52,118 nt of DNA. Origin: Halobacteriales archaeon SW_8_68_21 (GTDB lineage Archaea; Halobacteriota; Halobacteria; Halobacteriales; Haloferacaceae). The stretch lies in contig PXST01000035.1 of assembly GCA_003023405.1 (NCBI GenBank), positions 1 through 52,118 of the forward strand, given 5' to 3'. The translations under genes were made by a program, and so were the position numbers. The notes below the pieces were generated by a model. That model was given only the letters and a program-made list of their open reading frames with translations, did not search any database and was not told where the DNA came from. Position 1 is the first letter of the stretch. The number at the start of each line of letters is the position of its first letter. Shown one piece after another: positions 1 to 52,118 of the stretch.

Positions 1-1
1 C

Positions 2-76
2 GCGTGGGAGTCACACCGCGTCGAAAACGAGAGCGACGAACGCGCGGTCGTCCGACGCGACGCCGCGGACCGGTGA
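2..76 (+). CDS. 3' end of an unidentified CDS (partial)
   Basis: The frame is open from the window edge and stops with TGA at 74-76. The visible tail is about 24 residues, charged and acidic, containing WESHRVENESDERAVV. That composition fits the C-terminus of a haloarchaeal protein, but no family can be named from so little. The start lies outside the window. The downstream frames are short and overlapping. Confidence 0.35.
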   Translation, partial: AWESHRVENESDERAVVRRDAADR

Positions 77-177
77 CGAGCGCGACGCACCGGGGACCGA
101 CACTCGCACGCCCGCGCGACCGCCGATCGACGGCGAACGCGGCGCGTCGCTCGTCCCGACCTGCGTCCCGCGCCGCG

Positions 178-384
178 GACGCGGACGGACGGGGGGGTCG
201 CGATGACCGCCGACTCCGCCGTCGGCGACGAGATGCGGACGGCCCGCTCGACGCGCGGACCGGTTCCGATGGCCGGGACCGGCGACGGCCCGCGGCCGGA
301 CCCCACAACGCTCGCGCCCGCGATCCCGACGCGCGGGGACCGCGCCCCGACGCGGACGGACGGAGGCTCGCGATGAGCGCCGAC
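178..384 (+). repeat. Imperfect direct repeat (36-37 bp, two copies)
   Basis: Copies lie at 178-214 and 349-384. Both read GACGCGGACGGACGG, a G-rich stretch, then TCGCGATGA and GCCGAC, differing by a few substitutions and one indel. Each ends on an ATG opening a short frame (203-376 and 373-435, overlapping as ATGA). This looks like an old tandem duplication of about 171 bp covering a gene start. I could not recognise the encoded peptides as a protein family. Confidence 0.45.
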
Positions 385-439
385 GCTCGCTGTCAGACGA
401 CGAACCGACCCAGCGACCACGCCACCGCGCGGTAATCCG

Positions 440-589
440 ATGAATCCCAACGAACTCTCCTTCGTCCCGCGGTACCAAGACATTGAGGCCGAGTTCGACC
501 CCGAAGCGCGCAGGCGGCAGGAGGAGTCGGCCGGCTTCACCGAGGAGGAGAACGGCCCGATCACGGCCTCCGAGAGCGGCGACGACTGA
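440..589 (+). CDS. Small acidic hypothetical protein (49 aa)
   Basis: An ATG-started frame encodes 49 residues beginning MNPNELSFVPRYQDIEAEF and ending in the acidic tail ESGDD. Composition is typical of haloarchaeal proteins, with many Asp and Glu, an aromatic/proline patch near the start, and no Cys or membrane segment. It follows short overlapping frames on the same strand and could be the last gene of the operon entering from the left edge. The family is not recognised and no function is assigned. Confidence 0.45.
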   Translation: MNPNELSFVPRYQDIEAEFDPEARRRQEESAGFTEEENGPITASESGDD

Positions 590-676
590 TTAGCTGGCCG
601 AACGGCGGCGCGCTCCGACAGAGTCGGTCCGCCGCGCCGACATTCGGCTCGGCTCCACTCTTTATTCCGCTCCGCG

Positions 677-1915
677 CTATTCCGAAATCGCCCCGCGCTC
701 CCGGAGTTCGTCGATGTCGCCGTCGCCGTAGCCGTACTCGCGCAACACCGACTCCGTGTGCTCGCCCAGCGCGGGCGGGTGACGGCGGACGGTCGTCGGC
801 GTCCGCGAGAAGTACATCGGCGAGCCGGGGAACCGCACGGTCCCGGCGGTCGGATGCTCCGCCTCGGCGAGCATGCCGCGGGCCTCGATCTGCGGGTCGT
901 CGAACACCTCGCCCACGTCGCGGACGCGGCTCGCGGGGACGTCGTGCGCTTCGAGCGCCGCAACTGCCTCCGCAGTCGTCAGCGCCGCGAACGTCTCCTC
1001 CAGCTCCCGGTCGAGGTCCTCGCGGTTGCGGACGCGCCCCTCGTTCGTCTCGAACCGCTCGTCGGCGAGCAGGTCGGGGCGGTCGAGCGCCTCGCACAGC
1101 GGCGGCCAGAACGGGTCCGACGAGCAGGCGACGACGACGTAGTCGTCCGCCGTCTCGAACGCCTGATACGGGGCGATGTTCGGGTGTTTGCTTCCCATCC
1201 GGCCGGGCGGCTCGCCGCTGGCGAAGTAGTTCGTCGCCATGTAGCTGGTCCAGGCGGCCTGCCCGTCGAGGAGGCTCACGTCGATCTTCTGCCCCCGGCC
1301 GTCGCCGAGTTCGCGTTCGAGCAGGGCCGCGAGGATCGCCTGCGTCGAGTACATCCCGGCTCCGACGTCGGCGAGCGCGACGCCGATCCGAACCGGCGGC
1401 CCGTCCTCGATGCCGGTGAAGGACATGAAGCCGCCGCGGGCCTGTATCATGATGTCGTAGGCCGGCTCGTCGCGGTCCGGTCCCCACTCGCCGAAGCCGG
1501 AGATGGCACAGTAGACGAGGCCAGGGTTCTCGTCTGCGAGATCGCCGTAGTCGAGGCCCCACTCAGCCATCTTACCGACCCGGAAGTTCTCGACGAGCAC
1601 GTCCGCCTCGCGGGCGAGGTCGCGGACGACCGCGCGGCCCGCCTCGGTCGTCAGGTCCAGCTGGATCGACCGCTTGTTGCGGTTGACGCTGACGTAGTAG
1701 GCGCTCTCTTTCCCTTCTCCCTCGCCGAACGCCGGCGGGACCCACGTCCGGGTCTGGTCGCCCCGTCCCGGACGTTCGACCTTGATCACCTCCGCGCCGA
1801 GGTCGCCGAGCTGCATAGTACAGAACGGGCCGACGAGGACGCGCGAGAGGTCCAGTACCGTGAGCCCGTCGAGCGGACCGACGTCGCTCTCGGGGTCGCG
1901 CGCCTCACCGACCAC
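677..1915 (-). CDS. CoA transferase, family III (CaiB/BaiF)
   Basis: The 412-residue product has the class III CoA-transferase layout. The N-terminus reads GPLDGLTVLDLSRVLVGPF, with the conserved GDLGAEVIKVERPGRGD just after, then ADVLVENFRVG and a later GQKIDVSLLDGQ segment. Enzymes of this family move CoA between carboxylic acids through an aspartyl intermediate; the substrate cannot be read from sequence. Length is normal. The first dozen residues before PLDGLTVLDL are not conserved, so a slightly later start is possible. The next gene on the same strand, at 2033, is unrelated, so it probably stands alone. No defects were seen. Confidence 0.9.
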   Translation of the reverse strand: MVGEARDPESDVGPLDGLTVLDLSRVLVGPFCTMQLGDLGAEVIKVERPGRGDQTRTWVPPAFGEGEGKESAYYVSVNRNKRSIQLDLTTEAGRAVVRDLAREADVLVENFRVGKMAEWGLDYGDLADENPGLVYCAISGFGEWGPDRDEPAYDIMIQARGGFMSFTGIEDGPPVRIGVALADVGAGMYSTQAILAALLERELGDGRGQKIDVSLLDGQAAWTSYMATNYFASGEPPGRMGSKHPNIAPYQAFETADDYVVVACSSDPFWPPLCEALDRPDLLADERFETNEGRVRNREDLDRELEETFAALTTAEAVAALEAHDVPASRVRDVGEVFDDPQIEARGMLAEAEHPTAGTVRFPGSPMYFSRTPTTVRRHPPALGEHTESVLREYGYGDGDIDELRERGAISE

Positions 1916-2032
1916 GCGGGCTCGCCTCCGCGGACCGCCGCCGTGTCCGGTTCATGCGATCTGGCTTAGCCGCCGGGCTACTGAGCCTTGCGGCGTCGTC
2001 GCGACGGCCAGAACGTGGGGGCCGCGGCCGAC

Positions 2033-2197
2033 TCAGGCCGGCAGCGTGTCGATTCCGTCGATCTCGACGTAGCCGTAGTCGCAGTCGGGACAGCGCCACT
2101 TCGTCTTCTCGCCGAGGTGGAGCGTCATCGCCGCAGTCCGGTAGAACGAACGGGTCTCGCCACACGCGGGACAGTCAACGTCCTTTTCGAGCGCCAT
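2033..2197 (-). CDS. Small zinc beta-ribbon protein (54 aa)
   Basis: The 54-residue product has two CxxC knuckles, CPAC near residue 9 and CPDC near residue 36, separated by the conserved-looking YRTAAMTLHLGEKTKWR. This is the pattern of a small haloarchaeal zinc beta-ribbon family. Such proteins are presumed to bind zinc and perhaps nucleic acid or protein partners, but the role is unknown. I chose the ATG at 2195-2197 because the longer open frame upstream is low-complexity Arg-rich sequence antisense to the next gene's frame. It lies just downstream of the GATE-domain gene on the same strand. Confidence 0.8.
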   Translation of the reverse strand: MALEKDVDCPACGETRSFYRTAAMTLHLGEKTKWRCPDCDYGYVEIDGIDTLPA

Positions 2198-2280
2198 GTA
2201 AGCCAATCGGTCGGGGGCGGTGTTGAACTTACTGGTCCGGAGGTCGCGGGCCGTGGTCGGTCGCTCCGAGTCCTCCGCTC

Positions 2281-3291
2281 TCACCACACCGGCGCGAGCA
2301 GCAGCGCGACCGTCGCCGCGATGAAGACGAGCTTCAGCGCGGTGTTGACGACGATCACCTTCGTCCCGAACGACGCGCCCCAGATCCCGTACTGGAACGG
2401 GATCGAGCGGCGGAACGTGGAGACGGCAAAAGAGAGGATGCTCCCGATGAGCAGCGACGCGACCGCGGTGCGCGTGGCGAAGATGCTCGCCTCCGTCTCG
2501 GCGAGCGTCACCGCCCCCGCGGTCGTGTCGAGGGTGAACACCGCGATGACGGGCACGGCGGCCCCCGGCAGCCCCAACACGCCGGTTATCGGCTCCGCGA
2601 CGGCCGTCAGCGCCGCCACGTCGTACGTGGAGACGACCCAGATCACGACGGTGTACACGAGCGCGAGCCGCGGGACAATCCGGCGGAGCGTGCCCCACGA
2701 CTTCCCGGCGGCGTCGCGGACGCGTTCGCGGGCGTCGCGGTCGTCGTCCTCGGGACCGGTCGCGTCGATGTCGGCGAGCGCGGAGCGGTCGACGTTCCCC
2801 TCGGAGAGCAGCAGTCCGCCCGCGACGACGCCGGTGACGCTGATGAAAAGCGCGATGCCGGCCCGCGCGCCGACGTAGACGGCACCGGTGGTGACCCCGA
2901 GGATCGGGATCAACACCGGGACGTAGTAGGTGAACACGTGCTGGACGAACCCGAAGAACGTGTTCATCACCACGGCGACGAGCGTCGCACGGTCGTCGAG
3001 CAGTCCGGACTCGCGGTACTCTGCGAGCGTCGCGTAGCCCGCGGTCGTCGACGCCGCGGTCGTGAGTATCGCCGTGCCGACCTCGTCCGGGAGGTTCGCC
3101 GGGCGGGTGAGCCACCCCGCGATCCCGGCGACGTACCGAACCAGCCCGAACGCGACGGCGACGTTGGCGGCGAAGACCCCGCCCGCGATGAACGCCGTGA
3201 TCCGGACCAGTCGAGGGGCCACGTCCGCGAGCAACGTCGAGAGGTCGGCGGCGACCGATTGCACGCGCCGAGGTAGGTCGGGATCGGTCAA
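2281..3291 (-). CDS. Nucleoside recognition (GATE) domain membrane protein
   Basis: The product (about 336 aa) has several hydrophobic segments and two GATE-like halves. The first contains DEVGTAILTTAASTTAGYAT followed by a helix with TFFGFVQHVFTYYVPVLIP. The second contains TLDTTAGAVTLAETEASIF and FQYGIWGASFGTKVIVVNT. This matches nucleoside-recognition/SpmA-like membrane proteins of archaea, whose transported substrate is not established. The longest frame begins at a TTG (3291); a GTG ten codons in (3262-3264) is an alternative. It is divergently arranged with the beta-propeller gene starting at 3349, so they share a short intergenic region. Confidence 0.75.
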   Translation of the reverse strand: MTDPDLPRRVQSVAADLSTLLADVAPRLVRITAFIAGGVFAANVAVAFGLVRYVAGIAGWLTRPANLPDEVGTAILTTAASTTAGYATLAEYRESGLLDDRATLVAVVMNTFFGFVQHVFTYYVPVLIPILGVTTGAVYVGARAGIALFISVTGVVAGGLLLSEGNVDRSALADIDATGPEDDDRDARERVRDAAGKSWGTLRRIVPRLALVYTVVIWVVSTYDVAALTAVAEPITGVLGLPGAAVPVIAVFTLDTTAGAVTLAETEASIFATRTAVASLLIGSILSFAVSTFRRSIPFQYGIWGASFGTKVIVVNTALKLVFIAATVALLLAPVW

Positions 3292-3348
3292 ATGGCCGTC
3301 GGAACGGGCGCGCGGGGCTTATCACTCCCGCCGGCGAATCCCCGCCCG

Positions 3349-4245
3349 ATGGCACCCGCCGAGGACGACATCTCGATCGACGAAAAGCGCGTGTACGCAG
3401 GCAGCGCCGGCCGCACCGACGCCTACGTCGCGACTGGGACCGGGATCGTCCGCGTCTCGCTGTCGGCCGACAAGGTCGGCGCGTTCGACATGGTCGCCCG
3501 CAACCCCGCCCGCGACGTCACCGTCCTCGCGCGCGACGAGCCGACGGCCCTCGTCGCTGCGGCCACACCCGACGGGCTCTCCGTCGCCGCAGTCGGCGAG
3601 GACCCGGAATTCGAATCGGTCGACGCCGCCCCCGCGGTCGCGGTGGGACCGACTGGGGGTCGTGACGGCGCTCGGGACGGTTCGCTCCTCGTCGCGCGCG
3701 AGGACGGCGCGATCGAGCGCGTCGCGTTCGCGGACGGCGGGACGGCGGTCGCGTCGACGGCGCGGCTCGGCTCCGTCGCGGACCCGCGAGCGGTCGACGG
3801 CGCGCTCGTCGCGGCCGCCGACGGCGTGTACCGCGTCGCGGGCGGCGAGATCGAGGACGTCGGCCTCGACGCGGCGCGCGACGTGACCGGAGCCGGGATG
3901 CCGCTGGCGGCGACCGGCGCGGGACTCTACTGGCTCGGCAACGGCTGGATGGCGGCTCGTAAGGGAGCGGCCGAGGCGGTCGCGGCCGACGGCGACGGCC
4001 ACGCGACGGCGGTCGTCGAGGGGGAGTTGCTCGTTCACTCGGGAGCGGGCGAGTGGGACGACGAGACGTGGGAGCCGACCGACCTGCCGGTCGACGAGGA
4101 GCCGGTCGCGCTCGGTTACGGCCCCGGCGTCTCGGTCGCGGTCACCGCCGCGGGGACGCTCTGTGTCGACGCCGGCGGCGGCTGGCGACATCAGGTGGTC
4201 GGTGTCCGGGACGTCGCTGGCGTCGCGCTCGCCGCCGTGGAATGA
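3349..4245 (+). CDS. HVO_0234-type beta-propeller protein
   Basis: The 298-residue protein starts MAPAEDDISIDEKRVYAGSA and consists of short repeating beta-rich blades, with recurring G-x-G/ADG turns such as ATGTGIVRVSLS and AADGVYRVAGGE. This resembles the haloarchaeal family typified by HVO_0234, which is predicted to fold as a beta-propeller. No catalytic motif is visible and the role is unknown. I prefer the ATG at 3349 to the first codon of the longer frame at 3292, because the extra 19 residues overlap the divergent neighbour's start. It ends before a repeat element and faces the M29-like gene. Confidence 0.75.
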   Translation: MAPAEDDISIDEKRVYAGSAGRTDAYVATGTGIVRVSLSADKVGAFDMVARNPARDVTVLARDEPTALVAAATPDGLSVAAVGEDPEFESVDAAPAVAVGPTGGRDGARDGSLLVAREDGAIERVAFADGGTAVASTARLGSVADPRAVDGALVAAADGVYRVAGGEIEDVGLDAARDVTGAGMPLAATGAGLYWLGNGWMAARKGAAEAVAADGDGHATAVVEGELLVHSGAGEWDDETWEPTDLPVDEEPVALGYGPGVSVAVTAAGTLCVDAGGGWRHQVVGVRDVAGVALAAVE

Positions 4246-4282
4246 GTCGCCGATCGCGTTTGGGCCGGTCAGAATCCTCGTC

Positions 4283-4790
4283 AAGCGTTTATAAGTGGTT
4301 CCGAGCAGGTCAGTCGAATGCGTCCGAAGCCGCATGTCGTTTATTTATACCTACTTGACCGCGACGAACGCTACCGAAGCCCCGGTCGCTCGACTGGACG
4401 TAATTGCTTATAAACCGGTGATCGACACGGTCGTCTCCGAAGCCCCAGTTGCTCGGCCGTATTGCGTTGATTCTATCTATAAGTGAGTGATCGACACGAT
4501 CGTCTCCGAAGCCCCAGTCGCGACGGCTCGCGCGGCTTGTTGCGGTCCTCGTCGCTCGCTACGCTCGCTCCTGCGGCCCTTCCTGCGCCGTGCTTCGCCC
4601 TCGCGACTGCCCCTTCGAGTCCCACCCGACCGCAACCGCACAGCACCTCACGCCTCCCCAGCCTCGTCGCTCGCTCTGGGCTCCCTTCGGTCGCCCAGTC
4701 GCTCGCGACTCCCTCGCGCGGCGCTGCTTCGCTGCCGCCGCTGGCGGCCGCTCGCAGGCGCGCGCCACCGCTCTGCTGTCTCAGTGACCG
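4283..4790 (+). repeat. Dispersed repeat element, copy A
   Basis: This copy fills the gap between convergent genes. The left half has four TATA-like motifs (TTTATAAG at 4288, TTATTTATAC at 4341, CTTATAAACC at 4407, TCTATAAG at 4476), with GAAGCC-type boxes at 4326, 4375, 4438 and 4507 and the shared phrase TGATCGACACG. The right half is GC-rich with many small inverted repeats. It contains the family core, CCTCACGCCTCCCC then AGCCTCGTCG ending at 4669, a variable hairpin, and GACTCCCTCGCGCG at 4707-4720. No convincing protein is encoded. See copies at 11700, 39536 and 51655. Confidence 0.8.
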
Positions 4791-4814
4791 ACCTCGTACC
4801 GGTCTCGGGCGCGC

Positions 4815-5765
4815 CTACGCGCTCGGTAGGTCGATCGCCTCGCCGTCGGCGTAGACGGTCGGGTTCCGAACGATCCCGTCGAGGTGGAGCGGCGCGTCGG
4901 TCTCGCCGCCGATCCCGGCGTCGTCGCCGATCGCGATGTGGACGGTGCCGCCGGCCTTCTCGTCTAAGAGGACTGAGCCGACCAGTTCGTCGACGCCCAC
5001 GTTTGTCCCGATACCGAGTTCCGCGAGGTTGTACGCGGCGTCGCCGACCTCCTCGGCGGCCGCCTCCACGTCGGCTCGGATCTCGTCGTCCGAGACGGAG
5101 GTGACGAAGCCGTCTTCGACCTCGAACCGGAGCTCTTGTCCCTCGTCGAGCAGGCCGTGCGGCATCATCGTCCCGTCGACGACGTAGGTGCCGGTCGCGG
5201 TCTCGGGCGCGACGAACACCTCGCCTGCGGGGAGGTTCGAGAAGTCGCCCGAGTCGCGGACCATCCCGGTGTCAGCGAGCCACTCGCGGTCGCCGATCCC
5301 GAACGTGATGTCGGTGCCGGCGGGCGCGGTGACGCGGATCTCGTCCGCGTCGCCGATCTGCCCGAGCACGTCGTCGCAGGCGGCCTCGATGGCGGCGTAG
5401 TCGGCGTCGAGACCGGTCGTGAACACGCTCTCAGTGACCCCCGGAAGCGTCGCGCCGCGCGCGCCGGCGTCGCAGGCCGCGCCGCGGGCGCGGGTGTGAC
5501 TCAGGCTCTTCGTCGTCGGTGCGAGAAAGATGTCCGCGTCGGCCATCGCGGCCGCGACCGGTGCCGGCGGCTCCGTCCCGTGCTGGTCGGCCGGCGGGTA
5601 CCGCAGGACCGTCGCGTCGTCTGTGACGGCGCTCGCGGCCGCGTAGAGCGCCTCGCCGATCGGCTCGCGCTCGTCGTCGGTGACGACGACGACGGACTCG
5701 TCGGCGGCGACGTTCAGGCACTGTTCGACCGCGGTCGACGCGCCATCGGAGAGGTCGGCTGTCAT
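4815..5765 (-). CDS. Aminopeptidase, M29-like (aminopeptidase T family)
   Basis: The 316-residue product matches archaeal leucyl aminopeptidase/aminopeptidase T relatives. Diagnostic stretches are LPAGEVFVAPETATGTYVVD, an extended beta region with LRFEVEDGFV, and the C-terminal GTVHIAIGDDAGIGG plus APLHLDGIVRNPTVYADG. M29 enzymes are metallo-aminopeptidases that remove N-terminal residues from peptides. The metal-binding set is only partly obvious here, so activity is inferred from family membership. I chose the ATG at 5763-5765 over one 13 codons upstream, because it begins MTADLSDGAS and leaves room for the divergent gap promoter. It converges on repeat copy A. Confidence 0.75.
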   Translation of the reverse strand: MTADLSDGASTAVEQCLNVAADESVVVVTDDEREPIGEALYAAASAVTDDATVLRYPPADQHGTEPPAPVAAAMADADIFLAPTTKSLSHTRARGAACDAGARGATLPGVTESVFTTGLDADYAAIEAACDDVLGQIGDADEIRVTAPAGTDITFGIGDREWLADTGMVRDSGDFSNLPAGEVFVAPETATGTYVVDGTMMPHGLLDEGQELRFEVEDGFVTSVSDDEIRADVEAAAEEVGDAAYNLAELGIGTNVGVDELVGSVLLDEKAGGTVHIAIGDDAGIGGETDAPLHLDGIVRNPTVYADGEAIDLPSA

Positions 5766-5918
5766 ACTCCCGTATCCGAACGGCCGGGCGTTAGGCCTTG
5801 TCATTGACGATTTTACTCTATTCCGTAATTGGATTATTTACGTCCGGTGGTGATCCGGGTCGAATTAACCGACCGCTTACTCGTGGGGTAGTTAATTTCA
5901 TTTTGGTAGTCTCGAAAA

Positions 5919-5930
5919 CATTATATCGAT
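5919..5930 (+). promoter_or_regulatory. TATA-box promoter of gap
   Basis: CATTATATCG lies about 25-30 bases before the gap ATG, preceded by the purine-rich CGAAAA expected of a BRE. This spacing suggests a leaderless or nearly leaderless mRNA. Upstream at 5880-5895 the partial inverted repeat TACTCGTGGGGTAGT loosely resembles the TACT-spacer-GAGTA half-sites known for TrmB control of gluconeogenic genes in haloarchaea. The match is imperfect and the regulator is inference. Confidence 0.5.
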
Positions 5931-5949
5931 CCCCGAGTGACGGACGAAC

Positions 5950-7017
5950 ATGACACGCGTGGGCGTCAACGGCTACGGGACGATCGGGAAACGGGTCGCG
6001 GACGCCGTGGCGGCCCAGCCCGACATGGAACTCGTCGGCGTGACGAAGGCGTCGCCCGACTACGGCGTCGAGGCCGCGGCCCGTCGCGGCTACGACCTGT
6101 ACGCGGCGATCGAGGACCGCATCGACGACTTCGCGGCCGCCGACGTTGAGCTGGCCGGAACGCTGGGCGACCTGCTCGACGCCGTCGACGTGATCGTCGA
6201 CTGCGCGCCCTCGGGGGTCGGCGAGCGCAACGCGTCCGCCTACGAGGCCCACGACACGCCGGCGGTGTTTCAGGGTGGCGAGGACGCGGCCGTCGCCGAG
6301 AGTTCCTTCAACGCCCGCGGACGCTTCGAGGCCGCCCGCGACGCCGACTCGGTCCGCGTCGTCTCCTGTAACACGACCGCGCTCTCCCGGCTGCTCGCGC
6401 CGCTCGACGAGGCGTACGGGGTCGAGAAGGCGCGTGTTACCCTCGTGCGACGCGGCGGCGACCCGAGCGAGACCGACCGCGGCCCGATAAACGACATCGT
6501 CCCCGACCCGGCGACCGTCCCCTCCCACCACGGTCCCGACGTGAACGAGATCCTCCCCGACATCCCGGTCGACACCGCGGCGCTGAGGGCCCCTGTCACG
6601 GGAATGCACACCCACAGCGTCAACGTCACGCTGGAGACCGAACCGGACGAGAACGACGTTCGCGACCTGCTCGGCGATGAGGACCGGATCTTCCTCGTCC
6701 CCGCGGCCGCGGGCATCGACGGTGCCGGCGCATTAAAAGAGTACGCGGCCGACGCGGGACGCCCCCGGGGCGACCTCTGGGAGAACTGCGTCTGGGCGGA
6801 GTCGATCAGCGTCACGGGTCGGGACCTCTACCTCTTCCAGAACGTCCATCAAGAGGCCGACGTCGTCCCCGAGAACGTCGACGCGATCCGCGCGATGACG
6901 ACCGACGTCGGGCGGGCCGAGTCGACCGCGCGCACGAACGAGACGCTCGGCATCGGTCTCGACAGCCGACTCGGGGGCGACGAGCTGGCGCGCACGGAAC
7001 TCACGGCCGACGACTGA
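5950..7017 (+). CDS. gap: Type II glyceraldehyde-3-phosphate dehydrogenase (archaeal)
   Basis: The 355-residue product is an archaeal phosphorylating GAPDH. The N-terminal Rossmann motif [17 protein letters not shown] opens the protein, the catalytic cysteine sits at about residue 140 in [11 protein letters not shown], and the distal [12 protein letters not shown] and [21 protein letters not shown] stretches are family signatures. The enzyme interconverts glyceraldehyde 3-phosphate and 1,3-bisphosphoglycerate with NAD(P). In haloarchaea the type II form is mainly gluconeogenic. Length is normal for the family. It has its own TATA promoter and is monocistronic, diverging from the aminopeptidase. 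No defects were seen. Confidence 0.95.
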
Positions 7018-7074
7018 CGGGTTCGCTGTCGGTCAGGTCGGTCCGCTTTAGTTGCTACCGGTCGGAAACGGCCG

Positions 7075-7251
7075 CTACTCGGTCGGTCGAGTCACGAGGA
7101 ACGTCCGGCCGCCGCGGCGTTCGAGGTGAACCTCGCTGCCGTCGACGCGGTTCGCACGAACCCGGTCCGGGAGGCGCTCGGTTCGACACTCGGTGACGTC
7201 CACACGAGTCGGCGTCGCGTACTGCGGTCGGTCGGCGGTGACTGCGCTCAT
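7075..7251 (-). CDS. Small hypothetical protein (58 aa)
   Basis: The frame starts at ATG 7249-7251 and encodes 58 residues with a beta-rich C-terminus, including VDGSEVHLERRGGRTFLVTRP. Charge distribution and codon use match a real haloarchaeal gene better than the overlapping frames. There are no cysteines, membrane segments or recognised domain. It lies downstream of, and opposite to, gap. The family is not recognised. Confidence 0.5.
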   Translation of the reverse strand: MSAVTADRPQYATPTRVDVTECRTERLPDRVRANRVDGSEVHLERRGGRTFLVTRPTE

Positions 7252-7377
7252 ACTTCTCAATCGGTTCGGAACGCACCTATAATCGAGCCGTCCGCGGAGT
7301 GAAAGTGAAAGTGGACGCCTCGGCGTCGATACCGGAGGATCTGGAGTCGGAACGCCGTCGCACTCGGTCCGAGTCCC

Positions 7378-7677
7378 CTATCGGCGGCGGCCGGTCGCCT
7401 CGTCGCCGTCGACGAACCGCACCGCGAAGTAGTCGTAGCCGCCGTAGGCGGCGTCGAGCGCACCCATCCACCAGTTCCACCGCTCGACCAGCGAGGAGCC
7501 GTCGGGGGCGTCCTCCAAGTGCCCGACCACCCCGGAGACGGTCAGGCCGTGGCCGCGGTCCTCGGAGGGCCGCCCGGAGTCGACGAGGTCGCGGGCCGCT
7601 CGCGAGACGGCGCGCCGCTCCGCCTCGGTCCCGCCGAACTCGTCTTCGAGCGCGCGTTTCAGACGCTGTCTGTCCAT
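7378..7677 (-). CDS. Hypothetical protein (99 aa)
   Basis: The ATG at 7675-7677 gives a 99-residue protein beginning MDRQRLKRALEDEFGG. It continues with a helical ERRAVSRAARDLVDSG segment and an aromatic centre, LVERWNWWMGALDAAYGGYD. It looks soluble and globular, with no metal or nucleotide motif. It is transcribed in the same direction as the membrane-protein gene at 7747-8754, about 70 bases downstream of it, so the two may be co-transcribed. The family is not recognised. Confidence 0.6.
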   Translation of the reverse strand: MDRQRLKRALEDEFGGTEAERRAVSRAARDLVDSGRPSEDRGHGLTVSGVVGHLEDAPDGSSLVERWNWWMGALDAAYGGYDYFAVRFVDGDEATGRRR

Positions 7678-7746
7678 GTTTGCGTTACGGGACGCAGGTA
7701 TATGAGTCGCGTGGTAGGGGGTCACACGTCCGGTGCCGCGGCCGGC

Positions 7747-8754
7747 TCATAGTCGCGCGGCGAGCGCAAGAAAGAGCAGCGAGAACGGCGCTGTGAGCAG
7801 CGCCAGCGCCAGCCCGCCCGCGCCCTCGCCGCCCGCGACGGCCATCAGGACGCCGACGACGAGCGAGAACGACCCCACCACCACGAGGGGGAGCCGCTCC
7901 GGGACGCTCGCGCGGTCCGGCCCGTCGCTCGCCGCCAGCGCCGCGTCGAGCGCCGACTCGACCTCATCGGCCCGATCCGCCGGGACGAACAGCCACGGCG
8001 TCGACCGGAACCACGCGTTCCCGCGGTACGCGAGCAGGAAAAGCGTCGTCCACCGGAGGTCGATGCGCCGCGTCCGGACCACGGCGTCGAGATCGTCGCT
8101 CCGGGTGCGATCGTAGCTCGGGTACGTCCGCTCGACGGTCCGCTCGGCCGGGTCGAGTCGGACGACCACGCCGGACGACTGGACGACCGCTGGCACGAAC
8201 CAGACGAGCCAGAACAGCGGCCAGAGGGCGGACAGGAAGTCGGTCGGCAACACCAGCGCCGCGGCGAGGACGCCGCCGAGGCCAACAAGCGTCCAGCCGG
8301 GGACGAGCGCGCTCGCGGCCTCGCGGAGTCGGGAGACGGTCAGCTCCGAGACCGAGGTCTCCCGGTACCAGACGTACAGGGAGGGAAGGGCGGCGACCGC
8401 GAGTACGAAGAGAAGCCCGACGCCGACGGCGGCCTCGGCGAGGCCGACGCTCGGCAGCGCGAGTTCGCCGGCGGCGACGCCCGCGAGCGCGGCGACCACG
8501 ACGGCACCGATCGAGACGAGGACCGTGCCGACGACGCCGGTCGTCGCGCCGGCCGCAAGCGACCGGAGCCGATCGTGGCGGACCGGACCCCACTCGATCG
8601 GGTCGCGGTCACCCCTCGACTCGGGTTCGGGGGCCTCGTCGACGCCGTCGGTCTCGCCGGTCTCGGCCGAGACGGCGCGCTCGGCGTCCGCGACCGATTC
8701 GAGGGAATCGGCGGAGTCGCCCGCGTCGGCCGCGGGCCTGCTCTCGGAGGGCAT
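7747..8754 (-). CDS. Hypothetical multi-pass membrane protein
   Basis: The 335-residue product has an acidic disordered head (residues 1-60), two hydrophobic segments (about 70-125, with TTGVVGTVLVSIGAVVVAAL), a second pair around 145-190 (LPTDFLSALWPLFWLVWFVP), a cytoplasmic-looking stretch containing VVRLDPAERTVERTYPSYDR, and two C-terminal helices. The central part resembles a PH-like membrane-associated fold in outline only. No family name can be given. It may be co-transcribed with the 99-aa gene at 7378. Confidence 0.6.
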   Translation of the reverse strand: MPSESRPAADAGDSADSLESVADAERAVSAETGETDGVDEAPEPESRGDRDPIEWGPVRHDRLRSLAAGATTGVVGTVLVSIGAVVVAALAGVAAGELALPSVGLAEAAVGVGLLFVLAVAALPSLYVWYRETSVSELTVSRLREAASALVPGWTLVGLGGVLAAALVLPTDFLSALWPLFWLVWFVPAVVQSSGVVVRLDPAERTVERTYPSYDRTRSDDLDAVVRTRRIDLRWTTLFLLAYRGNAWFRSTPWLFVPADRADEVESALDAALAASDGPDRASVPERLPLVVVGSFSLVVGVLMAVAGGEGAGGLALALLTAPFSLLFLALAARL

Positions 8755-8825
8755 ACGCGTCGAGTTACCGTCGGCTCGGTAAAAATCGTGAGGGCGGTCC
8801 GCGCCGGCCGCCGTGCCGAGCGACT

Positions 8826-8926
8826 ACGCGCTCGACCCGGCCGTCTGCGCGCTCGATTCGGCCGTCTGCGCGCTCGACCCGGCTGCGCGTTCGATTCGAC
8901 CGTCTACGCGTTCGATTCGGCAGGGT
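8826..8926. repeat. Minisatellite of about 21-bp units (five copies)
   Basis: Five units of the type TGCGCGCTCGAYYCGGCCGTC follow one another, the third shortened by four bases. The last unit covers the stop codon (8904-8906) and final codons of the metal ATPase gene. The four-base loss changes frame, so the array would encode different peptides on each side. It looks like slippage expansion at a gene end. Confidence 0.75.
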
Positions 8927-11291
8927 CCGCGTCCGCCTCCGGTGGCTCCGCGGGCTCGACGTTGCCGAGGCGGAGCGCGTTGCCGGTGACCCCGAGGCTC
9001 ATCCCCATGTCGCCGACGACCACGGCCATCGCCACGCTCACGTAGCCGAGCGGGGCTCCCGCCGCGAGAACGGCCTTCACCGCGAGCGAGCCCCCGATGT
9101 TCGTCCGGATCGTCCCGCTCGCGCGGGAGGCGAGGTCGATCACGTACGGGAGCCGCGTCAGGTCGTCGGCCATCAGCGCCACGTCGGCGGTCTCGATGGC
9201 GGTGTCGGTGCCTGCCGCGCCCATCGCGACTCCGACATCGGCGGCCGCGAGCGCTGGCGCGTCGTTGATCCCGTCGCCGATCATCGCCACGCCGCCCTCC
9301 GTCTCGGCCCCGATCTCGCGCACCGCCGCGACCTTCTCCTCGGGGAGCAGTTCGGCGCGCACCTCGTCGACGCCGACGCGGTCGCCGATCGCCCGCGCGG
9401 TCCGCTCGTTGTCGCCGGTGAGCATCGCGACGCGCCCGATCCCCAGCTCGTGGAGCTGGTCGACGGCCCACGCCGCCTCCGGGCGGACGGTGTCCGCGAC
9501 CGCGACGACGCCCTCCAGTTCCGTCTCGGTCCCCACGAGGACGACCGTCTTCCCCGCTGCTTGTAGCCGCGGGATCGTCTCGCTCGCCAGATCGAGGTAC
9601 TGCCCGTGGTCGCAGGGTTCGGGGTCGGGCGTCGCCGCGGCGTCCTCCGCCGACTCGGGACGCTCCGCGCCCCGGACCACGCCGCCGTCGGACCGGACGT
9701 GCGCGTGGTTCAGGTCGAAGCCGAGGTCCGCAAACAGCGAGGGCTTGCCGGCGTAGTGGGTCTCGCCGTCGAGGTCGGCGCGGACGCCCTCGCCGGTCAG
9801 CGCCTCGAAGTCGGTGACCTCGATCGACTTGGCGTCGGCGGCGTCCGTCTCCTCGCCTCGGCTCACGATCGCCTCCGCGACCGGGTGTTCACTCCGCCGT
9901 TCGATGGCAGTCGCGCACGCGAACACGTCCGCGGCGTCGCGGCCGCCGAGGGGGACGACATCGGTCACCGACAGCTCGCCCCGCGTGAGGGTTCCGGTCT
10001 TGTCGAGCGCGACGGCGTCGACGTCGCCCGCGGCCTCTAGGTGTTCGCCGCCCTTGATCAGGACGCCGTTTCGCGCGGCCGCGGTCACGCCGGAGACGAC
10101 GCTGACGGGCGTCGAGATGACGAACGCGCAGGGGCACGCGACCACGAGCAGGGTGAGCCCGCGGACGAACCACGTCTCCACGCCGCCGCCGACGAGGAGC
10201 GGGCCAAGCGCCGCGGTGGCTACCGCGCCGACCACGACGACCGGGGTGTACACGCCCGCGAAGCGGTCGACGAACCGCTCGGCGCGCGTCTCCTCGCCGT
10301 TGGCGGCCTCGACAAGCTCGACGACCTTCGCGATGGTCGACTCCGCCGCGGGGACCGTCGCCTCAACTTCGAGGTAGCCGGCCTCGTTGATCGAGCCGGC
10401 GTACACCTCGTCGCCGGGGGCCTTCTCCGCGGGGACGGACTCGCCGGTGATCGGCGACTCGTCGACCGCGCCGGACCCCTCGCGGACGACGCCGTCGAGT
10501 GGGACGCGCTCGCCGGGGCGCACCGCCAGCCGCTCGCCCGTCGCGACGCGCTCGACGGGCACGGTCTCCTCCTCGCCGTCGCGGATCACGACCGCCTCGT
10601 CGGGCGATAGCTCCATTAGCTCGCGCAGCGATGTCCGCGCCCGGTCGATAGAGTAGCGTTCGAGCAGCTCCGCGACCGAGAACAGCACCGCGAGTGTCGC
10701 CGCCTCGAACGGGAGGTCGACGAGCAGCGCCGCGACGACGCCCACGCTCATCAGCAGGTCGATGTCGAGGCTCAAGCCCCGCAGCGAGTAGAGGCCGTTC
10801 CGCAAGATTGGCGGCCCGGCGACCGCGACCGCCAACAGGTACGCGACGGACGCCCCAGTGACGGCGTACGGGCCGAGGAAGCCGACCCCGCCAAGCGTGG
10901 CGAACGTCGGGTCGAGCCCGGGGAGCAGCCACTCGAAAACGAGGCCGACCGCGAGGAGGCCGCCGCCGACCGCGGTCCCGACGGCTCGAGGGCTGGTGAA
11001 CAGGTCGTCGGCGACGCCGTCCGAATCCCCGTCGGCGACCGCGTAGCCGGCGCGCTCGACGGCCGCCGTCAGCTCCGAGATGTCCGTCAGGCTGGGATCG
11101 TACGTGAGAACGACGACGCCCGTGGTGGGCCGAGCGTCGACCGAGCGGACGCCCTCGCGGTCGAGCACGCCCTCAACTTTCCCCGCGCACGACGCGCAGT
11201 CCATGTCCGGCACCGCGAGCCGGACCTGCGCGCCCTCGGAGCCGTCCGTCGGCCCGCCGTCGGGACCGGTCGGTTCGCGTGAGTCGCTCAT
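8904..11291 (-). CDS. Heavy-metal translocating P-type ATPase (P1B, Zn/Cd-type likely)
   Basis: The 795-residue pump has an N-terminal HMA domain with metal ligands in MDCASC (C32, C35), membrane helices, the actuator TGES loop (DESPITGESVPAEK), the intramembrane metal site CPC in VVACPCAFVIS, the phosphorylated aspartate in DKTGTLT, the SEHPVAEAI nucleotide motif and the GDGINDAPAL hinge. The C-terminal helix has the NIGGSLAVK...GDMGMSL pattern, closest to the Zn2+/Cd2+ group rather than Cu+, though the ion is inferred. The AT-rich intergenic region upstream contains its promoter. The gene's 3' end lies in a 21-bp minisatellite. Confidence 0.93.
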   Translation of the reverse strand: MSDSREPTGPDGGPTDGSEGAQVRLAVPDMDCASCAGKVEGVLDREGVRSVDARPTTGVVVLTYDPSLTDISELTAAVERAGYAVADGDSDGVADDLFTSPRAVGTAVGGGLLAVGLVFEWLLPGLDPTFATLGGVGFLGPYAVTGASVAYLLAVAVAGPPILRNGLYSLRGLSLDIDLLMSVGVVAALLVDLPFEAATLAVLFSVAELLERYSIDRARTSLRELMELSPDEAVVIRDGEEETVPVERVATGERLAVRPGERVPLDGVVREGSGAVDESPITGESVPAEKAPGDEVYAGSINEAGYLEVEATVPAAESTIAKVVELVEAANGEETRAERFVDRFAGVYTPVVVVGAVATAALGPLLVGGGVETWFVRGLTLLVVACPCAFVISTPVSVVSGVTAAARNGVLIKGGEHLEAAGDVDAVALDKTGTLTRGELSVTDVVPLGGRDAADVFACATAIERRSEHPVAEAIVSRGEETDAADAKSIEVTDFEALTGEGVRADLDGETHYAGKPSLFADLGFDLNHAHVRSDGGVVRGAERPESAEDAAATPDPEPCDHGQYLDLASETIPRLQAAGKTVVLVGTETELEGVVAVADTVRPEAAWAVDQLHELGIGRVAMLTGDNERTARAIGDRVGVDEVRAELLPEEKVAAVREIGAETEGGVAMIGDGINDAPALAAADVGVAMGAAGTDTAIETADVALMADDLTRLPYVIDLASRASGTIRTNIGGSLAVKAVLAAGAPLGYVSVAMAVVVGDMGMSLGVTGNALRLGNVEPAEPPEADADPAESNA

Positions 11292-11429
11292 CGTCCGACC
11301 CTACCCGTCGCATCGTTATTAATCCAACTGCCATTCTCGACCGTCTATTTATAAAATATTATTAAAAACGTGATTTCAAATGGTAATATTTCCCGCGAGT
11401 ATTTATTCGGCGGGCGGCTACCTCGGCGC
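11292..11429. promoter_or_regulatory. AT-rich divergent promoter region
   Basis: This short gap between the metal ATPase (minus) and a small membrane protein gene (plus) is strikingly AT-rich, with CTATTTATAAAATATT at about 11343-11358 and GGTAATATTT at about 11381-11390. It can hold TATA boxes for both directions. A metal-responsive operator is plausible given the ATPase, but I see no clear palindrome to name. Confidence 0.55.
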
Positions 11430-11691
11430 ATGACAGACTGGCGCGCCGTCGGCTATGGGTTCGTGGTGATGCTCATCGCCGGAGTGTTGGCGACGGCCGC
11501 GCCGGGACTCGGTCACGCGGCCGCCGGACTGATCGGCGGGTTCGCCGCCGGCTACGTCGCCGGCGGCGGACTGCTCTCCGGGTTCTGGCACGGGCTGCGC
11601 GGGCGTGTTCGTCGTCGGGCTGTTCCTGACGCTGCTGTTCGCGGTCGACTCAGCGCTCGCCGGCGCGATCGGCGGCGTTCTCGGTGAGTGA
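11430..11691 (+). pseudogene. Small membrane protein, DUF5518-like, frameshifted
   Basis: The frame starts MTDWRAVGYGFVVMLIAG and carries the glycine-rich GLIGGFAAGYVAGGGLLSGFWHGL typical of haloarchaeal DUF5518-type membrane proteins. It then slips at about 11603-11608. The expected third helix, VFVVGLFLTLLFAVDSALAG, continues in another frame to a TGA at 11689-11691. A one-base difference in a GC run would restore a protein of about 87 residues. It is either a mutation or a sequence error. No function is known for the family. Confidence 0.65.
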
Positions 11692-11699
11692 TCAGATCA

Positions 11700-11935
11700 G
11701 GCCGTTTTTCCGGTCGGCGCGTGCCTCCGAGCGCCTTTTAAATGCGCGAGGAGCACCGCGCGAGGGAGTCGCTCACTCGGAGCGAAGCGGAGAGTGAGCG
11801 ACGAGGCTGGGGAGAAATGAGGCTGCGATCCTGTGCGGGGCTTCGAAGGTGTTGGTGGTTGGATCAATCGTAACGACGTATCGCCTCCCGGCCGGGGCTT
11901 CGGCGGTCGTGTCAATCAGGAGTTTATAAAGATCG
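11700..11935 (-). repeat. Dispersed repeat element, copy B
   Basis: Read on the minus strand, this copy has TTTATAAA at 11923-11930, the CCGAAGCCCCGGCCG box, a second CGAAGCCCC box, then CTCCCCAGCCTC at the core. A perfect hairpin follows, with arms at 11792-11802 and 11768-11778 (11 bp) and a 13-base loop TCCGCTTCGCTCC in the sense direction. GACTCCCTCGCGCG comes next, then a second hairpin around ATTTAAAAG. It lies between the convergent DUF5518-like and peroxiredoxin genes. Confidence 0.8.
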
Positions 11936-11988
11936 GAGAACCGCGGATCGCGAACCACTCGATTGAGAACCGCTCGTCCGTCTCCGTC

Positions 11989-12462
11989 CTAAGCGCTCTC
12001 GGCCGCGTCCAGCACCGCCTCGTACTCCGGCTCGTTCGTGGGGTCGTCGGCGACCCAGTCGTAGACGACCGCGCCGTCGTCGTCGATCACGAACACCGCC
12101 CGGTTGGCAATCCCGTGGAGACCGAGGTCTGCGATGTCGATTTCGAGGTCGTACGCCCGGATGGCGTCGCCAGCCATGTCGCTCACGAGGTCGAACTCGA
12201 TCCCGTGTTCCTCGCGGAACGCGCCCTGCGAGAACGGCGAGTCGGCGCTGACCCCAAACAGCGTCGCGCCGGCGTCCGCGAACGCGTCGGCGTGTTCCTG
12301 AAACGCGACCATCTCGTTCGTACACGGCGGTGTGAACGCGCCGGGGAAGAAGGCTAAGACGACCGGGCCGTCGCCGATCTCCTCGTCGAGGTCGAACGGC
12401 TCGTGGTCGCTCGTCCCGACCGTCGCGGTGAACGTGGGTGCGGCGTCGCCTGTGGATACCAT
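11989..12462 (-). CDS. Peroxiredoxin (AhpC/TSA, redoxin family)
   Basis: The 157-residue product has the thioredoxin-like peroxiredoxin fold. VVLAFFPGAFTPPCTNEM gives the peroxidatic cysteine at about residue 47, followed by LFGVSADSPFSQGAF. NRAVFVIDDDGAVVYDWV lies near the C-terminus. Such enzymes reduce hydrogen peroxide and organic hydroperoxides using thiols. No second conserved cysteine is obvious, so a one-cysteine AhpE-like mechanism is likely. It stands alone, converging on repeat copy B and beginning just downstream of the tsr3 stop on the same strand. No defects were seen. Confidence 0.9.
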   Translation of the reverse strand: MVSTGDAAPTFTATVGTSDHEPFDLDEEIGDGPVVLAFFPGAFTPPCTNEMVAFQEHADAFADAGATLFGVSADSPFSQGAFREEHGIEFDLVSDMAGDAIRAYDLEIDIADLGLHGIANRAVFVIDDDGAVVYDWVADDPTNEPEYEAVLDAAESA

Positions 12463-12547
12463 CGCTAATCGGTACGGTCGATTCGGTCAAAAGGCTTGTT
12501 TCACCCCCGCTCGGTTCCGGTGTCGCGGAGCGGTCCGAGTCGTTCGG

Positions 12548-13051
12548 CTACTCGCGGTCGAGGTACTCCCGTTGGATCGCGACGACCTCGCCCGAGTCCT
12601 CGCAGTCGGCGTACCGCCGGAGCGGCTCGTCGTTGAGTTCGAGGAACGTCTCGCCCCACGTGAACTTCGATAGGATTCGCTCCGCGCAGTTGCGCTCGCC
12701 GAGTACGATCAGCGCGGCCGCGAACGCCTCGACCGTGGTGAGCCGCATCGGCCGGCCGAAGTTCACGGGGTTGGCGGCGACGAGGGACGGTAGCGCACGG
12801 TGTTCGCCGGGGAGCGTGAACTGCTTCTCGCCCGCCGATTCCCACGAGCAGTCGAGCGCGACGAGGGCGTTCTTGCGGGCGCGCTCGGCGTCCGCGGGCG
12901 AGAGCGCCTGCTCGGCGTGGGGATTTAAGACGACCCCGTACGGCGTGGCGCGGTCCGAGCGGTGTAGCTCGGCGAGGTCGAACCGCGAAAGCTTCCGCGC
13001 CGTACACTTATCAGGGTCGTCGTCGCCCTCGTACCGGACGTGGAGGTCCAC
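12548..13051 (-). CDS. tsr3: 16S rRNA aminocarboxypropyltransferase Tsr3 (DUF367)
   Basis: The 167-residue product has Tsr3 hallmarks: [16 protein letters not shown] near the N-terminus, the ALDCSWE segment, and the SAM-binding-region signature [15 protein letters not shown], followed by [15 protein letters not shown]. Tsr3 transfers the aminocarboxypropyl group of SAM to a hypermodified uridine in the small-subunit rRNA P-site. Length is normal for the archaeal enzyme, and the start [16 protein letters not shown] is natural. A short Arg-rich frame immediately upstream (13070-13228) contains a 48-bp repeat and is probably not coding. Confidence 0.92.
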
Positions 13052-13475
13052 GCTACGCCATTGGCCGAGTCAGGCATAAGCGGTACGAACGAAGCCGACA
13101 AAAAGCGGGTGGAGGCGTCGTCGAGGGCGGCTCACGGAGCGCGGGTCCGCGCCACGATCCGGTCGCAGTCGTCGTCCCTCGGCGGGACGCGCGTCCGCAC
13201 CACGATCCGGTCGCGTCGGTTGGTCACTCATCGCGGGCGTCGGTCGGTCGTCACCACACAAGAGCGTTGGGCTAAAACGATCCGTATTCGGCTGATGTCC
13301 TAAAACATCGGCAGTATCTACCGAACTGTTCCAGCGAATATACACCTAATATCGGACGAGACTGTCGAGCGACAGATTCGATATCCACCGGTTCCGATCC
13401 GGGCCGTCCGCTCCACTACCGTCAAACCAGCCCGGTATCGGCGGGGTTTTTCCTCGTCCCTCCACAGGCTTTCGT
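13052..13475. other. Intergenic region with a 48-bp direct repeat
   Basis: The 424-base gap separates divergent tsr3 and cofE. Copies of GTCCGCRCCACGATCCGGTC start at 13145 and 13193. The stretch 13270-13400 is more AT-rich (CCTAAAACATCGGC, GAATATACACC) and may hold promoters. The minus-strand frame 13070-13228 spans the repeat but encodes low-complexity Arg/Asp sequence. I see no convincing gene. Confidence 0.4.
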
Positions 13476-14231
13476 ATGGAGCTGTTCGCGGTTCCGGACC
13501 TCCCGGAGATCCGGGAGGGAGACGACCTCGCGGCCATGATCGACGAGCGCGTCGACCTCCGCGCGGACGACGTGGTCGTCGTCGCCAGCACGGTCGTCTC
13601 GAAGGCCGAGGGGCGCGCCTTCGACCTCGACGACTTCCCGGCGGGGCCGCGCGCGAACGAGGTCGCCGACCGCCTCGCCGAGGTCGCGGGCGAGGAGAAG
13701 GACCCGCGCTTCGCGCAGGCCGTCATCGAGGAGTCGACGGAGCTGATCATGGAGGCCCCGTTCCTCCTCACGGCGACGCGGTTCGGCCACATCGGCGTCA
13801 ACGCCGGGATCGACCGCTCGAACGTCCACGACGGCGACCTGCTGTTGCTCCCGGAGCGCCCCTCCGAGAGCGCGGCGCGGATCCGCGAGGGAGTCGCCGC
13901 CGACCGCGTCGTCGTCAGCGACACCTGCGGGCGGCCCTTCCGACACGGCCAGCGCGGCGTCGCCGTCGGCTGGGCCGGAATGTCCGCCAGCCGCGACTGG
14001 CGCGGCGAGCGCGACCGCGACGGCCGCGAGATGGGCGTCACCGTCCAGAACGTGATCGACGAACTGGCGGCCGCGGCCAACCTCGTCGCCGGCGAGGGCG
14101 ACGGGGGGACCCCGGTCGTCGTCGTCCGCGACTGGGAGTTCGGCGACCACGAGGGCTCGGACAGCCACTTCCGCGAGGTCGGCGGCGACTTCGTCCGGCA
14201 GGCGCTGCGCGACTGGAGCTACGAGGAGTAA
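13476..14231 (+). CDS. cofE: Coenzyme F420-0:L-glutamate ligase CofE
   Basis: The 251-residue product matches CofE along its length: MELFAVPDLPEIREGDDLA at the start, VVVASTVVSKAEGR, PFLLTATRFGHIGVNAGIDR and SDTCGRPFRHGQRGVAVGWAG. It adds L-glutamates to F420-0 with GTP, forming the gamma-glutamyl tail of the deazaflavin cofactor. The stop at 14231 is followed two bases later by the ATG of mer, an F420-dependent enzyme, so the two form an operon making and using the cofactor. Length and motifs are normal. Confidence 0.95.
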   Translation: MELFAVPDLPEIREGDDLAAMIDERVDLRADDVVVVASTVVSKAEGRAFDLDDFPAGPRANEVADRLAEVAGEEKDPRFAQAVIEESTELIMEAPFLLTATRFGHIGVNAGIDRSNVHDGDLLLLPERPSESAARIREGVAADRVVVSDTCGRPFRHGQRGVAVGWAGMSASRDWRGERDRDGREMGVTVQNVIDELAAAANLVAGEGDGGTPVVVVRDWEFGDHEGSDSHFREVGGDFVRQALRDWSYEE

Positions 14232-14233
14232 TC

Positions 14234-15217
14234 ATGCTCGGCATCGAACTCACCCCCGAACACGAGATGTCTCGCCTCGTCGACCTCGGCGTCCGCGCCG
14301 AGGAGGCCGGCTACGACGCCGTCTACTCGACGTGTCACTACAACAACCGCGACCCGTGGGCGTTCCTCTCGCGGCTCGCGGCCGCCACGGACTCGGTCCG
14401 GCTCGGTCCGGGCGTCGCCAACCCCTACGAGACTCACCCCGTGACGCTCGCCTCGAAGGTCGCGACCCTCGACGAGGCCTCGGCGGGGCGGGCCGTCTTC
14501 GGACTCGGACCGGGCGACCCCTCGACGGTCGCGAACCTCGGACTCGAAGACGAGCGCGGCCTCCGCCCCGTGCTGGAGGCGTTCAAGACCGCCCAGAAGC
14601 TGTGGGCCGGCGAGCGCGTCGACCACGACGGGACCTTCGACGCCGCCGACGCGGGGCTCAACTACGAGCCACCGCAGGGCGCGGCGATCCCGGTTCACGT
14701 CGGCGGCGAGGGGCCACACATGTGCCGGATGGCCGCGAAACATGCGGACGGCCTCCTTTATAACGGCTCGCACCCGAAGGACCTCGCTTGGGCCCGTGAA
14801 CAGGTCGACGACGGGCTGGAGGACCGTCCCGACGGCCGGGGCGAGTTCGACCTGATCGCCTACGCTGCGGTGTCGATCGCGGAGGACGAGGCCGCCGCCC
14901 GCGAGGCCGCCCGTCCCCCGGTGGCGTTCATCGCCGCGGGCGCGGCCCCGCCCGTCCTGAAGCGGCACGGGATCGACCCGGACGCGGCGAACGCGATCGG
15001 CGAGTCGGTCTCCGCGGGGGAGTTCTCCGCGGCGTTCGAGCGCGTGACGCCCGCGATGATCGACGCGTTCTGTATGGCCGGTACCCCCGAGACCGTCCGC
15101 GAGCGCGCCGCCGCCGTGGCCGACCACGCCGACGGCCTCGTCGTCGGCTCCCCGCTCGGCCCGGATCTTGAAGCCGCCGTCGACCTCGCGGCCGAGGCGG
15201 TCGGCGACCACTTCTGA
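14234..15217 (+). CDS. mer: 5,10-methylenetetrahydromethanopterin reductase-like F420-dependent enzyme
   Basis: The 327-residue protein belongs to the luciferase-like F420-dependent family. It opens MLGIELTPEHEMSRLVDLGV, with YDAVYSTCHYNNRDPW, GPGVANPYETHPV, GLGPGDPSTVANLG and IPVHVGGEGPHMCRMAAKHADG. Mer reduces methylene-tetrahydro(methano)pterin with reduced F420. In haloarchaea, which are not methanogens and use tetrahydrofolate, the physiological substrate is probably a folate derivative, which is inference. Translation is likely coupled to cofE, two bases upstream. No defects were seen. Confidence 0.9.
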   Translation: MLGIELTPEHEMSRLVDLGVRAEEAGYDAVYSTCHYNNRDPWAFLSRLAAATDSVRLGPGVANPYETHPVTLASKVATLDEASAGRAVFGLGPGDPSTVANLGLEDERGLRPVLEAFKTAQKLWAGERVDHDGTFDAADAGLNYEPPQGAAIPVHVGGEGPHMCRMAAKHADGLLYNGSHPKDLAWAREQVDDGLEDRPDGRGEFDLIAYAAVSIAEDEAAAREAARPPVAFIAAGAAPPVLKRHGIDPDAANAIGESVSAGEFSAAFERVTPAMIDAFCMAGTPETVRERAAAVADHADGLVVGSPLGPDLEAAVDLAAEAVGDHF

Positions 15218-15321
15218 ACGCGACCGGCGCACCCGAGTAGACTCCCGGCCGGTGGGGATCGAGAATCGCTCGTGATAACGCCGCCAGGAAGTTCATAACC
15301 CGATTCCATCGAGGTCCGAAC

Positions 15322-15568
15322 ATGTCCACGACACGACAGCGCCGCCCGGGAGTCTACGGGCGGTACGAGGCCCTCCTGTGGCGGACGATGGACGCGCTCG
15401 GCGTGACGGAGTCGATAGAGCGGAAAGTCGTCACGGCGGTCGGCATCCAGTTTCTCGTCACCGTCGGCATCTTCCTCGCACAGTTCCTCGTCGACGGGAC
15501 CGCCGCGTACACCACCGAGACGGAGGCGCTCGTCAACCCGTTCGGCGACGACCGGCGACGACGACTGA
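15322..15568 (+). pseudogene. Truncated membrane-anchored N-terminus (sensor/transducer-like), frameshifted
   Basis: The frame starts MSTTRQRRPGVYGRYEALLW and has one strong hydrophobic helix, VTAVGIQFLVTVGIFLAQFL, at about residues 44-63. This resembles the N-terminus of haloarchaeal transducers and HAMP-type sensors. After NPFGDD the reading frame becomes Arg-rich. A one-base shift near 15545 would end it at TGA 15566-15568 with an acidic tail. No periplasmic, HAMP or signalling domain follows, because a minus-strand gene begins 12 bases later. I read it as the remnant of a larger gene; a short authentic membrane protein is the alternative. Confidence 0.5.
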
Positions 15569-15580
15569 GAGGGAGCGCCG

Positions 15581-15820
15581 CTATTCCGACCGGCCGCGAC
15601 CGCCGAGCGCCGGGAGATCGACGCCGATCTCGCCGAGGAGAGCGCCGACCGCCGCGTAGCCCAGCACGCCCACCGCACCGACGAGCAGGGCCTGCCCGAC
15701 GACGACGAGGAGCGCCGACAGCGGGTCGCCGGCACCGAGGATCAGGTCGTTCAGGAAGATGTCGACGAACCGGCCGACGTCCCCGACCAGCCGCGAGACG
15801 AAGTCGATGAGCGCGATCAT
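15581..15820 (-). CDS. Small membrane protein (79 aa)
   Basis: The 79-residue product starts MIALIDFVSRLVGDVGRFVD and has a long hydrophobic region, PLSALLVVVGQALLVGAVGV, continuing to about residue 62. It probably makes two closely spaced helices, and it ends in a basic tail. Amphipathic periodicity and codon pattern indicate real coding. It overlaps, in another frame on the same strand, the runaway extension of the DoxX frame. The family is not recognised. Confidence 0.6.
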   Translation of the reverse strand: MIALIDFVSRLVGDVGRFVDIFLNDLILGAGDPLSALLVVVGQALLVGAVGVLGYAAVGALLGEIGVDLPALGGRGRSE

Positions 15821-15883
15821 GTGCCACGGTTGGACCGGGGGGTACTTGGGTGTTGAGTTCTCGACGGCGTCTCGCCCGTCCCG

Positions 15884-16328
15884 CTACGGCTCGGACGCCG
15901 TCGCCGAGAGCGATCAGGACCGCCTGAAACGGGAGCCGAACCCACGCCGCCAGCCGCGCGACGCCCGCGAGCCGCTCCGGGGCGAGGTCGTTCAGGACGT
16001 CGCTCCGAGCGAGGTGGACGTTGGCTGGGAACACGGCGACGAGGAGGGCGACGATCCCCCACGCCGACCGGCGTCGCGTCCGGCGTACGGCGACGCCGAC
16101 CCCGAGGACGACCTCGGCGACGCCGGAGAGGTACACGAGCGCGACCGGCCGCGGGAACGACGGCGGGATCGCCGCCGCGAAGCGCTTCGGCGCGAGGAAG
16201 TGGGCGATTCCGGCGGCGACGTACGTCGCCCCCATCAGCGGTGCGAGCGATCGTTCGGCGTCGCCGGAATCGTCGGACTCGGTCTCGTCGTCGGACTCGG
16301 TCTCGTCGTCGGTCACACCTCGCCACAC
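15884..16328 (-). CDS. DoxX-family membrane protein (C-terminus uncertain)
   Basis: An acidic head is followed by DoxX-like helices: LMGATYVAAGIAHFLAPKRF, FPRPVALVYLSGVAEVVLGV, and a third with AWGIVALLVAVFPANVHLAR. It ends with WVRLPFQAVLIAL. DoxX proteins are small four-helix membrane proteins of uncertain redox-linked role. The open frame continues to 15354 as Arg-rich sequence overlapping the whole 79-aa gene, which is implausible. In another frame a stop lies at 15884-15886 just past the last helix, so a one-base indel near 15900 probably hides the true end. I give that end; the uninterrupted frame runs to 15354. Confidence 0.65.
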
Positions 16329-16430
16329 GGCCGGGAGGCGTATCAGTCCTCGGCGGCGGATCCCCGGACTCCTCGCCGGGGGTTCCGGGAACCGAACCCC
16401 TTAGGGACGATCGAACCCAACGGGTCGGTA

Positions 16431-18238
16431 ATGAACACGTTGTTCTGGGTGCTTACGGGGGTCCTCGCGTACTCCGCGGTCGCGATGTGGCTGCGGAACA
16501 GGGGAATTCTCCCGGACGCGGCCCGCGTCTCCGGTCCGGTGTTGACCCTCCGGACCCTCCGCGGGCGCGCCTTCCTCGGCCGGGTCGCGACGCCGAAGCG
16601 GCTCTGGCGCGCCGTCGCCAACCTCGGGCTGGGCGGGGCCTTGGTGGCGATGGTGGCGTCGTTCGCGCTCATCCTCTCGTCGGCGATGTCGGCGTTCTCG
16701 AACGCGCAGCCCTCGGCGATCCAGCAGCCACAGAACTTCCTCATCATCCCGGGCGTCAACGACTTCCTCCCGTTGTCGGTCGCGCCCGAGATCGTCGCCG
16801 GCCTCGCGGTCGCGATGGTGATCCACGAGGGGGCACACGGCCTCCTCTGCCGGGTCGAGGGCATTGACATCGACTCGATGGGGCTCGTCTTCTTCGCGCT
16901 GCTTCCCGTCGGCGCGTTCGTCGAACCCGACGAGGAGGCGACGCAGGCGGCCTCCCGCGGTGCCCGCGCCCGGATGTTCGCGGCGGGCGTCACCGCGAAC
17001 ACGGTGCTGACGGTCGTCGTCTTCGCGCTCCTGTTCGGTCCCGTCGTCGGGGCCATCTCACCCGCGGCGGGGTACGCGGTCGGCGAGGTGAACCCCGGCT
17101 CCCCCGCGGCCGCGGCCGACCTCTCGCAGGGCGATCGGATCGTCGAGGTCGCGGGGACCCCGGTCGAGACGAGCGGCGAGTTCGACGCGGCGATCGCCGA
17201 CGCGGGCGACTCGGTCGCGCTCACGGTCGACGACGCCCTCGGGTCGCCGCTGTGAACGGCGAGTCCGTCGCGACCGAGTCGGACTTCTTTGCCGCGGTCG
17301 GCGACGACGAGCGCGCGACGCTCACGGTGACCGGCAACGAGAGCGTCGTCGAGCCGGTCCGCGACGCCCCCGGGGCCGAGAACGCGTCCGGCGTCGAGAC
17401 GGCGGCCGGCGAGGCCGCGGTCACCGTCCCCGACGTGCCGATCGGCGCGTACGTCGTCGGCGTTCAGGAGGGCGGCCCGATCCACGACGAGGGGGCGGCC
17501 CTCGGCGAGCCGCTGACGGTCGTCTCCATCGACGGCGAACGCGTCGTCGACGACGAGGCCCTCTCCGCCGTCCTCGGCGAGCGCGAACCGGGCGAGACGG
17601 TCCCCGTCACGGCGTACGACGCCGACGGCGAGCGCGCGACGTACGACGTGGAACTCGACCCGCACCCGAACCGCGGCGGCGGCTTCATCGGGGTCAGCGT
17701 CTTCCCCGGTACGGGCGGGCTCGCGCTCGACGACGTGGGCGTCACCGAGTACCCCGCGGGCGCGTACCTCGAACTGCTCGGCGGCGACGGCGGTGAGGCC
17801 GCGGGCGACGGGCCGGCGCTCGGCGGCGTCACCGACTCGCCGCTCGGCTTGGTGTTCGTCGCGCTGATCCTCCCGCTCGGCAGCCTGTTCGGGCTCCCCT
17901 TTAATTTCGCGGGCTTTACCGGCGACGTGGCAAACTTCTTCGTCGTCGAGGGGCCGCTCGCGGCGCTCGGCGGCGGCGTCTTCCTGCTGGCGAACCTCCT
18001 CTTTTGGTCCGGGTGGATCAACATCCAGCTGGCGCTTTTCAACTGCCTCCCGGCGTTCCCGCTCGACGGCGGGCGCATCCTGCGGATGGTCGCCGAGGCG
18101 GTGATCAGCCGGATCCCGGTGAGCGACCGGCACGCGGCGGTGCGGACGATCACCGTCTCGTCCGGGCTCGTGATGCTGGCCGGCCTGATCGCGATGATCT
18201 TCGGCAACCAGATCCTCACCGCGCTCGGGCTGAGCTGA
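16431..18238 (+). pseudogene. Site-2 protease (M50) with PDZ domain, split by a frameshift
   Basis: The first part (16431-17255) has an N-terminal helix, the zinc motif VIHEGAHG (HExxH, H132/E133/H136), and the start of a PDZ domain (VGEVNPGSPAAAADLSQGDR). The second (17252-18238) has the rest of the PDZ region, later helices and the second metal motif NCLPAFPLDGGR. Together they make one site-2 protease of normal length, an intramembrane metalloprotease cutting membrane-tethered substrates. The parts overlap as GTGA. Homologues are single polypeptides, so an indel near 17228-17250 is likelier than two coupled genes. All catalytic motifs survive. Confidence 0.8.
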
Positions 18239-18348
18239 GGCGGTCCACACCGACCATCGGGCGGTGAGGACGCTTCTTTCCGACAGTTCGTGGAGACGCG
18301 CTCCGGATCGAGGGAAACGCGTTTCCCCGGCGGGCGCGACGCCCCCGT

Positions 18349-19665
18349 ATGACCCACTCGCGGACGGTCGAGCTGGCGGGCCACATCATCGACAGCGGCA
18401 CGATACAGCGCTGTTTCGGCGCGGTGATGGACCTCGGGGGATCGTTCGATGTCGAGCAGTTCGACATCGGGAAACACGAGACCGAGGAGTCGTACTGCCG
18501 GCTCACCGTCTCTGCGGACGACGCCGAGACGCTGCGGGCCATCCTCCACGAACTCCACCAGAACGGGGCGGTACTGGAGAGTCCTTCGGCGGTGGACCTC
18601 GTCGCCGCGCCGGCGGACAAGGTGGTCCCGCCGAACTTCTACTCCACCACGAACCACCCGACCGAGGTGTTGTACGACGGCGAGTGGATCGCGGTCGAGC
18701 GGATCGAGATGGACTGTGCGCTGGTTGTCGAACCCGAGCCGGGAGCGGACGCCGGCGAGGGGAACCGAGCGGACGCCTCGGGCGACGACGAGGCCGGTAA
18801 CGGCCCCCGCGCGTACACCAAGACGCTCAACGCGGTCGAAGAGGGGGACCTCGTCGCGACCGACGAGTCCGGGATCCGGGTGAACCCACCGGAGCGCCCG
18901 CGGAGCGGCAGCGGCGCGTTCGGCTTCATGCAGGGCGGCGTCTCCGCCGAGCGCCCGTCGGAGTCGACGATCCGGCAGGTCGCGGACGAACTGCGTGCGG
19001 TGTCCGACGAAGGCGGCAACGTGATGGTCGTCGCCGGCCCGGCGGTGATCCACTCCGGGGCGGGCGACGCGCTCGCCGACCTCGTCGCCGCGGGCTACGT
19101 CGACGCGCTCTCGGCGGGCAACGGATTTGCGACCCACGACCTCGAACGCTCCATCTACGGCACGTCGCTGGGGATGGACGTAGAGACGCTCGAACACCCG
19201 CGGAAGGGGCATAAACACCACATCTGGACCATCTCGGAGATCATCCGCGCCGGGGGGATCGAGGCCGCCGTCGAAGCGGAGATCGTCACGGAGGGCGTGA
19301 TGTACCAGTGTGTCGAGCGCGACGTGGACACCGTCCTCGCGGGGTCGATCCGCGACGACGGGCCGCTGCCGGACACGATCACCGACGCGGTCGAGGCCCA
19401 GAACGCGATCCGCGAGCAGGCCCACGAGGCCGACCTCGTGATCATGCTCGCCACGCTGCTCCACTCGGTCGCGGTCGGGAACTGCCTCCCGTCGACGACG
19501 AAGACCGTCTGCGTCGACATCGACCCCGCAACCGTCACACAACTGCTCGACCGAGGCTCGGCGCAGGCGATTGGGATGGTCACCGACATCGGGACGTTCG
19601 TCCCCACGCTCGCGGAGTTCGTCTTGGAGGGTGACGACGAGGAGTGCGGGGCGACGGACGAATGA
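18349..19665 (+). CDS. TIGR00300-family protein (archaeal ornithine cyclodeaminase / LOR-SDH-like)
   Basis: The 438-residue protein has the LOR/SDH-like N-terminal domain (SRTVELAGHIIDSGTIQRCF, FDVEQFDIGKHETEESYCRL) and a NAD-binding C-terminal domain containing NVMVVAGPAVIHSGAGDALA, ALSAGNGFATHDLERS, GHKHHIWTISEIIRAGG and MLATLLHSVAVGN. Members convert ornithine to proline with ammonia release in cyanobacterial and archaeal systems. An insertion at about 130-155 is acidic and variable. The stop overlaps the ATG of the downstream GNAT gene (ATGA), so translation is coupled. Length and motifs are normal. Confidence 0.85.
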   Translation: MTHSRTVELAGHIIDSGTIQRCFGAVMDLGGSFDVEQFDIGKHETEESYCRLTVSADDAETLRAILHELHQNGAVLESPSAVDLVAAPADKVVPPNFYSTTNHPTEVLYDGEWIAVERIEMDCALVVEPEPGADAGEGNRADASGDDEAGNGPRAYTKTLNAVEEGDLVATDESGIRVNPPERPRSGSGAFGFMQGGVSAERPSESTIRQVADELRAVSDEGGNVMVVAGPAVIHSGAGDALADLVAAGYVDALSAGNGFATHDLERSIYGTSLGMDVETLEHPRKGHKHHIWTISEIIRAGGIEAAVEAEIVTEGVMYQCVERDVDTVLAGSIRDDGPLPDTITDAVEAQNAIREQAHEADLVIMLATLLHSVAVGNCLPSTTKTVCVDIDPATVTQLLDRGSAQAIGMVTDIGTFVPTLAEFVLEGDDEECGATDE

Positions 19666-20171
19666 GCGTCGACGTTCGTCCGTACGACCCCAAGCGCGAC
19701 GCCGACGCGCTGTACGAACTGAAGTCCGCCTTCGAACGCGGCCTCGGCGAGAACACCGGCGGCGACGAGAAGTCGGCCGCCTACGAGGGCAAACTCACCG
19801 ACGCGTACCGCGGGCGGTGGCTCGACTGGGTCGACCGCTGCGTCGACGACGACGAGCGCTGTGTGACTGTCGCTGTCGAGTCCCGAACCGAAGCGCTCGT
19901 CGGATACGTCTTCGTCCTCCCCGAGCGACTGACGATGATATGGGACGCGGCGGTCCTCAACGAACTGTACGTCGCGCCCGAACACCGCGGGACCGCCGTC
20001 GCCGACGACCTGATGGACGCGGCGCTCGGGCTCACAGCGGATCAGGACCTCCCGCTCGACCGGCTGGTCCTCGATGTCGACCCAGCGAACGAACGCGCAA
20101 AGGGCTTTTATCACCGGCACGGGTTCGAGTCGTGGGGCGAGATGGTCGCGCGGCCGCTGGACGACGCCTGA
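19662..20171 (+). CDS. GNAT-family N-acetyltransferase
   Basis: The 169-residue protein has a GNAT core: LNELYVAPEHRGTAVADDLM (acetyl-CoA motif A, with RGTAVA in place of the usual R-x-x-G-x-G/A) and LVLDVDPANERAKGFYHRHGF (motif B region). The substrate is unknown. The ATG at 19662 overlaps the TGA of the upstream ornithine-metabolism gene, so the two are coupled and possibly linked in function. An ATG six codons earlier is less likely. No defects were seen. Confidence 0.85.
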   Translation: MSVDVRPYDPKRDADALYELKSAFERGLGENTGGDEKSAAYEGKLTDAYRGRWLDWVDRCVDDDERCVTVAVESRTEALVGYVFVLPERLTMIWDAAVLNELYVAPEHRGTAVADDLMDAALGLTADQDLPLDRLVLDVDPANERAKGFYHRHGFESWGEMVARPLDDA

Positions 20172-20573
20172 GGCGACCTCCCATCGGTCGCCACGACGAC
20201 GCCTGCGACGGCGACACCCGCGACGGCGACCCCGTTTCGGGGTTCCGAAGCTACAATCGCGTCGAACCGCTTCCGACGCCGGTGATAGACATCGGTATCG
20301 TCGGCTGCGGCGTGATCGGGAACCGACTCGCCGCCGCGATCGACGACCACGACCGTTCGAGCTGGCGGCGGCCTGTGACATCGAGGACTGAACGAGGCGC
20401 GCGAGCAGGTGGTCGGCAGCGTCGTAAAAAGCGCCGTCGACGAGGCCGACGTACCCGTGACGGTGACCCGGTAGCGACCCCGGGATTCCGCGCCGATCCG
20501 GTCTCGGCGTCCGAGACGCTGGCAAGGACCACCGTTACCGGGCCTTCAAATGTGGTTGGGAACGTAACACGAG
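20172..20573 (+). pseudogene. Gene relics: NAD-binding N-terminus and a UspA-like C-terminus
   Basis: A GTG at about 20282 opens IDIGIVGCGVIGNRLAAAID, a clear Rossmann N-terminus. A missing base near 20357 breaks it: the restored sequence would read DRFELAAACDIED and then stop. About 20 bases later another frame reads EQVVGSVVKSAVDEADVPVT and VTR before a stop, which resembles the end of a universal stress protein. These are fragments of two genes joined in one degenerate 400-base zone between the GNAT and rhodanese genes. Confidence 0.6.
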
Positions 20574-20576
20574 GTG

Positions 20577-21449
20577 ATGTCTGAAGACGTACTCGTCACG
20601 GCGGACTGGGTCGAAGAGCGCCTCGACGAATTCCAAACCGACGACTCCGGCCATCGGCTCGTCGAGATCAACAACCCGACCGTCACCGACGAGTCGGAGT
20701 ACACCCCGTACGAGGAGGGTCATATCCCCGGCGCGTTGAACTTCGAGTGGGACGCGGTGTTCACCGACGAGACGGAACGCGACATCGTCTCGAAGGAGGA
20801 CTTCGCGGAGAGAAACGGTGCGGGCGGCATCGACGCCGACACGACGGTCGTCGTGTACGGCGGCGGCCGCGTCCCCAACTGGTTCGCGCTGTTCGGCTAC
20901 TGGATCTACAAGTATTACGGTCACGACGACATCCGCGTGATCGACGGCGGAAAGGGGTACTGGGTCGAAAACGACTACCCGCTCTCGACAGAGGAGCCGG
21001 AGTTCACGCCGCGCGAGTACGAGGCCCGCGGTCCCTTCGAGAGCGTCCGCGCCTACAAAGGCGACATCGACAAGGCGATCGAGGAGGGGATCCCGATGGT
21101 TGATGTCCGCTCGCCCGAGGAGTTCTCCGGCGAGGTCATCGCTCCCGAGGGACTCAACGAGACCGCCCAGCGCGGCGGTCACATCCCCGGCGCGAGCAGC
21201 GTTCCCATCGGCACCACTCTAAACGAGGACGGCACGTTCAAAAGCGCCGACGAGCTCCGCGAGCTGTACGGCGACGCCGGCGTCGACGGCAACGAGTCGA
21301 CGATCACCTACTGCCGCGTCGGCGAGCGCTCGTCGATCGAGTGGTTCCTCCTCCACGAGCTGCTCGGCTACGACGACGTCCGCAACTACGACGGCTCGTG
21401 GACCGAGTGGGGGAACCTCGTCGGCGCGCCGATCGAGACGGGCGAGTAG
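20577..21449 (+). CDS. Sulfurtransferase with two rhodanese domains
   Basis: The 290-residue protein has an inactive-type N-terminal rhodanese domain (VLVTADWVEERLDEF, EGHIPGALNFEWD) and a catalytic C-terminal one (MVDVRSPEEFSGE, GHIPGASSVPIG). The active-site loop is TYCRVGERSSIEWFLLHELLG, with the persulfide-forming cysteine in CRVGERS. It moves sulfur from thiosulfate or 3-mercaptopyruvate to an acceptor. I chose the ATG at 20577 over the GTG just before it. The last codons lie in the first copy of a 20-bp tandem repeat. No defects were seen. Confidence 0.93.
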   Translation: MSEDVLVTADWVEERLDEFQTDDSGHRLVEINNPTVTDESEYTPYEEGHIPGALNFEWDAVFTDETERDIVSKEDFAERNGAGGIDADTTVVVYGGGRVPNWFALFGYWIYKYYGHDDIRVIDGGKGYWVENDYPLSTEEPEFTPREYEARGPFESVRAYKGDIDKAIEEGIPMVDVRSPEEFSGEVIAPEGLNETAQRGGHIPGASSVPIGTTLNEDGTFKSADELRELYGDAGVDGNESTITYCRVGERSSIEWFLLHELLGYDDVRNYDGSWTEWGNLVGAPIETGE

Positions 21450-21491
21450 CGATGGAGATGGGCGAGTAGCGATGGAGACGGGCGAGTGAGC
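21431..21491. repeat. Three 20-bp tandem repeats at the rhodanese stop
   Basis: GATCGAGACGGGCGAGTAGC is followed by GATGGAGATGGGCGAGTAGC and GATGGAGACGGGCGAGTGAGC. The first copy contains the real stop codon, and the others repeat ETGE-stop-like codons beyond it. This looks like a recent slippage expansion of the gene end. Confidence 0.8.
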
Positions 21492-21615
21492 GGGGCCGCG
21501 CGCGGGTAACCGACGCCCCGTGCGACGACGCCCACGACGCTCCACGAAGACGCCGCTTTTGTATGTTTTGACGCCGGAAGAGCCGGACCGCTGGAGCGGG
21601 GCTGTGCGTAGGAGG

Positions 21616-21632
21616 CCTCCGTTTACCGGAGG
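21616..21632. terminator. Hairpin between convergent genes
   Basis: CCTCCG and CGGAGG form a six-base stem around TTTAC, inside the longer GGAGGCCTCC palindrome. It lies just before the histidine kinase stop, between convergent rhodanese and kinase genes. It could mark or stabilise transcript ends in both directions. There is no T-run, so the assignment is tentative. Confidence 0.3.
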
Positions 21633-21638
21633 AGGATG

Positions 21639-24350
21639 TCACTCGGCCGGCTCGAACCCCGTAACTTCGAAGCGCGCTCCACCGCTCTCGCTCCGAGTGA
21701 CTCGGACGTCACAGTCGTGTGCGTCGGCAACCTCCTCGACGATCGCGAGCCCGAACCCGGTTCCGTCGTCGCGCGTCGAGTAGCCGGAGTCGAAGATCCG
21801 CTCGCGATCGTCCTCCGGGATGCCGGGCCCGTCGTCCGCGACGTAGAACCCGGTCTCAACGTCGCCGACGGTGATCGTCACGTCGCCGCGTTCCACGCCG
21901 TCGCCGGACTCCGTCCAGCTGCTCGCGGAACTGTGTTCCACACTGTTCCGGATCAGGTTCTCGAACAGCTGTCCGAGCCGGCTCCGGTCCGCCCGGATCG
22001 CAGACTCGACCTCGATGTCGAGCGTCGCCCCGCCGGTGTCGACGTTCTTCCAGGAGTCTTCGACGAGATCGGCCAACTCGACGGACTCCGACTCGGTCGC
22101 CGCCGAGCCCTCGCGCGCCAACTGTAGGAGGTCGTCGACGAGCGCCCCGATCCGGTCGTGAGCCCTCGCCACGGCGTCGAGGTGTTCGTCGTTCTGCGCT
22201 GAGCGAGACAGTTCGAGGTACCCCTCGGCCGCATTCAGGGGGTTCCGCAGGTCGTGAGAGACGATGCTGGCGAACTCCTCTAACCGTTCGTTCTGGCGTT
22301 CGAGTTCTCGTTCTCGATCGATGCGGTCGAGCGCGGTCGTCGTGTGCGCCGCGACGGTCTCGGCGAGCGACACGTCGATCTCGTCGAACGCGTCGGTTTC
22401 GAGCGACCCGATCAGGAGGACGCCGTGGTCGTCGAGGGGGAGGATTATCTCGCTGTGGACGGGCGTGTCCGGGTTGAGCCGGTCCGGAACGGTCGAGAGA
22501 TCGTCGTAACTGAGCGACTCCCCCGCCTCGTACGCGCGCCCTGCGAGCCCCTCGCCGGACGCGAACGTCGGCGGCACGCCGACGATCTCCTCGATCTCGT
22601 CCGTCCACGCCACCGGCACTAGTGCGTCGTCCGCGTCGTCGTAGAGATGAATGGCGCTCGCCGGCATGTCGAGGATCTCGTGAACGGTGTCGACGGTGAT
22701 CTCGGCGGCCTGCTCGGCCGTTTCGGCCCGTATTACCGACCGGACGGTCTCGTGTAACGCGCCGATGACCCGCCTGTGACGTTCGCGGTCGGTGACGTCC
22801 GTCACGAACCCCTCCAGCGCCACCGCGTCGCCGTCGTCGTACGTCGCTCTGCCCCGCTCCCACACTTCTTCCCGGTCGTCGGGATGGACGATGCGCTCGC
22901 CGTACGCGCCCGAGCGATCCTCCAGGTCGGAGGGGCGATACCCGGTCAGCTCCGTCACCTCCCCCCTAACGTCCTCCATCGGCCACCCGGGCTCGTTTGC
23001 GCACCGGTAGACCATCCCCGGTAGGTTGTCGACGAGTCGTGCCAGCCGTTGCTCCCGCTGTTTGCGATCCGTGAGGTTCCGCCCGATCCCGATGAGTCCG
23101 ACCAGTTCGCCGTCATGGTCTGTCAGCCTGGAGCCGGTGAACTCGTAGGGGACGCGCTCGCCGTCCGCCGTCAGGAACGCGGACTCGACGGTCGTCTGGC
23201 CGGTCTCCAGCACTTCCTCTATCGCGTCGCGGATCCGGCCTCGCTCGTCCTCGGGAAACAGATCGGTCGCGCGCATCTCCTCGATCGCTTCGTCCGAGTA
23301 ACCGGTGGACTCCGCGAGGTGGTCGTTCCACCGGCGAAACGTCTCGTCGGGGTTGACGACGTAGAACACGTCGGTCAGCGAATCCAGCGCCTGGCCGACG
23401 AAGTCGCGCTCCTCGCGGAATCGCTCCCGGACCTCGAACGTGTGAATGACGTGAGCGATGTCGTCTCCGAGTTCGGCGAGCAGGTCGCGTTCGGTCCCGT
23501 CGAAGGCGTTCGGGCGGTCGGCGTAGACGGCGAGCGCGCCGTACAGGGTGTCCTGATACTCCAGCGGAAGGGCGGCGGCCGACCAGAACCCCCGTTCGAT
23601 CGCCGCGGACCGCCACGGTTCGAAGTCGGGATCTTCGCCGACGTTCTGCGAGACGGCGACCCGGCGCTCGCGTATCGCCATGCCGGCAGGCCCCTGCCCG
23701 GTCGGCCCCTCGTCGGTCGTGATCGTGGCCTCGTCGAGGTAGCCGCGCCCGACGCCCGCGGACACGTTCGGTTCGACCCGGCTCGCTTCGGCGTCGACCT
23801 CGCCGATCCACGCGAAGCGGTAGGGGTCGGCGTCGCTGATGATCTCACAGACCCGGTTCTCGACCGCAGTCCGCGAGTCGGCGCGAACGATCGCCTTGTT
23901 GATCTCGCTGGCGAGCGTGCGGATCCGGTCGAGTTCGGCGGCGCGCTGGCCCGTCTGATACTGCTCGACCGCGTTCGTGATCCGGTTCGCGAGGACGGCG
24001 TACTGCCCGGTCCCGCTCTCCTTCTGGAGGTAGTCCGTGACGCCGGCGGCGATCGCGTCACTGGCGACTTCCTCGCTGCCTTTCCCCGTGTAGAGGATGA
24101 AGGGAAGTTCCGGCCGCCGCTCGCGGACGGCTTCGAGGAACTCGATCCCGTTTTTCCCGGGCATGTCGTAGTCGGAGACCACGCAGTCGATGCCGCCCTC
24201 GTCGACGCGGTCGATCCCCTCGGCCGCGTCCGTCGCGGTCTCGATTTCGAGCCGGTCGTCCTCGCGTTGGAGGTAGGTCGCGGCCAACTCCGCGAGGTCC
24301 GGCTCGTCGTCCACGTGTAGGACGCGGATCGCGTGTGCGTGTGCGCTCAT
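21639..24350 (-). CDS. Response-regulator/GAF/PAS sensor histidine kinase (903 aa)
   Basis: Domains in order: REC (about 1-130, phospho-acceptor in VVSDYDMPGKNG); GAF (150-330); PAS (335-450, VFYVVNPDETFRRWNDHLAE); a second PAS (450-545) that is too short; GAF (560-700); HisKA with VSHDLRNPLNAAEGYLEL; and HATPase with FENLIRNSVEH, DDGPGIP and GTGFGLAIV. It is a soluble haloarchaeal signalling kinase whose ligand and output are unknown. In the second PAS, HPDDREEVWERGRATYDDG joins the usual HPDD loop directly to the final strand, so about 40 residues are missing. The phosphotransfer motifs are intact, so kinase activity may survive. Confidence 0.88.
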   Translation of the reverse strand: MSAHAHAIRVLHVDDEPDLAELAATYLQREDDRLEIETATDAAEGIDRVDEGGIDCVVSDYDMPGKNGIEFLEAVRERRPELPFILYTGKGSEEVASDAIAAGVTDYLQKESGTGQYAVLANRITNAVEQYQTGQRAAELDRIRTLASEINKAIVRADSRTAVENRVCEIISDADPYRFAWIGEVDAEASRVEPNVSAGVGRGYLDEATITTDEGPTGQGPAGMAIRERRVAVSQNVGEDPDFEPWRSAAIERGFWSAAALPLEYQDTLYGALAVYADRPNAFDGTERDLLAELGDDIAHVIHTFEVRERFREERDFVGQALDSLTDVFYVVNPDETFRRWNDHLAESTGYSDEAIEEMRATDLFPEDERGRIRDAIEEVLETGQTTVESAFLTADGERVPYEFTGSRLTDHDGELVGLIGIGRNLTDRKQREQRLARLVDNLPGMVYRCANEPGWPMEDVRGEVTELTGYRPSDLEDRSGAYGERIVHPDDREEVWERGRATYDDGDAVALEGFVTDVTDRERHRRVIGALHETVRSVIRAETAEQAAEITVDTVHEILDMPASAIHLYDDADDALVPVAWTDEIEEIVGVPPTFASGEGLAGRAYEAGESLSYDDLSTVPDRLNPDTPVHSEIILPLDDHGVLLIGSLETDAFDEIDVSLAETVAAHTTTALDRIDRERELERQNERLEEFASIVSHDLRNPLNAAEGYLELSRSAQNDEHLDAVARAHDRIGALVDDLLQLAREGSAATESESVELADLVEDSWKNVDTGGATLDIEVESAIRADRSRLGQLFENLIRNSVEHSSASSWTESGDGVERGDVTITVGDVETGFYVADDGPGIPEDDRERIFDSGYSTRDDGTGFGLAIVEEVADAHDCDVRVTRSESGGARFEVTGFEPAE

Positions 24351-24503
24351 GCCGCGTGTTCTCTGGGACTGGAACCTGCGGTAAATAAGCTGGGGCCAAA
24401 CCGGACGAGCGCGGACACGTCTCCGGGCTCGGAACCGACCGGAGACGGTATGACAGCTCGACGTCTTCGACCGACGAGAACGTCTCGTCCGCGGACCGCT
24501 CCG

Positions 24504-25385
24504 TCAGCCGTCCAGCGAGGCGACCGCGGTCCGCTCCGCCCCGATCCGACGGTCGAGGAAGTCGTCGAGCAGCTCCAGCGACCGGAGCTTCTTGTCGATG
24601 TCGCCGGAGCCGTGGCCCTCCTCGCCCAGCTCCTCGTACTCGTAGTCGTCGCTCTCCGTGAAGCCGGCGTCGTCGACGCCGCCAGAGAGGTCGACGACCC
24701 CGCTTCGGCCGAGGTCGGTCGTGTTGTCGACGACGAGGAGCCGGTCCCCGTCCGGTCCCCAGTCGACCGAGGCGGCCTCGGCACCCGTGTCCCCGATCCC
24801 GAGGTTTCGCGCGTCCGAGCCGTCGGCGTCGGCGACGTAGGCGTCGCTGTTCTCGTAGGCGTCGGTCTCGTTGGTCGCGTACGCGATCCGCTCGTTGTCG
24901 GGCGACAGCTCCGCGGCCCCGACCGCGCGCTCGTAGTCGGTGAGCTTCGTCGTCTCGCCGCTCGGGAGGTCGTGCCGGTAGAGGTTCATCTGCCCGTCGC
25001 GGCTGGAGCCGAGCAGGAGCGTCTCGCCGTCCTCGCTCACGTCGTGGAGCCGGATCTGACCGTCCATCTCGACGACGGGGACGCTCTCGCCGTCGAGCGA
25101 CATCGCCCACACGTCGTGTTGTTCGTCGCCGCCCTCGTCCCGGTGATAGAACAGGCGGGAGCCGTCGGGGTCCCACTCGAAGCCGGCCCGGACCGACCGG
25201 GGGACCTCGCCGTCGCTCAACTGCGTCAGCGAGCCGTCCTCGGGGTCGAACAGGTGGAGTTCGTTGCGGCCGGTCACGTCGTAGTAGAGCGCGACCGTCT
25301 CTCCGTCCGGCGACACGCGGGGACTGGAGAACGTCGGTAGCTCGGCGAGTTCGCGGAGTACGCCGGTGTCTGTGGTGTCGGACAT
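24504..25385 (-). pseudogene. S9 (prolyl oligopeptidase-type) peptidase with catalytic domain deleted
   Basis: The 293-residue product starts MSDTTDTGVLRELAELPTF. It keeps the N-terminal beta-propeller of S9 peptidases (FSSPRVSPDGETVALYYDV, FEWDPDGSRLFYHRDEGGDE, AELSPDNERIAYATNETD). It then jumps at about residue 225-235 straight to the normal family C-terminus, DDYEYEELGEEGHGSGDIDK. Full-length relatives are around 600 residues. The nucleophile GxSxGG and the catalytic Asp are gone, and only the final GHG histidine region remains. The frame is open throughout, so an inactive propeller may still be made. I chose the ATG at 25383-25385 because the longer frame is low complexity. Confidence 0.75.
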
Positions 25386-25496
25386 CCGAGTAGAACGGTC
25401 GTCGGCATCGTCTTGAGCGTTTTCCGGAGAGTCGTCGAGAGCGATCCGAGGCCCGCCGACAGACCCTTTATCCGACGCGCCGAAGTCCGCGACGAG

Positions 25497-26915
25497 ATGG
25501 ACTCGCCGGACGACGTTCCGCTCCCGACCGCGCCGGACCGAGAGGCGGTCGCGGCCAGCGGTCGCGGCGGCCGCCGCGGAGTCGGACCGCATGCTGCCGT
25601 TTTTCGTCTTCGACCCGGGGTTTTACCACGAGCGCGGAGCCGCCTGCGACGCCCGGATCGAGTTCCTCCACGACTGCCTGCGCGACCTCGACCGCCAGTA
25701 CCGGGACGTCGGCGGCGCGGGGCTGACCTACGCCCACGGCGACCCGCTCGACGTGCTCCGACGGTTCGTCGATGCCGGGTGGGAGGTCGTTGCGGGCGCG
25801 AGCGCGACCGGCCGGTACGGCCGGCGACGGGACGAGCGCGCCCGCGAGAAACTCGGCGTCCGCTTCGTCGCGGGCGACGGCCTCGTCTGGGACGCCGACC
25901 GCCCCCGGGACGGGTGGAGCGATCGCGTCGAGTCGTGGCTCGCAGACGACCCGTTCGACTGGGACCCCCGATCGGTTTCGGTCGAGGAGATAGACACCGA
26001 CATCGACCCCGAGCGCGTGAGCGACGCGTACACGCCCGCGAGGGGACGAGCGGCCTCTCGCCGTACCTGCGGTTCGGCTGCCTCTCGGTCCGCGAGGTCC
26101 ACCGTCACGTCGACGAGCGCGCCCCGGACGGCCGCGGGAAGTCGATGTTCGTCTCCCGGCTGTTCTGGAACCGTCACTACACCCAGAAACTGCTCGACTG
26201 GCCGGGATGGCTCGACGAGGCCGTCAATCCCGTCTACCGCGGATTCAACCGCGACCGGCACGATCCGGACCTCGTCGCGGCGTGGAAGCGCGGCGAGACC
26301 GGCTTCCCGATGGTCGACGCCAGCATGCGCTGCCTGCGCGAGACGGGATGGCTCAACTTCCGGATGCGGGCGCTGTGCGCGAGCGTCTACTTCCACGTCC
26401 TCCAGCAGCCGTGGCGGATCGGTGCGGACCACTTCTACCGCCACCTGATCGATGGCGACGCCGCGATCAACTACACCCAGTGGCAGTCGCAGTGCGGGCT
26501 GGTCGGCCGCCCCGGCCTGCGGCTGTACGACCCCCGCAAGCAGGTCCGGGACCAGGACCCCGACGGCGAGTTCGTCACGCGGTGGGTCCCCGAACTCGAC
26601 CCGCTCCCCGCGACGTACCTCGACGCCCCGGAGAAGACCCCCCTCTCCGTCCAGCGCGAGGCCGGCGTCGAGATCGGCGAGACGTACCCGTACCCCGTCG
26701 TCGACTACGAGGCGGCCCGCAGCGAGTTCCGCGACCGGTACGGGGCCGTCCACGGCGCGGCCGCGGCCCGCCTCGCCGACGAGGCGATCGCGCGTCGGGC
26801 GTCGCTGTCGGGCGGGCTCGGAGCCGCTCGTTCGATCGCGGCCGACCACGGCGACGACGGCGAGATGGACGGAGACGACAGGCTGACACAGACAGGGCTC
26901 GGTGACTTCGGCTGA
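25497..26915 (+). pseudogene. phr: Photolyase/cryptochrome-family gene with several frameshifts
   Basis: The frame at 25591 gives MLPFFVFDPGFYHERG and the N-terminal alpha/beta domain to about 26035 (VSDAYTP). Another frame then resumes at GTSGLSPYLRFGCLSVREVH and runs to 26915 with the FAD-binding domain: WNRHYTQKLLDWPGW, GETGFPMVDASMRCLRETGW, AINYTQWQSQCGLVG and DPRKQVRDQDPDGEFVTRWV. The first 100 bases need two further shifts to make a photolyase-like N-terminus. Photolyases repair UV pyrimidine dimers with light. As read it encodes no complete enzyme, and sequence errors could explain this. The FAD-domain motifs are intact. Confidence 0.8.
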
Positions 26916-27003
26916 CGCCGACGGCCGTCGACGAGGGCCGGAGAGAGCCGGCGCGCCCCTCGCTCGACGGCAGCCTCAAGTGTTCGGGGTGTCTATCGTT
27001 CAC

Positions 27004-27081
27004 ATGGATCGACTCGACCCGAGCCGACGGCGTTCCGCGGCGGACCGACCGGCCGATCCGACCGGGGTGACGGGCGCGTGA
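27004..27081 (+). CDS. Possible 25-aa leader peptide, coupled to the next gene
   Basis: ATG at 27004 opens MDRLDPSRRRSADRPADPTG and ends at TGA 27079-27081, overlapping the GTG start of the FAD oxidoreductase as GTGA. The overlap is the classic translational-coupling arrangement. The peptide is Arg/Pro-rich and has no recognised family, so it may be a fortuitous frame. Confidence 0.3.
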   Translation: MDRLDPSRRRSAADRPADPTGVTGA

Positions 27082-28310
27082 GCGACGATCCGACGGTCCT
27101 CGTGATCGGCGGGGGCGCGACCGGGACGGGGATCGCGAGGGACCTCGCGCTCCGCGGGGTCGACGTCGCGCTCGTCGACCGCGGCGGATTGGGGAGCGGC
27201 ACCTCGGGATGCTCGCACGGCCTCCTCCACAGCGGGGCCAGATACGCGGAGGCGGACGCCGAGGGCGCTCGCGAGTGTATCGAGGAGAATCGCACGCTCC
27301 GCGAGATCGCCGACAGCTGCGTCCGTGACACCGGCGGCCTGTTCGTCCGGCTGGACGGCGACGACCCAGAGTACTTCGCGGAGAAGATCGCGGCCTGCGA
27401 GCGAGTCGGGATCGAGACGGAGCGGCTCGACGAGGCCGCGGTGCGCGAGCGCGTTCCGGGGCTCGCGGACGAGGTCGCGGCGGCGTTCTCCGTCCCCGAC
27501 GGCGTCATCTACCCGTCGCGGCTGGTCGCCGCCAACGCCGCCGACGCCGAGCGGCACGGGGCGGCGGTCCACCCGCACGCGCCCGTCGAGGACGTGACCG
27601 TCGCCGACGGCGCGGTCGAGGCCGTTCGTGTCGGCGGCGCGGTGGACGCGACGCTGACGCCGGAGGTCGTCGTCAACGCCACCGGGGCGTGGGCGGACGC
27701 GATCGGCGAGCTGGCCGGCGTCGAGATCGGGATGGCACCGAGCCGGGGCGTGATGGTCTCCGTCGAGTACGACGGGCTGGAGCCGGCGTTGAACCGGTGT
27801 CGGGACCCCGGCGACGGCGACATCGTCGTGCCGCACGACGGTGAGGTCGTGCTCGGGACGACGAGCGTTCCGGTTTCGGATCCGGACGACTACGAGCGCG
27901 CCGACTGGGAGGTCGAGCGGTCGGTCGAGGAGTGCGCCGCGATGCTCCCCGCGGTCGCCGACGCGCCCGAGGTCCGGCGGTGGTGGGGGGTCCGCCCCCT
28001 GTACGCGCCCGACGAGGCGGGGCAGAACCGCCGAGGGATCTCCCGCGGCTTCACGCTGCTCGACCACGAGCGCGACGGCGCGGCCGGACTGTACAGCGTC
28101 GTCGGTGGGAAGCTGACCACCTACCGCCGGATGGCCGAGACGACCGCCGCCGAGGTCTGCGAGCGACTGGGGGTCGAGGCCGTCTGCGAGACCGCCGCCG
28201 AGCCGCTCGCTCACGCCGACGACCCCGATCGACTGGACGAGTTGGTCGCCGAGTACGGCGGCGCGAACCCCACCGACAGCGACGTGGTCGACGCGCCCGC
28301 CGACGACTGA
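27078..28310 (+). CDS. FAD-dependent oxidoreductase (glycerol-3-phosphate dehydrogenase-like)
   Basis: The 410-residue protein starts VSDDPTVLVIGGGATGTGIA (GxGxxG FAD motif; GTG start at 27078), followed by DLALRGVDVALVDRGG and GTSGCSHGLLHSGARY. The last is the hallmark of the GlpA/GlpD class, which oxidises glycerol 3-phosphate to dihydroxyacetone phosphate. VVNATGAWADAIGELAG and VVGGKLTTYRRMAETTA complete the FAD fold. It lacks the C-terminal iron-sulfur extension of full GlpA and has no glpB or glpC beside it, so the substrate is inferred. A short frame overlaps its start. Confidence 0.85.
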   Translation: MSDDPTVLVIGGGATGTGIARDLALRGVDVALVDRGGLGSGTSGCSHGLLHSGARYAEADAEGARECIEENRTLREIADSCVRDTGGLFVRLDGDDPEYFAEKIAACERVGIETERLDEAAVRERVPGLADEVAAAFSVPDGVIYPSRLVAANAADAERHGAAVHPHAPVEDVTVADGAVEAVRVGGAVDATLTPEVVVNATGAWADAIGELAGVEIGMAPSRGVMVSVEYDGLEPALNRCRDPGDGDIVVPHDGEVVLGTTSVPVSDPDDYERADWEVERSVEECAAMLPAVADAPEVRRWWGVRPLYAPDEAGQNRRGISRGFTLLDHERDGAAGLYSVVGGKLTTYRRMAETTAAEVCERLGVEAVCETAAEPLAHADDPDRLDELVAEYGGANPTDSDVVDAPADD

Positions 28311-28400
28311 GCCGGCGGCGGCCGCCCCGCCGCCGCGAGACCGTCCGGGGGTTCGAGGCTGAACCCCGGGGTTGAGACACCGACGGCCCGACCGATCCGC

Positions 28401-28810
28401 ATGCCAGTCGCGACGGTCGGCGAGACGGTGACCCACGCGGTATCGATCACCGAGGAGACGATGGAGGCGTTCGCCGCGCTCTCCGGTGACGAGAACCCGA
28501 TCCACCTCGACGACGAGTACGCCGCCGAGACGATGTTCGGCGGCCGCGTCGCGCACGGGACCCTCTCTGCGCGGTGGTCTCCGGCGCACTCGCGCGGCTC
28601 TCCGGCGACATCGTCTACCTCTCGCAGGAGCTGTCGTTCGAACACCCCGTCTTTCCGGGCGAGACGGTCGAGGCGACCGTCCACGTCACCGACGACCTCG
28701 GCGGCGACCGGGTCGCCGTCGAGACGACCGCGACCGTCCCCGAACGCGACGAGCGGGTCCTCTCGGGCGAAGCGACCGTGTTGTCGGTCCCACACGAGGA
28801 CGGTGACTGA
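28401..28810 (+). pseudogene. MaoC-family dehydratase, frameshifted
   Basis: The first frame reads MPVATVGETVTHAVSITEET and the MaoC hotdog signature FAALSGDENPIHLDDEYAAE, ending in the FGGRVAHGTLSA motif at about residue 57. A lost or changed base near 28575 then shifts the frame. The remainder, VSGALARLSGDIVYLSQELS through VEATVHVTDDLGG to VLSVPHEDGD, continues in the adjacent frame to 28810. Joined, it is a typical 136-residue (R)-hydratase-like hotdog protein acting on enoyl-CoAs. All conserved residues are present, so a single indel or error explains the break. Confidence 0.8.
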
Positions 28811-28883
28811 CGGACGCAGGCAGCCGAGCGACCGACGAGACCTAAAGGCACACGATGACGCGCGGTTGCGCGCCCCTCCACGG

Positions 28884-28892
28884 CTTTTTAAC
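28884..28892 (+). promoter_or_regulatory. TATA box of the MBF1-like gene
   Basis: CTTTTTAAC lies 25 bases ahead of the ATG at 28915, the spacing seen for leaderless haloarchaeal transcripts. Confidence 0.5.
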
Positions 28893-28914
28893 GGCCCGAC
28901 CCACTACTCGGGGT

Positions 28915-29478
28915 ATGCCGAAGTACTCGACGGGCGGCGGCGACGGCGGCGACGACGGCGACGCGTGCGAGCTTTGCGGCCGCGAGACCACCGACCTCCG
29001 GAAGGCGACGGTCGCCGGCGCGAAGCTGCTCGTGTGTTCGAACTGCCGTCCCCACGACGACGCTGGGAACGCCCCGAGCGGGGGCCGCTCCCGGGGCGGA
29101 AGCGCGGGCGGCAGCCCCGGTGGGAGTTCGGGCGGTGCCGGGTCCAGTTCGGGGGCGACCGAGAGCCGCAAGAAGGAGCTCGCCCGCAAGCAGGCGGAGA
29201 TGTATGACTCCGCGACCGGCGACTCGAAGCGCTGGGAGGAGGAGGGGACGAGCTACGAGTCCGACCGCCTCCCGTACCTCGTCTCCGGTTACGGCGACGT
29301 CGTCACCGGGGCGCGTCAGGACGCCGGGCTGACGGTCGGGGAGGTCGCCGCGGAACTGGAGGTCGACGAGGACGACCTCCTCGCGGTCGAGGACGGGCGG
29401 GCCGCGACCGCGAACGTCGGCGGGTCCGTCGTGCGCGCGCTCGAAGAGCGGTTCGGGATCGACGTCGTCGACGAGTGA
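28915..29478 (+). CDS. Multiprotein-bridging-factor-1-like protein (zinc ribbon + HTH)
   Basis: The 187-residue protein begins MPKYSTGGGDGG and has an N-terminal zinc ribbon (CELCGRETTDLRKATVAGAK then CSNC), a flexible Gly/Ser-rich linker at about 55-85, and a C-terminal Cro/XRE-type helix-turn-helix (VTGARQDAGLTVGEVAAELE, DEDDLLAVEDGRA). This is the archaeal MBF1 arrangement, a co-regulator binding basal transcription factors and possibly ribosomes. The linker is longer and more Gly/Ser-rich than I would expect. The ATG follows a TATA box at leaderless distance. No defects were seen. Confidence 0.88.
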   Translation: MPKYSTGGGDGGDDGDACELCGRETTDLRKATVAGAKLLVCSNCRPHDDAGNAPSGGRSRGGSAGGSPGGSSGGAGSSSGATESRKKELARKQAEMYDSATGDSKRWEEEGTSYESDRLPYLVSGYGDVVTGARQDAGLTVGEVAAELEVDEDDLLAVEDGRAATANVGGSVVRALEERFGIDVVDE

Positions 29479-29542
29479 CGCGTTCCCCCCGCCCCCTCGC
29501 CGAGTCGAAACGACCAACTCGGACCGGCGCAACCACTCGTCA

Positions 29543-30754
29543 ATGAAGGCAATCAAGGACAGCGTCCACGGCCACGTCCGACTCGGCGACGTCGCCGCCG
29601 AACTGGTCGACACGCCAGCGTTCCAGCGGCTACGCCACATCAAACAGCTGTCCACGGTTCGGCTCGTCTACCCCTCCGCGAACCACACGCGGTTCGAACA
29701 CAGCCTCGGCGTCTACCACCTCGCGGGCCGCGCGGTCGAGGGGCTCTGCGTCGACAACGACACCGCGGCGCACGTCCACGCCGCGGCGATGCTCCACGAT
29801 GTCGGGCACGGCCCGTACGGCCACCAGACTGAGGGTATCATCCGGCGCGCGACCGGACGCGACCACGACGACGTGGGATGGCTCCTCACCGACGCGGACC
29901 GCGAGGTGTGTCAGGTCCTCGAACGCAACGGGCTAGACCCCGAACGCGTCGCCGCCCTGATCGACGGGGAGGGGGCGCTCGGGTCCCTCGTCTCGGGCGA
30001 ACTCGACGTGGACCGCATGGACTACCTCGTGCGCGACGCCCACCACACCGGCGTCCCGTACGGCACCGTCGACACCGGCCGGCTCGTCACCGAACTCCGG
30101 CTGGTCGACGGGAACGCTTCGGCGGAGTCCCAGGGCGACGCCGACCTCGTCTTGGACGAGGGGAACGTCGCCACCGCCGAGAGCCTCCTCGTCGCGCGCT
30201 CGCTGATGAACGCCGTCGTCTACCGCCACCACGTCTCCCGCGTCGCGGGCGCGATGCTGGAGCGCGCCTGCGAGCGGTACCTCGACCGGACGGACACCGA
30301 CATCGAGGCGTTCCGTCGGATGGCGGACCACGACCTCCTCGTCGAACTGCGCGACCGCGCCCTGGCGCTCGGCGAGCGTATCGAGCGGCGCGACCTCTAC
30401 AAGCGCGCCGTCTGGGCCGAACTCGACGAGGTCCCCGCGGGCACGGTCGACGCCGGTCGCGCAGAGGAGCGGGCGGCCGAGCGCGAGATCGCCGACGTCG
30501 TCGGGATCGACCGCGACGCGGTCGTCGTCGACATCCCCTCGCGGCCGGCGCTCAAGGAGTCCGGCTCGGCCGTCGTCGTCGACGGCGTCCCCCAGCGGCT
30601 GGAGGACGCCTCGGAGCTGGTGGCCGGTCTCCGGGCCGCGGGGCGTCGGCGCTGGACGCTCGGGGTCTACTGTCCGGCCGAACACGTCGACGCGGTCGCG
30701 ACCGCGGCGCGGGACGTGTTGGGGCTGCGCGCGGCGAACCGTCCCTCAGCTTGA
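29543..30754 (+). CDS. HD-domain phosphohydrolase, paralogue 1
   Basis: The 403-residue protein starts MKAIKDSVHGHVRLGDVAAE. Metal ligands are in NHTRFEHSLGVYHLAGRAVE (His53), AAMLHDVGHGPYGH (H85/D86) and SGELDVDRMDYLVRDAHHTG. These are the features of the dGTPase/SAMHD1-like HD superfamily, which hydrolyses (deoxy)nucleoside phosphates; substrate is unknown. The C-terminal half (about 240-400) is helical and ends in a beta region. It is strongly similar along its whole length to the product of 31367-32626, separated from it only by a UspA gene on the other strand. Confidence 0.9.
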   Translation: MKAIKDSVHGHVRLGDVAAELVDTPAFQRLRHIKQLSTVRLVYPSANHTRFEHSLGVYHLAGRAVEGLCVDNDTAAHVHAAAMLHDVGHGPYGHQTEGIIRRATGRDHDDVGWLLTDADREVCQVLERNGLDPERVAALIDGEGALGSLVSGELDVDRMDYLVRDAHHTGVPYGTVDTGRLVTELRLVDGNASAESQGDADLVLDEGNVATAESLLVARSLMNAVVYRHHVSRVAGAMLERACERYLDRTDTDIEAFRRMADHDLLVELRDRALALGERIERRDLYKRAVWAELDEVPAGTVDAGRAEERAAEREIADVVGIDRDAVVVDIPSRPALKESGSAVVVDGVPQRLEDASELVAGLRAAGRRRWTLGVYCPAEHVDAVATAARDVLGLRAANRPSA

Positions 30755-30833
30755 CGGGCGCGACCGACCCCCGTCTCCCCGCGTCCGCGGCCGCTCCCGA
30801 CCGCGTCTCCTCACTCCTCGTCCGCGGACGCTT

Positions 30834-31250
30834 TCACCCCGATCTCCTCTCCCCGTCCGGTCCCGGAACCGTCAGCACCGGACGGTCAGCGTTCAACACG
30901 AGCGCCTGCGTCGTGCTGCCGAAGACGGCCTTTCCGGTCGGACTCCGCTTCCGACCCGACACGCAGATCGCGTCGGCGTCGATGTCGGCCGCGGCCGCGA
31001 GCAGCTCGTCGGCGGGGTCGCCACTCGCCTCGTAGTGGACGCAGGTCATGCCGGCGTCTTCCAACACCTCCCGGGCGCGTCGCACGGTTCCGAGCTGGTG
31101 AACCGACGCCCCCTCCGGGTTGTCCCGGAAGACGTGACAGAGGTGCGCGGTCACCTCGTCGGCGGCGGCCGGGAGACCCGTCACCGCCTCCGCCTGTGCG
31201 GTCGCTCTCGCCTCGTCGTCGAGTCCGATGCCGAGCAACACGTCGTACAT
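30834..31250 (-). CDS. Universal stress protein UspA family
   Basis: The 138-residue protein starts MYDVLLGIGLDDEARATAQA and has the UspA fold: LCHVFRDNPEGASVHQLGTV, ADELLAAAADIDADAICVSG, and the C-terminal GKAVFGSTTQALVLNADRPV. The usual G-2x-G-9x-G-S/T ATP-loop appears as GRKRSPTGKAVFGSTTQAL. It is an adenine-nucleotide-binding stress protein of unspecified role. It sits alone, opposite to and between the two HD paralogues. Confidence 0.88.
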   Translation of the reverse strand: MYDVLLGIGLDDEARATAQAEAVTGLPAAADEVTAHLCHVFRDNPEGASVHQLGTVRRAREVLEDAGMTCVHYEASGDPADELLAAAADIDADAICVSGRKRSPTGKAVFGSTTQALVLNADRPVLTVPGPDGERRSG

Positions 31251-31366
31251 ACGCGACGCTTCGTCCGATCGGGGGATAAATCACACCGCCGATTCGTGGC
31301 TCGCGGTCCCGGCTCGCGGCCGGCGAAAACTCAGACCTTTTAGCCGACGCCGCCGAAAGCGAACGC

Positions 31367-32626
31367 ATGATCACGGTCAAGGACACCGTCCACGACCACA
31401 TCGAGATCGACGGGGTCGCCGCCGACCTCGTCGACACCCCCGCCGTTCAGCGGCTCCGCCACGTGAAACAGCTCGGGACGGTTCAGCTCGTCTACCCCTC
31501 CGCGAACCACACACGGTTCGAACACAGCCTCGGCGTCTACCACCTCGCAAGCCGCGCGCTCGACCACCTCGGGATCGAGGGGAAACGCGCCGACCGCATC
31601 GAGGCGGCGGCGATGCTCCACGACACCGGCCACGGCCCGTTCAGCCACAACCTCGAATCGCTCACGCACCGCCGCACCGGGAAGTATCACGACGACGTCG
31701 GCGAACTGCTCGCGACCGGCGCGGTCGGCGAGGTCCTGCGCGACCACGGCCTCGACCCGGACCGGATCGCCGCGATCGTCGCCGGCGAGGGACCGTACGC
31801 CGGCCTCGTCTCGGGCGAACTGGACGTGGACCGAATGGATTACCTCGTGCGCGACGCCTACCACACGGGCGTCCCGTACGGCACCATCGACACCGAGCGG
31901 TTCGTCCGCGAGCTGACGTTCGTCGAGCGGAACGACATCCCGGACGGGGACGGGTCGGACCGCGACGGCCCCCAGCTCGTCTTGGACGAGGGGAACGTCC
32001 AGACCGCGGAGAGCCTGCTGCTCGCTCGGGCGCTGATGAACCCGGTCGTCTACACCCACCACGTGGCGCGCATCTCGAAGGCAATGTTGCGCCGGGCGGC
32101 GAGCGACCTCCTCGACGCGACCGCGACGACCGCGGCCGAGCTCCGACGGATGGACGACCACGACTTCCTCGCGGCGGTCCGCGACTGCTGCGAGACCGCC
32201 GAGCTCTCCCGGCGGTACGACGAGCGCGACCTCTACAAGCTGGCGGTGTGGGCCGAGTACGACGACGTTCCCGACCGGGTCCACGACGCGGACCACGCCG
32301 CGGAGGCGTCGCTCGAACGCGAGATCGCCGAGGAGGCGGGCGTCGCGCGCGACCACGTGATCTTGGATGTCCCGCCCGAGCCGACGATGCGGGAGTCGAC
32401 CGCGCGCGTCACCGTCAACGGCGAGATCCGTCGCTTGGAGCGGCAGTCGCCCTTGGTGTCGGCGCTCCGGACCGCACAACGGAACCAGTGGCGGCTCGGC
32501 GTGTACGCCCCGGAACCGGCGACCGACCGCGTCGGTCGGGCGGCCGGAGACGTTCTCAGGCTCGACTCCGACGCGCTGGTGACCGAGGTCCGCGGCGCGA
32601 TGCCGACGACGCTCGACGAGTTCTGA
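31367..32626 (+). CDS. HD-domain phosphohydrolase, paralogue 2
   Basis: The 419-residue protein starts MITVKDTVHDHIEIDGVAAD and carries the same metal motifs as its paralogue: NHTRFEHSLGVYHLASRALD, AAMLHDTGHGPFSHNLESL (H85/D86), SGELDVDRMDYLVRDAYHTG and VLDEGNVQTAESLLLARALM. It is predicted to hydrolyse nucleotide phosphoesters. The pair arose by duplication; the motifs are identical in both and divergence is largest in the last third. A TATA-like CCTTTTAGCC about 30 bases before the ATG suggests its own promoter. No defects were seen. Confidence 0.9.
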   Translation: MITVKDTVHDHIEIDGVAADLVDTPAVQRLRHVKQLGTVQLVYPSANHTRFEHSLGVYHLASRALDHLGIEGKRADRIEAAAMLHDTGHGPFSHNLESLTHRRTGKYHDDVGELLATGAVGEVLRDHGLDPDRIAAIVAGEGPYAGLVSGELDVDRMDYLVRDAYHTGVPYGTIDTERFVRELTFVERNDIPDGDGSDRDGPQLVLDEGNVQTAESLLLARALMNPVVYTHHVARISKAMLRRAASDLLDATATTAAELRRMDDHDFLAAVRDCCETAELSRRYDERDLYKLAVWAEYDDVPDRVHDADHAAEASLEREIAEEAGVARDHVILDVPPEPTMRESTARVTVNGEIRRLERQSPLVSALRTAQRNQWRLGVYAPEPATDRVGRAAGDVLRLDSDALVTEVRGAMPTTLDEF

Positions 32627-32677
32627 GCGGACGAGACGTTCCCGTGAGGTTTTACCCTCGGCCGGCGAGCTTCCGGT

Positions 32678-33640
32678 ATGCATCTCGAAGGGACCATTCT
32701 GGTCGGTCCTGACTTCGAACCGGTCGAGGGCCGGCTCGTCGTCGCGGATGACGAGATCGTCGGGTTGGAGGAGCGCGATACTGACAGCGACGACGTGATC
32801 TGTCCGGCGTTCGTCAACGCCCACACCCACATCGGCGACTCCATCGCCAAGGAGGCGGGCGAGGGGCTCTCGCTCGACGAACTCGTCGCCCCGCCGGACG
32901 GGCTGAAACACCGGCTCCTCCGGACGGCCAGCCGCGAGGAGAAGGTGGCCGCGATGGCCCGCACCCTGCGGTACATGGAGGCGACCGGGACCGGGACCTT
33001 CCTGGAGTTCCGCGAGGGCGGCGTCGACGGCGTCGCCGCGCTCCGAGACGCGCTCGCCGGCGAGGGAGTCGCGTTCGACGAGCGCGGCTCCGAGACGCGC
33101 GAGGCCGGCAAGCTGTTCGGGATCCACGCGGGCGAACGCGACGCGGACGATATCAACCCTGCGATGGACCTCAACCCGGACTTCCTCGTCCACATGGTCC
33201 ACGCGGAGGGGATCCACCTCGAACGGCTCGAAGACCGCGGGACCCCCGTCGTGGTCTGCCCGCGGTCGAACCTCGTGACGAACGTCGGCGTCCCGCCGAT
33301 CCGCGAACTGACCGAGCGGGCGACCGTCGCCCTCGGCACCGACAACGTGATGACCGACTCACCGTCGATGTTCCGCGAGATGGAGTTCGCCGCGAAGCTC
33401 TCCGATCTCTCCGCCCGAGAGATCCTGCGGATGGCGACGCGCAACGGGGCCGAGATCGCCGGCCTGAACCGCGGCGTGGTGCGGGAGGGGGCCGACGCCG
33501 ACCTGCTCGTCCTCGACGGCGGCTCCGACAACCTCGCCGGCGCGCGCGACCTCGTCCGGGCGATCGTCAGGCGGGCCGCTCAGGCCGACGTCTCGCGGGT
33601 CGTGATCGGCGGTGAGACGGTCGTCCCCCGCGACGACTGA
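32678..33640 (+). CDS. Amidohydrolase-family protein (cytosine deaminase/chlorohydrolase-like), shortened
   Basis: The 320-residue protein starts MHLEGTILVGPDFEPVEGRL and has the metal-binding motif FVNAHTHIGDSI, FGIHAGERDADDI, LVHMVHAEGIHLERL, VVCPRSNLVTNVGVPP and the terminal-strand TDNVMTDSPSMFREMEF. These are signatures of the amidohydrolase TIM barrel that deaminates or hydrolyses nucleobase-like substrates. Between RDALAGEGVAFDERGSET and REAGKLFGIHAG the normal strand-helix unit is replaced by a short charged link. About 25 residues appear deleted, which may harm activity. Metal ligands remain. It follows HD paralogue 2 by 50 bases on the same strand. Confidence 0.82.
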   Translation: MHLEGTILVGPDFEPVEGRLVVADDEIVGLEERDTDSDDVICPAFVNAHTHIGDSIAKEAGEGLSLDELVAPPDGLKHRLLRTASREEKVAAMARTLRYMEATGTGTFLEFREGGVDGVAALRDALAGEGVAFDERGSETREAGKLFGIHAGERDADDINPAMDLNPDFLVHMVHAEGIHLERLEDRGTPVVVCPRSNLVTNVGVPPIRELTERATVALGTDNVMTDSPSMFREMEFAAKLSDLSAREILRMATRNGAEIAGLNRGVVREGADADLLVLDGGSDNLAGARDLVRAIVRRAAQADVSRVVIGGETVVPRDD

Positions 33641-33709
33641 GGCGTCGCTGACCGTCACCGCCGTCCCCGGCCGACGGAGTGAAACCCCTCCCGACCGTGT
33701 GGTCTCGCA

Positions 33710-34165
33710 ATGACGACGCTCTCGCTGCTCGCCGGTCTCGCCTTCGGTCCGGTCGTCGGACTCGTCGCGACGCTCGCGATGGACGTGGTGATGGCGCGGC
33801 TCCCGGAAGGGACGACGGCACCGAAGGTCGCCGCGGGCGTGCTCACCGACACCCCGGTCGACGACGCGCCGGAGCGGCTGGCGACGTGGGTCCACTACGT
33901 CGCTGGCGGCGGCTCGGGGCTGTTGTTCGTCGGGCTGGTCGCCGCGACCGGGTCGCTGCTCGGCCTCGGTTCCCTCGTGGCCCTCGCCGTCGCCGCGGTC
34001 GCACAGCTCGCGCTGATGGTCGGCTTCTTCGCGCTCGTCCCGCTCCCCCGGGCGTCCGGGCTGCCGCGTCAGCGGCTCGGTCCGATCCGGCGCGACTGGG
34101 CGGTCTCCGCGGCGACGTACGTCGTCTTGGCCGCCGCGGTCGTCGGAGTCGCGACTGGCGTCTAG
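33710..34165 (+). CDS. Hypothetical membrane protein (151 aa)
   Basis: The product has four hydrophobic segments: MTTLSLLAGLAFGPVVGLVA with ATLAMDVVMARL, then WVHYVAGGGSGLLFVGLVAA, LVALAVAAVAQLALMVGFFA and the C-terminal WAVSAATYVVLAAAVVGVAT. The Gly/Ala-rich helices and short loops suggest a compact integral membrane protein. No conserved functional residue pattern is recognised. It lies between the amidohydrolase and thymidine kinase genes on the same strand, 58 bases before the latter. Confidence 0.65.
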   Translation: MTTLSLLAGLAFGPVVGLVATLAMDVVMARLPEGTTAPKVAAGVLTDTPVDDAPERLATWVHYVAGGGSGLLFVGLVAATGSLLGLGSLVALAVAAVAQLALMVGFFALVPLPRASGLPRQRLGPIRRDWAVSAATYVVLAAAVVGVATGV

Positions 34166-34222
34166 CTCGCCACCTACGCCGGGAGAGAAACGGTTTAGTC
34201 GCTGGCTCTGGCCCGATCGGGT

Positions 34223-34864
34223 ATGTACGCCATCACTCGATCCGGCTGGACCGAGGTCATCTCCGGGTCGATGTTCTCGGGCAAGACGGAGGAGCTGCTC
34301 CGCCGGCTCCGGCGCTCCGAGATCGCCGGCCAGTCGGTCGCCGTCTACACGCCCGCGATCGACGACCGCTACGGCGAGACGACGATCGGGAGCCACGCGG
34401 GCCGACAGTGGGAAGCGACCGTCGTCGACAACGAGGACGACGGCCCGTTCGACATCCTCGACGGTGACCCCGCCGAGGTCGTCGCGATCGACGAGGCGAA
34501 CCTCTTCTCGGACGCGCTCATCGAGGTCTGTAACACGCTCGCGGACCGCGGCAGCCGAGTGATCGTCTCCGGGACCGACCAGACGTTCCGGGGCGAGCCC
34601 TTCGAGCCGCTCCCGCAGCTGATGGCCACGGCCGAGTACGTCGACAAGCTACAGGCCATCTGCTCGGTCTGCGGAGAGCCGGCCTCCCGGAACCAGCGGC
34701 TCATTGAGGGCGAGCCGGCCCATGTCGACGACCCGACGATCCTCGTCGGCGCGGAGGAGTCCTACGAGGCGCGGTGCCGAGACTGTCACGTCCTGTTGAC
34801 CGGAGAGCGGTCCGAGGAGGAGCGGCCGTTCGAGGGACCCGAGGCGGACCCCGCGAACGACTGA
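34223..34864 (+). CDS. tdk: Thymidine kinase
   Basis: The 213-residue protein is a type II thymidine kinase. The Walker A motif GSMFSGKTEELLRRLRR lies at residues 15-22 onward, AIDEANLF provides Walker B, the lasso domain has a zinc site from CSVCGEPASRNQRLIEGEPA and YEARCRDCH, and VIVSGTDQTFRGEPF completes the core. It phosphorylates thymidine for dTTP salvage. TTTAG about 30 bases before the ATG may be its TATA element. The acidic C-terminal tail is a halophilic feature. No defects were seen. Confidence 0.96.
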   Translation: MYAITRSGWTEVISGSMFSGKTEELLRRLRRSEIAGQSVAVYTPAIDDRYGETTIGSHAGRQWEATVVDNEDDGPFDILDGDPAEVVAIDEANLFSDALIEVCNTLADRGSRVIVSGTDQTFRGEPFEPLPQLMATAEYVDKLQAICSVCGEPASRNQRLIEGEPAHVDDPTILVGAEESYEARCRDCHVLLTGERSEEERPFEGPEADPAND

Positions 34865-35009
34865 CCGTTCCGCGTTGCCGCCGCGCGACGGCTTCGAGCA
34901 GTCCGCCGGTTCCGGCCAGCAACGACAGCAGCGTTTTCGAACGCCCCGTTCGATGGCGATCCGCGAAAGCGGTCGGGAGACCACCGGGGTTCGCCTGGAC
35001 GGGACCCGG

Positions 35010-35594
35010 TCAGCCCTCGGTCACCGGCTCGGCCGCGTCGAGGTAGCGCCGACAGGTCGCGGCCGCCCACTCGCGGACCGCGGGCGCGTCCGTCCACAGC
35101 AGCGCAACGAGTTCGTCGCCGTCGGTCAGTCCGACCGCGGCGCGGTCGTCCGCGAGGGCCACCGCGACCGGCGACTCGCCGTCGTGCCGATACGCGTCGA
35201 CGCCGCGCTCGGCGAGCGCGCGTCGGACGACCGGGCCGGTCGCTCCGGCAAGACGGTTGCTCGCGGCGTCCGTGAACACGACGCGGACATCGTCCGGAAC
35301 GCTCGCCGCGGTCTCGGCGTCGTCCGCGTCGGCTCCCGACGCCGACAGCGACGCGTTCAGTCGCCGGGCGAGATCGGCGTCGAACCGCGGGACGACGGCG
35401 ACGACGCCGTCGGCCGCGCCGACGAGTTCCGCGAGCCGCTCCGCGGGGTCCGCTGTCGACTCCCCTTCCGTCGCTCCGGCTGCTCGCTCGACGACCTCGA
35501 CCTGATCGTCGAGGGCTGCGGGGTCGGCGTCGACCGCGTTCGCGACGAGCGCCCGGAGGAGTTCCGCAGGCGGCGCGGAAGCGTCGTCGCTCAC
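35010..35594 (-). CDS. Hypothetical acidic protein, regulator-sensor-like
   Basis: A GTG start at 35592-35594 gives 194 residues. The C-terminal half alternates short strands and helices: DVRVVFTDAASNRLAG, ESPVAVALADDRAAVGL, DELVALLWTDAPAVREWAAA then CRRYLDAAEPV. The last stretch resembles the effector-domain end of haloarchaeal FilR1/TrmB-like regulators, but no helix-turn-helix is visible, so regulation is only a guess. Its GTG overlaps the TGA of the upstream 45-aa gene as GTGA, so the two are translationally coupled. Confidence 0.6.
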   Translation of the reverse strand: MSDDASAPPAELLRALVANAVDADPAALDDQVEVVERAAGATEGESTADPAERLAELVGAADGVVAVVPRFDADLARRLNASLSASGADADDAETAASVPDDVRVVFTDAASNRLAGATGPVVRRALAERGVDAYRHDGESPVAVALADDRAAVGLTDGDELVALLWTDAPAVREWAAATCRRYLDAAEPVTEG

Positions 35595-35728
35595 GGGTCT
35601 CGGTCGGCCGGGCCGGTCGGGTCGACCGAAGCGGTCGAGTCGGCCCCCTCGTTCGACCGCTCTGGCCGCTCCGGCGCACGCGGGTACTCGCCCGACGCGA
35701 ACCACTCGTCCCAGTCGGTGTCGGTCAC
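35591..35728 (-). CDS. Small acidic protein (45 aa) coupled to the downstream gene
   Basis: A GTG at 35726-35728 opens VTDTDWDEWFASGEYPRAPE, and the frame ends in an acidic tail at TGA 35591-35593, overlapping the next start as GTGA. The aromatic-acidic head (DWDEWF) looks like a short docking peptide and is not typical of random GC-rich frames. It diverges from the cinA-like gene at 35789. The family is not recognised. Confidence 0.55.
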   Translation of the reverse strand: MTDTDWDEWFASGEYPRAPERPERSNEGADSTASVDPTGPADRDP

Positions 35729-35788
35729 GGTCGCCCTTCGGCGCGCCGGGGCGTAAACCTCAGGGGCGCGCCGCTCCGAGCGCGAGGC

Positions 35789-36310
35789 ATGGAGGATGCG
35801 ACGGACCCCGCGGAGCGTTTGAACGCGCTCCTCGCCGACCGCGACGAGACGCTCGTGACCGCGGAGTCGCTCACGGGTGGACTCGTCGGGTCCCGGGTGA
35901 CGGACGCACCGGGTGCGAGCGCCTACTTCGACCGCGGATTCGTGACCTACACCTACGACGCGAAACGGGAACTGCTCGGCGTCTCCCGCGAGTCGCTCGA
36001 CGCCCACGGCGCGGTCAGCGACCCGGTCGTCCACGAGATGGCGGCCGGCGCACGCGACCGGGCGAACGCGGACTGGGCGGTCGCGACGACCGGAATCGCC
36101 GGACCGACGGGCGGGACCGCGGAAAAGCCCGTGGGACTCGTCTACTTCGGCGTCGCGCACGCCGCGCCGTGGGGCACCGAGGAGTCGTTCGTTCGGACCG
36201 AACGGACCGTGATCGACGGCGACCGCGACGCGGTGAAGCGGGGCGCAGCCGAGACCGCGCTCGACGCGCTCGTCCGGGCGATCGAGGGCGTCGACGACGC
36301 GACGGAGTGA
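35789..36310 (+). CDS. CinA C-terminal-domain protein (nicotinamide-nucleotide amidase)
   Basis: The 173-residue protein is a stand-alone CinA C-terminal domain: LVTAESLTGGLVGSRVTDAP (catalytic Ser-containing ESLTGG), FDRGFVTYTYDAKRELLGV, VSDPVVHEMAAGARDRANAD, and WAVATTGIAGPTGGTAEKPV followed by GLVYFG. The family deamidates nicotinamide mononucleotide in NAD recycling (PncC activity). Length is typical. It has its own divergent promoter region shared with the 45-aa gene. No defects were seen. Confidence 0.92.
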   Translation: MEDATDPAERLNALLADRDETLVTAESLTGGLVGSRVTDAPGASAYFDRGFVTYTYDAKRELLGVSRESLDAHGAVSDPVVHEMAAGARDRANADWAVATTGIAGPTGGTAEKPVGLVYFGVAHAAPWGTEESFVRTERTVIDGDRDAVKRGAAETALDALVRAIEGVDDATE

Positions 36311-36349
36311 AAGGCGATCCGGTCGGTCTCTCCGCCCGGAGTGTGCGAG

Positions 36350-36357
36350 TGTTTATC
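36350..36357 (+). promoter_or_regulatory. TATA box of a UspA gene
   Basis: TTTATCAC lies about 25-30 bases before the ATG at 36381, consistent with a leaderless transcript independent of the cinA-like gene upstream. Confidence 0.4.
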
Positions 36358-36380
36358 ACATTCTTTCACGTAACGCCGTT

Positions 36381-36797
36381 ATGATCGAACGCGTCTTGGT
36401 GGCGATGGACGGCTCCGACCTCGCGGAGCAGGCGCTGCGGTACGCGCTCGACGCACACGATGACGCGGAGCTGACCGTGATCCACGTCGTCGGTGGGGCG
36501 TCGCCGATGATGGGCGAAGCGACCGGCCTCGCCCTGTCCGACGACGACGGCGGAATCCGCGAGGCGGCCGAACCCGTGTTCGAGCGGGCCCGCGAGATAG
36601 CCGACGAGTACGACGCGATGGTCGAGACAATCGTCGCGGCCGGTCGACCCGCCCGGACTATCGTCGACCACGCCGAGGGGTTCGACGCCGTCGTCTTGGG
36701 CACGCACAACAGTTCGCTTGCCGACCGCCTGCTCGTCGGCAACGTCGCGAAGACGGTGTTCCAGAAGTCGCCCGTGCCGGTCACGGTCGTGCGCTGA
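36381..36797 (+). CDS. Universal stress protein UspA family
   Basis: The 138-residue protein starts MIERVLVAMDGSDLAEQALR, with AELTVIHVVGGASPMMGEAT. It has the nucleotide-loop signature VLGTHNSSLADRLLVGNVAK and ends SPVPVTVVR, the canonical UspA terminus. It is expected to bind ATP or act in stress responses; no target is known. It is the second intact UspA in the window and is not especially close to the one at 30834. No defects were seen. Confidence 0.93.
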   Translation: MIERVLVAMDGSDLAEQALRYALDAHDDAELTVIHVVGGASPMMGEATGLALSDDDGGIREAAEPVFERAREIADEYDAMVETIVAAGRPARTIVDHAEGFDAVVLGTHNSSLADRLLVGNVAKTVFQKSPVPVTVVR

Positions 36798-36830
36798 GTT
36801 CCGAGAGCTTCGGAGTCAGCGCCGGCTCCG

Positions 36831-37034
36831 TCACTCGATGTACGCGTTCCCGACGACGGCGACGACGAGCGCGGCGATCACGATCCACGTGAGGGGTTCG
36901 ACCGCGAGGAGCCGGATCGGGCGGGCCGCCGACTCGTCGAAGCCGAAGAGGTAGCCCCCGGCGAACGCGACCGCCAACACGAGCGCGCCGACGATCCCGG
37001 CCACGCCGAGCAGCGCGCGGTCCGACGAGTCCAT
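36831..37034 (-). CDS. Small two-helix membrane protein (67 aa)
   Basis: The product starts MDSSDRALLGVAGIVGALVL. It has two hydrophobic segments (about 9-30 and 46-64, TWIVIAALVVAVVGNAYIE) joined by FDESAARPIRLLAVEPL. Nothing suggests enzyme activity. It is convergent with the UspA gene and lies just downstream of tRNA-Thr on the same strand. The family is not recognised. Confidence 0.65.
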   Translation of the reverse strand: MDSSDRALLGVAGIVGALVLAVAFAGGYLFGFDESAARPIRLLAVEPLTWIVIAALVVAVVGNAYIE

Positions 37035-37098
37035 ACCCGTCGTTGGGCGTCGAGGATACTTAAAAAGCGCCCGTAGGAGCGGGCGCGGAGCGATTTCA

Positions 37099-37172
37099 AG
37101 CCAGAGCAGGGATTTGAACCCCGGAAGTCTCGATTACAAGTCGAGTGCATGAACCGCCCATGCTCCTCTGGC
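37099..37172 (-). tRNA. tRNA-Thr (anticodon TGT)
   Basis: On the minus strand GCCAGAG pairs with CTCTGGC as the acceptor stem. A GCAT/ATGC D-stem, a CTCGA/TCGAG anticodon stem around CTTGTAA (anticodon TGT, reading ACA) and a CGGGG/CCCTG T-stem around TTCAAAT complete the cloverleaf. The base after the acceptor is U, the discriminator expected for archaeal tRNA-Thr. There is no intron and CCA is not encoded. Confidence 0.95.
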
Positions 37173-37233
37173 GCGTGCGGCCGTACTGGGTCCTCCTATG
37201 TGTGCGTGTCGCTTTCCGCGAACCCGGCCGGGG

Positions 37234-37797
37234 TCAGTCACTTTCGTCGGTCGCGTCGTCGCTATCGCCTTCGCCGCTCTCGTTGCTCCCCGCACCCTCG
37301 TCGCCTAGCGGTTTCGTCAGTTCGACGCGGTGGGGGTCGTAGCCGTGCGCCGCGTAAAACGACCGGGCGCGGTCGTTGTCGGCGAGCGCCTCCAGCGCCA
37401 CGTGGTCGGCCCCCCGTTCGCGGAGCGTGCGCTCGGCCTCGTCGAGCAGCGCCGTTCCGACCCCTTCACCGCGCCGCTCCGGCACCACGAAGAGGTTGCT
37501 GACGGTTCCGCGGACGGCGTCGCGCTCGTAGTCGCCGCGTTCGAGCGCGAAGCCGACGAAGCCGACGAGACCCGCTTCGTTCTCGGAGCCTCCCCCCCCC
37601 CCCGGGCCGCGGGCGACGAGCAGGTCGCCCGTGACGACCGACTGCGCGACCCACTCCCGGACCGTCGCGCGGTTCGCCTCGGCGCGGAGCGTGGCACCGT
37701 GTTCCCGCTGGCCCGCCGCGAGCGCCACCCACATGTCGGTGACGGCGTCGACATCGCCGGCGGTCGCCCGCTCGACGCGGGGGTCCGTTGCGGCCAT
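37234..37797 (-). CDS. GNAT-family N-acetyltransferase with a poly-G tract
   Basis: The 187-residue protein starts MAATDPRVERATAGDVDAVT and has acetyl-CoA motif A in VSNLFVVPERRGEGVGTALL and motif B in LEALADNDRARSFYAAHGYD. The substrate is unknown. Between strands 2 and 3 (around residues 66-72) the DNA carries twelve consecutive G (C on the plus strand, 37592-37603) encoding GGGG, followed by an acidic linker. Slippage there would shift the frame before motif A. The acidic C-terminal tail (about 170-187) is disordered. Confidence 0.85.
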   Translation of the reverse strand: MAATDPRVERATAGDVDAVTDMWVALAAGQREHGATLRAEANRATVREWVAQSVVTGDLLVARGPGGGGGSENEAGLVGFVGFALERGDYERDAVRGTVSNLFVVPERRGEGVGTALLDEAERTLRERGADHVALEALADNDRARSFYAAHGYDPHRVELTKPLGDEGAGSNESGEGDSDDATDESD

Positions 37798-37862
37798 GCG
37801 TCCGACTTCGGCTCGCGGCCTGTTGAGGCTGCCGACCGGCGAACCGACCGCCTGGAGAGGGC

Positions 37863-38576
37863 TCAGACCTCGCGGCAGTTCGGGCAGACCGCCTGCCCGT
37901 TTGCGGTGACGAGGTCGGGGACCAAGGCACCGCAGTTCTCGCAGACGCCCTGCGTCGACGACCCGCTCTGCGCCTCCGCGGGCTGTGAGGGGCCTCCGCC
38001 GTCGCCGGCCGCGTCCGGCGAGGGAGCCGCCCCGCGGTCCGTCGACTCCGGATCGATCGTCGCCCCCGCACCCCGTTCCGCGTCGGAGTCCGCCGTCGCG
38101 GCCGCCGAGACCACCGTCCCGTCGCCTCGGGGATCGCCGGTCGCCGCTCCGCCGCCGAACCCCTCGGTCCCCGTCCGCGGTGCGCCCGCGGCGAGCACGT
38201 CGCCGTCCGTCACGACGCCGATCGCCTCCCCGTCGTCGACGGCGACGACCCGGTCGGCTCCGTCTGCGACGAGGCGCTCCTCGACCGCCGTCAGGGAGTC
38301 GTCCGGGGGCATCGTCGGCAGCGGCGGTCCCATCGCGTCGCCGACGGTGCGCTCGTCGATACCACCCTCCGAGCTAGACCCCTCGGTCGCGTCCAGTACC
38401 GCGTCGAGCGCGTCGCGGGCTTCCAGCCGCCCGACCGGCTCGCCGCCCCGCACGACGACCACGCAGTTCGTCTCCTCTTCGACCAGCAGCGCGGCCGCGT
38501 CCGGAAGCGAGTCCGACTCGCTGACCCCGAGGAACTCGCGATGCATCACGTCGCGGACCGTGGTATCTGTTCGCAT
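37863..38576 (-). CDS. CBS-domain protein with C-terminal zinc ribbon
   Basis: The 237-residue protein has a CBS pair (residues 1-130: TTVRDVMHREFLGVSESDSL, VVVVRGGEPVGRLEARDALD, RTVGDAMGPPLPTMPPDDSL, VVAVDDGEAIGVVTDGDVLA). A long acidic, Gly/Ala-rich disordered region (about 135-210) follows, then a zinc ribbon CENCGALVPDLVTANGQAVC with PNC. CBS pairs usually bind adenosyl ligands and control a partner; here the ribbon may bind nucleic acid or protein. No enzymatic domain is present and the target is unknown. No defects were seen. Confidence 0.85.
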   Translation of the reverse strand: MRTDTTVRDVMHREFLGVSESDSLPDAAALLVEEETNCVVVVRGGEPVGRLEARDALDAVLDATEGSSSEGGIDERTVGDAMGPPLPTMPPDDSLTAVEERLVADGADRVVAVDDGEAIGVVTDGDVLAAGAPRTGTEGFGGGAATGDPRGDGTVVSAAATADSDAERGAGATIDPESTDRGAAPSPDAAGDGGGPSQPAEAQSGSSTQGVCENCGALVPDLVTANGQAVCPNCREV

Positions 38577-38809
38577 ATACCTCGAATTCGTTCCGATCGG
38601 CTAAAAAGTGCCCCCGATACCGTTATATCAGCACCGAACGTACCTTTGCGGTTGGTTCACGCACTGGCGACGCGGGACCGTACGGGGGTCGCGTGTGAGT
38701 CGTCAGCGGCGAGTGACGCCGAGCGCCGGCGGCGAGTGATCCGGAGTGCGTGCTGAGTACGCGACGATGAAAAGGGAGCGTTCAAACCCTCCGACGTTCG
38801 AACGGCGGT

Positions 38810-39505
38810 ATGGCCATTCCCTCGTTCGTGATCGGGATCGCGGGCGGGACGGGTGCCGGGAAGACGACTGTCTCCCGGCTCGTCACCCGCGATCTCGGCG
38901 ACAGCGTCACCCGGATCCCGCTCGACAACTACTACGAGGACCTCTCGCACCTCGACTTCGAGGAACGTCAGGCGGTCAACTACGACCACCCCTCGGCGTT
39001 CGAGTGGGAACTGCTCAGAGAACACCTCGAAGCCTTACTGGAGGGGCAGTCCGTCGAGATGCCCCAGTACGACTTCGAGATCCACAACCGGAAAGACGAG
39101 CGCGTCACCGTCGAGCCGACCGACGTCGTCGTGCTGGAGGGGATCTTGGCGCTGTACGACGAAGACATAAACGACATGATGGACCTCCGGCTGTTCGTCG
39201 AGACGGACGCCGACGTGCGTATCCTGCGCCGGATCCGGCGAGACGTGATCGACCGCGGCCGCGACCTAGAGGGCGTCATCGACCAGTACCTCTCGACGGT
39301 GAAGCCGATGCACGAGCAGTTCATCGAGCCGTCGAAGAAACACGCGGACGTGATCATCCCGGAGGGTGCGAACAGCGTCGCGGTGAACCTCCTCGAAGAG
39401 AAGCTCCGCGCCGAGGTCGAGGGCGACGCGGTCAGAAGCTGGGAGCGCGGGAGCCTTGAACAGGAACTCGGCGAGAAGCGCTCGCTCGACATCGACGACG
39501 ACTGA
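38810..39505 (+). CDS. udk: Uridine kinase
   Basis: The 231-residue protein has the P-loop GIAGGTGAGKTTVSRLVTRD (about 12-20), DNYYEDLSHLDFEERQAVNY (the base-binding DxYY motif), YDHPSAFEWELLREHLEALL, DVVVLEGILALYDEDINDMM and the lid RRIRRDVIDRGRDLEGVIDQ. It phosphorylates uridine and cytidine in pyrimidine salvage. Length is normal with an acidic C-terminus. It converges on repeat copy C and the XPB-like helicase. No defects were seen. Confidence 0.96.
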   Translation: MAIPSFVIGIAGGTGAGKTTVSRLVTRDLGDSVTRIPLDNYYEDLSHLDFEERQAVNYDHPSAFEWELLREHLEALLEGQSVEMPQYDFEIHNRKDERVTVEPTDVVVLEGILALYDEDINDMMDLRLFVETDADVRILRRIRRDVIDRGRDLEGVIDQYLSTVKPMHEQFIEPSKKHADVIIPEGANSVAVNLLEEKLRAEVEGDAVRSWERGSLEQELGEKRSLDIDDD

Positions 39506-39535
39506 ACGGATTCGAGGTCGATGCTTGATCGATGG

Positions 39536-39755
39536 GAGACGCCTCCGAAGCTCCCAGCCGCTCGCTTATAAACAGCTTACAGCAGATCGACGGCGAAGGC
39601 ATCCAAAGCCCCAGCCGCTCGCTTATAAATAGCTTACAGCAGATCGACGCCGAAGGCCTCCAAAGCCCCAGCCGCGCACAGCACCGCACCTCACGCCTCC
39701 CCAACCTCGTCGCTGGCGGCGGCAGCCGCCATCGCCGCCGCTCACCGCCGCCGAC
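39536..39755 (+). repeat. Dispersed repeat element, copy C (57-bp tandem units)
   Basis: Two 57-bp units, with CCAGCCGCTCGCTTATAAAYA and GCTTACAGCAGATCGACG, start around 39554 and 39611. A third partial unit runs into GCACAGCACCGCACCTCACG and CCTCCCCAACCTCGTCG (to 39712). A hairpin pairing GGCGGCGG with CCGCCGCC follows, with a GTCG/CGAC base and a two-base bulge. The 57-bp period equals 19 codons, so one frame gives a 19-residue peptide repeat; coding is doubtful. Its 3' edge overlaps the end of the helicase gene. Confidence 0.8.
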
Positions 39756-41124
39756 TTGCCACGCGCTCCTCCGCCGTCTCCGCGCTGACGAGCTCATAGA
39801 GGAGCGCCCGGCCGCCGTCGTCCTTCGGGCGGAGGACGCGGCCGAGCCGCTGAGTAAACTCGCGTTCGCTACCGGATCCGGAGAGGACGACCGCGACGTT
39901 CGCGTCGGGCACGTCGACGCCCTCGTCTAAGACGTTCGCGGCGACGACGTGCCCGTAGGTGCCGTCGCGGAAACGTTCGAGGATCTCGCGGCGCTCCTTC
40001 GCGCCCGTCTCGGCGGTGATCGCCGGCAGCAGGAACCGCTCCGAGAGCCGGTAGACGAGGTCGGTGTGGCCGGTGAACACGATGACGCGGTCGTCGCGAT
40101 GGCGGTCGAGGATCTCCGCCAGCTTCTCCACCTTCCGCTCGGCGTTCATCATGATCTCGCGGGCGTCCTGTTTCGCTAAGAGCGCCTCGCGGGCGGCCGG
40201 ATCGTTGCCGGAGCGCTTGACCAACTCCTGGTAGTCGCTCCCGCTCGTGAACGTGATCCCGGCGTCGCGGACGTACTCAACGAACGTGCCCTGCCGCTCG
40301 TCGTAGCGCTCGCGCTCCGCGTCGGTCAGCTCCACCTCGATCCGCCGGATGTCGTACGGGGCGAGGTGGTCGCCGGCGAGGTCGTCGACGTCAAGTGCGT
40401 AGGCGCGGTCGCCGACCAGCTCTGCGATCGCCTCGTGAGCGCCGTCGGGACGCTCGAAGGTGGCGGTGAGACCGAGCCGCGCGGGGGCCGCGAGCAGCCG
40501 CGCAGCGTCGCGGTACCCCTCGCCGCCGAGGTGGTGGACCTCGTCGAAGACGACGAACTCGAACGCGTCGCCGACGCCGTCCGCCTTGAGGTACGCCGAG
40601 TCGTACGTCGACACCGTGATCGCTTCCCGGCGCTGCTCGCCGCCGCCGAACCGGCCGATCGGAACGTCGAACTCGCGGTCCAGCTCCCGTTGCCACTGAT
40701 CCACGAGGTCGACGGTCGGGACGACGACGAGCGTCGGGACGCCGAGTTCGACCATCGCGCGGACCGCGATCACGGTCTTGCCCGCGCCGGTCGGCAGTTC
40801 GATCACCCCGTGGTCGCCCGCGTCGCGCCACGCGTTGAGCGCGTCGCGCTGGTACTCGCGGAGGTCGTAGTCCGTGGCGAGTGCGTCCGGCAGTCCGGCC
40901 GCCTCCGCGGCGCGGTCGCTCGCGTCGAGGACCCGGTCGTCGACGCCAACCCCGGCCACCCTGAGCGCCCGACGGAGTTCGACGTAGCGGTGCGCCGGCG
41001 CGCGTGCCGTGCCCGTTCGGGGATCCGTCTCGACGCCGGGCAGCGGCGGCAGCGCGTCGGCCGCGAGGTCGGCGTCCGCGTCGACCCGAATCGTGCCGTC
41101 CTCGTAGCTCAGCCGGACCTCCAT
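39742..41124 (-). CDS. XPB/Rad25-like DEAD/DEAH-box DNA helicase
   Basis: The 460-residue SF2 helicase has an N-terminal damage-recognition-like region (1-95), Walker A LPTGAGKTVIAVRAMVELGV, the DEVHHLGG box, motif III in RLGLTATFERPDGAH, DDRVIVFTGHTDLVYRLSER (motif IV region), ANVLDEGVDVPDANVAVVLS (motif V) and QRLGRVLRPKDDGGRALLYE (motif VI). It unwinds DNA in repair. Archaeal XPB is often followed by a Bax1/DUF790 nuclease gene; here repeat copy C follows instead. The last codons, RRR and stop, fall within the repeat's hairpin. Confidence 0.9.
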   Translation of the reverse strand: MEVRLSYEDGTIRVDADADLAADALPPLPGVETDPRTGTARAPAHRYVELRRALRVAGVGVDDRVLDASDRAAEAAGLPDALATDYDLREYQRDALNAWRDAGDHGVIELPTGAGKTVIAVRAMVELGVPTLVVVPTVDLVDQWQRELDREFDVPIGRFGGGEQRREAITVSTYDSAYLKADGVGDAFEFVVFDEVHHLGGEGYRDAARLLAAPARLGLTATFERPDGAHEAIAELVGDRAYALDVDDLAGDHLAPYDIRRIEVELTDAERERYDERQGTFVEYVRDAGITFTSGSDYQELVKRSGNDPAAREALLAKQDAREIMMNAERKVEKLAEILDRHRDDRVIVFTGHTDLVYRLSERFLLPAITAETGAKERREILERFRDGTYGHVVAANVLDEGVDVPDANVAVVLSGSGSEREFTQRLGRVLRPKDDGGRALLYELVSAETAEERVASRRR

Positions 41125-41173
41125 CGACTACAATTGCCGACCGACTTACAAAGGCCCACCGCCTCGGTCCGTC

Positions 41174-42124
41174 ATGCGCGCGGACGAACTCGACCCGGGC
41201 CTCGCCGCGGCGATCGCCGAGATCGAGTCGCCGGGGCTGCCGGCGTGGAGCGACCTCTCCGTCGCGGCCGCCCGGGACCTCGAAGACGACCTGTTCTCCG
41301 GACCACCCGATCCGCCCGTGGCCGATGCCCGCGATCTCGCGTTCGACGGGCCGCACGGCGAGGTCCCGGTCCGCGTGTACCGCCCCAAGGGGACCGCCAC
41401 CGACCTGACCGCCGAGAGCCGCGCTCTGGTTCACTTCCACGGCGGCGGCTGGACGCTCGGCACGCTCGACTCTGTCGACGGTATCTGCCGCGAACTCGCG
41501 GTCCGCGGCGACGCGGTCGTCGTCTCCGTCGACTATCGGCTCGCCCCCGAACACCCGTTCCCGGTCGCCGTCGACGAGGCGGCCGCGGCGGTCGAGTGGG
41601 TCGTCGACACGGCCGACGCGCTCGGCGTCGACCCCGACCGGGTCGGCGTCTCGGGGACCAGCGCGGGCGGCGCGCTCGCGGTCGCGGCGTCGCTTCGCGC
41701 CCGCGATATCGGCGACTCGCCGACGCCGGCCGGGCAGTTCCTCCTCTATCCGACCGCCGGCCACGACTTCGAGACGGACTCTTACCGGGAGAACGCAGAC
41801 GGCCCCCTCCTCACCCGCGAGGACGTGCGGTGGTTCTACGGGCGGTACCTGCGGAGCCCGGTCGACGCCGCGAACCCCTACGCGGTTCCGCTCCGGGCGA
41901 CGGACCTCGGCGGCCTCCCGCCCGCGACGGTCGTCACCGCCGGGTTCGACCCCCTGCGCGACGACGGCGTCGCGCTCGCGGAGCGGTTCGACCGAGAGGG
42001 AACCCTCGTGCGGCACCGGCACTACCCGGCGATGGCGCACGGATTCTGTAGCCTCGCGGACCGGGTGCCGACGGCGGAGACGGCGCTGTCGGCGGTCGCG
42101 GAGGACGTGCGGGAGCGGCTGTAG
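41174..42124 (+). CDS. Alpha/beta hydrolase, hormone-sensitive-lipase-like esterase
   Basis: The 316-residue protein has the oxyanion motif HFHGGGWTLG (about 88-96), the nucleophile elbow GVSGTSAGGALAVAASLRAR, and the acid/base parts VVTAGFDPLRDDGVALAERF and YPAMAHGFCSLADRVP (catalytic Asp and His). Enzymes of this family hydrolyse carboxylic esters; the substrate is unknown. It diverges from the helicase gene over about 50 bases. A 22-base direct repeat follows its stop. No defects were seen. Confidence 0.92.
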   Translation: MRADELDPGLAAAIAEIESPGLPAWSDLSVAAARDLEDDLFSGPPDPPVADARDLAFDGPHGEVPVRVYRPKGTATDLTAESRALVHFHGGGWTLGTLDSVDGICRELAVRGDAVVVSVDYRLAPEHPFPVAVDEAAAAVEWVVDTADALGVDPDRVGVSGTSAGGALAVAASLRARDIGDSPTPAGQFLLYPTAGHDFETDSYRENADGPLLTREDVRWFYGRYLRSPVDAANPYAVPLRATDLGGLPPATVVTAGFDPLRDDGVALAERFDREGTLVRHRHYPAMAHGFCSLADRVPTAETALSAVAEDVRERL

Positions 42125-42132
42125 CCCGGTGG

Positions 42133-42180
42133 CGCGGGGCGGTCACGGGACTCGGATGCGGGGCGGTCACGGGACTCGGA
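42133..42180. repeat. Two tandem copies of a 22-25-bp unit
   Basis: GCGGGGCGGTCACGGGACTC appears twice in a row, starting near 42134 and 42158. It lies just beyond the esterase stop codon in a 250-base gap before the broken amidohydrolase. Slippage duplication is the simplest origin. Confidence 0.6.
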
Positions 42181-42374
42181 CGCCGGCCGACCGCGCGGGT
42201 CGGGCGTCGACGGCCGTCTTCACGGTGCTCACCGGCGCGGCCGACGCCGACGCCGACAATTCCGTCGGTCCGGAGGCGGACGTGGTCGTACGTACGCGGC
42301 GACTCGACGGGGGAGCGAATAGATCGGTCGCCGTTTCCCGAACGGTTAACACGCTGTGTCTCCGCGGAATTCCC

Positions 42375-43725
42375 ATGACCGAGGCCGCGGACCGGATCTT
42401 CGTGAACGGGGAGGTACACACGCTCGCGGACCCAGAGGACGGCGGCGACGAGCCCCGCGAGGCCATCGCGGTGCGCGACGGTGAGATCGTTCGGACGGGG
42501 CCGACGCACGACGTGGAGCTGCTCGCGGGCGTCGACACCGAGGTGGTCGACCTCGGCGGACGCGTCCTCCTCCCCGGCTTCGTCGACGCGCACACCCACC
42601 TGACCACCGTCGGTCGCTACCTGGTCCACGCCAACCTCTCCGCCGCCGACTCGCCCGAGGCCGCCGTCGACCTGCTCGACGAGCGCGCGGCGGAAGTGAA
42701 AGACGAGGGGAACGGGGGAGAAAGCGCCGAAACCGGCGACTGGGTGCTCGGCTACGGCTACGACGAGTCGACGTGGGACGACTCGCGCTACCTCACCCGC
42801 GAGGACCTCGACCGCGTCTCAACGGAGCGCCCGGTTGCGGCGTTCCGCGAGGACATGCACGTCGCGGCGGTCAACAGCGTCGTCCTCGGCCGGTTCGCGG
42901 ACGCCCTCGCCGCCGCGCCCGACGAGACGATCCCGACCGACGACGACGACGCGCTCGATCGTCGAGGCCGCGCTCAACGGCTGCGCCGCCCGCGGGATCA
43001 CCGGGTTCCACGACATGGTCCGGGACTCGCACGCCCCCCGCGTCTACCGCGACCTCGACGCCGCCGGGGAGCTGACCGCCCGCGTCCGGATCAACTACTG
43101 GAGCGACCACGTCGACGCCCTCGGCGAGGTCGGTCTCGCCACGAACGCCGGGAGCGACATGGTCCGGGTCGGCGCGATCAAGTCGTACACGGACGGGAGC
43201 CTCGGCGGGCGGACCGCTCGCCTCTCGGAGCCGTACGCGGACGACCCCGAAGAGACCGGGCAGTGGGTCGTCGACCCCGAGGAGCTGCGCGAGACGGTGG
43301 CGGCGGCGACCGACGCGGGCTTCCAGTTCACCGCGCACGCCATCGGCGACGAGGCGATCGCGGCCGTGCTGGACGCCTACGCGGACACCTCGCGGACCGA
43401 CTCGGGAGAGGCCCGCCACCGGATCGAACACGTCGAGCTGGCCGACGACGAGGCGATCGAGCGGCTCGCGGACACCGGCGTCGTCGCCAGCGTCCAGCCG
43501 AACTTCCTGAAGTGGGCGGACGAGGGCGGTCTGTACGAGGACCGCCTCGGCGCGGAGCGCACCGCCGAGACGAACCGCTACCGCGAGATGCTCGACGCGG
43601 GCGTGCGCCTCGCGTTCGGCTCCGACGGGATGCCGATGGACCCGCTCGTCGGCGTCCACCACGCGGTCAACGCGCCCGCGGCGGGACAGCGACTCACGAT
43701 CACCGAGGCGCTGATGGTCGGAACG
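42375..43725 (+). pseudogene. Amidohydrolase (YtcJ-like), frameshifted and missing its C-terminus
   Basis: The first frame reads MTEAADRIFVNGEVHTLADP, with the metal motif FVDAHTHLTTVGRYLVHANL and WVLGYGYDESTWDDSRYLTR. It is lost near 42957, after DDDDALD, where an indel occurred. The adjacent frame continues with IVEAALNGCAARGITGFHDM, AIKSYTDGSLGGRTARLSEP, FQFTAHAIGDEAIAAVLDAY, GVVASVQPNFLKWADEGGLY and LAFGSDGMPMDPLVGVHHAV. These are signatures of the large YtcJ-like amidohydrolases. Near 43720, after TITEAL, the match ends and DNA antisense to an MBL gene fragment begins, so about 100 C-terminal residues are absent. It is not functional as read. Confidence 0.8.
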
Positions 43726-43820
43726 CGCGTCGTCGCGACCGAGTCGACCCACGCCGCGAGCACGTCCTCGTACCGGTCCAGCAGGTCGCCCGTCTCCGCG
43801 GCGCCGAAATGTGGGTAACA
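43722..43820 (-). pseudogene. Fragment of an MBL-fold metallo-hydrolase
   Basis: On the minus strand the segment reads CYPHFGAAETGDLLDRYEDV followed by LAAWVDSV. This looks like the region after the last strands of haloarchaeal metallo-beta-lactamase-fold hydrolases. No start, metal-binding HxHxDH or further domain is present. It abuts the truncated amidohydrolase tail to tail, marking a rearrangement breakpoint. Confidence 0.5.
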
Positions 43821-43910
43821 GACGATCGGTGAGTTTGGTGGTCAGTGAGTTCGATGGTCAGTGGGTTCGACGATCGGTGAGTTTGGTGGTCAGTGAGTTC
43901 GACAATCGTC
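43821..43910. repeat. 48-bp tandem repeat built from GGTCAGTGAGTTCGA units
   Basis: GACGATCGGTGAGTTTGGTG begins at 43821 and again at 43869, each followed by GTCAGTGAGTTCGA. Inside the first 48-bp copy the shorter GGTCAGTGRGTTCGA motif is itself repeated. It is lower in GC than its surroundings and lies directly after the MBL fragment. Confidence 0.8.
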
Positions 43911-43994
43911 GATTACGCTTATCGACTGTCAGCGAATGCCGCAATCGCTGCCAGAAAACAGTGATTATTAATTGTGTAGTTCTAACGCGGTAAC

Positions 43995-44246
43995 ATGACG
44001 GAGATTGCCATCGAGTACGCCACAGGAAATCGGCTCCGCTCCGAGGCGGAGACCGCCCGACGGCTCATCGACGCATACCTTGGGGACCATCCCGATGTCG
44101 ACCGCGTCACGCTCTCTCCCTCCAGCGAATCCGTGTTCTGCGTGAGCGTCGAAGGCGACCGCATCTGGTGTACCGACCCCCGGGAGTGGATCGACGCGAT
44201 GGAGGCGGTGACCGCCGCGCGGCGGCAGCTCTCTGAGTTGTCGTAG
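43995..44246 (+). CDS. SelW/Rdx-like small protein without the CxxC motif
   Basis: The 83-residue protein starts MTEIAIEYATGNRLRSEAET and continues ARRLIDAYLGDHPDVDRVTL and SVFCVSVEGDRIWCTDPREW. The strand-turn-helix-strand-strand order resembles Rdx/selenoprotein-W proteins, whose first strand normally runs into YC-x-x-C. Here that place reads YATGNRL, so the redox pair is absent. One cysteine remains in each of the later strands. The family resemblance is by eye and moderate; a HalOD-like output domain is an alternative. It may have lost redox function. Confidence 0.45.
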   Translation: MTEIAIEYATGNRLRSEAETARRLIDAYLGDHPDVDRVTLSPSSESVFCVSVEGDRIWCTDPREWIDAMEAVTAARRQLSELS

Positions 44247-44433
44247 GCCGATCGGTCAACGCGTCAGGAACGAGTCGCGTACGTGCGTTTCTCTTCGAGA
44301 AGTGGTCAATGTATGTGAAGTCGTTACCGCAGGAGAGTATGACTTATCCGTCAATTAGCGGGTAGCCCGTGTGAGATACAGAGAATAAACGTGATCACCA
44401 CTTTTGAATCAGTATCGCTTATCAAACAGTGTG

Positions 44434-44796
44434 ATGGGGACTCGGCGTCACCAGCTCTTGGCAATTGGGCTCGGTACGGGAGTGGGCGTCACGCTGTACT
44501 GGGTAGGGATTGACATCCTGCTCTCAAGCGCGATTGCGGTCGCACTCGCTGTGAGTGTCGTGTTTCTCTGTAGAATTAACCGTAAGTTTCCTGACCGACG
44601 AACCGGGGACGGGTGGCAGAACGGTCGGTGGATGACGATTCCGATGGTGGTAATCAACTTTGCTGCTCTTGTCGGTGTCCAGTTGGCACCCCTGCCCAAC
44701 GAGTACACCGCCGCGATTGCCTTCCTCATCATATTCGTCGGGCTCTCGGCTTACCTCGGCGGGTCACTTGCGGAGATGGAGCGAAGCCGAAGTTGA
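44434..44796 (+). CDS. Hypothetical membrane protein (about 120 aa)
   Basis: The ATG at 44434 opens MGTRRHQLLAIGLGTGVGVT. Hydrophobic helices occur at about 8-45, including WVGIDILLSSAIAVALAVSV, and at 68-115, including WMTIPMVVINFAALVGVQLA and AIAFLIIFVGLSAYLGGSLA. A TTG ten codons earlier is an alternative start. Codon use is less GC-biased than the neighbours, with more A/T third positions, suggesting recent acquisition. The family is not recognised. Confidence 0.55.
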   Translation: MGTRRHQLLAIGLGTGVGVTLYWVGIDILLSSAIAVALAVSVVFLCRINRKFPDRRTGDGWQNGRWMTIPMVVINFAALVGVQLAPLPNEYTAAIAFLIIFVGLSAYLGGSLAEMERSRS

Positions 44797-45022
44797 GATG
44801 AGTACGCGAAACACGCCGATTCTCAATGACGACTGACCGTGGTCGGTGTTGCCTCCATGTTAATACATTTACATTCTATATTTTACACACGATCTTGAAT
44901 ATATACCGGAATTGGTAGGAGGCTCAATGCTCAGTTCGCAGATTCATTCTACTGAGTGGTTCGGCTGGAACGTGGTGAAAGCAACACCGCAGAACCCCCG
45001 CAGCGATACCCGGGGTCGACGG
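44797..45022. other. AT-rich gap without a visible gene
   Basis: The segment 44855-44915 is strongly AT-rich (TTAATACATTTACATTCTAT, then TTTTACACACG and GAATATATACC) in an otherwise GC-rich window. It may hold promoters but faces no obvious downstream gene on the plus strand. I see no coding frame or structured RNA. Confidence 0.4.
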
Positions 45023-45850
45023 TCAGCGCGTCGCGGCCGCGTGCGAGTGCGCGAACTCCCGCAGCAGTTTCCCGGCCAGCCCCGCCGCCTGCCCGTCGTC
45101 GCGGTCGTTCACCTCGACGACGTCGAACCCGTCCGCGCGCGGTGCGACCGCCCGAACGAGGTCGCGAACCTCCCGCGGTTCGAGTCCGAACGGCTCCATC
45201 GTTCCGGTTCCGGGGGCGTAGGCCGGGTCGAGACCGTCGATGTCGACGGAGCAGTACACCGACTCGTCGGCGAAGGCGTCGCCGTCGAGCGCGCCGATCC
45301 ACTCGCGGGCGTCCTCGGGCGCGACGACCTCCACGTCGGCGTCGGCCGCGCGGTCCCACTCCGCCTCGGAGCCGGTCCGTGCGCCGACGATCACGGCACG
45401 GTCGACGTCGAGGTCGTCGAGCGCGCGTCTGGTGACACAGGCGTGGCTCCACGGGTTCCCGTCGTAGTCGCTCCGGAGGTCGAGGTGGGCGTCGCAGACG
45501 ACGAGCACGTCGGGGCTGACGGCGTCGACGCCCGCGTAGGTGACGGTGTGTTCGCCGCCGACGAGCAGGGGGACCGCGTCGTCGTAGACGACGCTCCGCA
45601 GTTCGGCGGCGAGGTGATCGAGGTACGCCGGCACGTCGTCCCACGGGCGCACGTCGCCCGCGTCGTGGACGCCCAGCGCGGAAAAGCGGCTGTCGGTGCG
45701 GCGGTCGTAGTCGTCGTACGTCTCGGCGAGTCGCCGGACCCGGTCCGGTCCGAACCGGGTGCCCGGCTGAAAAGTGGTCGTGGCGTCGAGTGGAGCGCCG
45801 ACGACCACGTACGAAGCAGCTTCGCGGTCCGCCGTCGCTCCAGGGAACAT
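45023..45850 (-). CDS. speB: Agmatinase (ureohydrolase family)
   Basis: The 275-residue protein has all binuclear manganese motifs of ureohydrolases: VGGEHTVTYAGVDAVSP, VVCDAHLDLRSDYDGNPWSH and SVYCSVDIDGLDPAYAPGTG with the following TMEPFG. It hydrolyses agmatine to putrescine and urea, or acts on an agmatine-modified intermediate. The gene begins six bases after the aIF5A stop, on the same strand. In haloarchaea such an agmatinase beside aIF5A has been linked to making (deoxy)hypusine through agmatine, so the two probably act together. No defects were seen. Confidence 0.93.
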   Translation of the reverse strand: MFPGATADREAASYVVVGAPLDATTTFQPGTRFGPDRVRRLAETYDDYDRRTDSRFSALGVHDAGDVRPWDDVPAYLDHLAAELRSVVYDDAVPLLVGGEHTVTYAGVDAVSPDVLVVCDAHLDLRSDYDGNPWSHACVTRRALDDLDVDRAVIVGARTGSEAEWDRAADADVEVVAPEDAREWIGALDGDAFADESVYCSVDIDGLDPAYAPGTGTMEPFGLEPREVRDLVRAVAPRADGFDVVEVNDRDDGQAAGLAGKLLREFAHSHAAATR

Positions 45851-45856
45851 ACCCGA

Positions 45857-46234
45857 TTACCCGAGTATCTTCCGTTGGCCCTCGTAGTCGAGGTACTCGA
45901 TGTTGTCGTCGGAGTCGAAGTCCTCGCCCTCGGGGATGCGCATCGTGAACGTGTCGTAGGTGTCTAAGTCCATCACCTGGACCTCGTCACCGCTGACGTT
46001 GACGACCTGTCCCTGCTTGCGCTGGATGATCGGGACCCACACCTTCGCGTCGACCGGCTGCGAGAGCGAGCGCTTCCTGTCGTCAAAGACGCCCTTGCCC
46101 TCGACGCGGGCCTTGGCGCTGCCGTGTTTCCCGGGTTTGGCGGTGCTGTAATGGTTGATCTTACAGGGCGCGTCGTCCATCATCACGTAGCTTCCCTCTT
46201 GGAGTTCGCGAACCTGCTTCTGCTCTCGCGGCAT
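45857..46234 (-). CDS. eif5A: Translation initiation factor aIF5A
   Basis: The 125-residue factor starts [20 protein letters not shown] and has the hypusination loop [20 protein letters not shown], with Lys36 as the modified residue, then the SH3-like first domain. The OB-fold second domain contains [20 protein letters not shown] and [15 protein letters not shown]. It relieves ribosome stalling and acts in peptide-bond formation. I chose the ATG at 46232-46234; the longer upstream frame is not conserved. It is the first gene of an operon with agmatinase, six bases downstream. Confidence 0.96.
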
Positions 46235-46417
46235 AGACGCTATTTCCGGAGGCGCGGGTATAAACGGTTTGGAACGCCGTCGCTCCGCGTGTTGAGACCG
46301 TCTGGCCGGACTCGACACTCCGGATCGACCGCCGGTTCGACGGGGGAGTCGCGGGGGCGGATCACGGCGAGCCCGATCGACGGAAACGCTCAGAACGGTT
46401 CCGTTTCGGTCGCCCGC

Positions 46418-46636
46418 GTGACCGACGCGCTCGGCGACGACCTCTCCGCCCCCACCGACGCGCCGCTTCGCGAGGGCGCGGACGTGCCCGCCGACGCCGG
46501 GCTCCACGAGGTCGTGATACATGACGACGGCGACCCCGGCGTCCCGCCCGTCGACTGGAGCGACTCGCTGGACTACGTGAACGGCGACAGCTCGGTCGCG
46601 GCGGTCGGCGCGGTGGGTGCCACCGCCGCGACGTAG
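46418..46636 (+). CDS. Possible small acidic protein or 3' remnant
   Basis: The frame around 46418 (GTG) reads [20 protein letters not shown], then [20 protein letters not shown] and ends GAVGATAAT at 46636. Amino-acid composition is haloarchaeal, but no start with convincing context is visible. The frame stays open upstream into sequence antisense to aIF5A. It may be a small gene or the end of a decayed one. No family is recognised. Confidence 0.3.
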
Positions 46637-46741
46637 CGATCGCTCCCGCGTAGCGACCGCAACGCGGATCAACCGCGACAGGATGGATATCCCGACGACC
46701 GTGGCGACGCAGCGCCGACTAAAATTCCGCTCAAAACCCGT

Positions 46742-47026
46742 CTACGGGTCGAGTTCGTCGACGTACTCCGCCGGTTCGTCCTCGTCGTCGGCGTTGCCGT
46801 CCGGCGGGACGAACTGCCCCGTGTAGAGGTAGCTGACGAGGAACATGACGATGAATCCGACGCCGACCGCCGCCGTCGTCCGGACGACGAACGGGATGTC
46901 GTTGAAGTACATGTAGCGGTCCGCGGCCGCCATGGCGACGAACGCGAGCACTAGTATCTTCTGCTCGTCGGTCGGGTCTCGCACGAGACCGACCACGTCG
47001 TCCTTAAGATCGCCGACCACCCCCAT
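46742..47026 (-). CDS. Small membrane protein (94 aa) coupled to the aminotransferase
   Basis: The product starts MGVVGDLKDDVVGLVRDPTD and has two helices (about 22-40, KILVLAFVAMAAADRYMYF, and 46-68, VVRTTAAVGVGFIVMFLVSY) with an acidic C-terminal tail. Its ATG overlaps the TGA of the aminotransferase, so it is probably translated from the same mRNA by coupling. The function is unknown. Confidence 0.7.
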   Translation of the reverse strand: MGVVGDLKDDVVGLVRDPTDEQKILVLAFVAMAAADRYMYFNDIPFVVRTTAAVGVGFIVMFLVSYLYTGQFVPPDGNADDEDEPAEYVDELDP

Positions 47027-48177
47027 CAGTCGTCACCCCCGCTCCGGGTCGCCGCGTCGCCCTCGACGGACGCGCCGCCGGACGCTTCGATCACGCGGCT
47101 CACCCGGTCGAGACCCTCCTCCAGTTCGTCCGTCGGAAGGCCGAAGCCGATCCGGAACCGGTCCGGGAAGCCGAACAGGTGCCCCGGCGCGAGGACGACG
47201 CTCGCCTCCTCGACGACTGCCCGACAGAACGATTCGGCGTCGTCGAAGCTGTCGGGGACCGTCACGAACGCGTTGACGCCGACGGGGTCGAGCCAGTCGA
47301 GGTCGTGTTCGGCGACCCAGTCCGCGACGCGGCCGCGGTGGTCGGCGGCCAGCGCGCGGTTCTCCGAGAGGATGTCGTCCTCCTGTCCGCCCAGCGCCTG
47401 CTTCGCGATGTGCTGCCCGAAGAGGCTCGGCGAGATGGTGGTGTAGTCCTTCCAGCGCCACGCGCGTTTCACGACCGGTTCGGGACCGGCGACCCACCCG
47501 AACCGGAGACCGGCGAGCCCGTACGCCTTCGTGAGGCTGGTCGTCGAGATCCCGTGCGCGCCGTAGCTCGCGACCGGCGGCTGCGGCTCCGCGGCGAGCA
47601 GGCGGTACACCTCGTCACAGAGCAGGTAGGCGTCGCGCTCGACGGCGACATCGTAGACCGCACGCATCGCGGCCTCGTCGTGGTATTGCCCGGTGGGGTT
47701 GTTCGGGTTGTTGACGACGATCACAGCGGTGTCGTCGCGGGCCGCGTCGGCGACCGCCTCGGAGTCCAGCTCCCACTCGGGCGGCTCCAACTCCACGCGA
47801 GTCACGTCCCCGAACGCGTCCGGAACGGCGTGGAGCGCCTGATACGTCGGCGTGACGACGACGGCGTGGGTGCCGGAACCGGTCCCTTCTTCGCAGAGGC
47901 CCGACTCGTCGCCGAGCAGCGAGAGGAACGTCAGGAAGTTCGCCTCCTGCGTGCCGCAGGTGAAGAGCACCTCGTCGGCGGACCGGTCGTATCGGTCCCC
48001 GACCGACGCCCGGAACTCTGGGTCGCCGTTCGTCGGGATGACGTAGCCGAGCTTCCCCGGGTTGAGGTCGAACCGGCCCGCGTCGAGCGACCGGATGCCG
48101 CTTTCCGCTAGCATGATGTCGGCCTCGTGTTCGTACTCCGCGAACCAGCGTTCGAGGCCGAACGGGTCGATGTACAT
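47026..48177 (-). CDS. PLP-dependent aminotransferase, class I/II
   Basis: The 383-residue protein is a fold-type I aminotransferase. FTCGTQEANFLTFLSLLGDE opens the PLP-phosphate site, VVVNNPNNPTGQYHDEAAMR contains the conserved Asn-Pro, LLCDEVYRLLA supplies the Asp, and TTSLTKAYGLAGLRFGWVAG carries the Schiff-base Lys. RFRIGFGLPTDELEEGL includes the carboxylate-binding Arg. Substrate specificity cannot be told. It is the first gene of a coupled pair with the small membrane protein. Confidence 0.92.
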   Translation of the reverse strand: MYIDPFGLERWFAEYEHEADIMLAESGIRSLDAGRFDLNPGKLGYVIPTNGDPEFRASVGDRYDRSADEVLFTCGTQEANFLTFLSLLGDESGLCEEGTGSGTHAVVVTPTYQALHAVPDAFGDVTRVELEPPEWELDSEAVADAARDDTAVIVVNNPNNPTGQYHDEAAMRAVYDVAVERDAYLLCDEVYRLLAAEPQPPVASYGAHGISTTSLTKAYGLAGLRFGWVAGPEPVVKRAWRWKDYTTISPSLFGQHIAKQALGGQEDDILSENRALAADHRGRVADWVAEHDLDWLDPVGVNAFVTVPDSFDDAESFCRAVVEEASVVLAPGHLFGFPDRFRIGFGLPTDELEEGLDRVSRVIEASGGASVEGDAATRSGGDD

Positions 48178-48454
48178 ACCGTCGTTCGGGCGGCCGCGAG
48201 GTTAGGTGCTGCGGTCCCTCACGACGGCCCCGGAGCCGAACGCCATCCCTCGCGACGGTCCGGCGGTCGGTGCCACCGGCACGGCTTTCCCACGCCCGAC
48301 CCTCCGTCCGGTATCTGATGTCCTCGACGGATCCCCCTACCGCTGTCGGCGACGCCCCGGCCCTCACGGCGCGACGGCTCGACGGTCTCGGCGAGCGCGT
48401 GTCGCGTCGCTGAGCGGCGGTCGGTCGTCGCGAAAAGAACCGAACGGAGCGGGC
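48178..48454. other. Intergenic region, nothing convincing seen
   Basis: The 277-base gap between the aminotransferase start and the broken reductase stop has GC-rich open frames on both strands but none with protein-like composition. No strong TATA box or hairpin stands out. Confidence 0.3.
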
Positions 48455-48926
48455 TTACGCGCCGTCGTCGATCAGGTCACCGAACACGGAGGCAGCGGTG
48501 TCCGGGATGTCGAAGTCGTGGTAGTGTTCGCCCTTCTCGTTCGAGAGGATGTCGAGCGCGGCCGCGGCACCGTCGCCCGCCGAGATGACCGCCTGCCACT
48601 CCTCGGCGCGGGCCATCGCGCCGGTCGCGTAGACGCCGTCGACACTTGTCTCCGTCGAGAGGTCGACGCTGACGGTGTCGTCGTCGTCGAACTCGCAACT
48701 GAGCGACTCGGCGAGGTCGCGGTTCGCGCCCGTCGCGAGGACGACGTATTCGGCGTCGTACTCCCCCTCCTCGGTCGTCATCGTGAAGCCGTCGCCGGCG
48801 GCCTCGACCTCGGTGACCGCCTCGCCCTGATGGCGGTCGACGCCGAAGTCGTCGACCTGCTGGCGGGCGGGCATCATGAACTCGCTGCTGCTGACCGAGC
48901 CGACGCCGAGGTAGTTGAACAGGTGG

Positions 48927-49240
48927 TACTAGACTACCTAACCCTTCAAGATTAGTGTGTTCAGTGTTATCTTATGATATGGCCCGAGAAGTAACCCATG
49001 AAGAGAAAGGCCCTGAACCAATCGATAAAGAAACCTTAGACGAACAAGGCGGAACTGCTTTTATTTGTCGTTGTGGTCTTTCGGATAACCAACCATTTTG
49101 CGACGGATCACATAATCAAACATCGGATGAAAAAGAGGAAGAATTATACAAATACGACGGGGAAGATAGGAAAGAAATTGAAGAGATAGTTTACAAGGAT
49201 TAGGAGAAGGTTAGCTTTTCTAACGTCAACCGGGACAAAA
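48927..49240 (+). mobile_element. 314-bp low-GC insertion carrying one gene, 4-bp flanking repeat
   Basis: GTGG occurs at 48923-48926 and again at 49241-49244. Removing one copy and the 314 bases between restores the reductase reading frame through HKAHLFNYLG. The insert is far lower in GC than the host and holds one CDGSH gene with a short leader and trailer. It has no transposase and no clear terminal inverted repeats. Subterminal CTAACCCTTC (near 48939) and its imperfect complement GAAGGTTAG (near 49206) face each other, and GTTAG-CTTTT-CTAAC forms a small hairpin. Confidence 0.7.
48979..49203 (+). CDS. CDGSH iron-sulfur domain protein
   Basis: The 74-residue protein starts MAREVTHEEKGPEPIDKETL and has the CDGSH [2Fe-2S] motif CRCGLSDNQPFCDGSH (3Cys-1His ligation), with an acidic-lysine tail DEKEEELYKYDGEDRKEIEE. 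Such proteins carry labile iron-sulfur clusters for redox or cluster transfer. Codon use is AT-rich (AAA, GAA, TTA, ATA common), unlike every neighbour. That suggests a recent origin from a lower-GC halophile such as a Haloquadratum or nanohaloarchaeal relative, which is inference. I chose the ATG at 48979 over the GTG eight codons earlier. It lies inside the disrupted reductase, antisense to it. Confidence 0.92.
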   Translation: MAREVTHEEKGPEPIDKETLDEQGGTAFICRCGLSDNQPFCDGSHNQTSDEKEEELYKYDGEDRKEIEEIVYKD

Positions 49241-49455
49241 GTGGGCCTTGTGTATCCACGTTCCGTCCGTGTCGAAGAGGACCGCGTCGAGTCCGTTCTT
49301 GCTCGCGAACAGTCCGGCGCTCAGTCCGGCGGGTCAACCGCCGACGATTGCGACGCTCGCCATGGTCGCTGTATCGCGCCGTCCGGAAATAAGAGTTGAC
49401 GGTAGCAGGGATAGACGGAAGCAACGCGCCCGACGGCAGCCGTGAGACGACGCCC

Positions 49456-50337
49456 CTACTCCCCGAAGTTCGCGAGTGAGCCGGCGGGATCGTCGTCGCG
49501 GTCGTCGCTCTCGTCGTCGTCGCTTTCGCCCCCGTTCCCGTCGCAGTCCTCGTCTTCGTCCACCTCTCCGGTCGTCGGGTCGTGCCAGGGGGTCTCGGAG
49601 TCGACGGGGTCTACGGCGCGCTGTAAGTCGCTTTCGTCGTACTCGACCTCCCCGTCGAGCAGCATCGCGAGGCGCTGCCAGCGCGCGCTCTGCTCGTCTT
49701 CGCCCTCCGGACCGACGCGCGCGCCGTGGGTCTTGAAGAACCTCGTGTCGCGGTCCAGTCTCGATCCCTCACCGGTGTGGCCGTCGAAGACGGCGTCGAA
49801 CCGACCTTCCGGTTCGAGGTCGCCGACGGGGAAGTCGTGGGCCGGCTCCTCGCCGCGCTCGCGGGCGTCGGCCCTGACCTCGGCGACGACAGAGAAGTAG
49901 GCGTCGGCGTTCGACGCCTCGCGGGTCGAGCGCGCGCGGGCGGCCGCCAGCGCGGCGTGGATCGCACAGAGGCGGCCCTTCCACTCTGCGGGGTCCCAGC
50001 GCTCGGTGGCGAGCTCCTCGTAGCGTTCGATCGCCAGCGCCACGTCGCTGCCCGCCCGGAGGTCCTCGACGACGTAGAGGTTCAGGCGGTCCCAGAGGTT
50101 CCACGCGTAGCCGGAGCGGGCCAGCTCCCACGCCGCCCACGCCGCGACCTCTTCGTCGGAGCGGCGGACCGCCTTCTGGAGGGTACTTGAGACGACGTAG
50201 CGGCTGTAGCCGCCGTCGGTCTCGTTGGCCTCCTTTGCCTCGCCGAAGTCGTTCTCGCCCGTCGCGTCCGGCGTCCGATCGGTTTCGAGGCTCCCGTCCG
50301 ACCCGAACGTCGCCTGTCTGTCGTCGCCGTCGGCCAT
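49456..50337 (-). CDS. Stand-alone RarA/MgsA C-terminal-like protein
   Basis: The 293-residue protein has an acidic head (1-42) and then SRYVVSSTLQKAVRRSDEEV, AWAAWELARSGYAWNLWDRL and NLYVVEDLRAGSDVALAIER. This echoes the helical C-terminal part of RarA/MgsA/WRNIP1 clamp-loader-like ATPases (the K-x-x-R-x-S-D, E-D-I-G pattern). FPVGDLEPEGRFDAVFDGHT and RFFKTHGARVGPE echo that family's distal HT-x-x-G segment. No AAA+ ATPase domain precedes it. RarA proteins act at stalled replication forks; the role of this lone domain is unknown. The C-terminal 50 residues are acidic and disordered. Confidence 0.6.
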   Translation of the reverse strand: MADGDDRQATFGSDGSLETDRTPDATGENDFGEAKEANETDGGYSRYVVSSTLQKAVRRSDEEVAAWAAWELARSGYAWNLWDRLNLYVVEDLRAGSDVALAIERYEELATERWDPAEWKGRLCAIHAALAAARARSTREASNADAYFSVVAEVRADARERGEEPAHDFPVGDLEPEGRFDAVFDGHTGEGSRLDRDTRFFKTHGARVGPEGEDEQSARWQRLAMLLDGEVEYDESDLQRAVDPVDSETPWHDPTTGEVDEDEDCDGNGGESDDDESDDRDDDPAGSLANFGE

Positions 50338-50498
50338 GGTCTCGCTCCCGCCGCGAGCGACTTAACAGCCGCGCGCTGCCGGCGTCTCCCGGACCGATTT
50401 CTGCGGTTCGCTTCGGCCCCGCGGGACTGCGGTACGGCGGATCACACTGATGGTGAAAGGGAACGCTTAAGTTCGATCCAACGGCTACGTTTCGGTAA

Positions 50499-50572
50499 CC
50501 GCCCTTAGCTCAGCCTGGTAGAGCAGTCGACTGTAGATCGACTTGTCCCCCGTTCAATTCGGGGAGGGCGGA
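50499..50572 (+). tRNA. tRNA-Tyr (anticodon GTA)
   Basis: CCGCCCT pairs with AGGGCGG as the acceptor stem. The D-arm is AGCTCAGCCTGGTAGAGCA, the anticodon stem GTCGA/TCGAC encloses CTGTAGA (anticodon GTA), and the T-arm is CCCCG-TTCAATT-CGGGG. C1:G72 and discriminator A73 are the archaeal tRNA-Tyr identity set. There is no intron and no encoded CCA. A TTAAG about 30 bases upstream may be its TATA element. Partial copies of its 3' end follow. Confidence 0.96.
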
Positions 50573-50769
50573 CTGAACCTTAACACTCGCGAGCGACAGC
50601 GAGCGAGTGTTGACTGTGGGGGACGGCCGACCCGAATTGAGCAGGTCAGTCGCAGCGCGCGAACGTAGTGACCGCGTCGTCTGACCGAGTTCAATCCGGG
50701 GAGAGCGGACTGAACCTCAGCACCCGTCCGCTGTCGCTCACGGGTGCTGACCGTGCCGGAGGGCGGACT
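50553..50769 (+). repeat. Partial duplications of the tRNA-Tyr 3' end and trailer hairpin
   Basis: The sequence TTCAATTCGGGGAGGGCGGA with CTGAACCT, a hairpin (arms 50582-50590 and 50603-50611) and GACTGTG is repeated from 50690. There it reads TTCAATCCGGGGAGAGCGGA with CTGAACCT, a hairpin (arms 50718-50727 and 50740-50749) and GACCGTG. The two hairpins have different arm sequences but pair fully. A third piece, CCGGAGGGCGGACT, lies at 50756-50769. Between the copies GGTCAG and CTGACC bracket another possible hairpin (about 50644-50686). Repeated integration at the tRNA 3' end is one explanation. Confidence 0.8.
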
Positions 50770-51165
50770 TGCTTTTTATACTCGTGAGTGACCACAGCTT
50801 GATGCGACGTGTCTCGCTTTTATTCCGTATTCGTGGCGTACACATTTCTCAGAATCCCACCCCGTTCACCAGTTATCCCCCTGTGTCGCCGTAACACACT
50901 TAAGAGCGCGCTCGATACGAATACCCAGTGGCATCCCGACAGGGCGGGTCGGGGGACGCGGAACCCCTCGGGCCCGGATCGACGGAGCGTCGGACCGCTT
51001 CCACGACCGCCGCCGCGAACCGAGACGCGGCCGCGCGACCCCGGTCCCCGCCGGAGTCGCCCGCGCACCGGCGCGTTCGGGCCGGCCGATCCGACCGGTT
51101 CGCAGACTATCGATCGGTCGATTCGCCCTACCGCGGCGAGTCCGCTGGAACAGCCCGGCCGGTAC
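50770..51165. other. Intergenic region between the tRNA repeats and a zinc-motif gene
   Basis: It contains CTTTTTATACTCG (near 50772) and TAACACACTTAAGAG (near 50893-50907), both promoter-like. The rest is GC-rich with Arg/Pro-rich frames. The plus-strand frame open from 50809 runs into the next gene, but its first 119 codons are low complexity and probably untranslated. Confidence 0.4.
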
Positions 51166-51600
51166 GTGTCGACGCGCACCGTGAGCGACGCGATCCGCGA
51201 GGGGCAGCTCCGGTGGAACAGCACCGACGGCTGGCGGTTCGCGCTCGTCGAGGGCGGCGTCCGCTTCGTCGTCGTCGTGAGCGACACGGAGACGAACTCG
51301 CCGGTCGTCGTCACGGGGTGGACCGAGGTCGCTGACCGCGAAGCGGCGCTGGACGCCTCGCGGTGGGACGGCGTCGACGTGGACACCATCGCGGTGCGCA
51401 CCGCCTTGAGCGAGTCGGCGTCGACCCCGATCCCCGACCGGATCCGCCCGCGGACCGTGACGCGCCCGTTCGAGGTGGGCGAACACCGACTGGAGACCGC
51501 GCCCGGCGACCCGTTCGTGCGCTGTACCGTCTGCGGCTGCCGGTTCCGCTCGAAAGAGGCGATCACCTCGCGGCGGTGCCGGAACCGCTCGTCGGACTAG
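51166..51600 (+). CDS. Hypothetical protein with a C-terminal zinc motif
   Basis: A GTG at 51166 gives 144 residues: VSTRTVSDAIREGQLRWNST, then a beta-rich RFALVEGGVRFVVVVSDTET and VVTGWTEVADREAALDASRW. The C-terminus has CTVCGCRFRSKEAI with a further distal Cys. The CxxC plus later Cys suggests a small zinc site. A second GTG at 51181 is an alternative start. It resembles small haloarchaeal proteins of unknown function with one binding domain. It is followed by repeat copy D. Confidence 0.6.
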   Translation: MSTRTVSDAIREGQLRWNSTDGWRFALVEGGVRFVVVVSDTETNSPVVVTGWTEVADREAALDASRWDGVDVDTIAVRTALSESASTPIPDRIRPRTVTRPFEVGEHRLETAPGDPFVRCTVCGCRFRSKEAITSRRCRNRSSD

Positions 51601-51654
51601 ATCGCGTATTTTGCCGGTCTCGACCGGTCGAACGTCTGGTCGCTATTGACGCGG

Positions 51655-52118
51655 TGAACTCCCCCGAATCTCCAGCCGCTCGGCTGTACGTGGTTATTTA
51701 TATATCAGTTATCGACACGGACACTCCCGGAGCCCTAGGCACTCGGCTGTGCGTGATTGCTTATAAATCGCGGACCGACACGGACACTCCCGAAGCCCCA
51801 GCCGCGAGGACGGCACACGCTCGCTGCGGTCCTCACTCGGTCGCTTGCGCTCCCTCGTTGCGGTCCTTACTTCGCCTGCGCCGTCCTCGCGGCTGCCCCT
51901 TCGAGTCCCACCCCTCCGGAAGACGTTCCTGCTCGCTCGCTCCGCTCACTGCGCGGGCTGCGACTTCCGTGCTCCCGCTCGCTTCGCTCGCGGGAACGCA
52001 CAGCACCGCCTCACGCCTCCCCAGCCTCGTCGTCGGTCCTCCGCTTCGCTTCGGACCGACGACTCCCTCGCGCGTGCTGGCTCGCGGTCGCTTGCGGCGA
52101 CCGCTCGCAGACGCGCAG
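51655..52118 (+). repeat. Dispersed repeat element, copy D (runs off the window)
   Basis: Two 63-bp units carry TATA-like TTATTTATATATC (51694) and CTTATAAATCG (51760), each followed by CGACACGGACACTCCC (51713 and 51776) and an AGCC-type box. A GC-rich section of small inverted repeats contains TGCCCCTTCGAGTCCCACCC (as in copy A). The core is CCTCACGCCTCCCC with AGCCTCGTCG. It carries a perfect hairpin (arms 52029-52039 and 52053-52063, 13-base loop TCCGCTTCGCTTC), GACTCCCTCGCGCG, and a second hairpin GCGGTCGC/GCGACCGC near 52085-52105. Confidence 0.82.

Follow-up and report, generated by a model that had tools for sequence, protein, structure and literature searches.

Two kinds of haloarchaeal repeat element are known from Haloquadratum. 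The PATEs are non-coding and contain subterminal palindromes, with neither terminal inverted repeats nor target duplication (PMC3119063). The small mobile repeats (SMRs) have inverted termini, a length of ~110 bp and a highly conserved sequence (PMC3119063). In bacteria, the REP, BIME and REPIN sequences are intergenic, palindromic and present in high copy number; they form strand-specific hairpins and occur as single units, inverted pairs and tandem clusters (PMC2817692, PMC3116915, PMC3733652). Halovirus HF2 has intergenic repeats of ~58 bp with AT-rich motifs, and these carry promoters (PMC8707807).

We have analyzed a repeat element present in a stretch of 52,118 nucleotides (the window), corresponding to contig C35 in the fragmented genome of a Halorubrum (G000; 2.44 Mb in 55 contigs). 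For gene calling we used our own program, which relies on hexamers and dynamic programming and was trained on 1.28 Mb of G016, the most closely related complete genome. A query comprising the 508 nt of copy A matched the window's own genome 53 times, the best paralogue having E = 2e-62, and the repeats of the window are far above chance level. Four copies, A to D, are found in the window. The initial annotation had placed A, B and C in gaps between convergent genes and D after a plus-strand gene, and the gene calls confirm this. The features of each copy are listed below, where R1 is a covariance model of the first hairpin (H1) that was built from the G016 copies alone.

Copy A, whole: core 4506-4771 with tail units from ~4325, in a convergent gap
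4325-4505, plus strand: tail of copy A, tandem units spaced 63 and 69 nt, with TTATAA-type motifs and the repeated H1 terminal segment CCGAAGCCCCAG
4506-4623, minus strand (the strand that G-U pairs favor): hairpin H1 of copy A, 98.9 bits with R1
4646-4663, plus strand: conserved linker of copy A, CCTCACGCCTCCCCAGCC
4664-4771, plus strand: hairpins H2 (~4666-4709) and H3 (~4716-4766) of copy A, 3′ end ..GCGCGCCACC
11715-11849, minus strand: core fragment of copy B with H3, H2 and linker (HMM positions 108-247)
11838-11903, plus strand: decayed H1 of copy B, both ends kept and the middle gone (R1 19.1 bits, E = 0.09)
39553-39666, plus strand: tail of copy C, two units of 57 nt that are 95% alike, with CTTATAAA
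39667-39720, plus strand: truncated core of copy C, linker and start of H2 (HMM positions 120-166 at 39671-39716), with H1 and H3 deleted
51658-51789, plus strand: tail units of copy D, 63 nt, with TTATAAA
51790-51909, minus strand: hairpin H1 of copy D, 121.8 bits with R1
51910-52116, plus strand: linker, H2 and most of H3 of copy D, up to the contig end (core match to HMM positions 1-243 over 51790-52116)

The gap containing copy A is bounded on the left by a plus-strand gene ending at 4245, encoding an HVO_0234-like β-propeller, and on the right by a minus-strand gene ending at 4815, encoding an M29-peptidase-like protein. Copy B lies between a small plus-strand gene on the left and a minus-strand peroxiredoxin gene on the right, and has a TTTATAA motif near 11923, after the decayed H1. 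The small gene (11370-11690) is frameshifted as assembled here; several relatives have an intact gene of 121 aa. Copy C is located between a plus-strand kinase gene ending at 39505 and a minus-strand helicase gene ending at 39742. The suggestion that this copy supplies the last codons of the helicase gene is refuted, because the C-terminus (ERVASRRR followed by the stop, or a near variant) does not depend on the presence of the element: it is common to 19 Halorubrum genomes, of which some are element-free at this position. Copy D (51658-52116) is downstream of a plus-strand ORF ending at 51600 and reaches the end of the contig, and several copies in this draft genome are found at contig ends.

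The element is a modular palindrome, comprising H1 (~119 nt), a conserved linker, H2, H3 and between 0 and 6 tandem tail units of 51-69 nt each. On the plus strand of the HMM the order is tail units, H1, linker, H2 and H3. In the commonest forms TTATAA stands 29 or 37 nt ahead of the core, with a second TTATAA 8-10 nt past it; overall, ~38% of copies have the left motif and ~36% the right one. The family takes the form of H1 alone, of inverted H1-H1 pairs, or of H1-linker-H2-H3 with a tandem tail. A likeness between the segment CTTCGAGTCCC and the T arm of a tRNA led us to consider derivation of the tail from a tRNA; the likeness is probably due to chance, since the segment pairs within H1.

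Two further sequences were seen beside the element. A group of 12 copies (loci L146, L154, L155, L173, L178, L205, L212, L220, L222, L229, L233 and L245) share a right-flank extension past the core, TTATAAGCGATCGTCGCC...TTTAAATAC...ACCGATCTGCAAYACTCACTCCCGCTATCG, which most copies do not have. A different intergenic repeat motif, GTTTCAGACAAnnnnnnGTCTGAAGAATAGGnTTTCAACAGAGCC, is found near some copies (L066, near the element at 4085-4242; L220; L233) and is probably a second Halorubrum repeat family.

Like the PATEs, the element is non-coding and, with a core of ~250 nt, has no room for a transposase gene; there are many divergent copies, remnants resulting from core deletion, and other small repeats nested within it (PMC3119063). 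No terminal inverted repeats or target duplication are evident, but the junctions at empty sites are ragged, and the H1-H1 pairs found elsewhere have inverted ends. Unlike the PATEs, the element revealed no relation to IS605-type transposon ends, and it is far more widespread, occurring in 21 genera with tandem tail units and a precisely conserved, multi-loop H1 of 119 nt. With the REP, BIME and REPIN sequences it shares every property given above (PMC2817692, PMC3116915, PMC3733652). However, its H1 of ~119 nt compares with a REP or REPIN unit of 20-40 nt that has a conserved tetranucleotide foot (GTAG or CGTC), there is no association with a RAYT-type (Y1) transposase, and the element is confined to haloarchaea. 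Compared with a MITE, the Halorubrum copies are without inverted ends, the H1-H1 pairs of G054 and G099 are inverted, and no parent transposon was found. The tail units resemble the HF2 repeats in also bearing TTATAA (PMC8707807), although the element has no sequence match in the phage collection. The element works most like PATEs and REPINs, yet it departs from both in everything that links them to a transposase. Neither its conserved strings nor any description of the family was found in the non-subscription literature searched, and the family is apparently undescribed.

Covariation and the favored strand of H1

On the strand opposite to the HMM plus strand, H1 reads GGGACTCGAAGGGGCAG-stem-...-stem-CTGGGGCTTCGG, with covarying steps of 2 bp and invariant GA/AG internal loops between them. 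Analysis of H1 using RNAalifold gave 32 pairs, 17 of them with compensatory double changes. In an alignment of 108 sequences that included other genera, and that had been fitted to the structure, the paired cells make up 97.3% and those with double changes number 785. Shuffling gave a mean of 235 such cells (none of 500 shuffles was as high as observed), and slid controls on the H1 alignment gave 39-141. The same helices are present in a structure-free HMM alignment. The structure of H1 is thus established by covariation and not by the fold energy of a single copy, which was uninformative (z = −1.05).

The G-U pairs favor the strand opposite to the HMM plus strand, by 91 to 39 in the structure-free HMM alignment (bootstrap share 0.61-0.79). 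Taking all pairs of the model-fitted alignment the direction is the same, with 48 versus 14 in Halorubrum and 23 versus 8 in other genera. The bias marks a functional single strand, without separating RNA from single-stranded DNA.

These properties could be those of a multicopy structured RNA, or RNA-like element, with a function in the host, such that the strand with G-rich and tandem G-A internal loops would be active and copies would be kept by selection. All three G-U counts are consistent with this, as are the invariant purine-rich internal loops that separate the covarying steps and the intact pairing of orthologous copies. Against it, the orientation relative to neighboring genes is not fixed (55 versus 40 in tandem gaps, three sets), and TTATAA is beside just ~36-38% of copies, with no consistent position for a promoter of the favored strand. 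The spacers of 27-34 nt in inverted H1 pairs have no evident promoter, and many orthologous sites have no copy. There is no matching family in Rfam, where loci of other genera gave only sub-threshold microRNA noise. We consider a structured RNA with a host function to be a possible but rather unlikely account of the family.

Distribution across the haloarchaea

Within the order, 41 of 79 genomes, from 21 of 37 genera, contain a match to R1. In a sample taken across the phylum, the 53 genomes from other orders gave no match. The elements occupy many intergenic gaps in haloarchaeal genomes, with dozens in some. Copy numbers are patchy, reaching 87 in G053, 45 in G029, 38 in G054 and 33 in G024, while the two sampled genomes from other genera of the Halorubrum family have 0 or 1. 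The complete Halorubrum genome G020 has 10 H1 matches compared with at least 43 in its congeners, and offers a natural low-copy strain for comparison. The covariance model defines the family, so that questions of age, movement and expression can now be tested.

Among the 80 listed of 120 loci matched by a conserved string of the element, all are from Halorubrum but for one record of an 'uncultured archaeon'. The non-Halorubrum matches have the outer helix too, but compensated, GAAAG/CTTTC taking the place of CGAAG/CTTCG. The linker GGYTGGGGAGG is also present in copies of G024, G029, G094 and G060, many of which have the H2/H3 boxes CGCGCGAGGG and GCGCGC. Inverted H1 pairs separated by 27-34 nt (some wider) are found in G054, G099 and one copy of G094, and pairs ~190 nt apart in G053. 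The pairs of G053, G054 and G099 read outward and have short centers, some with GGTTGGCCAACCGG-like palindromes. Tail units made of repeated H1 ends recur in other genera.

BLAST located the element on a few large haloarchaeal plasmids. No copy was found in phages or viruses by exact-pattern and BLAST scans of a phage collection and of viral contigs. A virus-borne element was also rejected on inspection of 16 15-mers in viral contigs, which were chance occurrences and did not match the model.

Placement relative to genes

The 1.28 Mb analyzed of G016 contain 68 copies, 18 of them in convergent, 38 in tandem and 12 in divergent gaps. None of these lies inside a called gene; the same is true of all 141 copies of a multispecies set and of all but one of 42 in the window's own genome. 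Taking gaps of all lengths in G016, the fraction occupied is 8.8% for convergent, 4.7% for tandem and 5.9% for divergent; for gaps of 50 nt or more the values are 20%, 7.4% and 5.9%. The corresponding odds ratios for convergent gaps are 1.8-2.1 and 2.9-3.4, the latter with p < 0.001 and robust to gene-score cut-offs. In 120 Halorubrum loci from multiple species, the 113 copies that could be classed comprised 54 convergent, 20 divergent and 39 tandem, compared with 97 (16%), 127 and 384 of the element-free gaps in the same set. The convergent odds ratio is then 4.8 for all gaps and 10 for gaps of at least 50 nt; the p value of 2e-12 for the former is too small, because copies entered the sample only with the sequence box intact and some orthologous sites are represented more than once. 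In the window's own genome, 10 classed copies are convergent, 18 tandem and 1 divergent.

The bias toward convergent gaps is therefore real but partial. Mapping these copies against gene orientation, a check proposed in the initial annotation for all genomic copies, bears out a non-random preference, although most copies in a genome lie elsewhere and the window copies were rejected as a representative sample. An inserting element tolerated only in convergent gaps had also been envisaged; this fits the bias, but 'only' does not hold, since in G016 tandem gaps have the most copies and divergent gaps are used. Avoidance of the start regions of genes is supported. Copies come as close as 6 nt to stop codons, whereas the 10th percentile of distance to start codons is ~70 nt, and copies are rarely nearer than 60-70 nt.

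The placement had been considered suitable for a transcription boundary or a terminator. A bidirectional one, kept where genes converge, would be in keeping with the convergent enrichment and with the inverted H1 pairs of other genera, which are nearly symmetric. Archaeal intrinsic termination uses T-runs. A run of T4 or A4 is, however, present in none of 51 full cores, T4 occurs with similar frequency beside elements and in element-free convergent gaps, and the copies of G016 are mostly tandem or divergent. Moreover, the element is missing between the genes of pair A in about 10 of 28 genomes. A function at transcript ends is consequently unsupported and in our view improbable, and an intrinsic terminator is rejected on the T-runs together with the empty sites at gene pair A.

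We give slightly less credence still to a chromosome-organizing or protein-binding site. Tens of dispersed copies, and their rarity on plasmids, would be in keeping with such a site; moreover, among the G016 matches listed all are on contig C1 and none on the small second contig. But the copies have no strand polarity along the G016 chromosome (37 plus versus 31 minus), which also led us to reject a Chi-like or replication-polar site. Stem sequences are free to vary so long as pairing holds, unlike a binding site in duplex DNA, and the number of copies falls from dozens to 10, or to 0-1, between related genomes.

Turnover of copies and origin of the family

The two genes at site A (gene pair A) are found together in 28 Halorubrum genomes. 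In ~17 of these they enclose an element, whole or decayed, in the same relative orientation, and in those without one there are mostly 14-90 nt between the stop codons. At sites B and C, too, some genomes have the element and others do not. When 13 sites of the window's own genome were mapped onto G016, 9 had a copy in the same orientation and 4 had none. Some of the copies at sites A and C are remnants of internal deletion. The alignments of empty sites revealed neither a clean target duplication nor a clean junction.

Proteins encoded at sites A-C are 94-95% identical between the window's own genome and G016. The orthologous copies of the element are 82-89% identical, which is no more than paralogues (means 81-86%). 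Within G016 the highest identity between copies is 94%, and no near-identical recent copies were found. Despite this divergence the pairing has been kept. Eight orthologous pairs contain 53 pairing-preserving double changes, with 8 one-sided and 15 broken, where a neutral simulation expects ~5-7 broken and 0.1-0.3 double changes per copy. In all seven orthologous pairs inspected the upper stems of H1 differ in sequence, one stem having been exchanged for another. Because stepwise compensation would be too slow to generate these differences, we infer block exchange between copies, i.e., gene conversion; reinsertion at the identical place and in the same orientation is less likely.

On balance we favor, as somewhat the more probable account, an old, haloarchaea-wide family of non-autonomous palindromic elements, retained where promoters are spared and homogenized by recombination. 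The hairpin formed by a single strand would be the structure recognized during copying, by some enzyme, and the elements would thus have been mobile in the past. Copies would survive mainly where a gene and its promoter stay joined, so that convergent and downstream gaps become over-represented; the convergent preference most likely arises because elements do least harm there, with selection against promoter disruption behind the bias. Old copies would decay through internal deletion, and ectopic recombination would homogenize the remainder by swapping whole stems. Stem swapping would then provide a natural means of following ectopic gene conversion in haloarchaea. Weighing against this account are the failure to see transposition with clean ends or target duplication, or to identify an enzyme, and the ceiling of 94% identity in G016. 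A host function could instead account for the persistence over 21 genera, the preserved structure and the strand-specific G-U pairs.

A broader proposition, that haloarchaea possess a hitherto undescribed class of structured single-stranded RNA or enzyme-recognized hairpin DNA, present at up to ~100 copies per genome, actively maintained and exchanging whole hairpin arms with the structure preserved, is possible though rather unlikely. If copies are maintained and not decaying, the family would be a host structure of wide occurrence, or else a selfish element that has persisted for long and has no known transposase. Either would be new for archaea, if true.

Direct derivation from IS200/IS605, either as a PATE or as a REP moved by a Y1 transposase, would account for the PATE-like traits (subterminal palindromes, no inverted termini or target duplication, deletion remnants and nested hairpin inserts; PMC3119063), but is very improbable, since current mobilization is argued against by copy-rich genomes in which Y1 was not found (G016, G019, G043, G053, G064 and G029, with TnpB also not found in G053), by the lack of any element within ~1.5 kb of 17 Y1-transposase (TnpA) loci, and by its presence at just 2 of the 30 TnpB loci, a number not above that expected from copy density.

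Nested twin-hairpin inserts, e.g., GTCGCCGGCG..CGCCGGCTGCCAGAGGGACCTTCGGTCCCTC, are found in the loops of H1, H2 or H3 in copies at site A (loci L032, L033, L038, L041, L042, L047 and L053). By description they look comparable with the SMRs of haloarchaea, small repeats whose insertion sites are palindromes (PMC3119063).

Elsewhere in the window, the adjacent plus-strand genes at 29543-30754 and 31367-32626 are diverged duplicates, with 76-82% DNA identity over long stretches. The motif MLHDxGHGP suggests that they encode HD-domain hydrolases.

Follow-up and report, generated by a model that had tools for sequence, protein, structure and literature searches.

How can the arms of a hairpin be replaced and still pair, and what is the paired structure for? 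The question is raised by a 52,118-nucleotide stretch of DNA from Halobacteriales archaeon SW_8_68_21 (the window), which is one entire contig (C35) of a 2.44-Mb genome that is 80% complete. An earlier note, made from the sequence of this stretch, had described four copies (A to D) of a repeat with a core hairpin whose inner arms differ between copies B and D while every pair is kept, and had read this pattern as selection on structure. We found that the hairpin belongs to a larger intergenic mosaic, about 255 nt long and ancestral in the salt-loving archaea of the genus Halorubrum, whose hairpins stay paired while their sequences turn over.

Results

The core hairpin in the window

The core hairpin, HP2, consists in copy B of the arms GTCGCTCACTC and GAGTGAGCGAC around the loop TCCGCTTCGCTCC, and in copy D of the arms GTCGTCGGTCC and GGACCGACGAC around the loop TCCGCTTCGCTTC (Table 1). 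Both are perfect 11-bp stems with 13-base loops, as the earlier note had said, and their sequences bear out the nearly identical loops and the different inner arms; the folding z for the two hairpins is -3.1 to -3.9. The conservation claimed for the flanks holds in copies A, B and D, where CCCCAGCCTCGTCG and GACTCCCTCGCGCG are exact, but not throughout copy C, from which GACTCCCTCGCGCG is missing. Similarly, the GTCG/CGAC pairs attributed to both A and C are kept in A, where GTCGC/GCGAC surround an inner imperfect hairpin, but copy C has CCCCAACCTCGTCG and no CGAC partner. Copy C has decayed beside the gene for an XPB-like helicase (39742-41124, minus), at its 3' end. In the single-contig genome G022 the element in the orthologous gap is intact. 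Copy A sits between convergent genes (3292-4245, plus; 4815-5804, minus), copy D runs off the contig end, and parts have been lost in two of the four window copies (B and C).

Table 1. Copies of the element and their parts in the window
Feature	Position	Strand	Details
Copy A, upstream tandem units	4346..4498	+	about 60-69 nt, TATA-like box, GACACGGTCGTCTCCGAAGCCCCAGT; compare the fixed-position TTATAA boxes upstream of G022 elements
Copy A, full element	4499..4770	+	profile match 2-257 of 258, E 2.6e-44; covariance model 54.7 bits
Copy A, hairpins	HP1 about 4517-4608, HP2 4666-4709, HP3 about 4715-4767	+	
Copy B, without HP1 (HP2, HP3 and their linkers kept)	11711..11848	-	covariance model 97.4 bits, E 6.2e-16; profile positions 117-254 only
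Copy B, core hairpin HP2 (the noted hairpin)	11768-11802	-	11-bp stem, 13-base loop; folding
Copy C, two upstream units with TTATAA boxes	39500..39675	+	
Copy C, element truncated, without HP1 and with a broken HP2	39676..39735	+	covariance model 30.6 bits; profile 138-177
Copy D, upstream tandem units with TTTATA boxes	51631..51782	+	
Copy D, element cut by contig end	51783..52118	+	profile match 2-250, E 1.1e-52; covariance model 88.8 bits; folding
Copy D, hairpins	HP1 about 51799-51894; extra hairpin about 51969-51998; HP2 52029-52063; HP3 from about 52068	+	

Three further features of the window were noted. The other strand of the HP2 loop in copies B and D contains GCGAAGC, a DNA mini-hairpin of unusual stability. 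The purine-rich strand of the linkers has several GGGG runs, which could form quadruplexes in high KCl. At 29553-32089 two neighbouring genes contain long internal repeats that are 76-82% identical, a tandem duplication with no relation to the element.

Anatomy of the element

The whole unit far exceeds the 35-nt core: it is about 255 nt long and consists of three hairpins and conserved pyrimidine-rich linkers in the single polar order HP1-HP2-HP3. On its 5' side stand units of about 60 nt, from one to several in number; each contains a TTATAA box and terminates in GAACACCTCCAAAGCCCCAGCC. HP1 is a long hairpin of about 90 nt that begins CCGCGAGG; the linker sequences CTGCCCCTTYGAGTCCCRCCC and CACCTCACGCCTCCCCAGCCTC join it to the middle hairpin HP2 (GTC...GAC), which is followed by the linker TCCCTCGCGCG, HP3 and CACGCGCCACCGC. 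AT boxes (TTTATAA) flank the element at fixed places on both sides. Upstream, 130 of 166 copies have TTATAA no more than 60 nt before the last AAAGCCCCAG, in most cases at one fixed distance; downstream, it lies within 40 nt of the 3' end in 88 of 158 copies, against a background of 0.85% per 40 nt.

The upstream tandem units in the window are about 60-69 nt long and combine a TTATAA-like box with GCCCCAG, and their number varies, with 0-4 further units in G022; their spacing is close to that of archaeal histone wrapping. Extra perfect hairpins, such as ATCAGAACGCTCCGCGTTCTGAT, lie within HP1 or HP3 at L160, L170 and L161, as if hairpins bred hairpins. At L023, near 1501-1589, the HP2 loop is inverted, with GGAGCGAAGCGGA between AGTCGGTC and GATCGACT; it is the sole case among 214 distinct HP2 sequences and is possibly a trace of strand switching in a hairpin.

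Abundance and taxonomic spread

BLASTN detected the element in all 52 Halorubrum genomes searched and at 42 places in the source genome. Using a profile built from 110 copies, we counted 182 elements (196 profile rows merged) in 2.8 of the 3.02 Mb of G022, the last 222 kb being left out; nearly all are full length, with most matches spanning at least 240 of 258 positions, and the main chromosome of G022 carries about 200 copies. The exact core pattern occurs in at least 119 stretches of a public genome collection, and among the matches listed the named records come from Halorubrum, or from an archaeal MAG placed close to it, with the one exception of Halobellus captivus. Covariance-model matches extend to 12 of the 28 family genera sampled and to 7 of 48 order genera. 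A 15-nt linker with one mismatch allowed is found 54 times in genus g20 (control 2), mostly as CTCCCCAGCCTCGGC, and 27 and 28 times in g44, a genus of another family (controls 1 and 9), where CTCCCCAACCTCCTC is prominent. To judge by these matches, lineage-specific versions of the element probably exist across haloarchaea.

An Rfam search of the window returned tRNAs only, with no curated family matching the element, and the linker strings appear in no open-access paper that we found, subscription papers and supplements lying outside the search. We thus know of no named family for the repeat, and the three-hairpin Halorubrum repeat is apparently undescribed so far.

Genomic placement and positional conservation

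Genes called with our own caller leave 181 of the 182 G022 elements intergenic. The gaps that contain an element are convergent, divergent and tandem in 61, 23 and 92 cases, compared with 153, 439 and 914 for element-free gaps, an enrichment of convergent gaps (61/176 vs 153/1506) with an odds ratio of 4.7 (p 6.6e-16). The orientation of the elements in G022 is near random relative to genes. Two kinds of chromosomal order were considered and rejected for this genome: a replication-oriented, KOPS-like polarity, which the bias in the first 250 kb might suggest, yet orientation is random over 2.8 Mb (runs test z 0.43); and regular spacing, the coefficient of variation being 0.88 against 0.96 +/- 0.07 for random gaps (p 0.11). 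Separately, almost every element in G022:C1:1-257000 is on the minus strand; GC skew is positive over this stretch and switches near 257-300 kb, where there may be a replication origin or an inversion boundary.

Copies are concentrated on one replicon. All 41 exact linkers of a 3.7-Mb three-contig genome lie on its 2.7-Mb contig; the replicons of H. lacusprofundi measure 2,735,295, 525,943 and 431,338 bp (PMC5018182). A search of 72,556 plasmids yielded one real copy, between convergent genes on H. salinarum pHAR01, the matches in Natrinema and Salinigranum plasmids being to generic or low-complexity query stretches only. There was no exact-pattern match in IMG/VR and no match in phage records; on these grounds, and with one real plasmid copy, a viral or plasmid origin was rejected.

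When element flanks from many species were mapped onto G022, the orthologous gap contained an element at 105 of the 114 loci with both flanks syntenic, in the same orientation in 98, against a baseline of about 10% of gaps of at least 50 nt, although most of these loci were picked for an intact core and conservation is overestimated for decayed copies. The flanking genes at syntenic sites are typically 80-92% identical. The nine empty sites show no clean insertion boundary, their sequences being too diverged to define insertion ends.

Pairing is kept while arms are replaced

Across the three hairpins 7660 of 7746 pairs (98.9%) are Watson-Crick, and this pairing is maintained by 162 distinct arms in 306 distinct-context copies of HP1, 85 in 204 of HP2 and 46 in 218 of HP3. 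Covariation scored over 44 copies with diverse hairpins comes to 0.218; shuffled alignments give 0.080, none of 500 shuffles attains the observed value, and sliding the partners by 1-3 columns lowers the score to 0.037 or less. Seven of the 11 HP2 pairs vary on both sides. These copies were chosen for their different hairpins, so the score measures diversity with pairing, not rates. The statistical test of covariation, which the earlier note had proposed as a check, thus gave an excess.

Within a copy, 7.5 of 8 arm positions are paired, but the figure is 4.9 when 5' and 3' arms of different copies are cross-combined, so recombination inside the shared loop would yield unpaired hybrids. Such hybrids are rare, which means that they are removed or that exchange moves entire hairpins. 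HP2 is fully different in most orthologue pairs: at 90-97% flank identity it is identical in five of 35 pairs and differs by more than four positions or in length in the other 30. In addition, 40 pairs of perfect 8-bp arms differ by a single base pair, and 21 of 49 hairpins of 29 nt are unpaired at one or more positions, indicating that single compensated steps occur beside whole-module replacement; it is whole-module replacement that dominates at species distance. HP2 and HP3 are weakly linked and HP1 and HP3 unlinked, so the exchanged tracts are short. Of the earlier note's reading, the keeping of pairs is thus strongly borne out over hundreds of copies, but the compensatory pattern arises mostly from replacement of whole hairpins and not stepwise.

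Linker variants are near fixation within genomes

One linker position distinguishes TTCGAG from TTTGAG. The ratio of the two is 33:1 in the source genome, 64:4 in G015, 90:4 in G045 and 72:3 in G046, and it is 2:112 in G014, 6:134 in G036, 22:143 in G022 and 0:74 in G019; a few genomes are mixed, an example being G020 (9:11). Such near-fixation within genomes is the mark of concerted evolution and is predicted by ectopic gene conversion. Gene conversion is very efficient in Haloferax volcanii, where the tracts between chromosome copies are long (PMC8223754).

Mismatches and the choice between RNA and DNA

Isolated internal mismatches among the 7746 pairs comprise 19 G-T, 29 A-C and 35 others, with no preference for G-T (p 0.19). 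The acceptor stems of tRNAs from the same genus have 16 G-U and 3 A-C in 350 pairs, and the wobble rate is far lower in the element than in tRNA (p 2e-11), a comparison of rates that is approximate because the counting rules differ (flanked mismatches vs fixed positions), the G-T:A-C ratio being safer. On the likely transcribed strand in tandem contexts the counts are small, about one G-U type against five A-C type. An RNA made from one strand should tolerate G-U, so the lack of a wobble excess disfavours it, and that G-T and A-C are rare to the same degree agrees with hairpins in DNA, or with RNA hairpins needed on both strands. The earlier note had offered a structured RNA or a protein-recognised cruciform; the one-strand RNA loses ground and a DNA structure fits better. 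It is likely that the element acts as DNA rather than as one-strand RNA.

Discussion

We are highly confident that the copies make up one constrained, positionally conserved and concertedly evolving family. As to its function, our leading but tentative reading, which draws on an analogy with BIMEs (bacterial interspersed mosaic elements) in enterobacteria, is a DNA-level mosaic palindromic element that may serve as a gene-end boundary or topology site. The hairpins, as cruciforms or in single strands, would stand in GC-rich DNA between AT boxes and, with the invariant linkers, would form a recognition site; the candidate reader is probably a host chromosome-structuring or topology protein that would recognise both shape and linker sequence. 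A boundary role would be played at gene ends, chiefly between convergent genes. Ectopic gene conversion anchored in the linkers would swap hairpin modules between copies and selection would purge those with unpaired arms, with the result that new arms would come only ready-made as hairpins or by single compensated steps. This reading is favoured by the abundance of the element, its intergenic placement at ancestral positions, the keeping of pairs, the DNA-like mismatches, the concerted evolution, the near confinement to the main chromosome and the fixed distances of the AT boxes. Several observations count against it. Tandem gaps hold about half of the copies and divergent gaps 23, the positive supercoils that convergent transcription adds disfavour cruciforms, and the upstream TTATAA box at 39 nt could be a promoter. 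The long tracts of Haloferax volcanii (PMC8223754) also sit uneasily with weakly linked neighbouring hairpins. Selection and mere persistence are inseparable on a sampling of one genome per species.

It is somewhat unlikely that the element is a relic like a MITE or REP, an ancient palindromic repeat that is selfish or neutral and in which gene conversion would spread linkers and hairpins and hairpin-templated repair would keep the pairing without selection. Concerted evolution of the linkers, whole-hairpin replacement at orthologous sites, nested extra hairpins in HP1 and HP3 of some copies and the one copy with an inverted loop are all in keeping with such an origin, as is the preservation of palindromes in drifting REPs (PMC2817692). 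However, full-length copies occupy 92% of syntenic sites despite flanking-gene identities that are typically 80-92%, coding sequence is almost free of copies, plasmids and viral records are nearly devoid of them, and a genome with about 182 copies holds a single Y1 transposase, with no scaling between the two.

Two readings place the function in RNA. A bidirectional 3'-end element, in which hairpins in both convergent transcripts would end or protect mRNAs and both strands would have to pair, would account for the enrichment in convergent gaps and for G-T and A-C being equally rare, but we consider it quite unlikely: 65% of copies lie outside convergent gaps, the transcribed strand has no wobble excess in tandem contexts (on small numbers), the consensus is without a T-tract and orientation is independent of genes. 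It is very unlikely that the element is a structured non-coding RNA gene in many copies, with the TTATAA box before HP1 driving its transcription. The placing of that box and the strong covariation might speak for this, but neither strand has a wobble excess, a similar box is found just past the 3' end, the linkers are C/T-rich and there is no match to an Rfam family.

Of the known systems, BIMEs, which are made up of REPs (palindromic units), are the one that the element works most like. They are mosaics located between genes, with several palindromes and conserved motifs joining these, and exceed 100 copies per genome (PMC2817692). The Halorubrum element resembles BIMEs and REPs in being a set of high-copy intergenic palindromic units with conserved joining motifs, but it is archaeal, combines hypervariable arms (85 distinct in 204 HP2 copies) with nearly invariant linkers, occupies fixed positions genus-wide and is a polar three-hairpin unit with no alternating REPs. 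We found no REP-associated tyrosine transposase (RAYT) in step with copy number; G022 holds only a Y1 transposase of 133 aa, and RAYT mobilisation was rejected because this enzyme does not track copy number. Because the tests showed neither palindromes of conserved sequence nor units that alternate in orientation nor a RAYT partner, the element was not filed as a BIME or REP. Binding by gyrase, IHF or Pol I is a further trait of that class. GTAG- and CGTC-tagged REPs are short, high-copy, intergenic single hairpins of 20-40 bp with an unpaired tag, the CGTC type also occurring without a dedicated transposase, and haloarchaea are not reported in the paper that describes them (PMC3733652). CGTC is present at the HP2 stem base, but its GTC is paired with GAC in 44 of 44 aligned copies and the unit is about 255 nt long, so a CGTC-tagged REP was rejected. 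The main text of the RepRanger survey of archaeal REPs makes no mention of haloarchaea. MITEs and PATEs, for example those of Haloquadratum walsbyi, are likewise dispersed non-coding repeats in haloarchaea; our element would differ from them in that neither terminal inverted repeats nor target duplications are visible and it does not appear to move. Integron attC sites are folded DNA recognised by shape, and they too have arms that vary but pair; in contrast to them, the Halorubrum element has no integrase or cassettes and its chromosomal positions are fixed.

In prokaryotes, palindromic repeats scattered over the genome usually move fast and are particular to one species. The Halorubrum repeat is unlike these: its positions are ancestral genus-wide and nearly limited to the main chromosome, its paired arms turn over and its linkers are identical within a genome. 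It also carries a caution, that strong covariation among repeat copies can arise from cassette exchange and not from RNA. A larger idea, which we think unlikely, is that some 200 shape-read hairpin sites and a dedicated protein could make up a haloarchaeal chromosome-marking system for architecture, topology or replicon identity. Were this true, reading would concern shape and linkers only, which would leave the arms free to vary; the sites would be fixed on the main chromosome and nearly absent from secondary replicons, and related versions would be found in other haloarchaeal genera. As a natural experiment, the element bears on both selection for DNA secondary structure and ectopic gene conversion in polyploid archaea, and it offers about 200 candidate sites per genome for studying the bounds of genes or the organisation of the chromosome in haloarchaea.

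Follow-up and report, generated by a model that had tools for sequence, protein, structure and literature searches.

A 314-bp CDGSH gene insert in a haloarchaeal reductase gene, probably an integrase-less integrative element at a site shared with tyrosine-recombinase elements

Results

A low-GC insert carrying one gene interrupts a reductase gene

The DNA analysed here (the window) is a stretch of 52,118 nucleotides from Halobacteriales archaeon SW_8_68_21 (GCA_003023405.1, contig PXST01000035.1), whose draft genome (G000) comprises 2.44 Mb in 55 contigs and is 80% complete. The locus under study contains the following features.

48455–48926, minus strand: C-terminal part of the reductase (Pyr_redox_2), with 95% DNA identity to the intact gene of G045
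48455–49363, minus strand: interrupted NAD(P)/FAD (thioredoxin-reductase-like) gene, whole
48923–48926 and 49241–49244: left and right copies of the direct repeat GTGG, with 314 bp between them
48927–49240, plus strand: inserted unit, 314 bp, 39.8% GC
48979–49203, plus strand: CDGSH iron-sulfur protein gene (74 aa; PF09360, E = 3.5e-11), antisense to the reductase
49241–49363, minus strand: N-terminal part of the reductase, with a nonsense TGA at 49334–49336
49456–50337, minus strand: conserved gene for a 293-aa protein, outside the unit; it adjoins the reductase in many members of the genus

An initial annotation had described a single-gene, low-GC insertion that splits the reductase between two GTGG copies, and this description was confirmed. 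The window as a whole has 69.7% GC, and the insert is its lowest-GC stretch of 314 bp. The CDGSH gene is the sole open reading frame inside the insert; an integrase is not encoded there, so the insert is not an autonomous tyrosine-recombinase integrative element. A search of 52 genomes of the genus found the insert DNA in the window genome only. Because a random junction carries a direct repeat of at least 4 bp with p = 0.013, the GTGG repeat is weak evidence by itself, and it acquires significance through comparison with relatives.

Excision had been proposed to restore the ancestral frame. Removal of 318 bp and joining of the flanks indeed yielded a 196-aa reductase frame, but with one extra stop that had gone unmentioned: the TGA at codon 10, a glycine codon in relatives, is a second, separate lesion that lies upstream of the insert in the direction of the gene. 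Compared with G045, the C-terminal part shows 17 base differences in amino-acid-changing codons and 8 in silent ones, versus 6 and 5, respectively, in the same comparison of the sister pair G045/G015; these counts are consistent with relaxed constraint on the window's copy. Alleles with an empty site exist, the nearest being those of G045, G015 and G046 (93–95% DNA identity), and most genomes of the genus have a full-length reductase. In the family, full-length orthologues were counted in 144 of 170 genomes by reading of the search output. We also noted that G045 and G015, unlike the window and many relatives, have an extra gene (subtilisin-like by eye) that separates the reductase from the gene for the 293-aa protein.

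The insert encodes a CDGSH protein of a distinct type

The protein encoded by the insert has a complete ligand motif, C-x-C-x2-S-x3-P-x-C-D-G-S-H, and matches the family pattern C-x-C-x2-[ST]-x3-P-x-C-D-G-[SAT]-H. It has family (PF09360), motif and length in common with the CDGSH iron-sulfur proteins of haloarchaea, but its type differs from the copy usually present in the genus: it has QGG before the first cysteine (QGG type), where the usual copy has GDD-G, and none of the genomes in which this type was seen has an intact reductase. The nearest relatives are 59–70% identical, and samples of the order and the class contained no closer donor (none > 70% identity). Searches of viral contigs with the CDGSH protein, both singly and as an alignment, recovered no relative from haloarchaea; phages gave no relative at all, plasmids only relatives of ≤ 58% identity, and a scan of genome contigs only distant bacterial genes. 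A 4-aa deletion was considered as a marker of CDGSH genes at the reductase site and was rejected, as it occurs elsewhere too (L027).

Integrase-carrying elements occupy the same reductase site

Two relatives, G049 and G021, have larger inserted DNA in the reductase, and the better resolved of these elements maps as follows.

G049:C64, about 202,510–216,560 (L106 5911–19960): G049 element, at the same reductase codon

This low-GC element of ∼14 kb lies between the N- and C-terminal parts of the G049 reductase, with a core repeat of 7 bp (AGCCCAT), and has 33–47% GC across most of its two ends. At its edge it encodes a 422-aa XerA-like tyrosine recombinase (Phage_integrase PF00589, E = 1.2e-20), and the adjoining reductase open reading frame starts at the same codon. 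Also present are genes resembling IS transposases and several encoding proteins without a Pfam/NCBIfam match. In G021, an integrase 68% identical to that of G049 adjoins the C-terminal part of the reductase; the N-terminal part and the other end of the element are on a different contig, such that the full extent is not seen, and the two ends share a core repeat of 9 bp, GTGCGCCTT. Despite the different lengths of these repeats (4 bp for the insert versus 7 and 9 bp), all three end on the same base, the third and last of the His40 codon, which an independent cut would hit by chance in about 1 of 588 cases.

Judged by these sequence comparisons, the cut at His40 is a recurrent integration site in the genus, and the predicted attB of the site lies in reductase codons K38-A39-H40. 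The absence of an att site, as initially annotated, does not hold, since G021 and G049 use this very site as theirs. The initial annotation had also named larger inserted DNA as the finding that would mark the insert as a remnant; such DNA does exist in the two relatives, but the window insert is a separate unit bounded by ends that belong to it. We found no other close relatives of the G021/G049 integrase among 392 genomes of the order, none in the 80% complete G000, and no element with both an integrase of this type and a CDGSH gene. Viral contigs searched with the integrase yielded no relative, and phage and plasmid relatives were ≤ 39% identical. In another genus, we observed a reductase pseudogene (G158:C361:412-636) whose sequence is broken off after residue 36 and continues from residue 64, near the same site.

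The ends of the insert resemble those of the larger elements

Two end sequences were recognized inside the insert.

48934–48955, plus strand: C-terminal-side end sequence, CTACCTAACCCTTCAAGATTAG; resembles the integrase-side ends of G021 and G049 and overlaps the presumed promoter
49215–49229, minus strand: N-terminal-side end motif, TTGACGTTAGAAAAG, with the pattern TTRACGTTNNATAAG; RACGTT starts 13 bp inside the junction

Reading inward from the N-side junction, 13 bp are followed by AACGTTCAATAAG in G021, AACGTTGCATAAG in G049 and GACGTTAGAAAAG in G000. The G000 end matches each of the two elements at 18 of 33 positions, ungapped and at a fixed offset; the combined score (shuffle p = 2.5e-5) was reached by no other of the 562 windows of the insert. 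When one mismatch is allowed, TTRACGTTNNATAAG matches once in the whole 2.44-Mb genome, exactly at the end of the insert; as the R and N letters of the pattern were set after the insert had been seen, the shuffle test gives the less biased estimate. The C-side end could be aligned only by admitting gaps and shifting it by 3 bp (shuffle p = 0.004). The insert therefore has end sequences of the same kind as the integrase-encoding relatives on both sides, in addition to sharing their attB to the nucleotide. The place and direction of its CDGSH gene are those of the integrase gene in the larger elements.

The ends of G021 and G049 each form an inverted repeat, whereas those of the insert do not do so significantly (p = 0.15); this bears out the earlier remark on the lack of clear terminal inverted repeats and removes a defining trait of IS elements and MITEs. 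The suggestion that the inward-facing ends could be recognition sites is likewise upheld, as they resemble a recombinase recognition sequence. A hairpin trailer had been noted 3′ of the CDGSH gene. It folds no better than shuffled sequences (z = −0.19) and partly overlaps the element-end motif.

CDGSH genes recur at the reductase site

Besides the window genome, only three genomes of the genus (G030, G043 and G051) lacked a reductase in a search with the C-terminal part. Within the genus, the CDGSH genes most similar to that of the insert are in these three genomes. In G051, the CDGSH gene is at the same locus, between decayed N- and C-terminal parts of the reductase. In G043, it lies against an N-terminal reductase remnant beside a metE-like gene, a neighbourhood that is the reductase locus in the clade of G043 (G001, G003); G030 has the same metE-like neighbour and no reductase remnant. 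In both G043 and G051, reductase homology reaches the att site or ends a few bases from it, the CDGSH gene has the orientation of that in the insert, and its stop codon is about 20–31 bp from the junction. The pattern TTRACGTTNNATAAG had no match in G051 and its sole match in G043 was elsewhere; the ends are decayed in both genomes. By eye, no reductase remnant was evident beside the CDGSH gene in the g20, g22, g12 and g25 genomes.

A tree of the 293-aa neighbour protein, used as a proxy for the species, assigned G000, G051 and the pair G030/G043 to three distinct clades, each of them supported, so that at least three separate CDGSH insertions into the reductase are likely the simplest account. 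The CDGSH proteins themselves do not form one clade: over 78 columns, G043 groups with G051, and G000 with G422 of another family.

QGG-type CDGSH genes were found in 14 genomes (G000, G030, G043, G051, G147, G149–G152, G156, G157, G100, G163 and G422), none of which (0/14) has an intact reductase; they come from several lineages. Within the family, the table of QGG type against intact reductase reads 13/0 against 13/144 (Fisher p = 1e-12). This count treats related species as independent, includes several incomplete genomes and draws on the better-scoring CDGSH genes only; the mutual exclusion is accordingly a lead. Two readings suggest themselves: the CDGSH protein may take over from a lost reductase, or its presence may be tolerable only after loss of the reductase.

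Discussion

We consider it likely that a tyrosine recombinase of the G021/G049 kind placed the insert, which would make it a single-gene integrative element lacking an integrase. The insert lies at the same nucleotide as two integrase-carrying elements, shares an end motif with them at the same spacing, and has counterparts such that CDGSH genes recur at the site in three clades. Against this account stand the shorter repeat of the insert (4 bp), the looser fit of its C-side end, the decayed ends in G043 and G051, the missing reductase remnant in G030, and the failure to find either an element that combines this integrase with a CDGSH gene or a close relative of the integrase in G000. The recombination event and the source of the recombinase would be as follows. 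A G021/G049-type enzyme would recombine the unit into attB at the K38-A39-H40 codons. The product would be a destroyed reductase in which short core repeats flank the two element ends, the CDGSH gene and the short stretch upstream of it; the recombinase would either have worked in trans or have disappeared later. An enzymatic process moving a one-gene unit, as proposed initially, is in keeping with such site-specific placement. Two further proposals were mistaken or superfluous. Instead of belonging to a new cassette system, the unit is related to ordinary integrative elements, because the integrase-carrying elements of G049 and G021 use the same site; and capture from a lower-GC halophile need not be invoked, because the G049 element at the site is itself low in GC over most of its ends.

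How the unit became small is less clear. We favour, at about even confidence, a compact unit moved in trans over erosion around a retained gene, because of its compactness and the repeated tight spacing to the junction. Erosion, which differs from the preferred account only in this respect and is a sub-case of it, falls somewhat short of an even chance: here, a full integrase element with a CDGSH gene would have integrated, and all but this gene and the ends would have been deleted later. att-flanked remnants without a recombinase are known as CIMEs (PMC5704250), and decay is visible in the window reductase, with its TGA and its excess of amino-acid changes. Moreover, as QGG-type CDGSH genes occur only where the reductase is gone, selection could retain the gene in an eroded element. 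However, erosion would need to have spared both ends within about 50 bp of the CDGSH gene, and since the CDGSH stop codon is close to the junction in G043 and G051 too, erosion of this kind must then have happened repeatedly. The insert contains no remnants of other element genes, and no larger CDGSH-bearing parent element was found.

Recurrence by separate placement must also be weighed against a single ancestral CDGSH insertion whose interrupted allele spread between species by homologous recombination. G000, G051 and G043 do share site and orientation, and homologous reductase flanks would have been available, but the G000 flanks are 95% identical to those of its own sisters and not low in GC, while the G043 remnant is of its own clade's type (VIVV start) and sits at a different locus, beside the metE-like gene. 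The CDGSH copies are only 62–75% identical and not one clade; a single origin keeps some probability, and we regard spread of one allele as improbable. Less credible still is transposition of a transposon, an IS or a MITE that duplicated 4 bp of its target, or foreign DNA joined by chance at a 4-bp microhomology. Such origins would fit the 4-bp direct repeat and the lack of an integrase in the insert, yet the insert has no significant terminal inverted repeat of its own, and neither process explains a junction at the nucleotide of two integrase elements or the shared end motif. An assembly chimera might be suspected in an incomplete genome of many contigs, but both junctions preserve the reading frame of the reductase and fall on an att site that serves elements in other genomes, and this reading has the lowest probability of all.

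Integration into protein-coding genes is known for archaeal tyrosine recombinases; examples are virus BJ1, which sits in a gene for HMG-CoA reductase, and the cryptic integrated elements of Thaumarchaeota (PMC8371274, PMC6563490). Like these, the insert lies in a protein-coding gene, with a short putative core repeat, at a site reused by related elements; unlike these, it has no integrase and holds one gene in 314 bp, whereas the smallest cryptic integrated element listed in PMC6563490 measures 2.6 kb and encodes an integrase. CIMEs, cis-mobilizable elements known from bacteria, where they are described as what is left of larger elements after decay (PMC5704250), likewise have attL and attR flanks and no recombinase, although the core repeat of the insert is short. 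What sets the insert apart from CIMEs is that one gene type recurs singly at this position across several archaeal species. The literature searched, mostly outside subscription journals, held no description of such a unit with one gene and no integrase.

The insert also bears a likeness to the cassettes of integrons. An integron cassette consists of one gene with a recombination site and is moved by a tyrosine recombinase in trans. Here, no integron platform or array was seen, and the target is a host enzyme gene. A bolder and rather doubtful extension of the preferred account would make the insert a self-compensating minimal integrative cassette, in which the 314-bp one-gene unit is moved in trans by the tyrosine recombinases of resident elements, the CDGSH protein assumes the role of the lost reductase, and insertion is tolerated or favoured, recurring across species for this reason.

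The locus shows how small an element placed by an integrase may be, and points to one enzyme gene of halophilic archaea as a repeated landing site. It is also a case where the element may bring along a functional substitute for the very gene that its insertion destroys, and the apparent mutual exclusion of QGG-type CDGSH proteins and the reductase would offer a way into the roles of both proteins.
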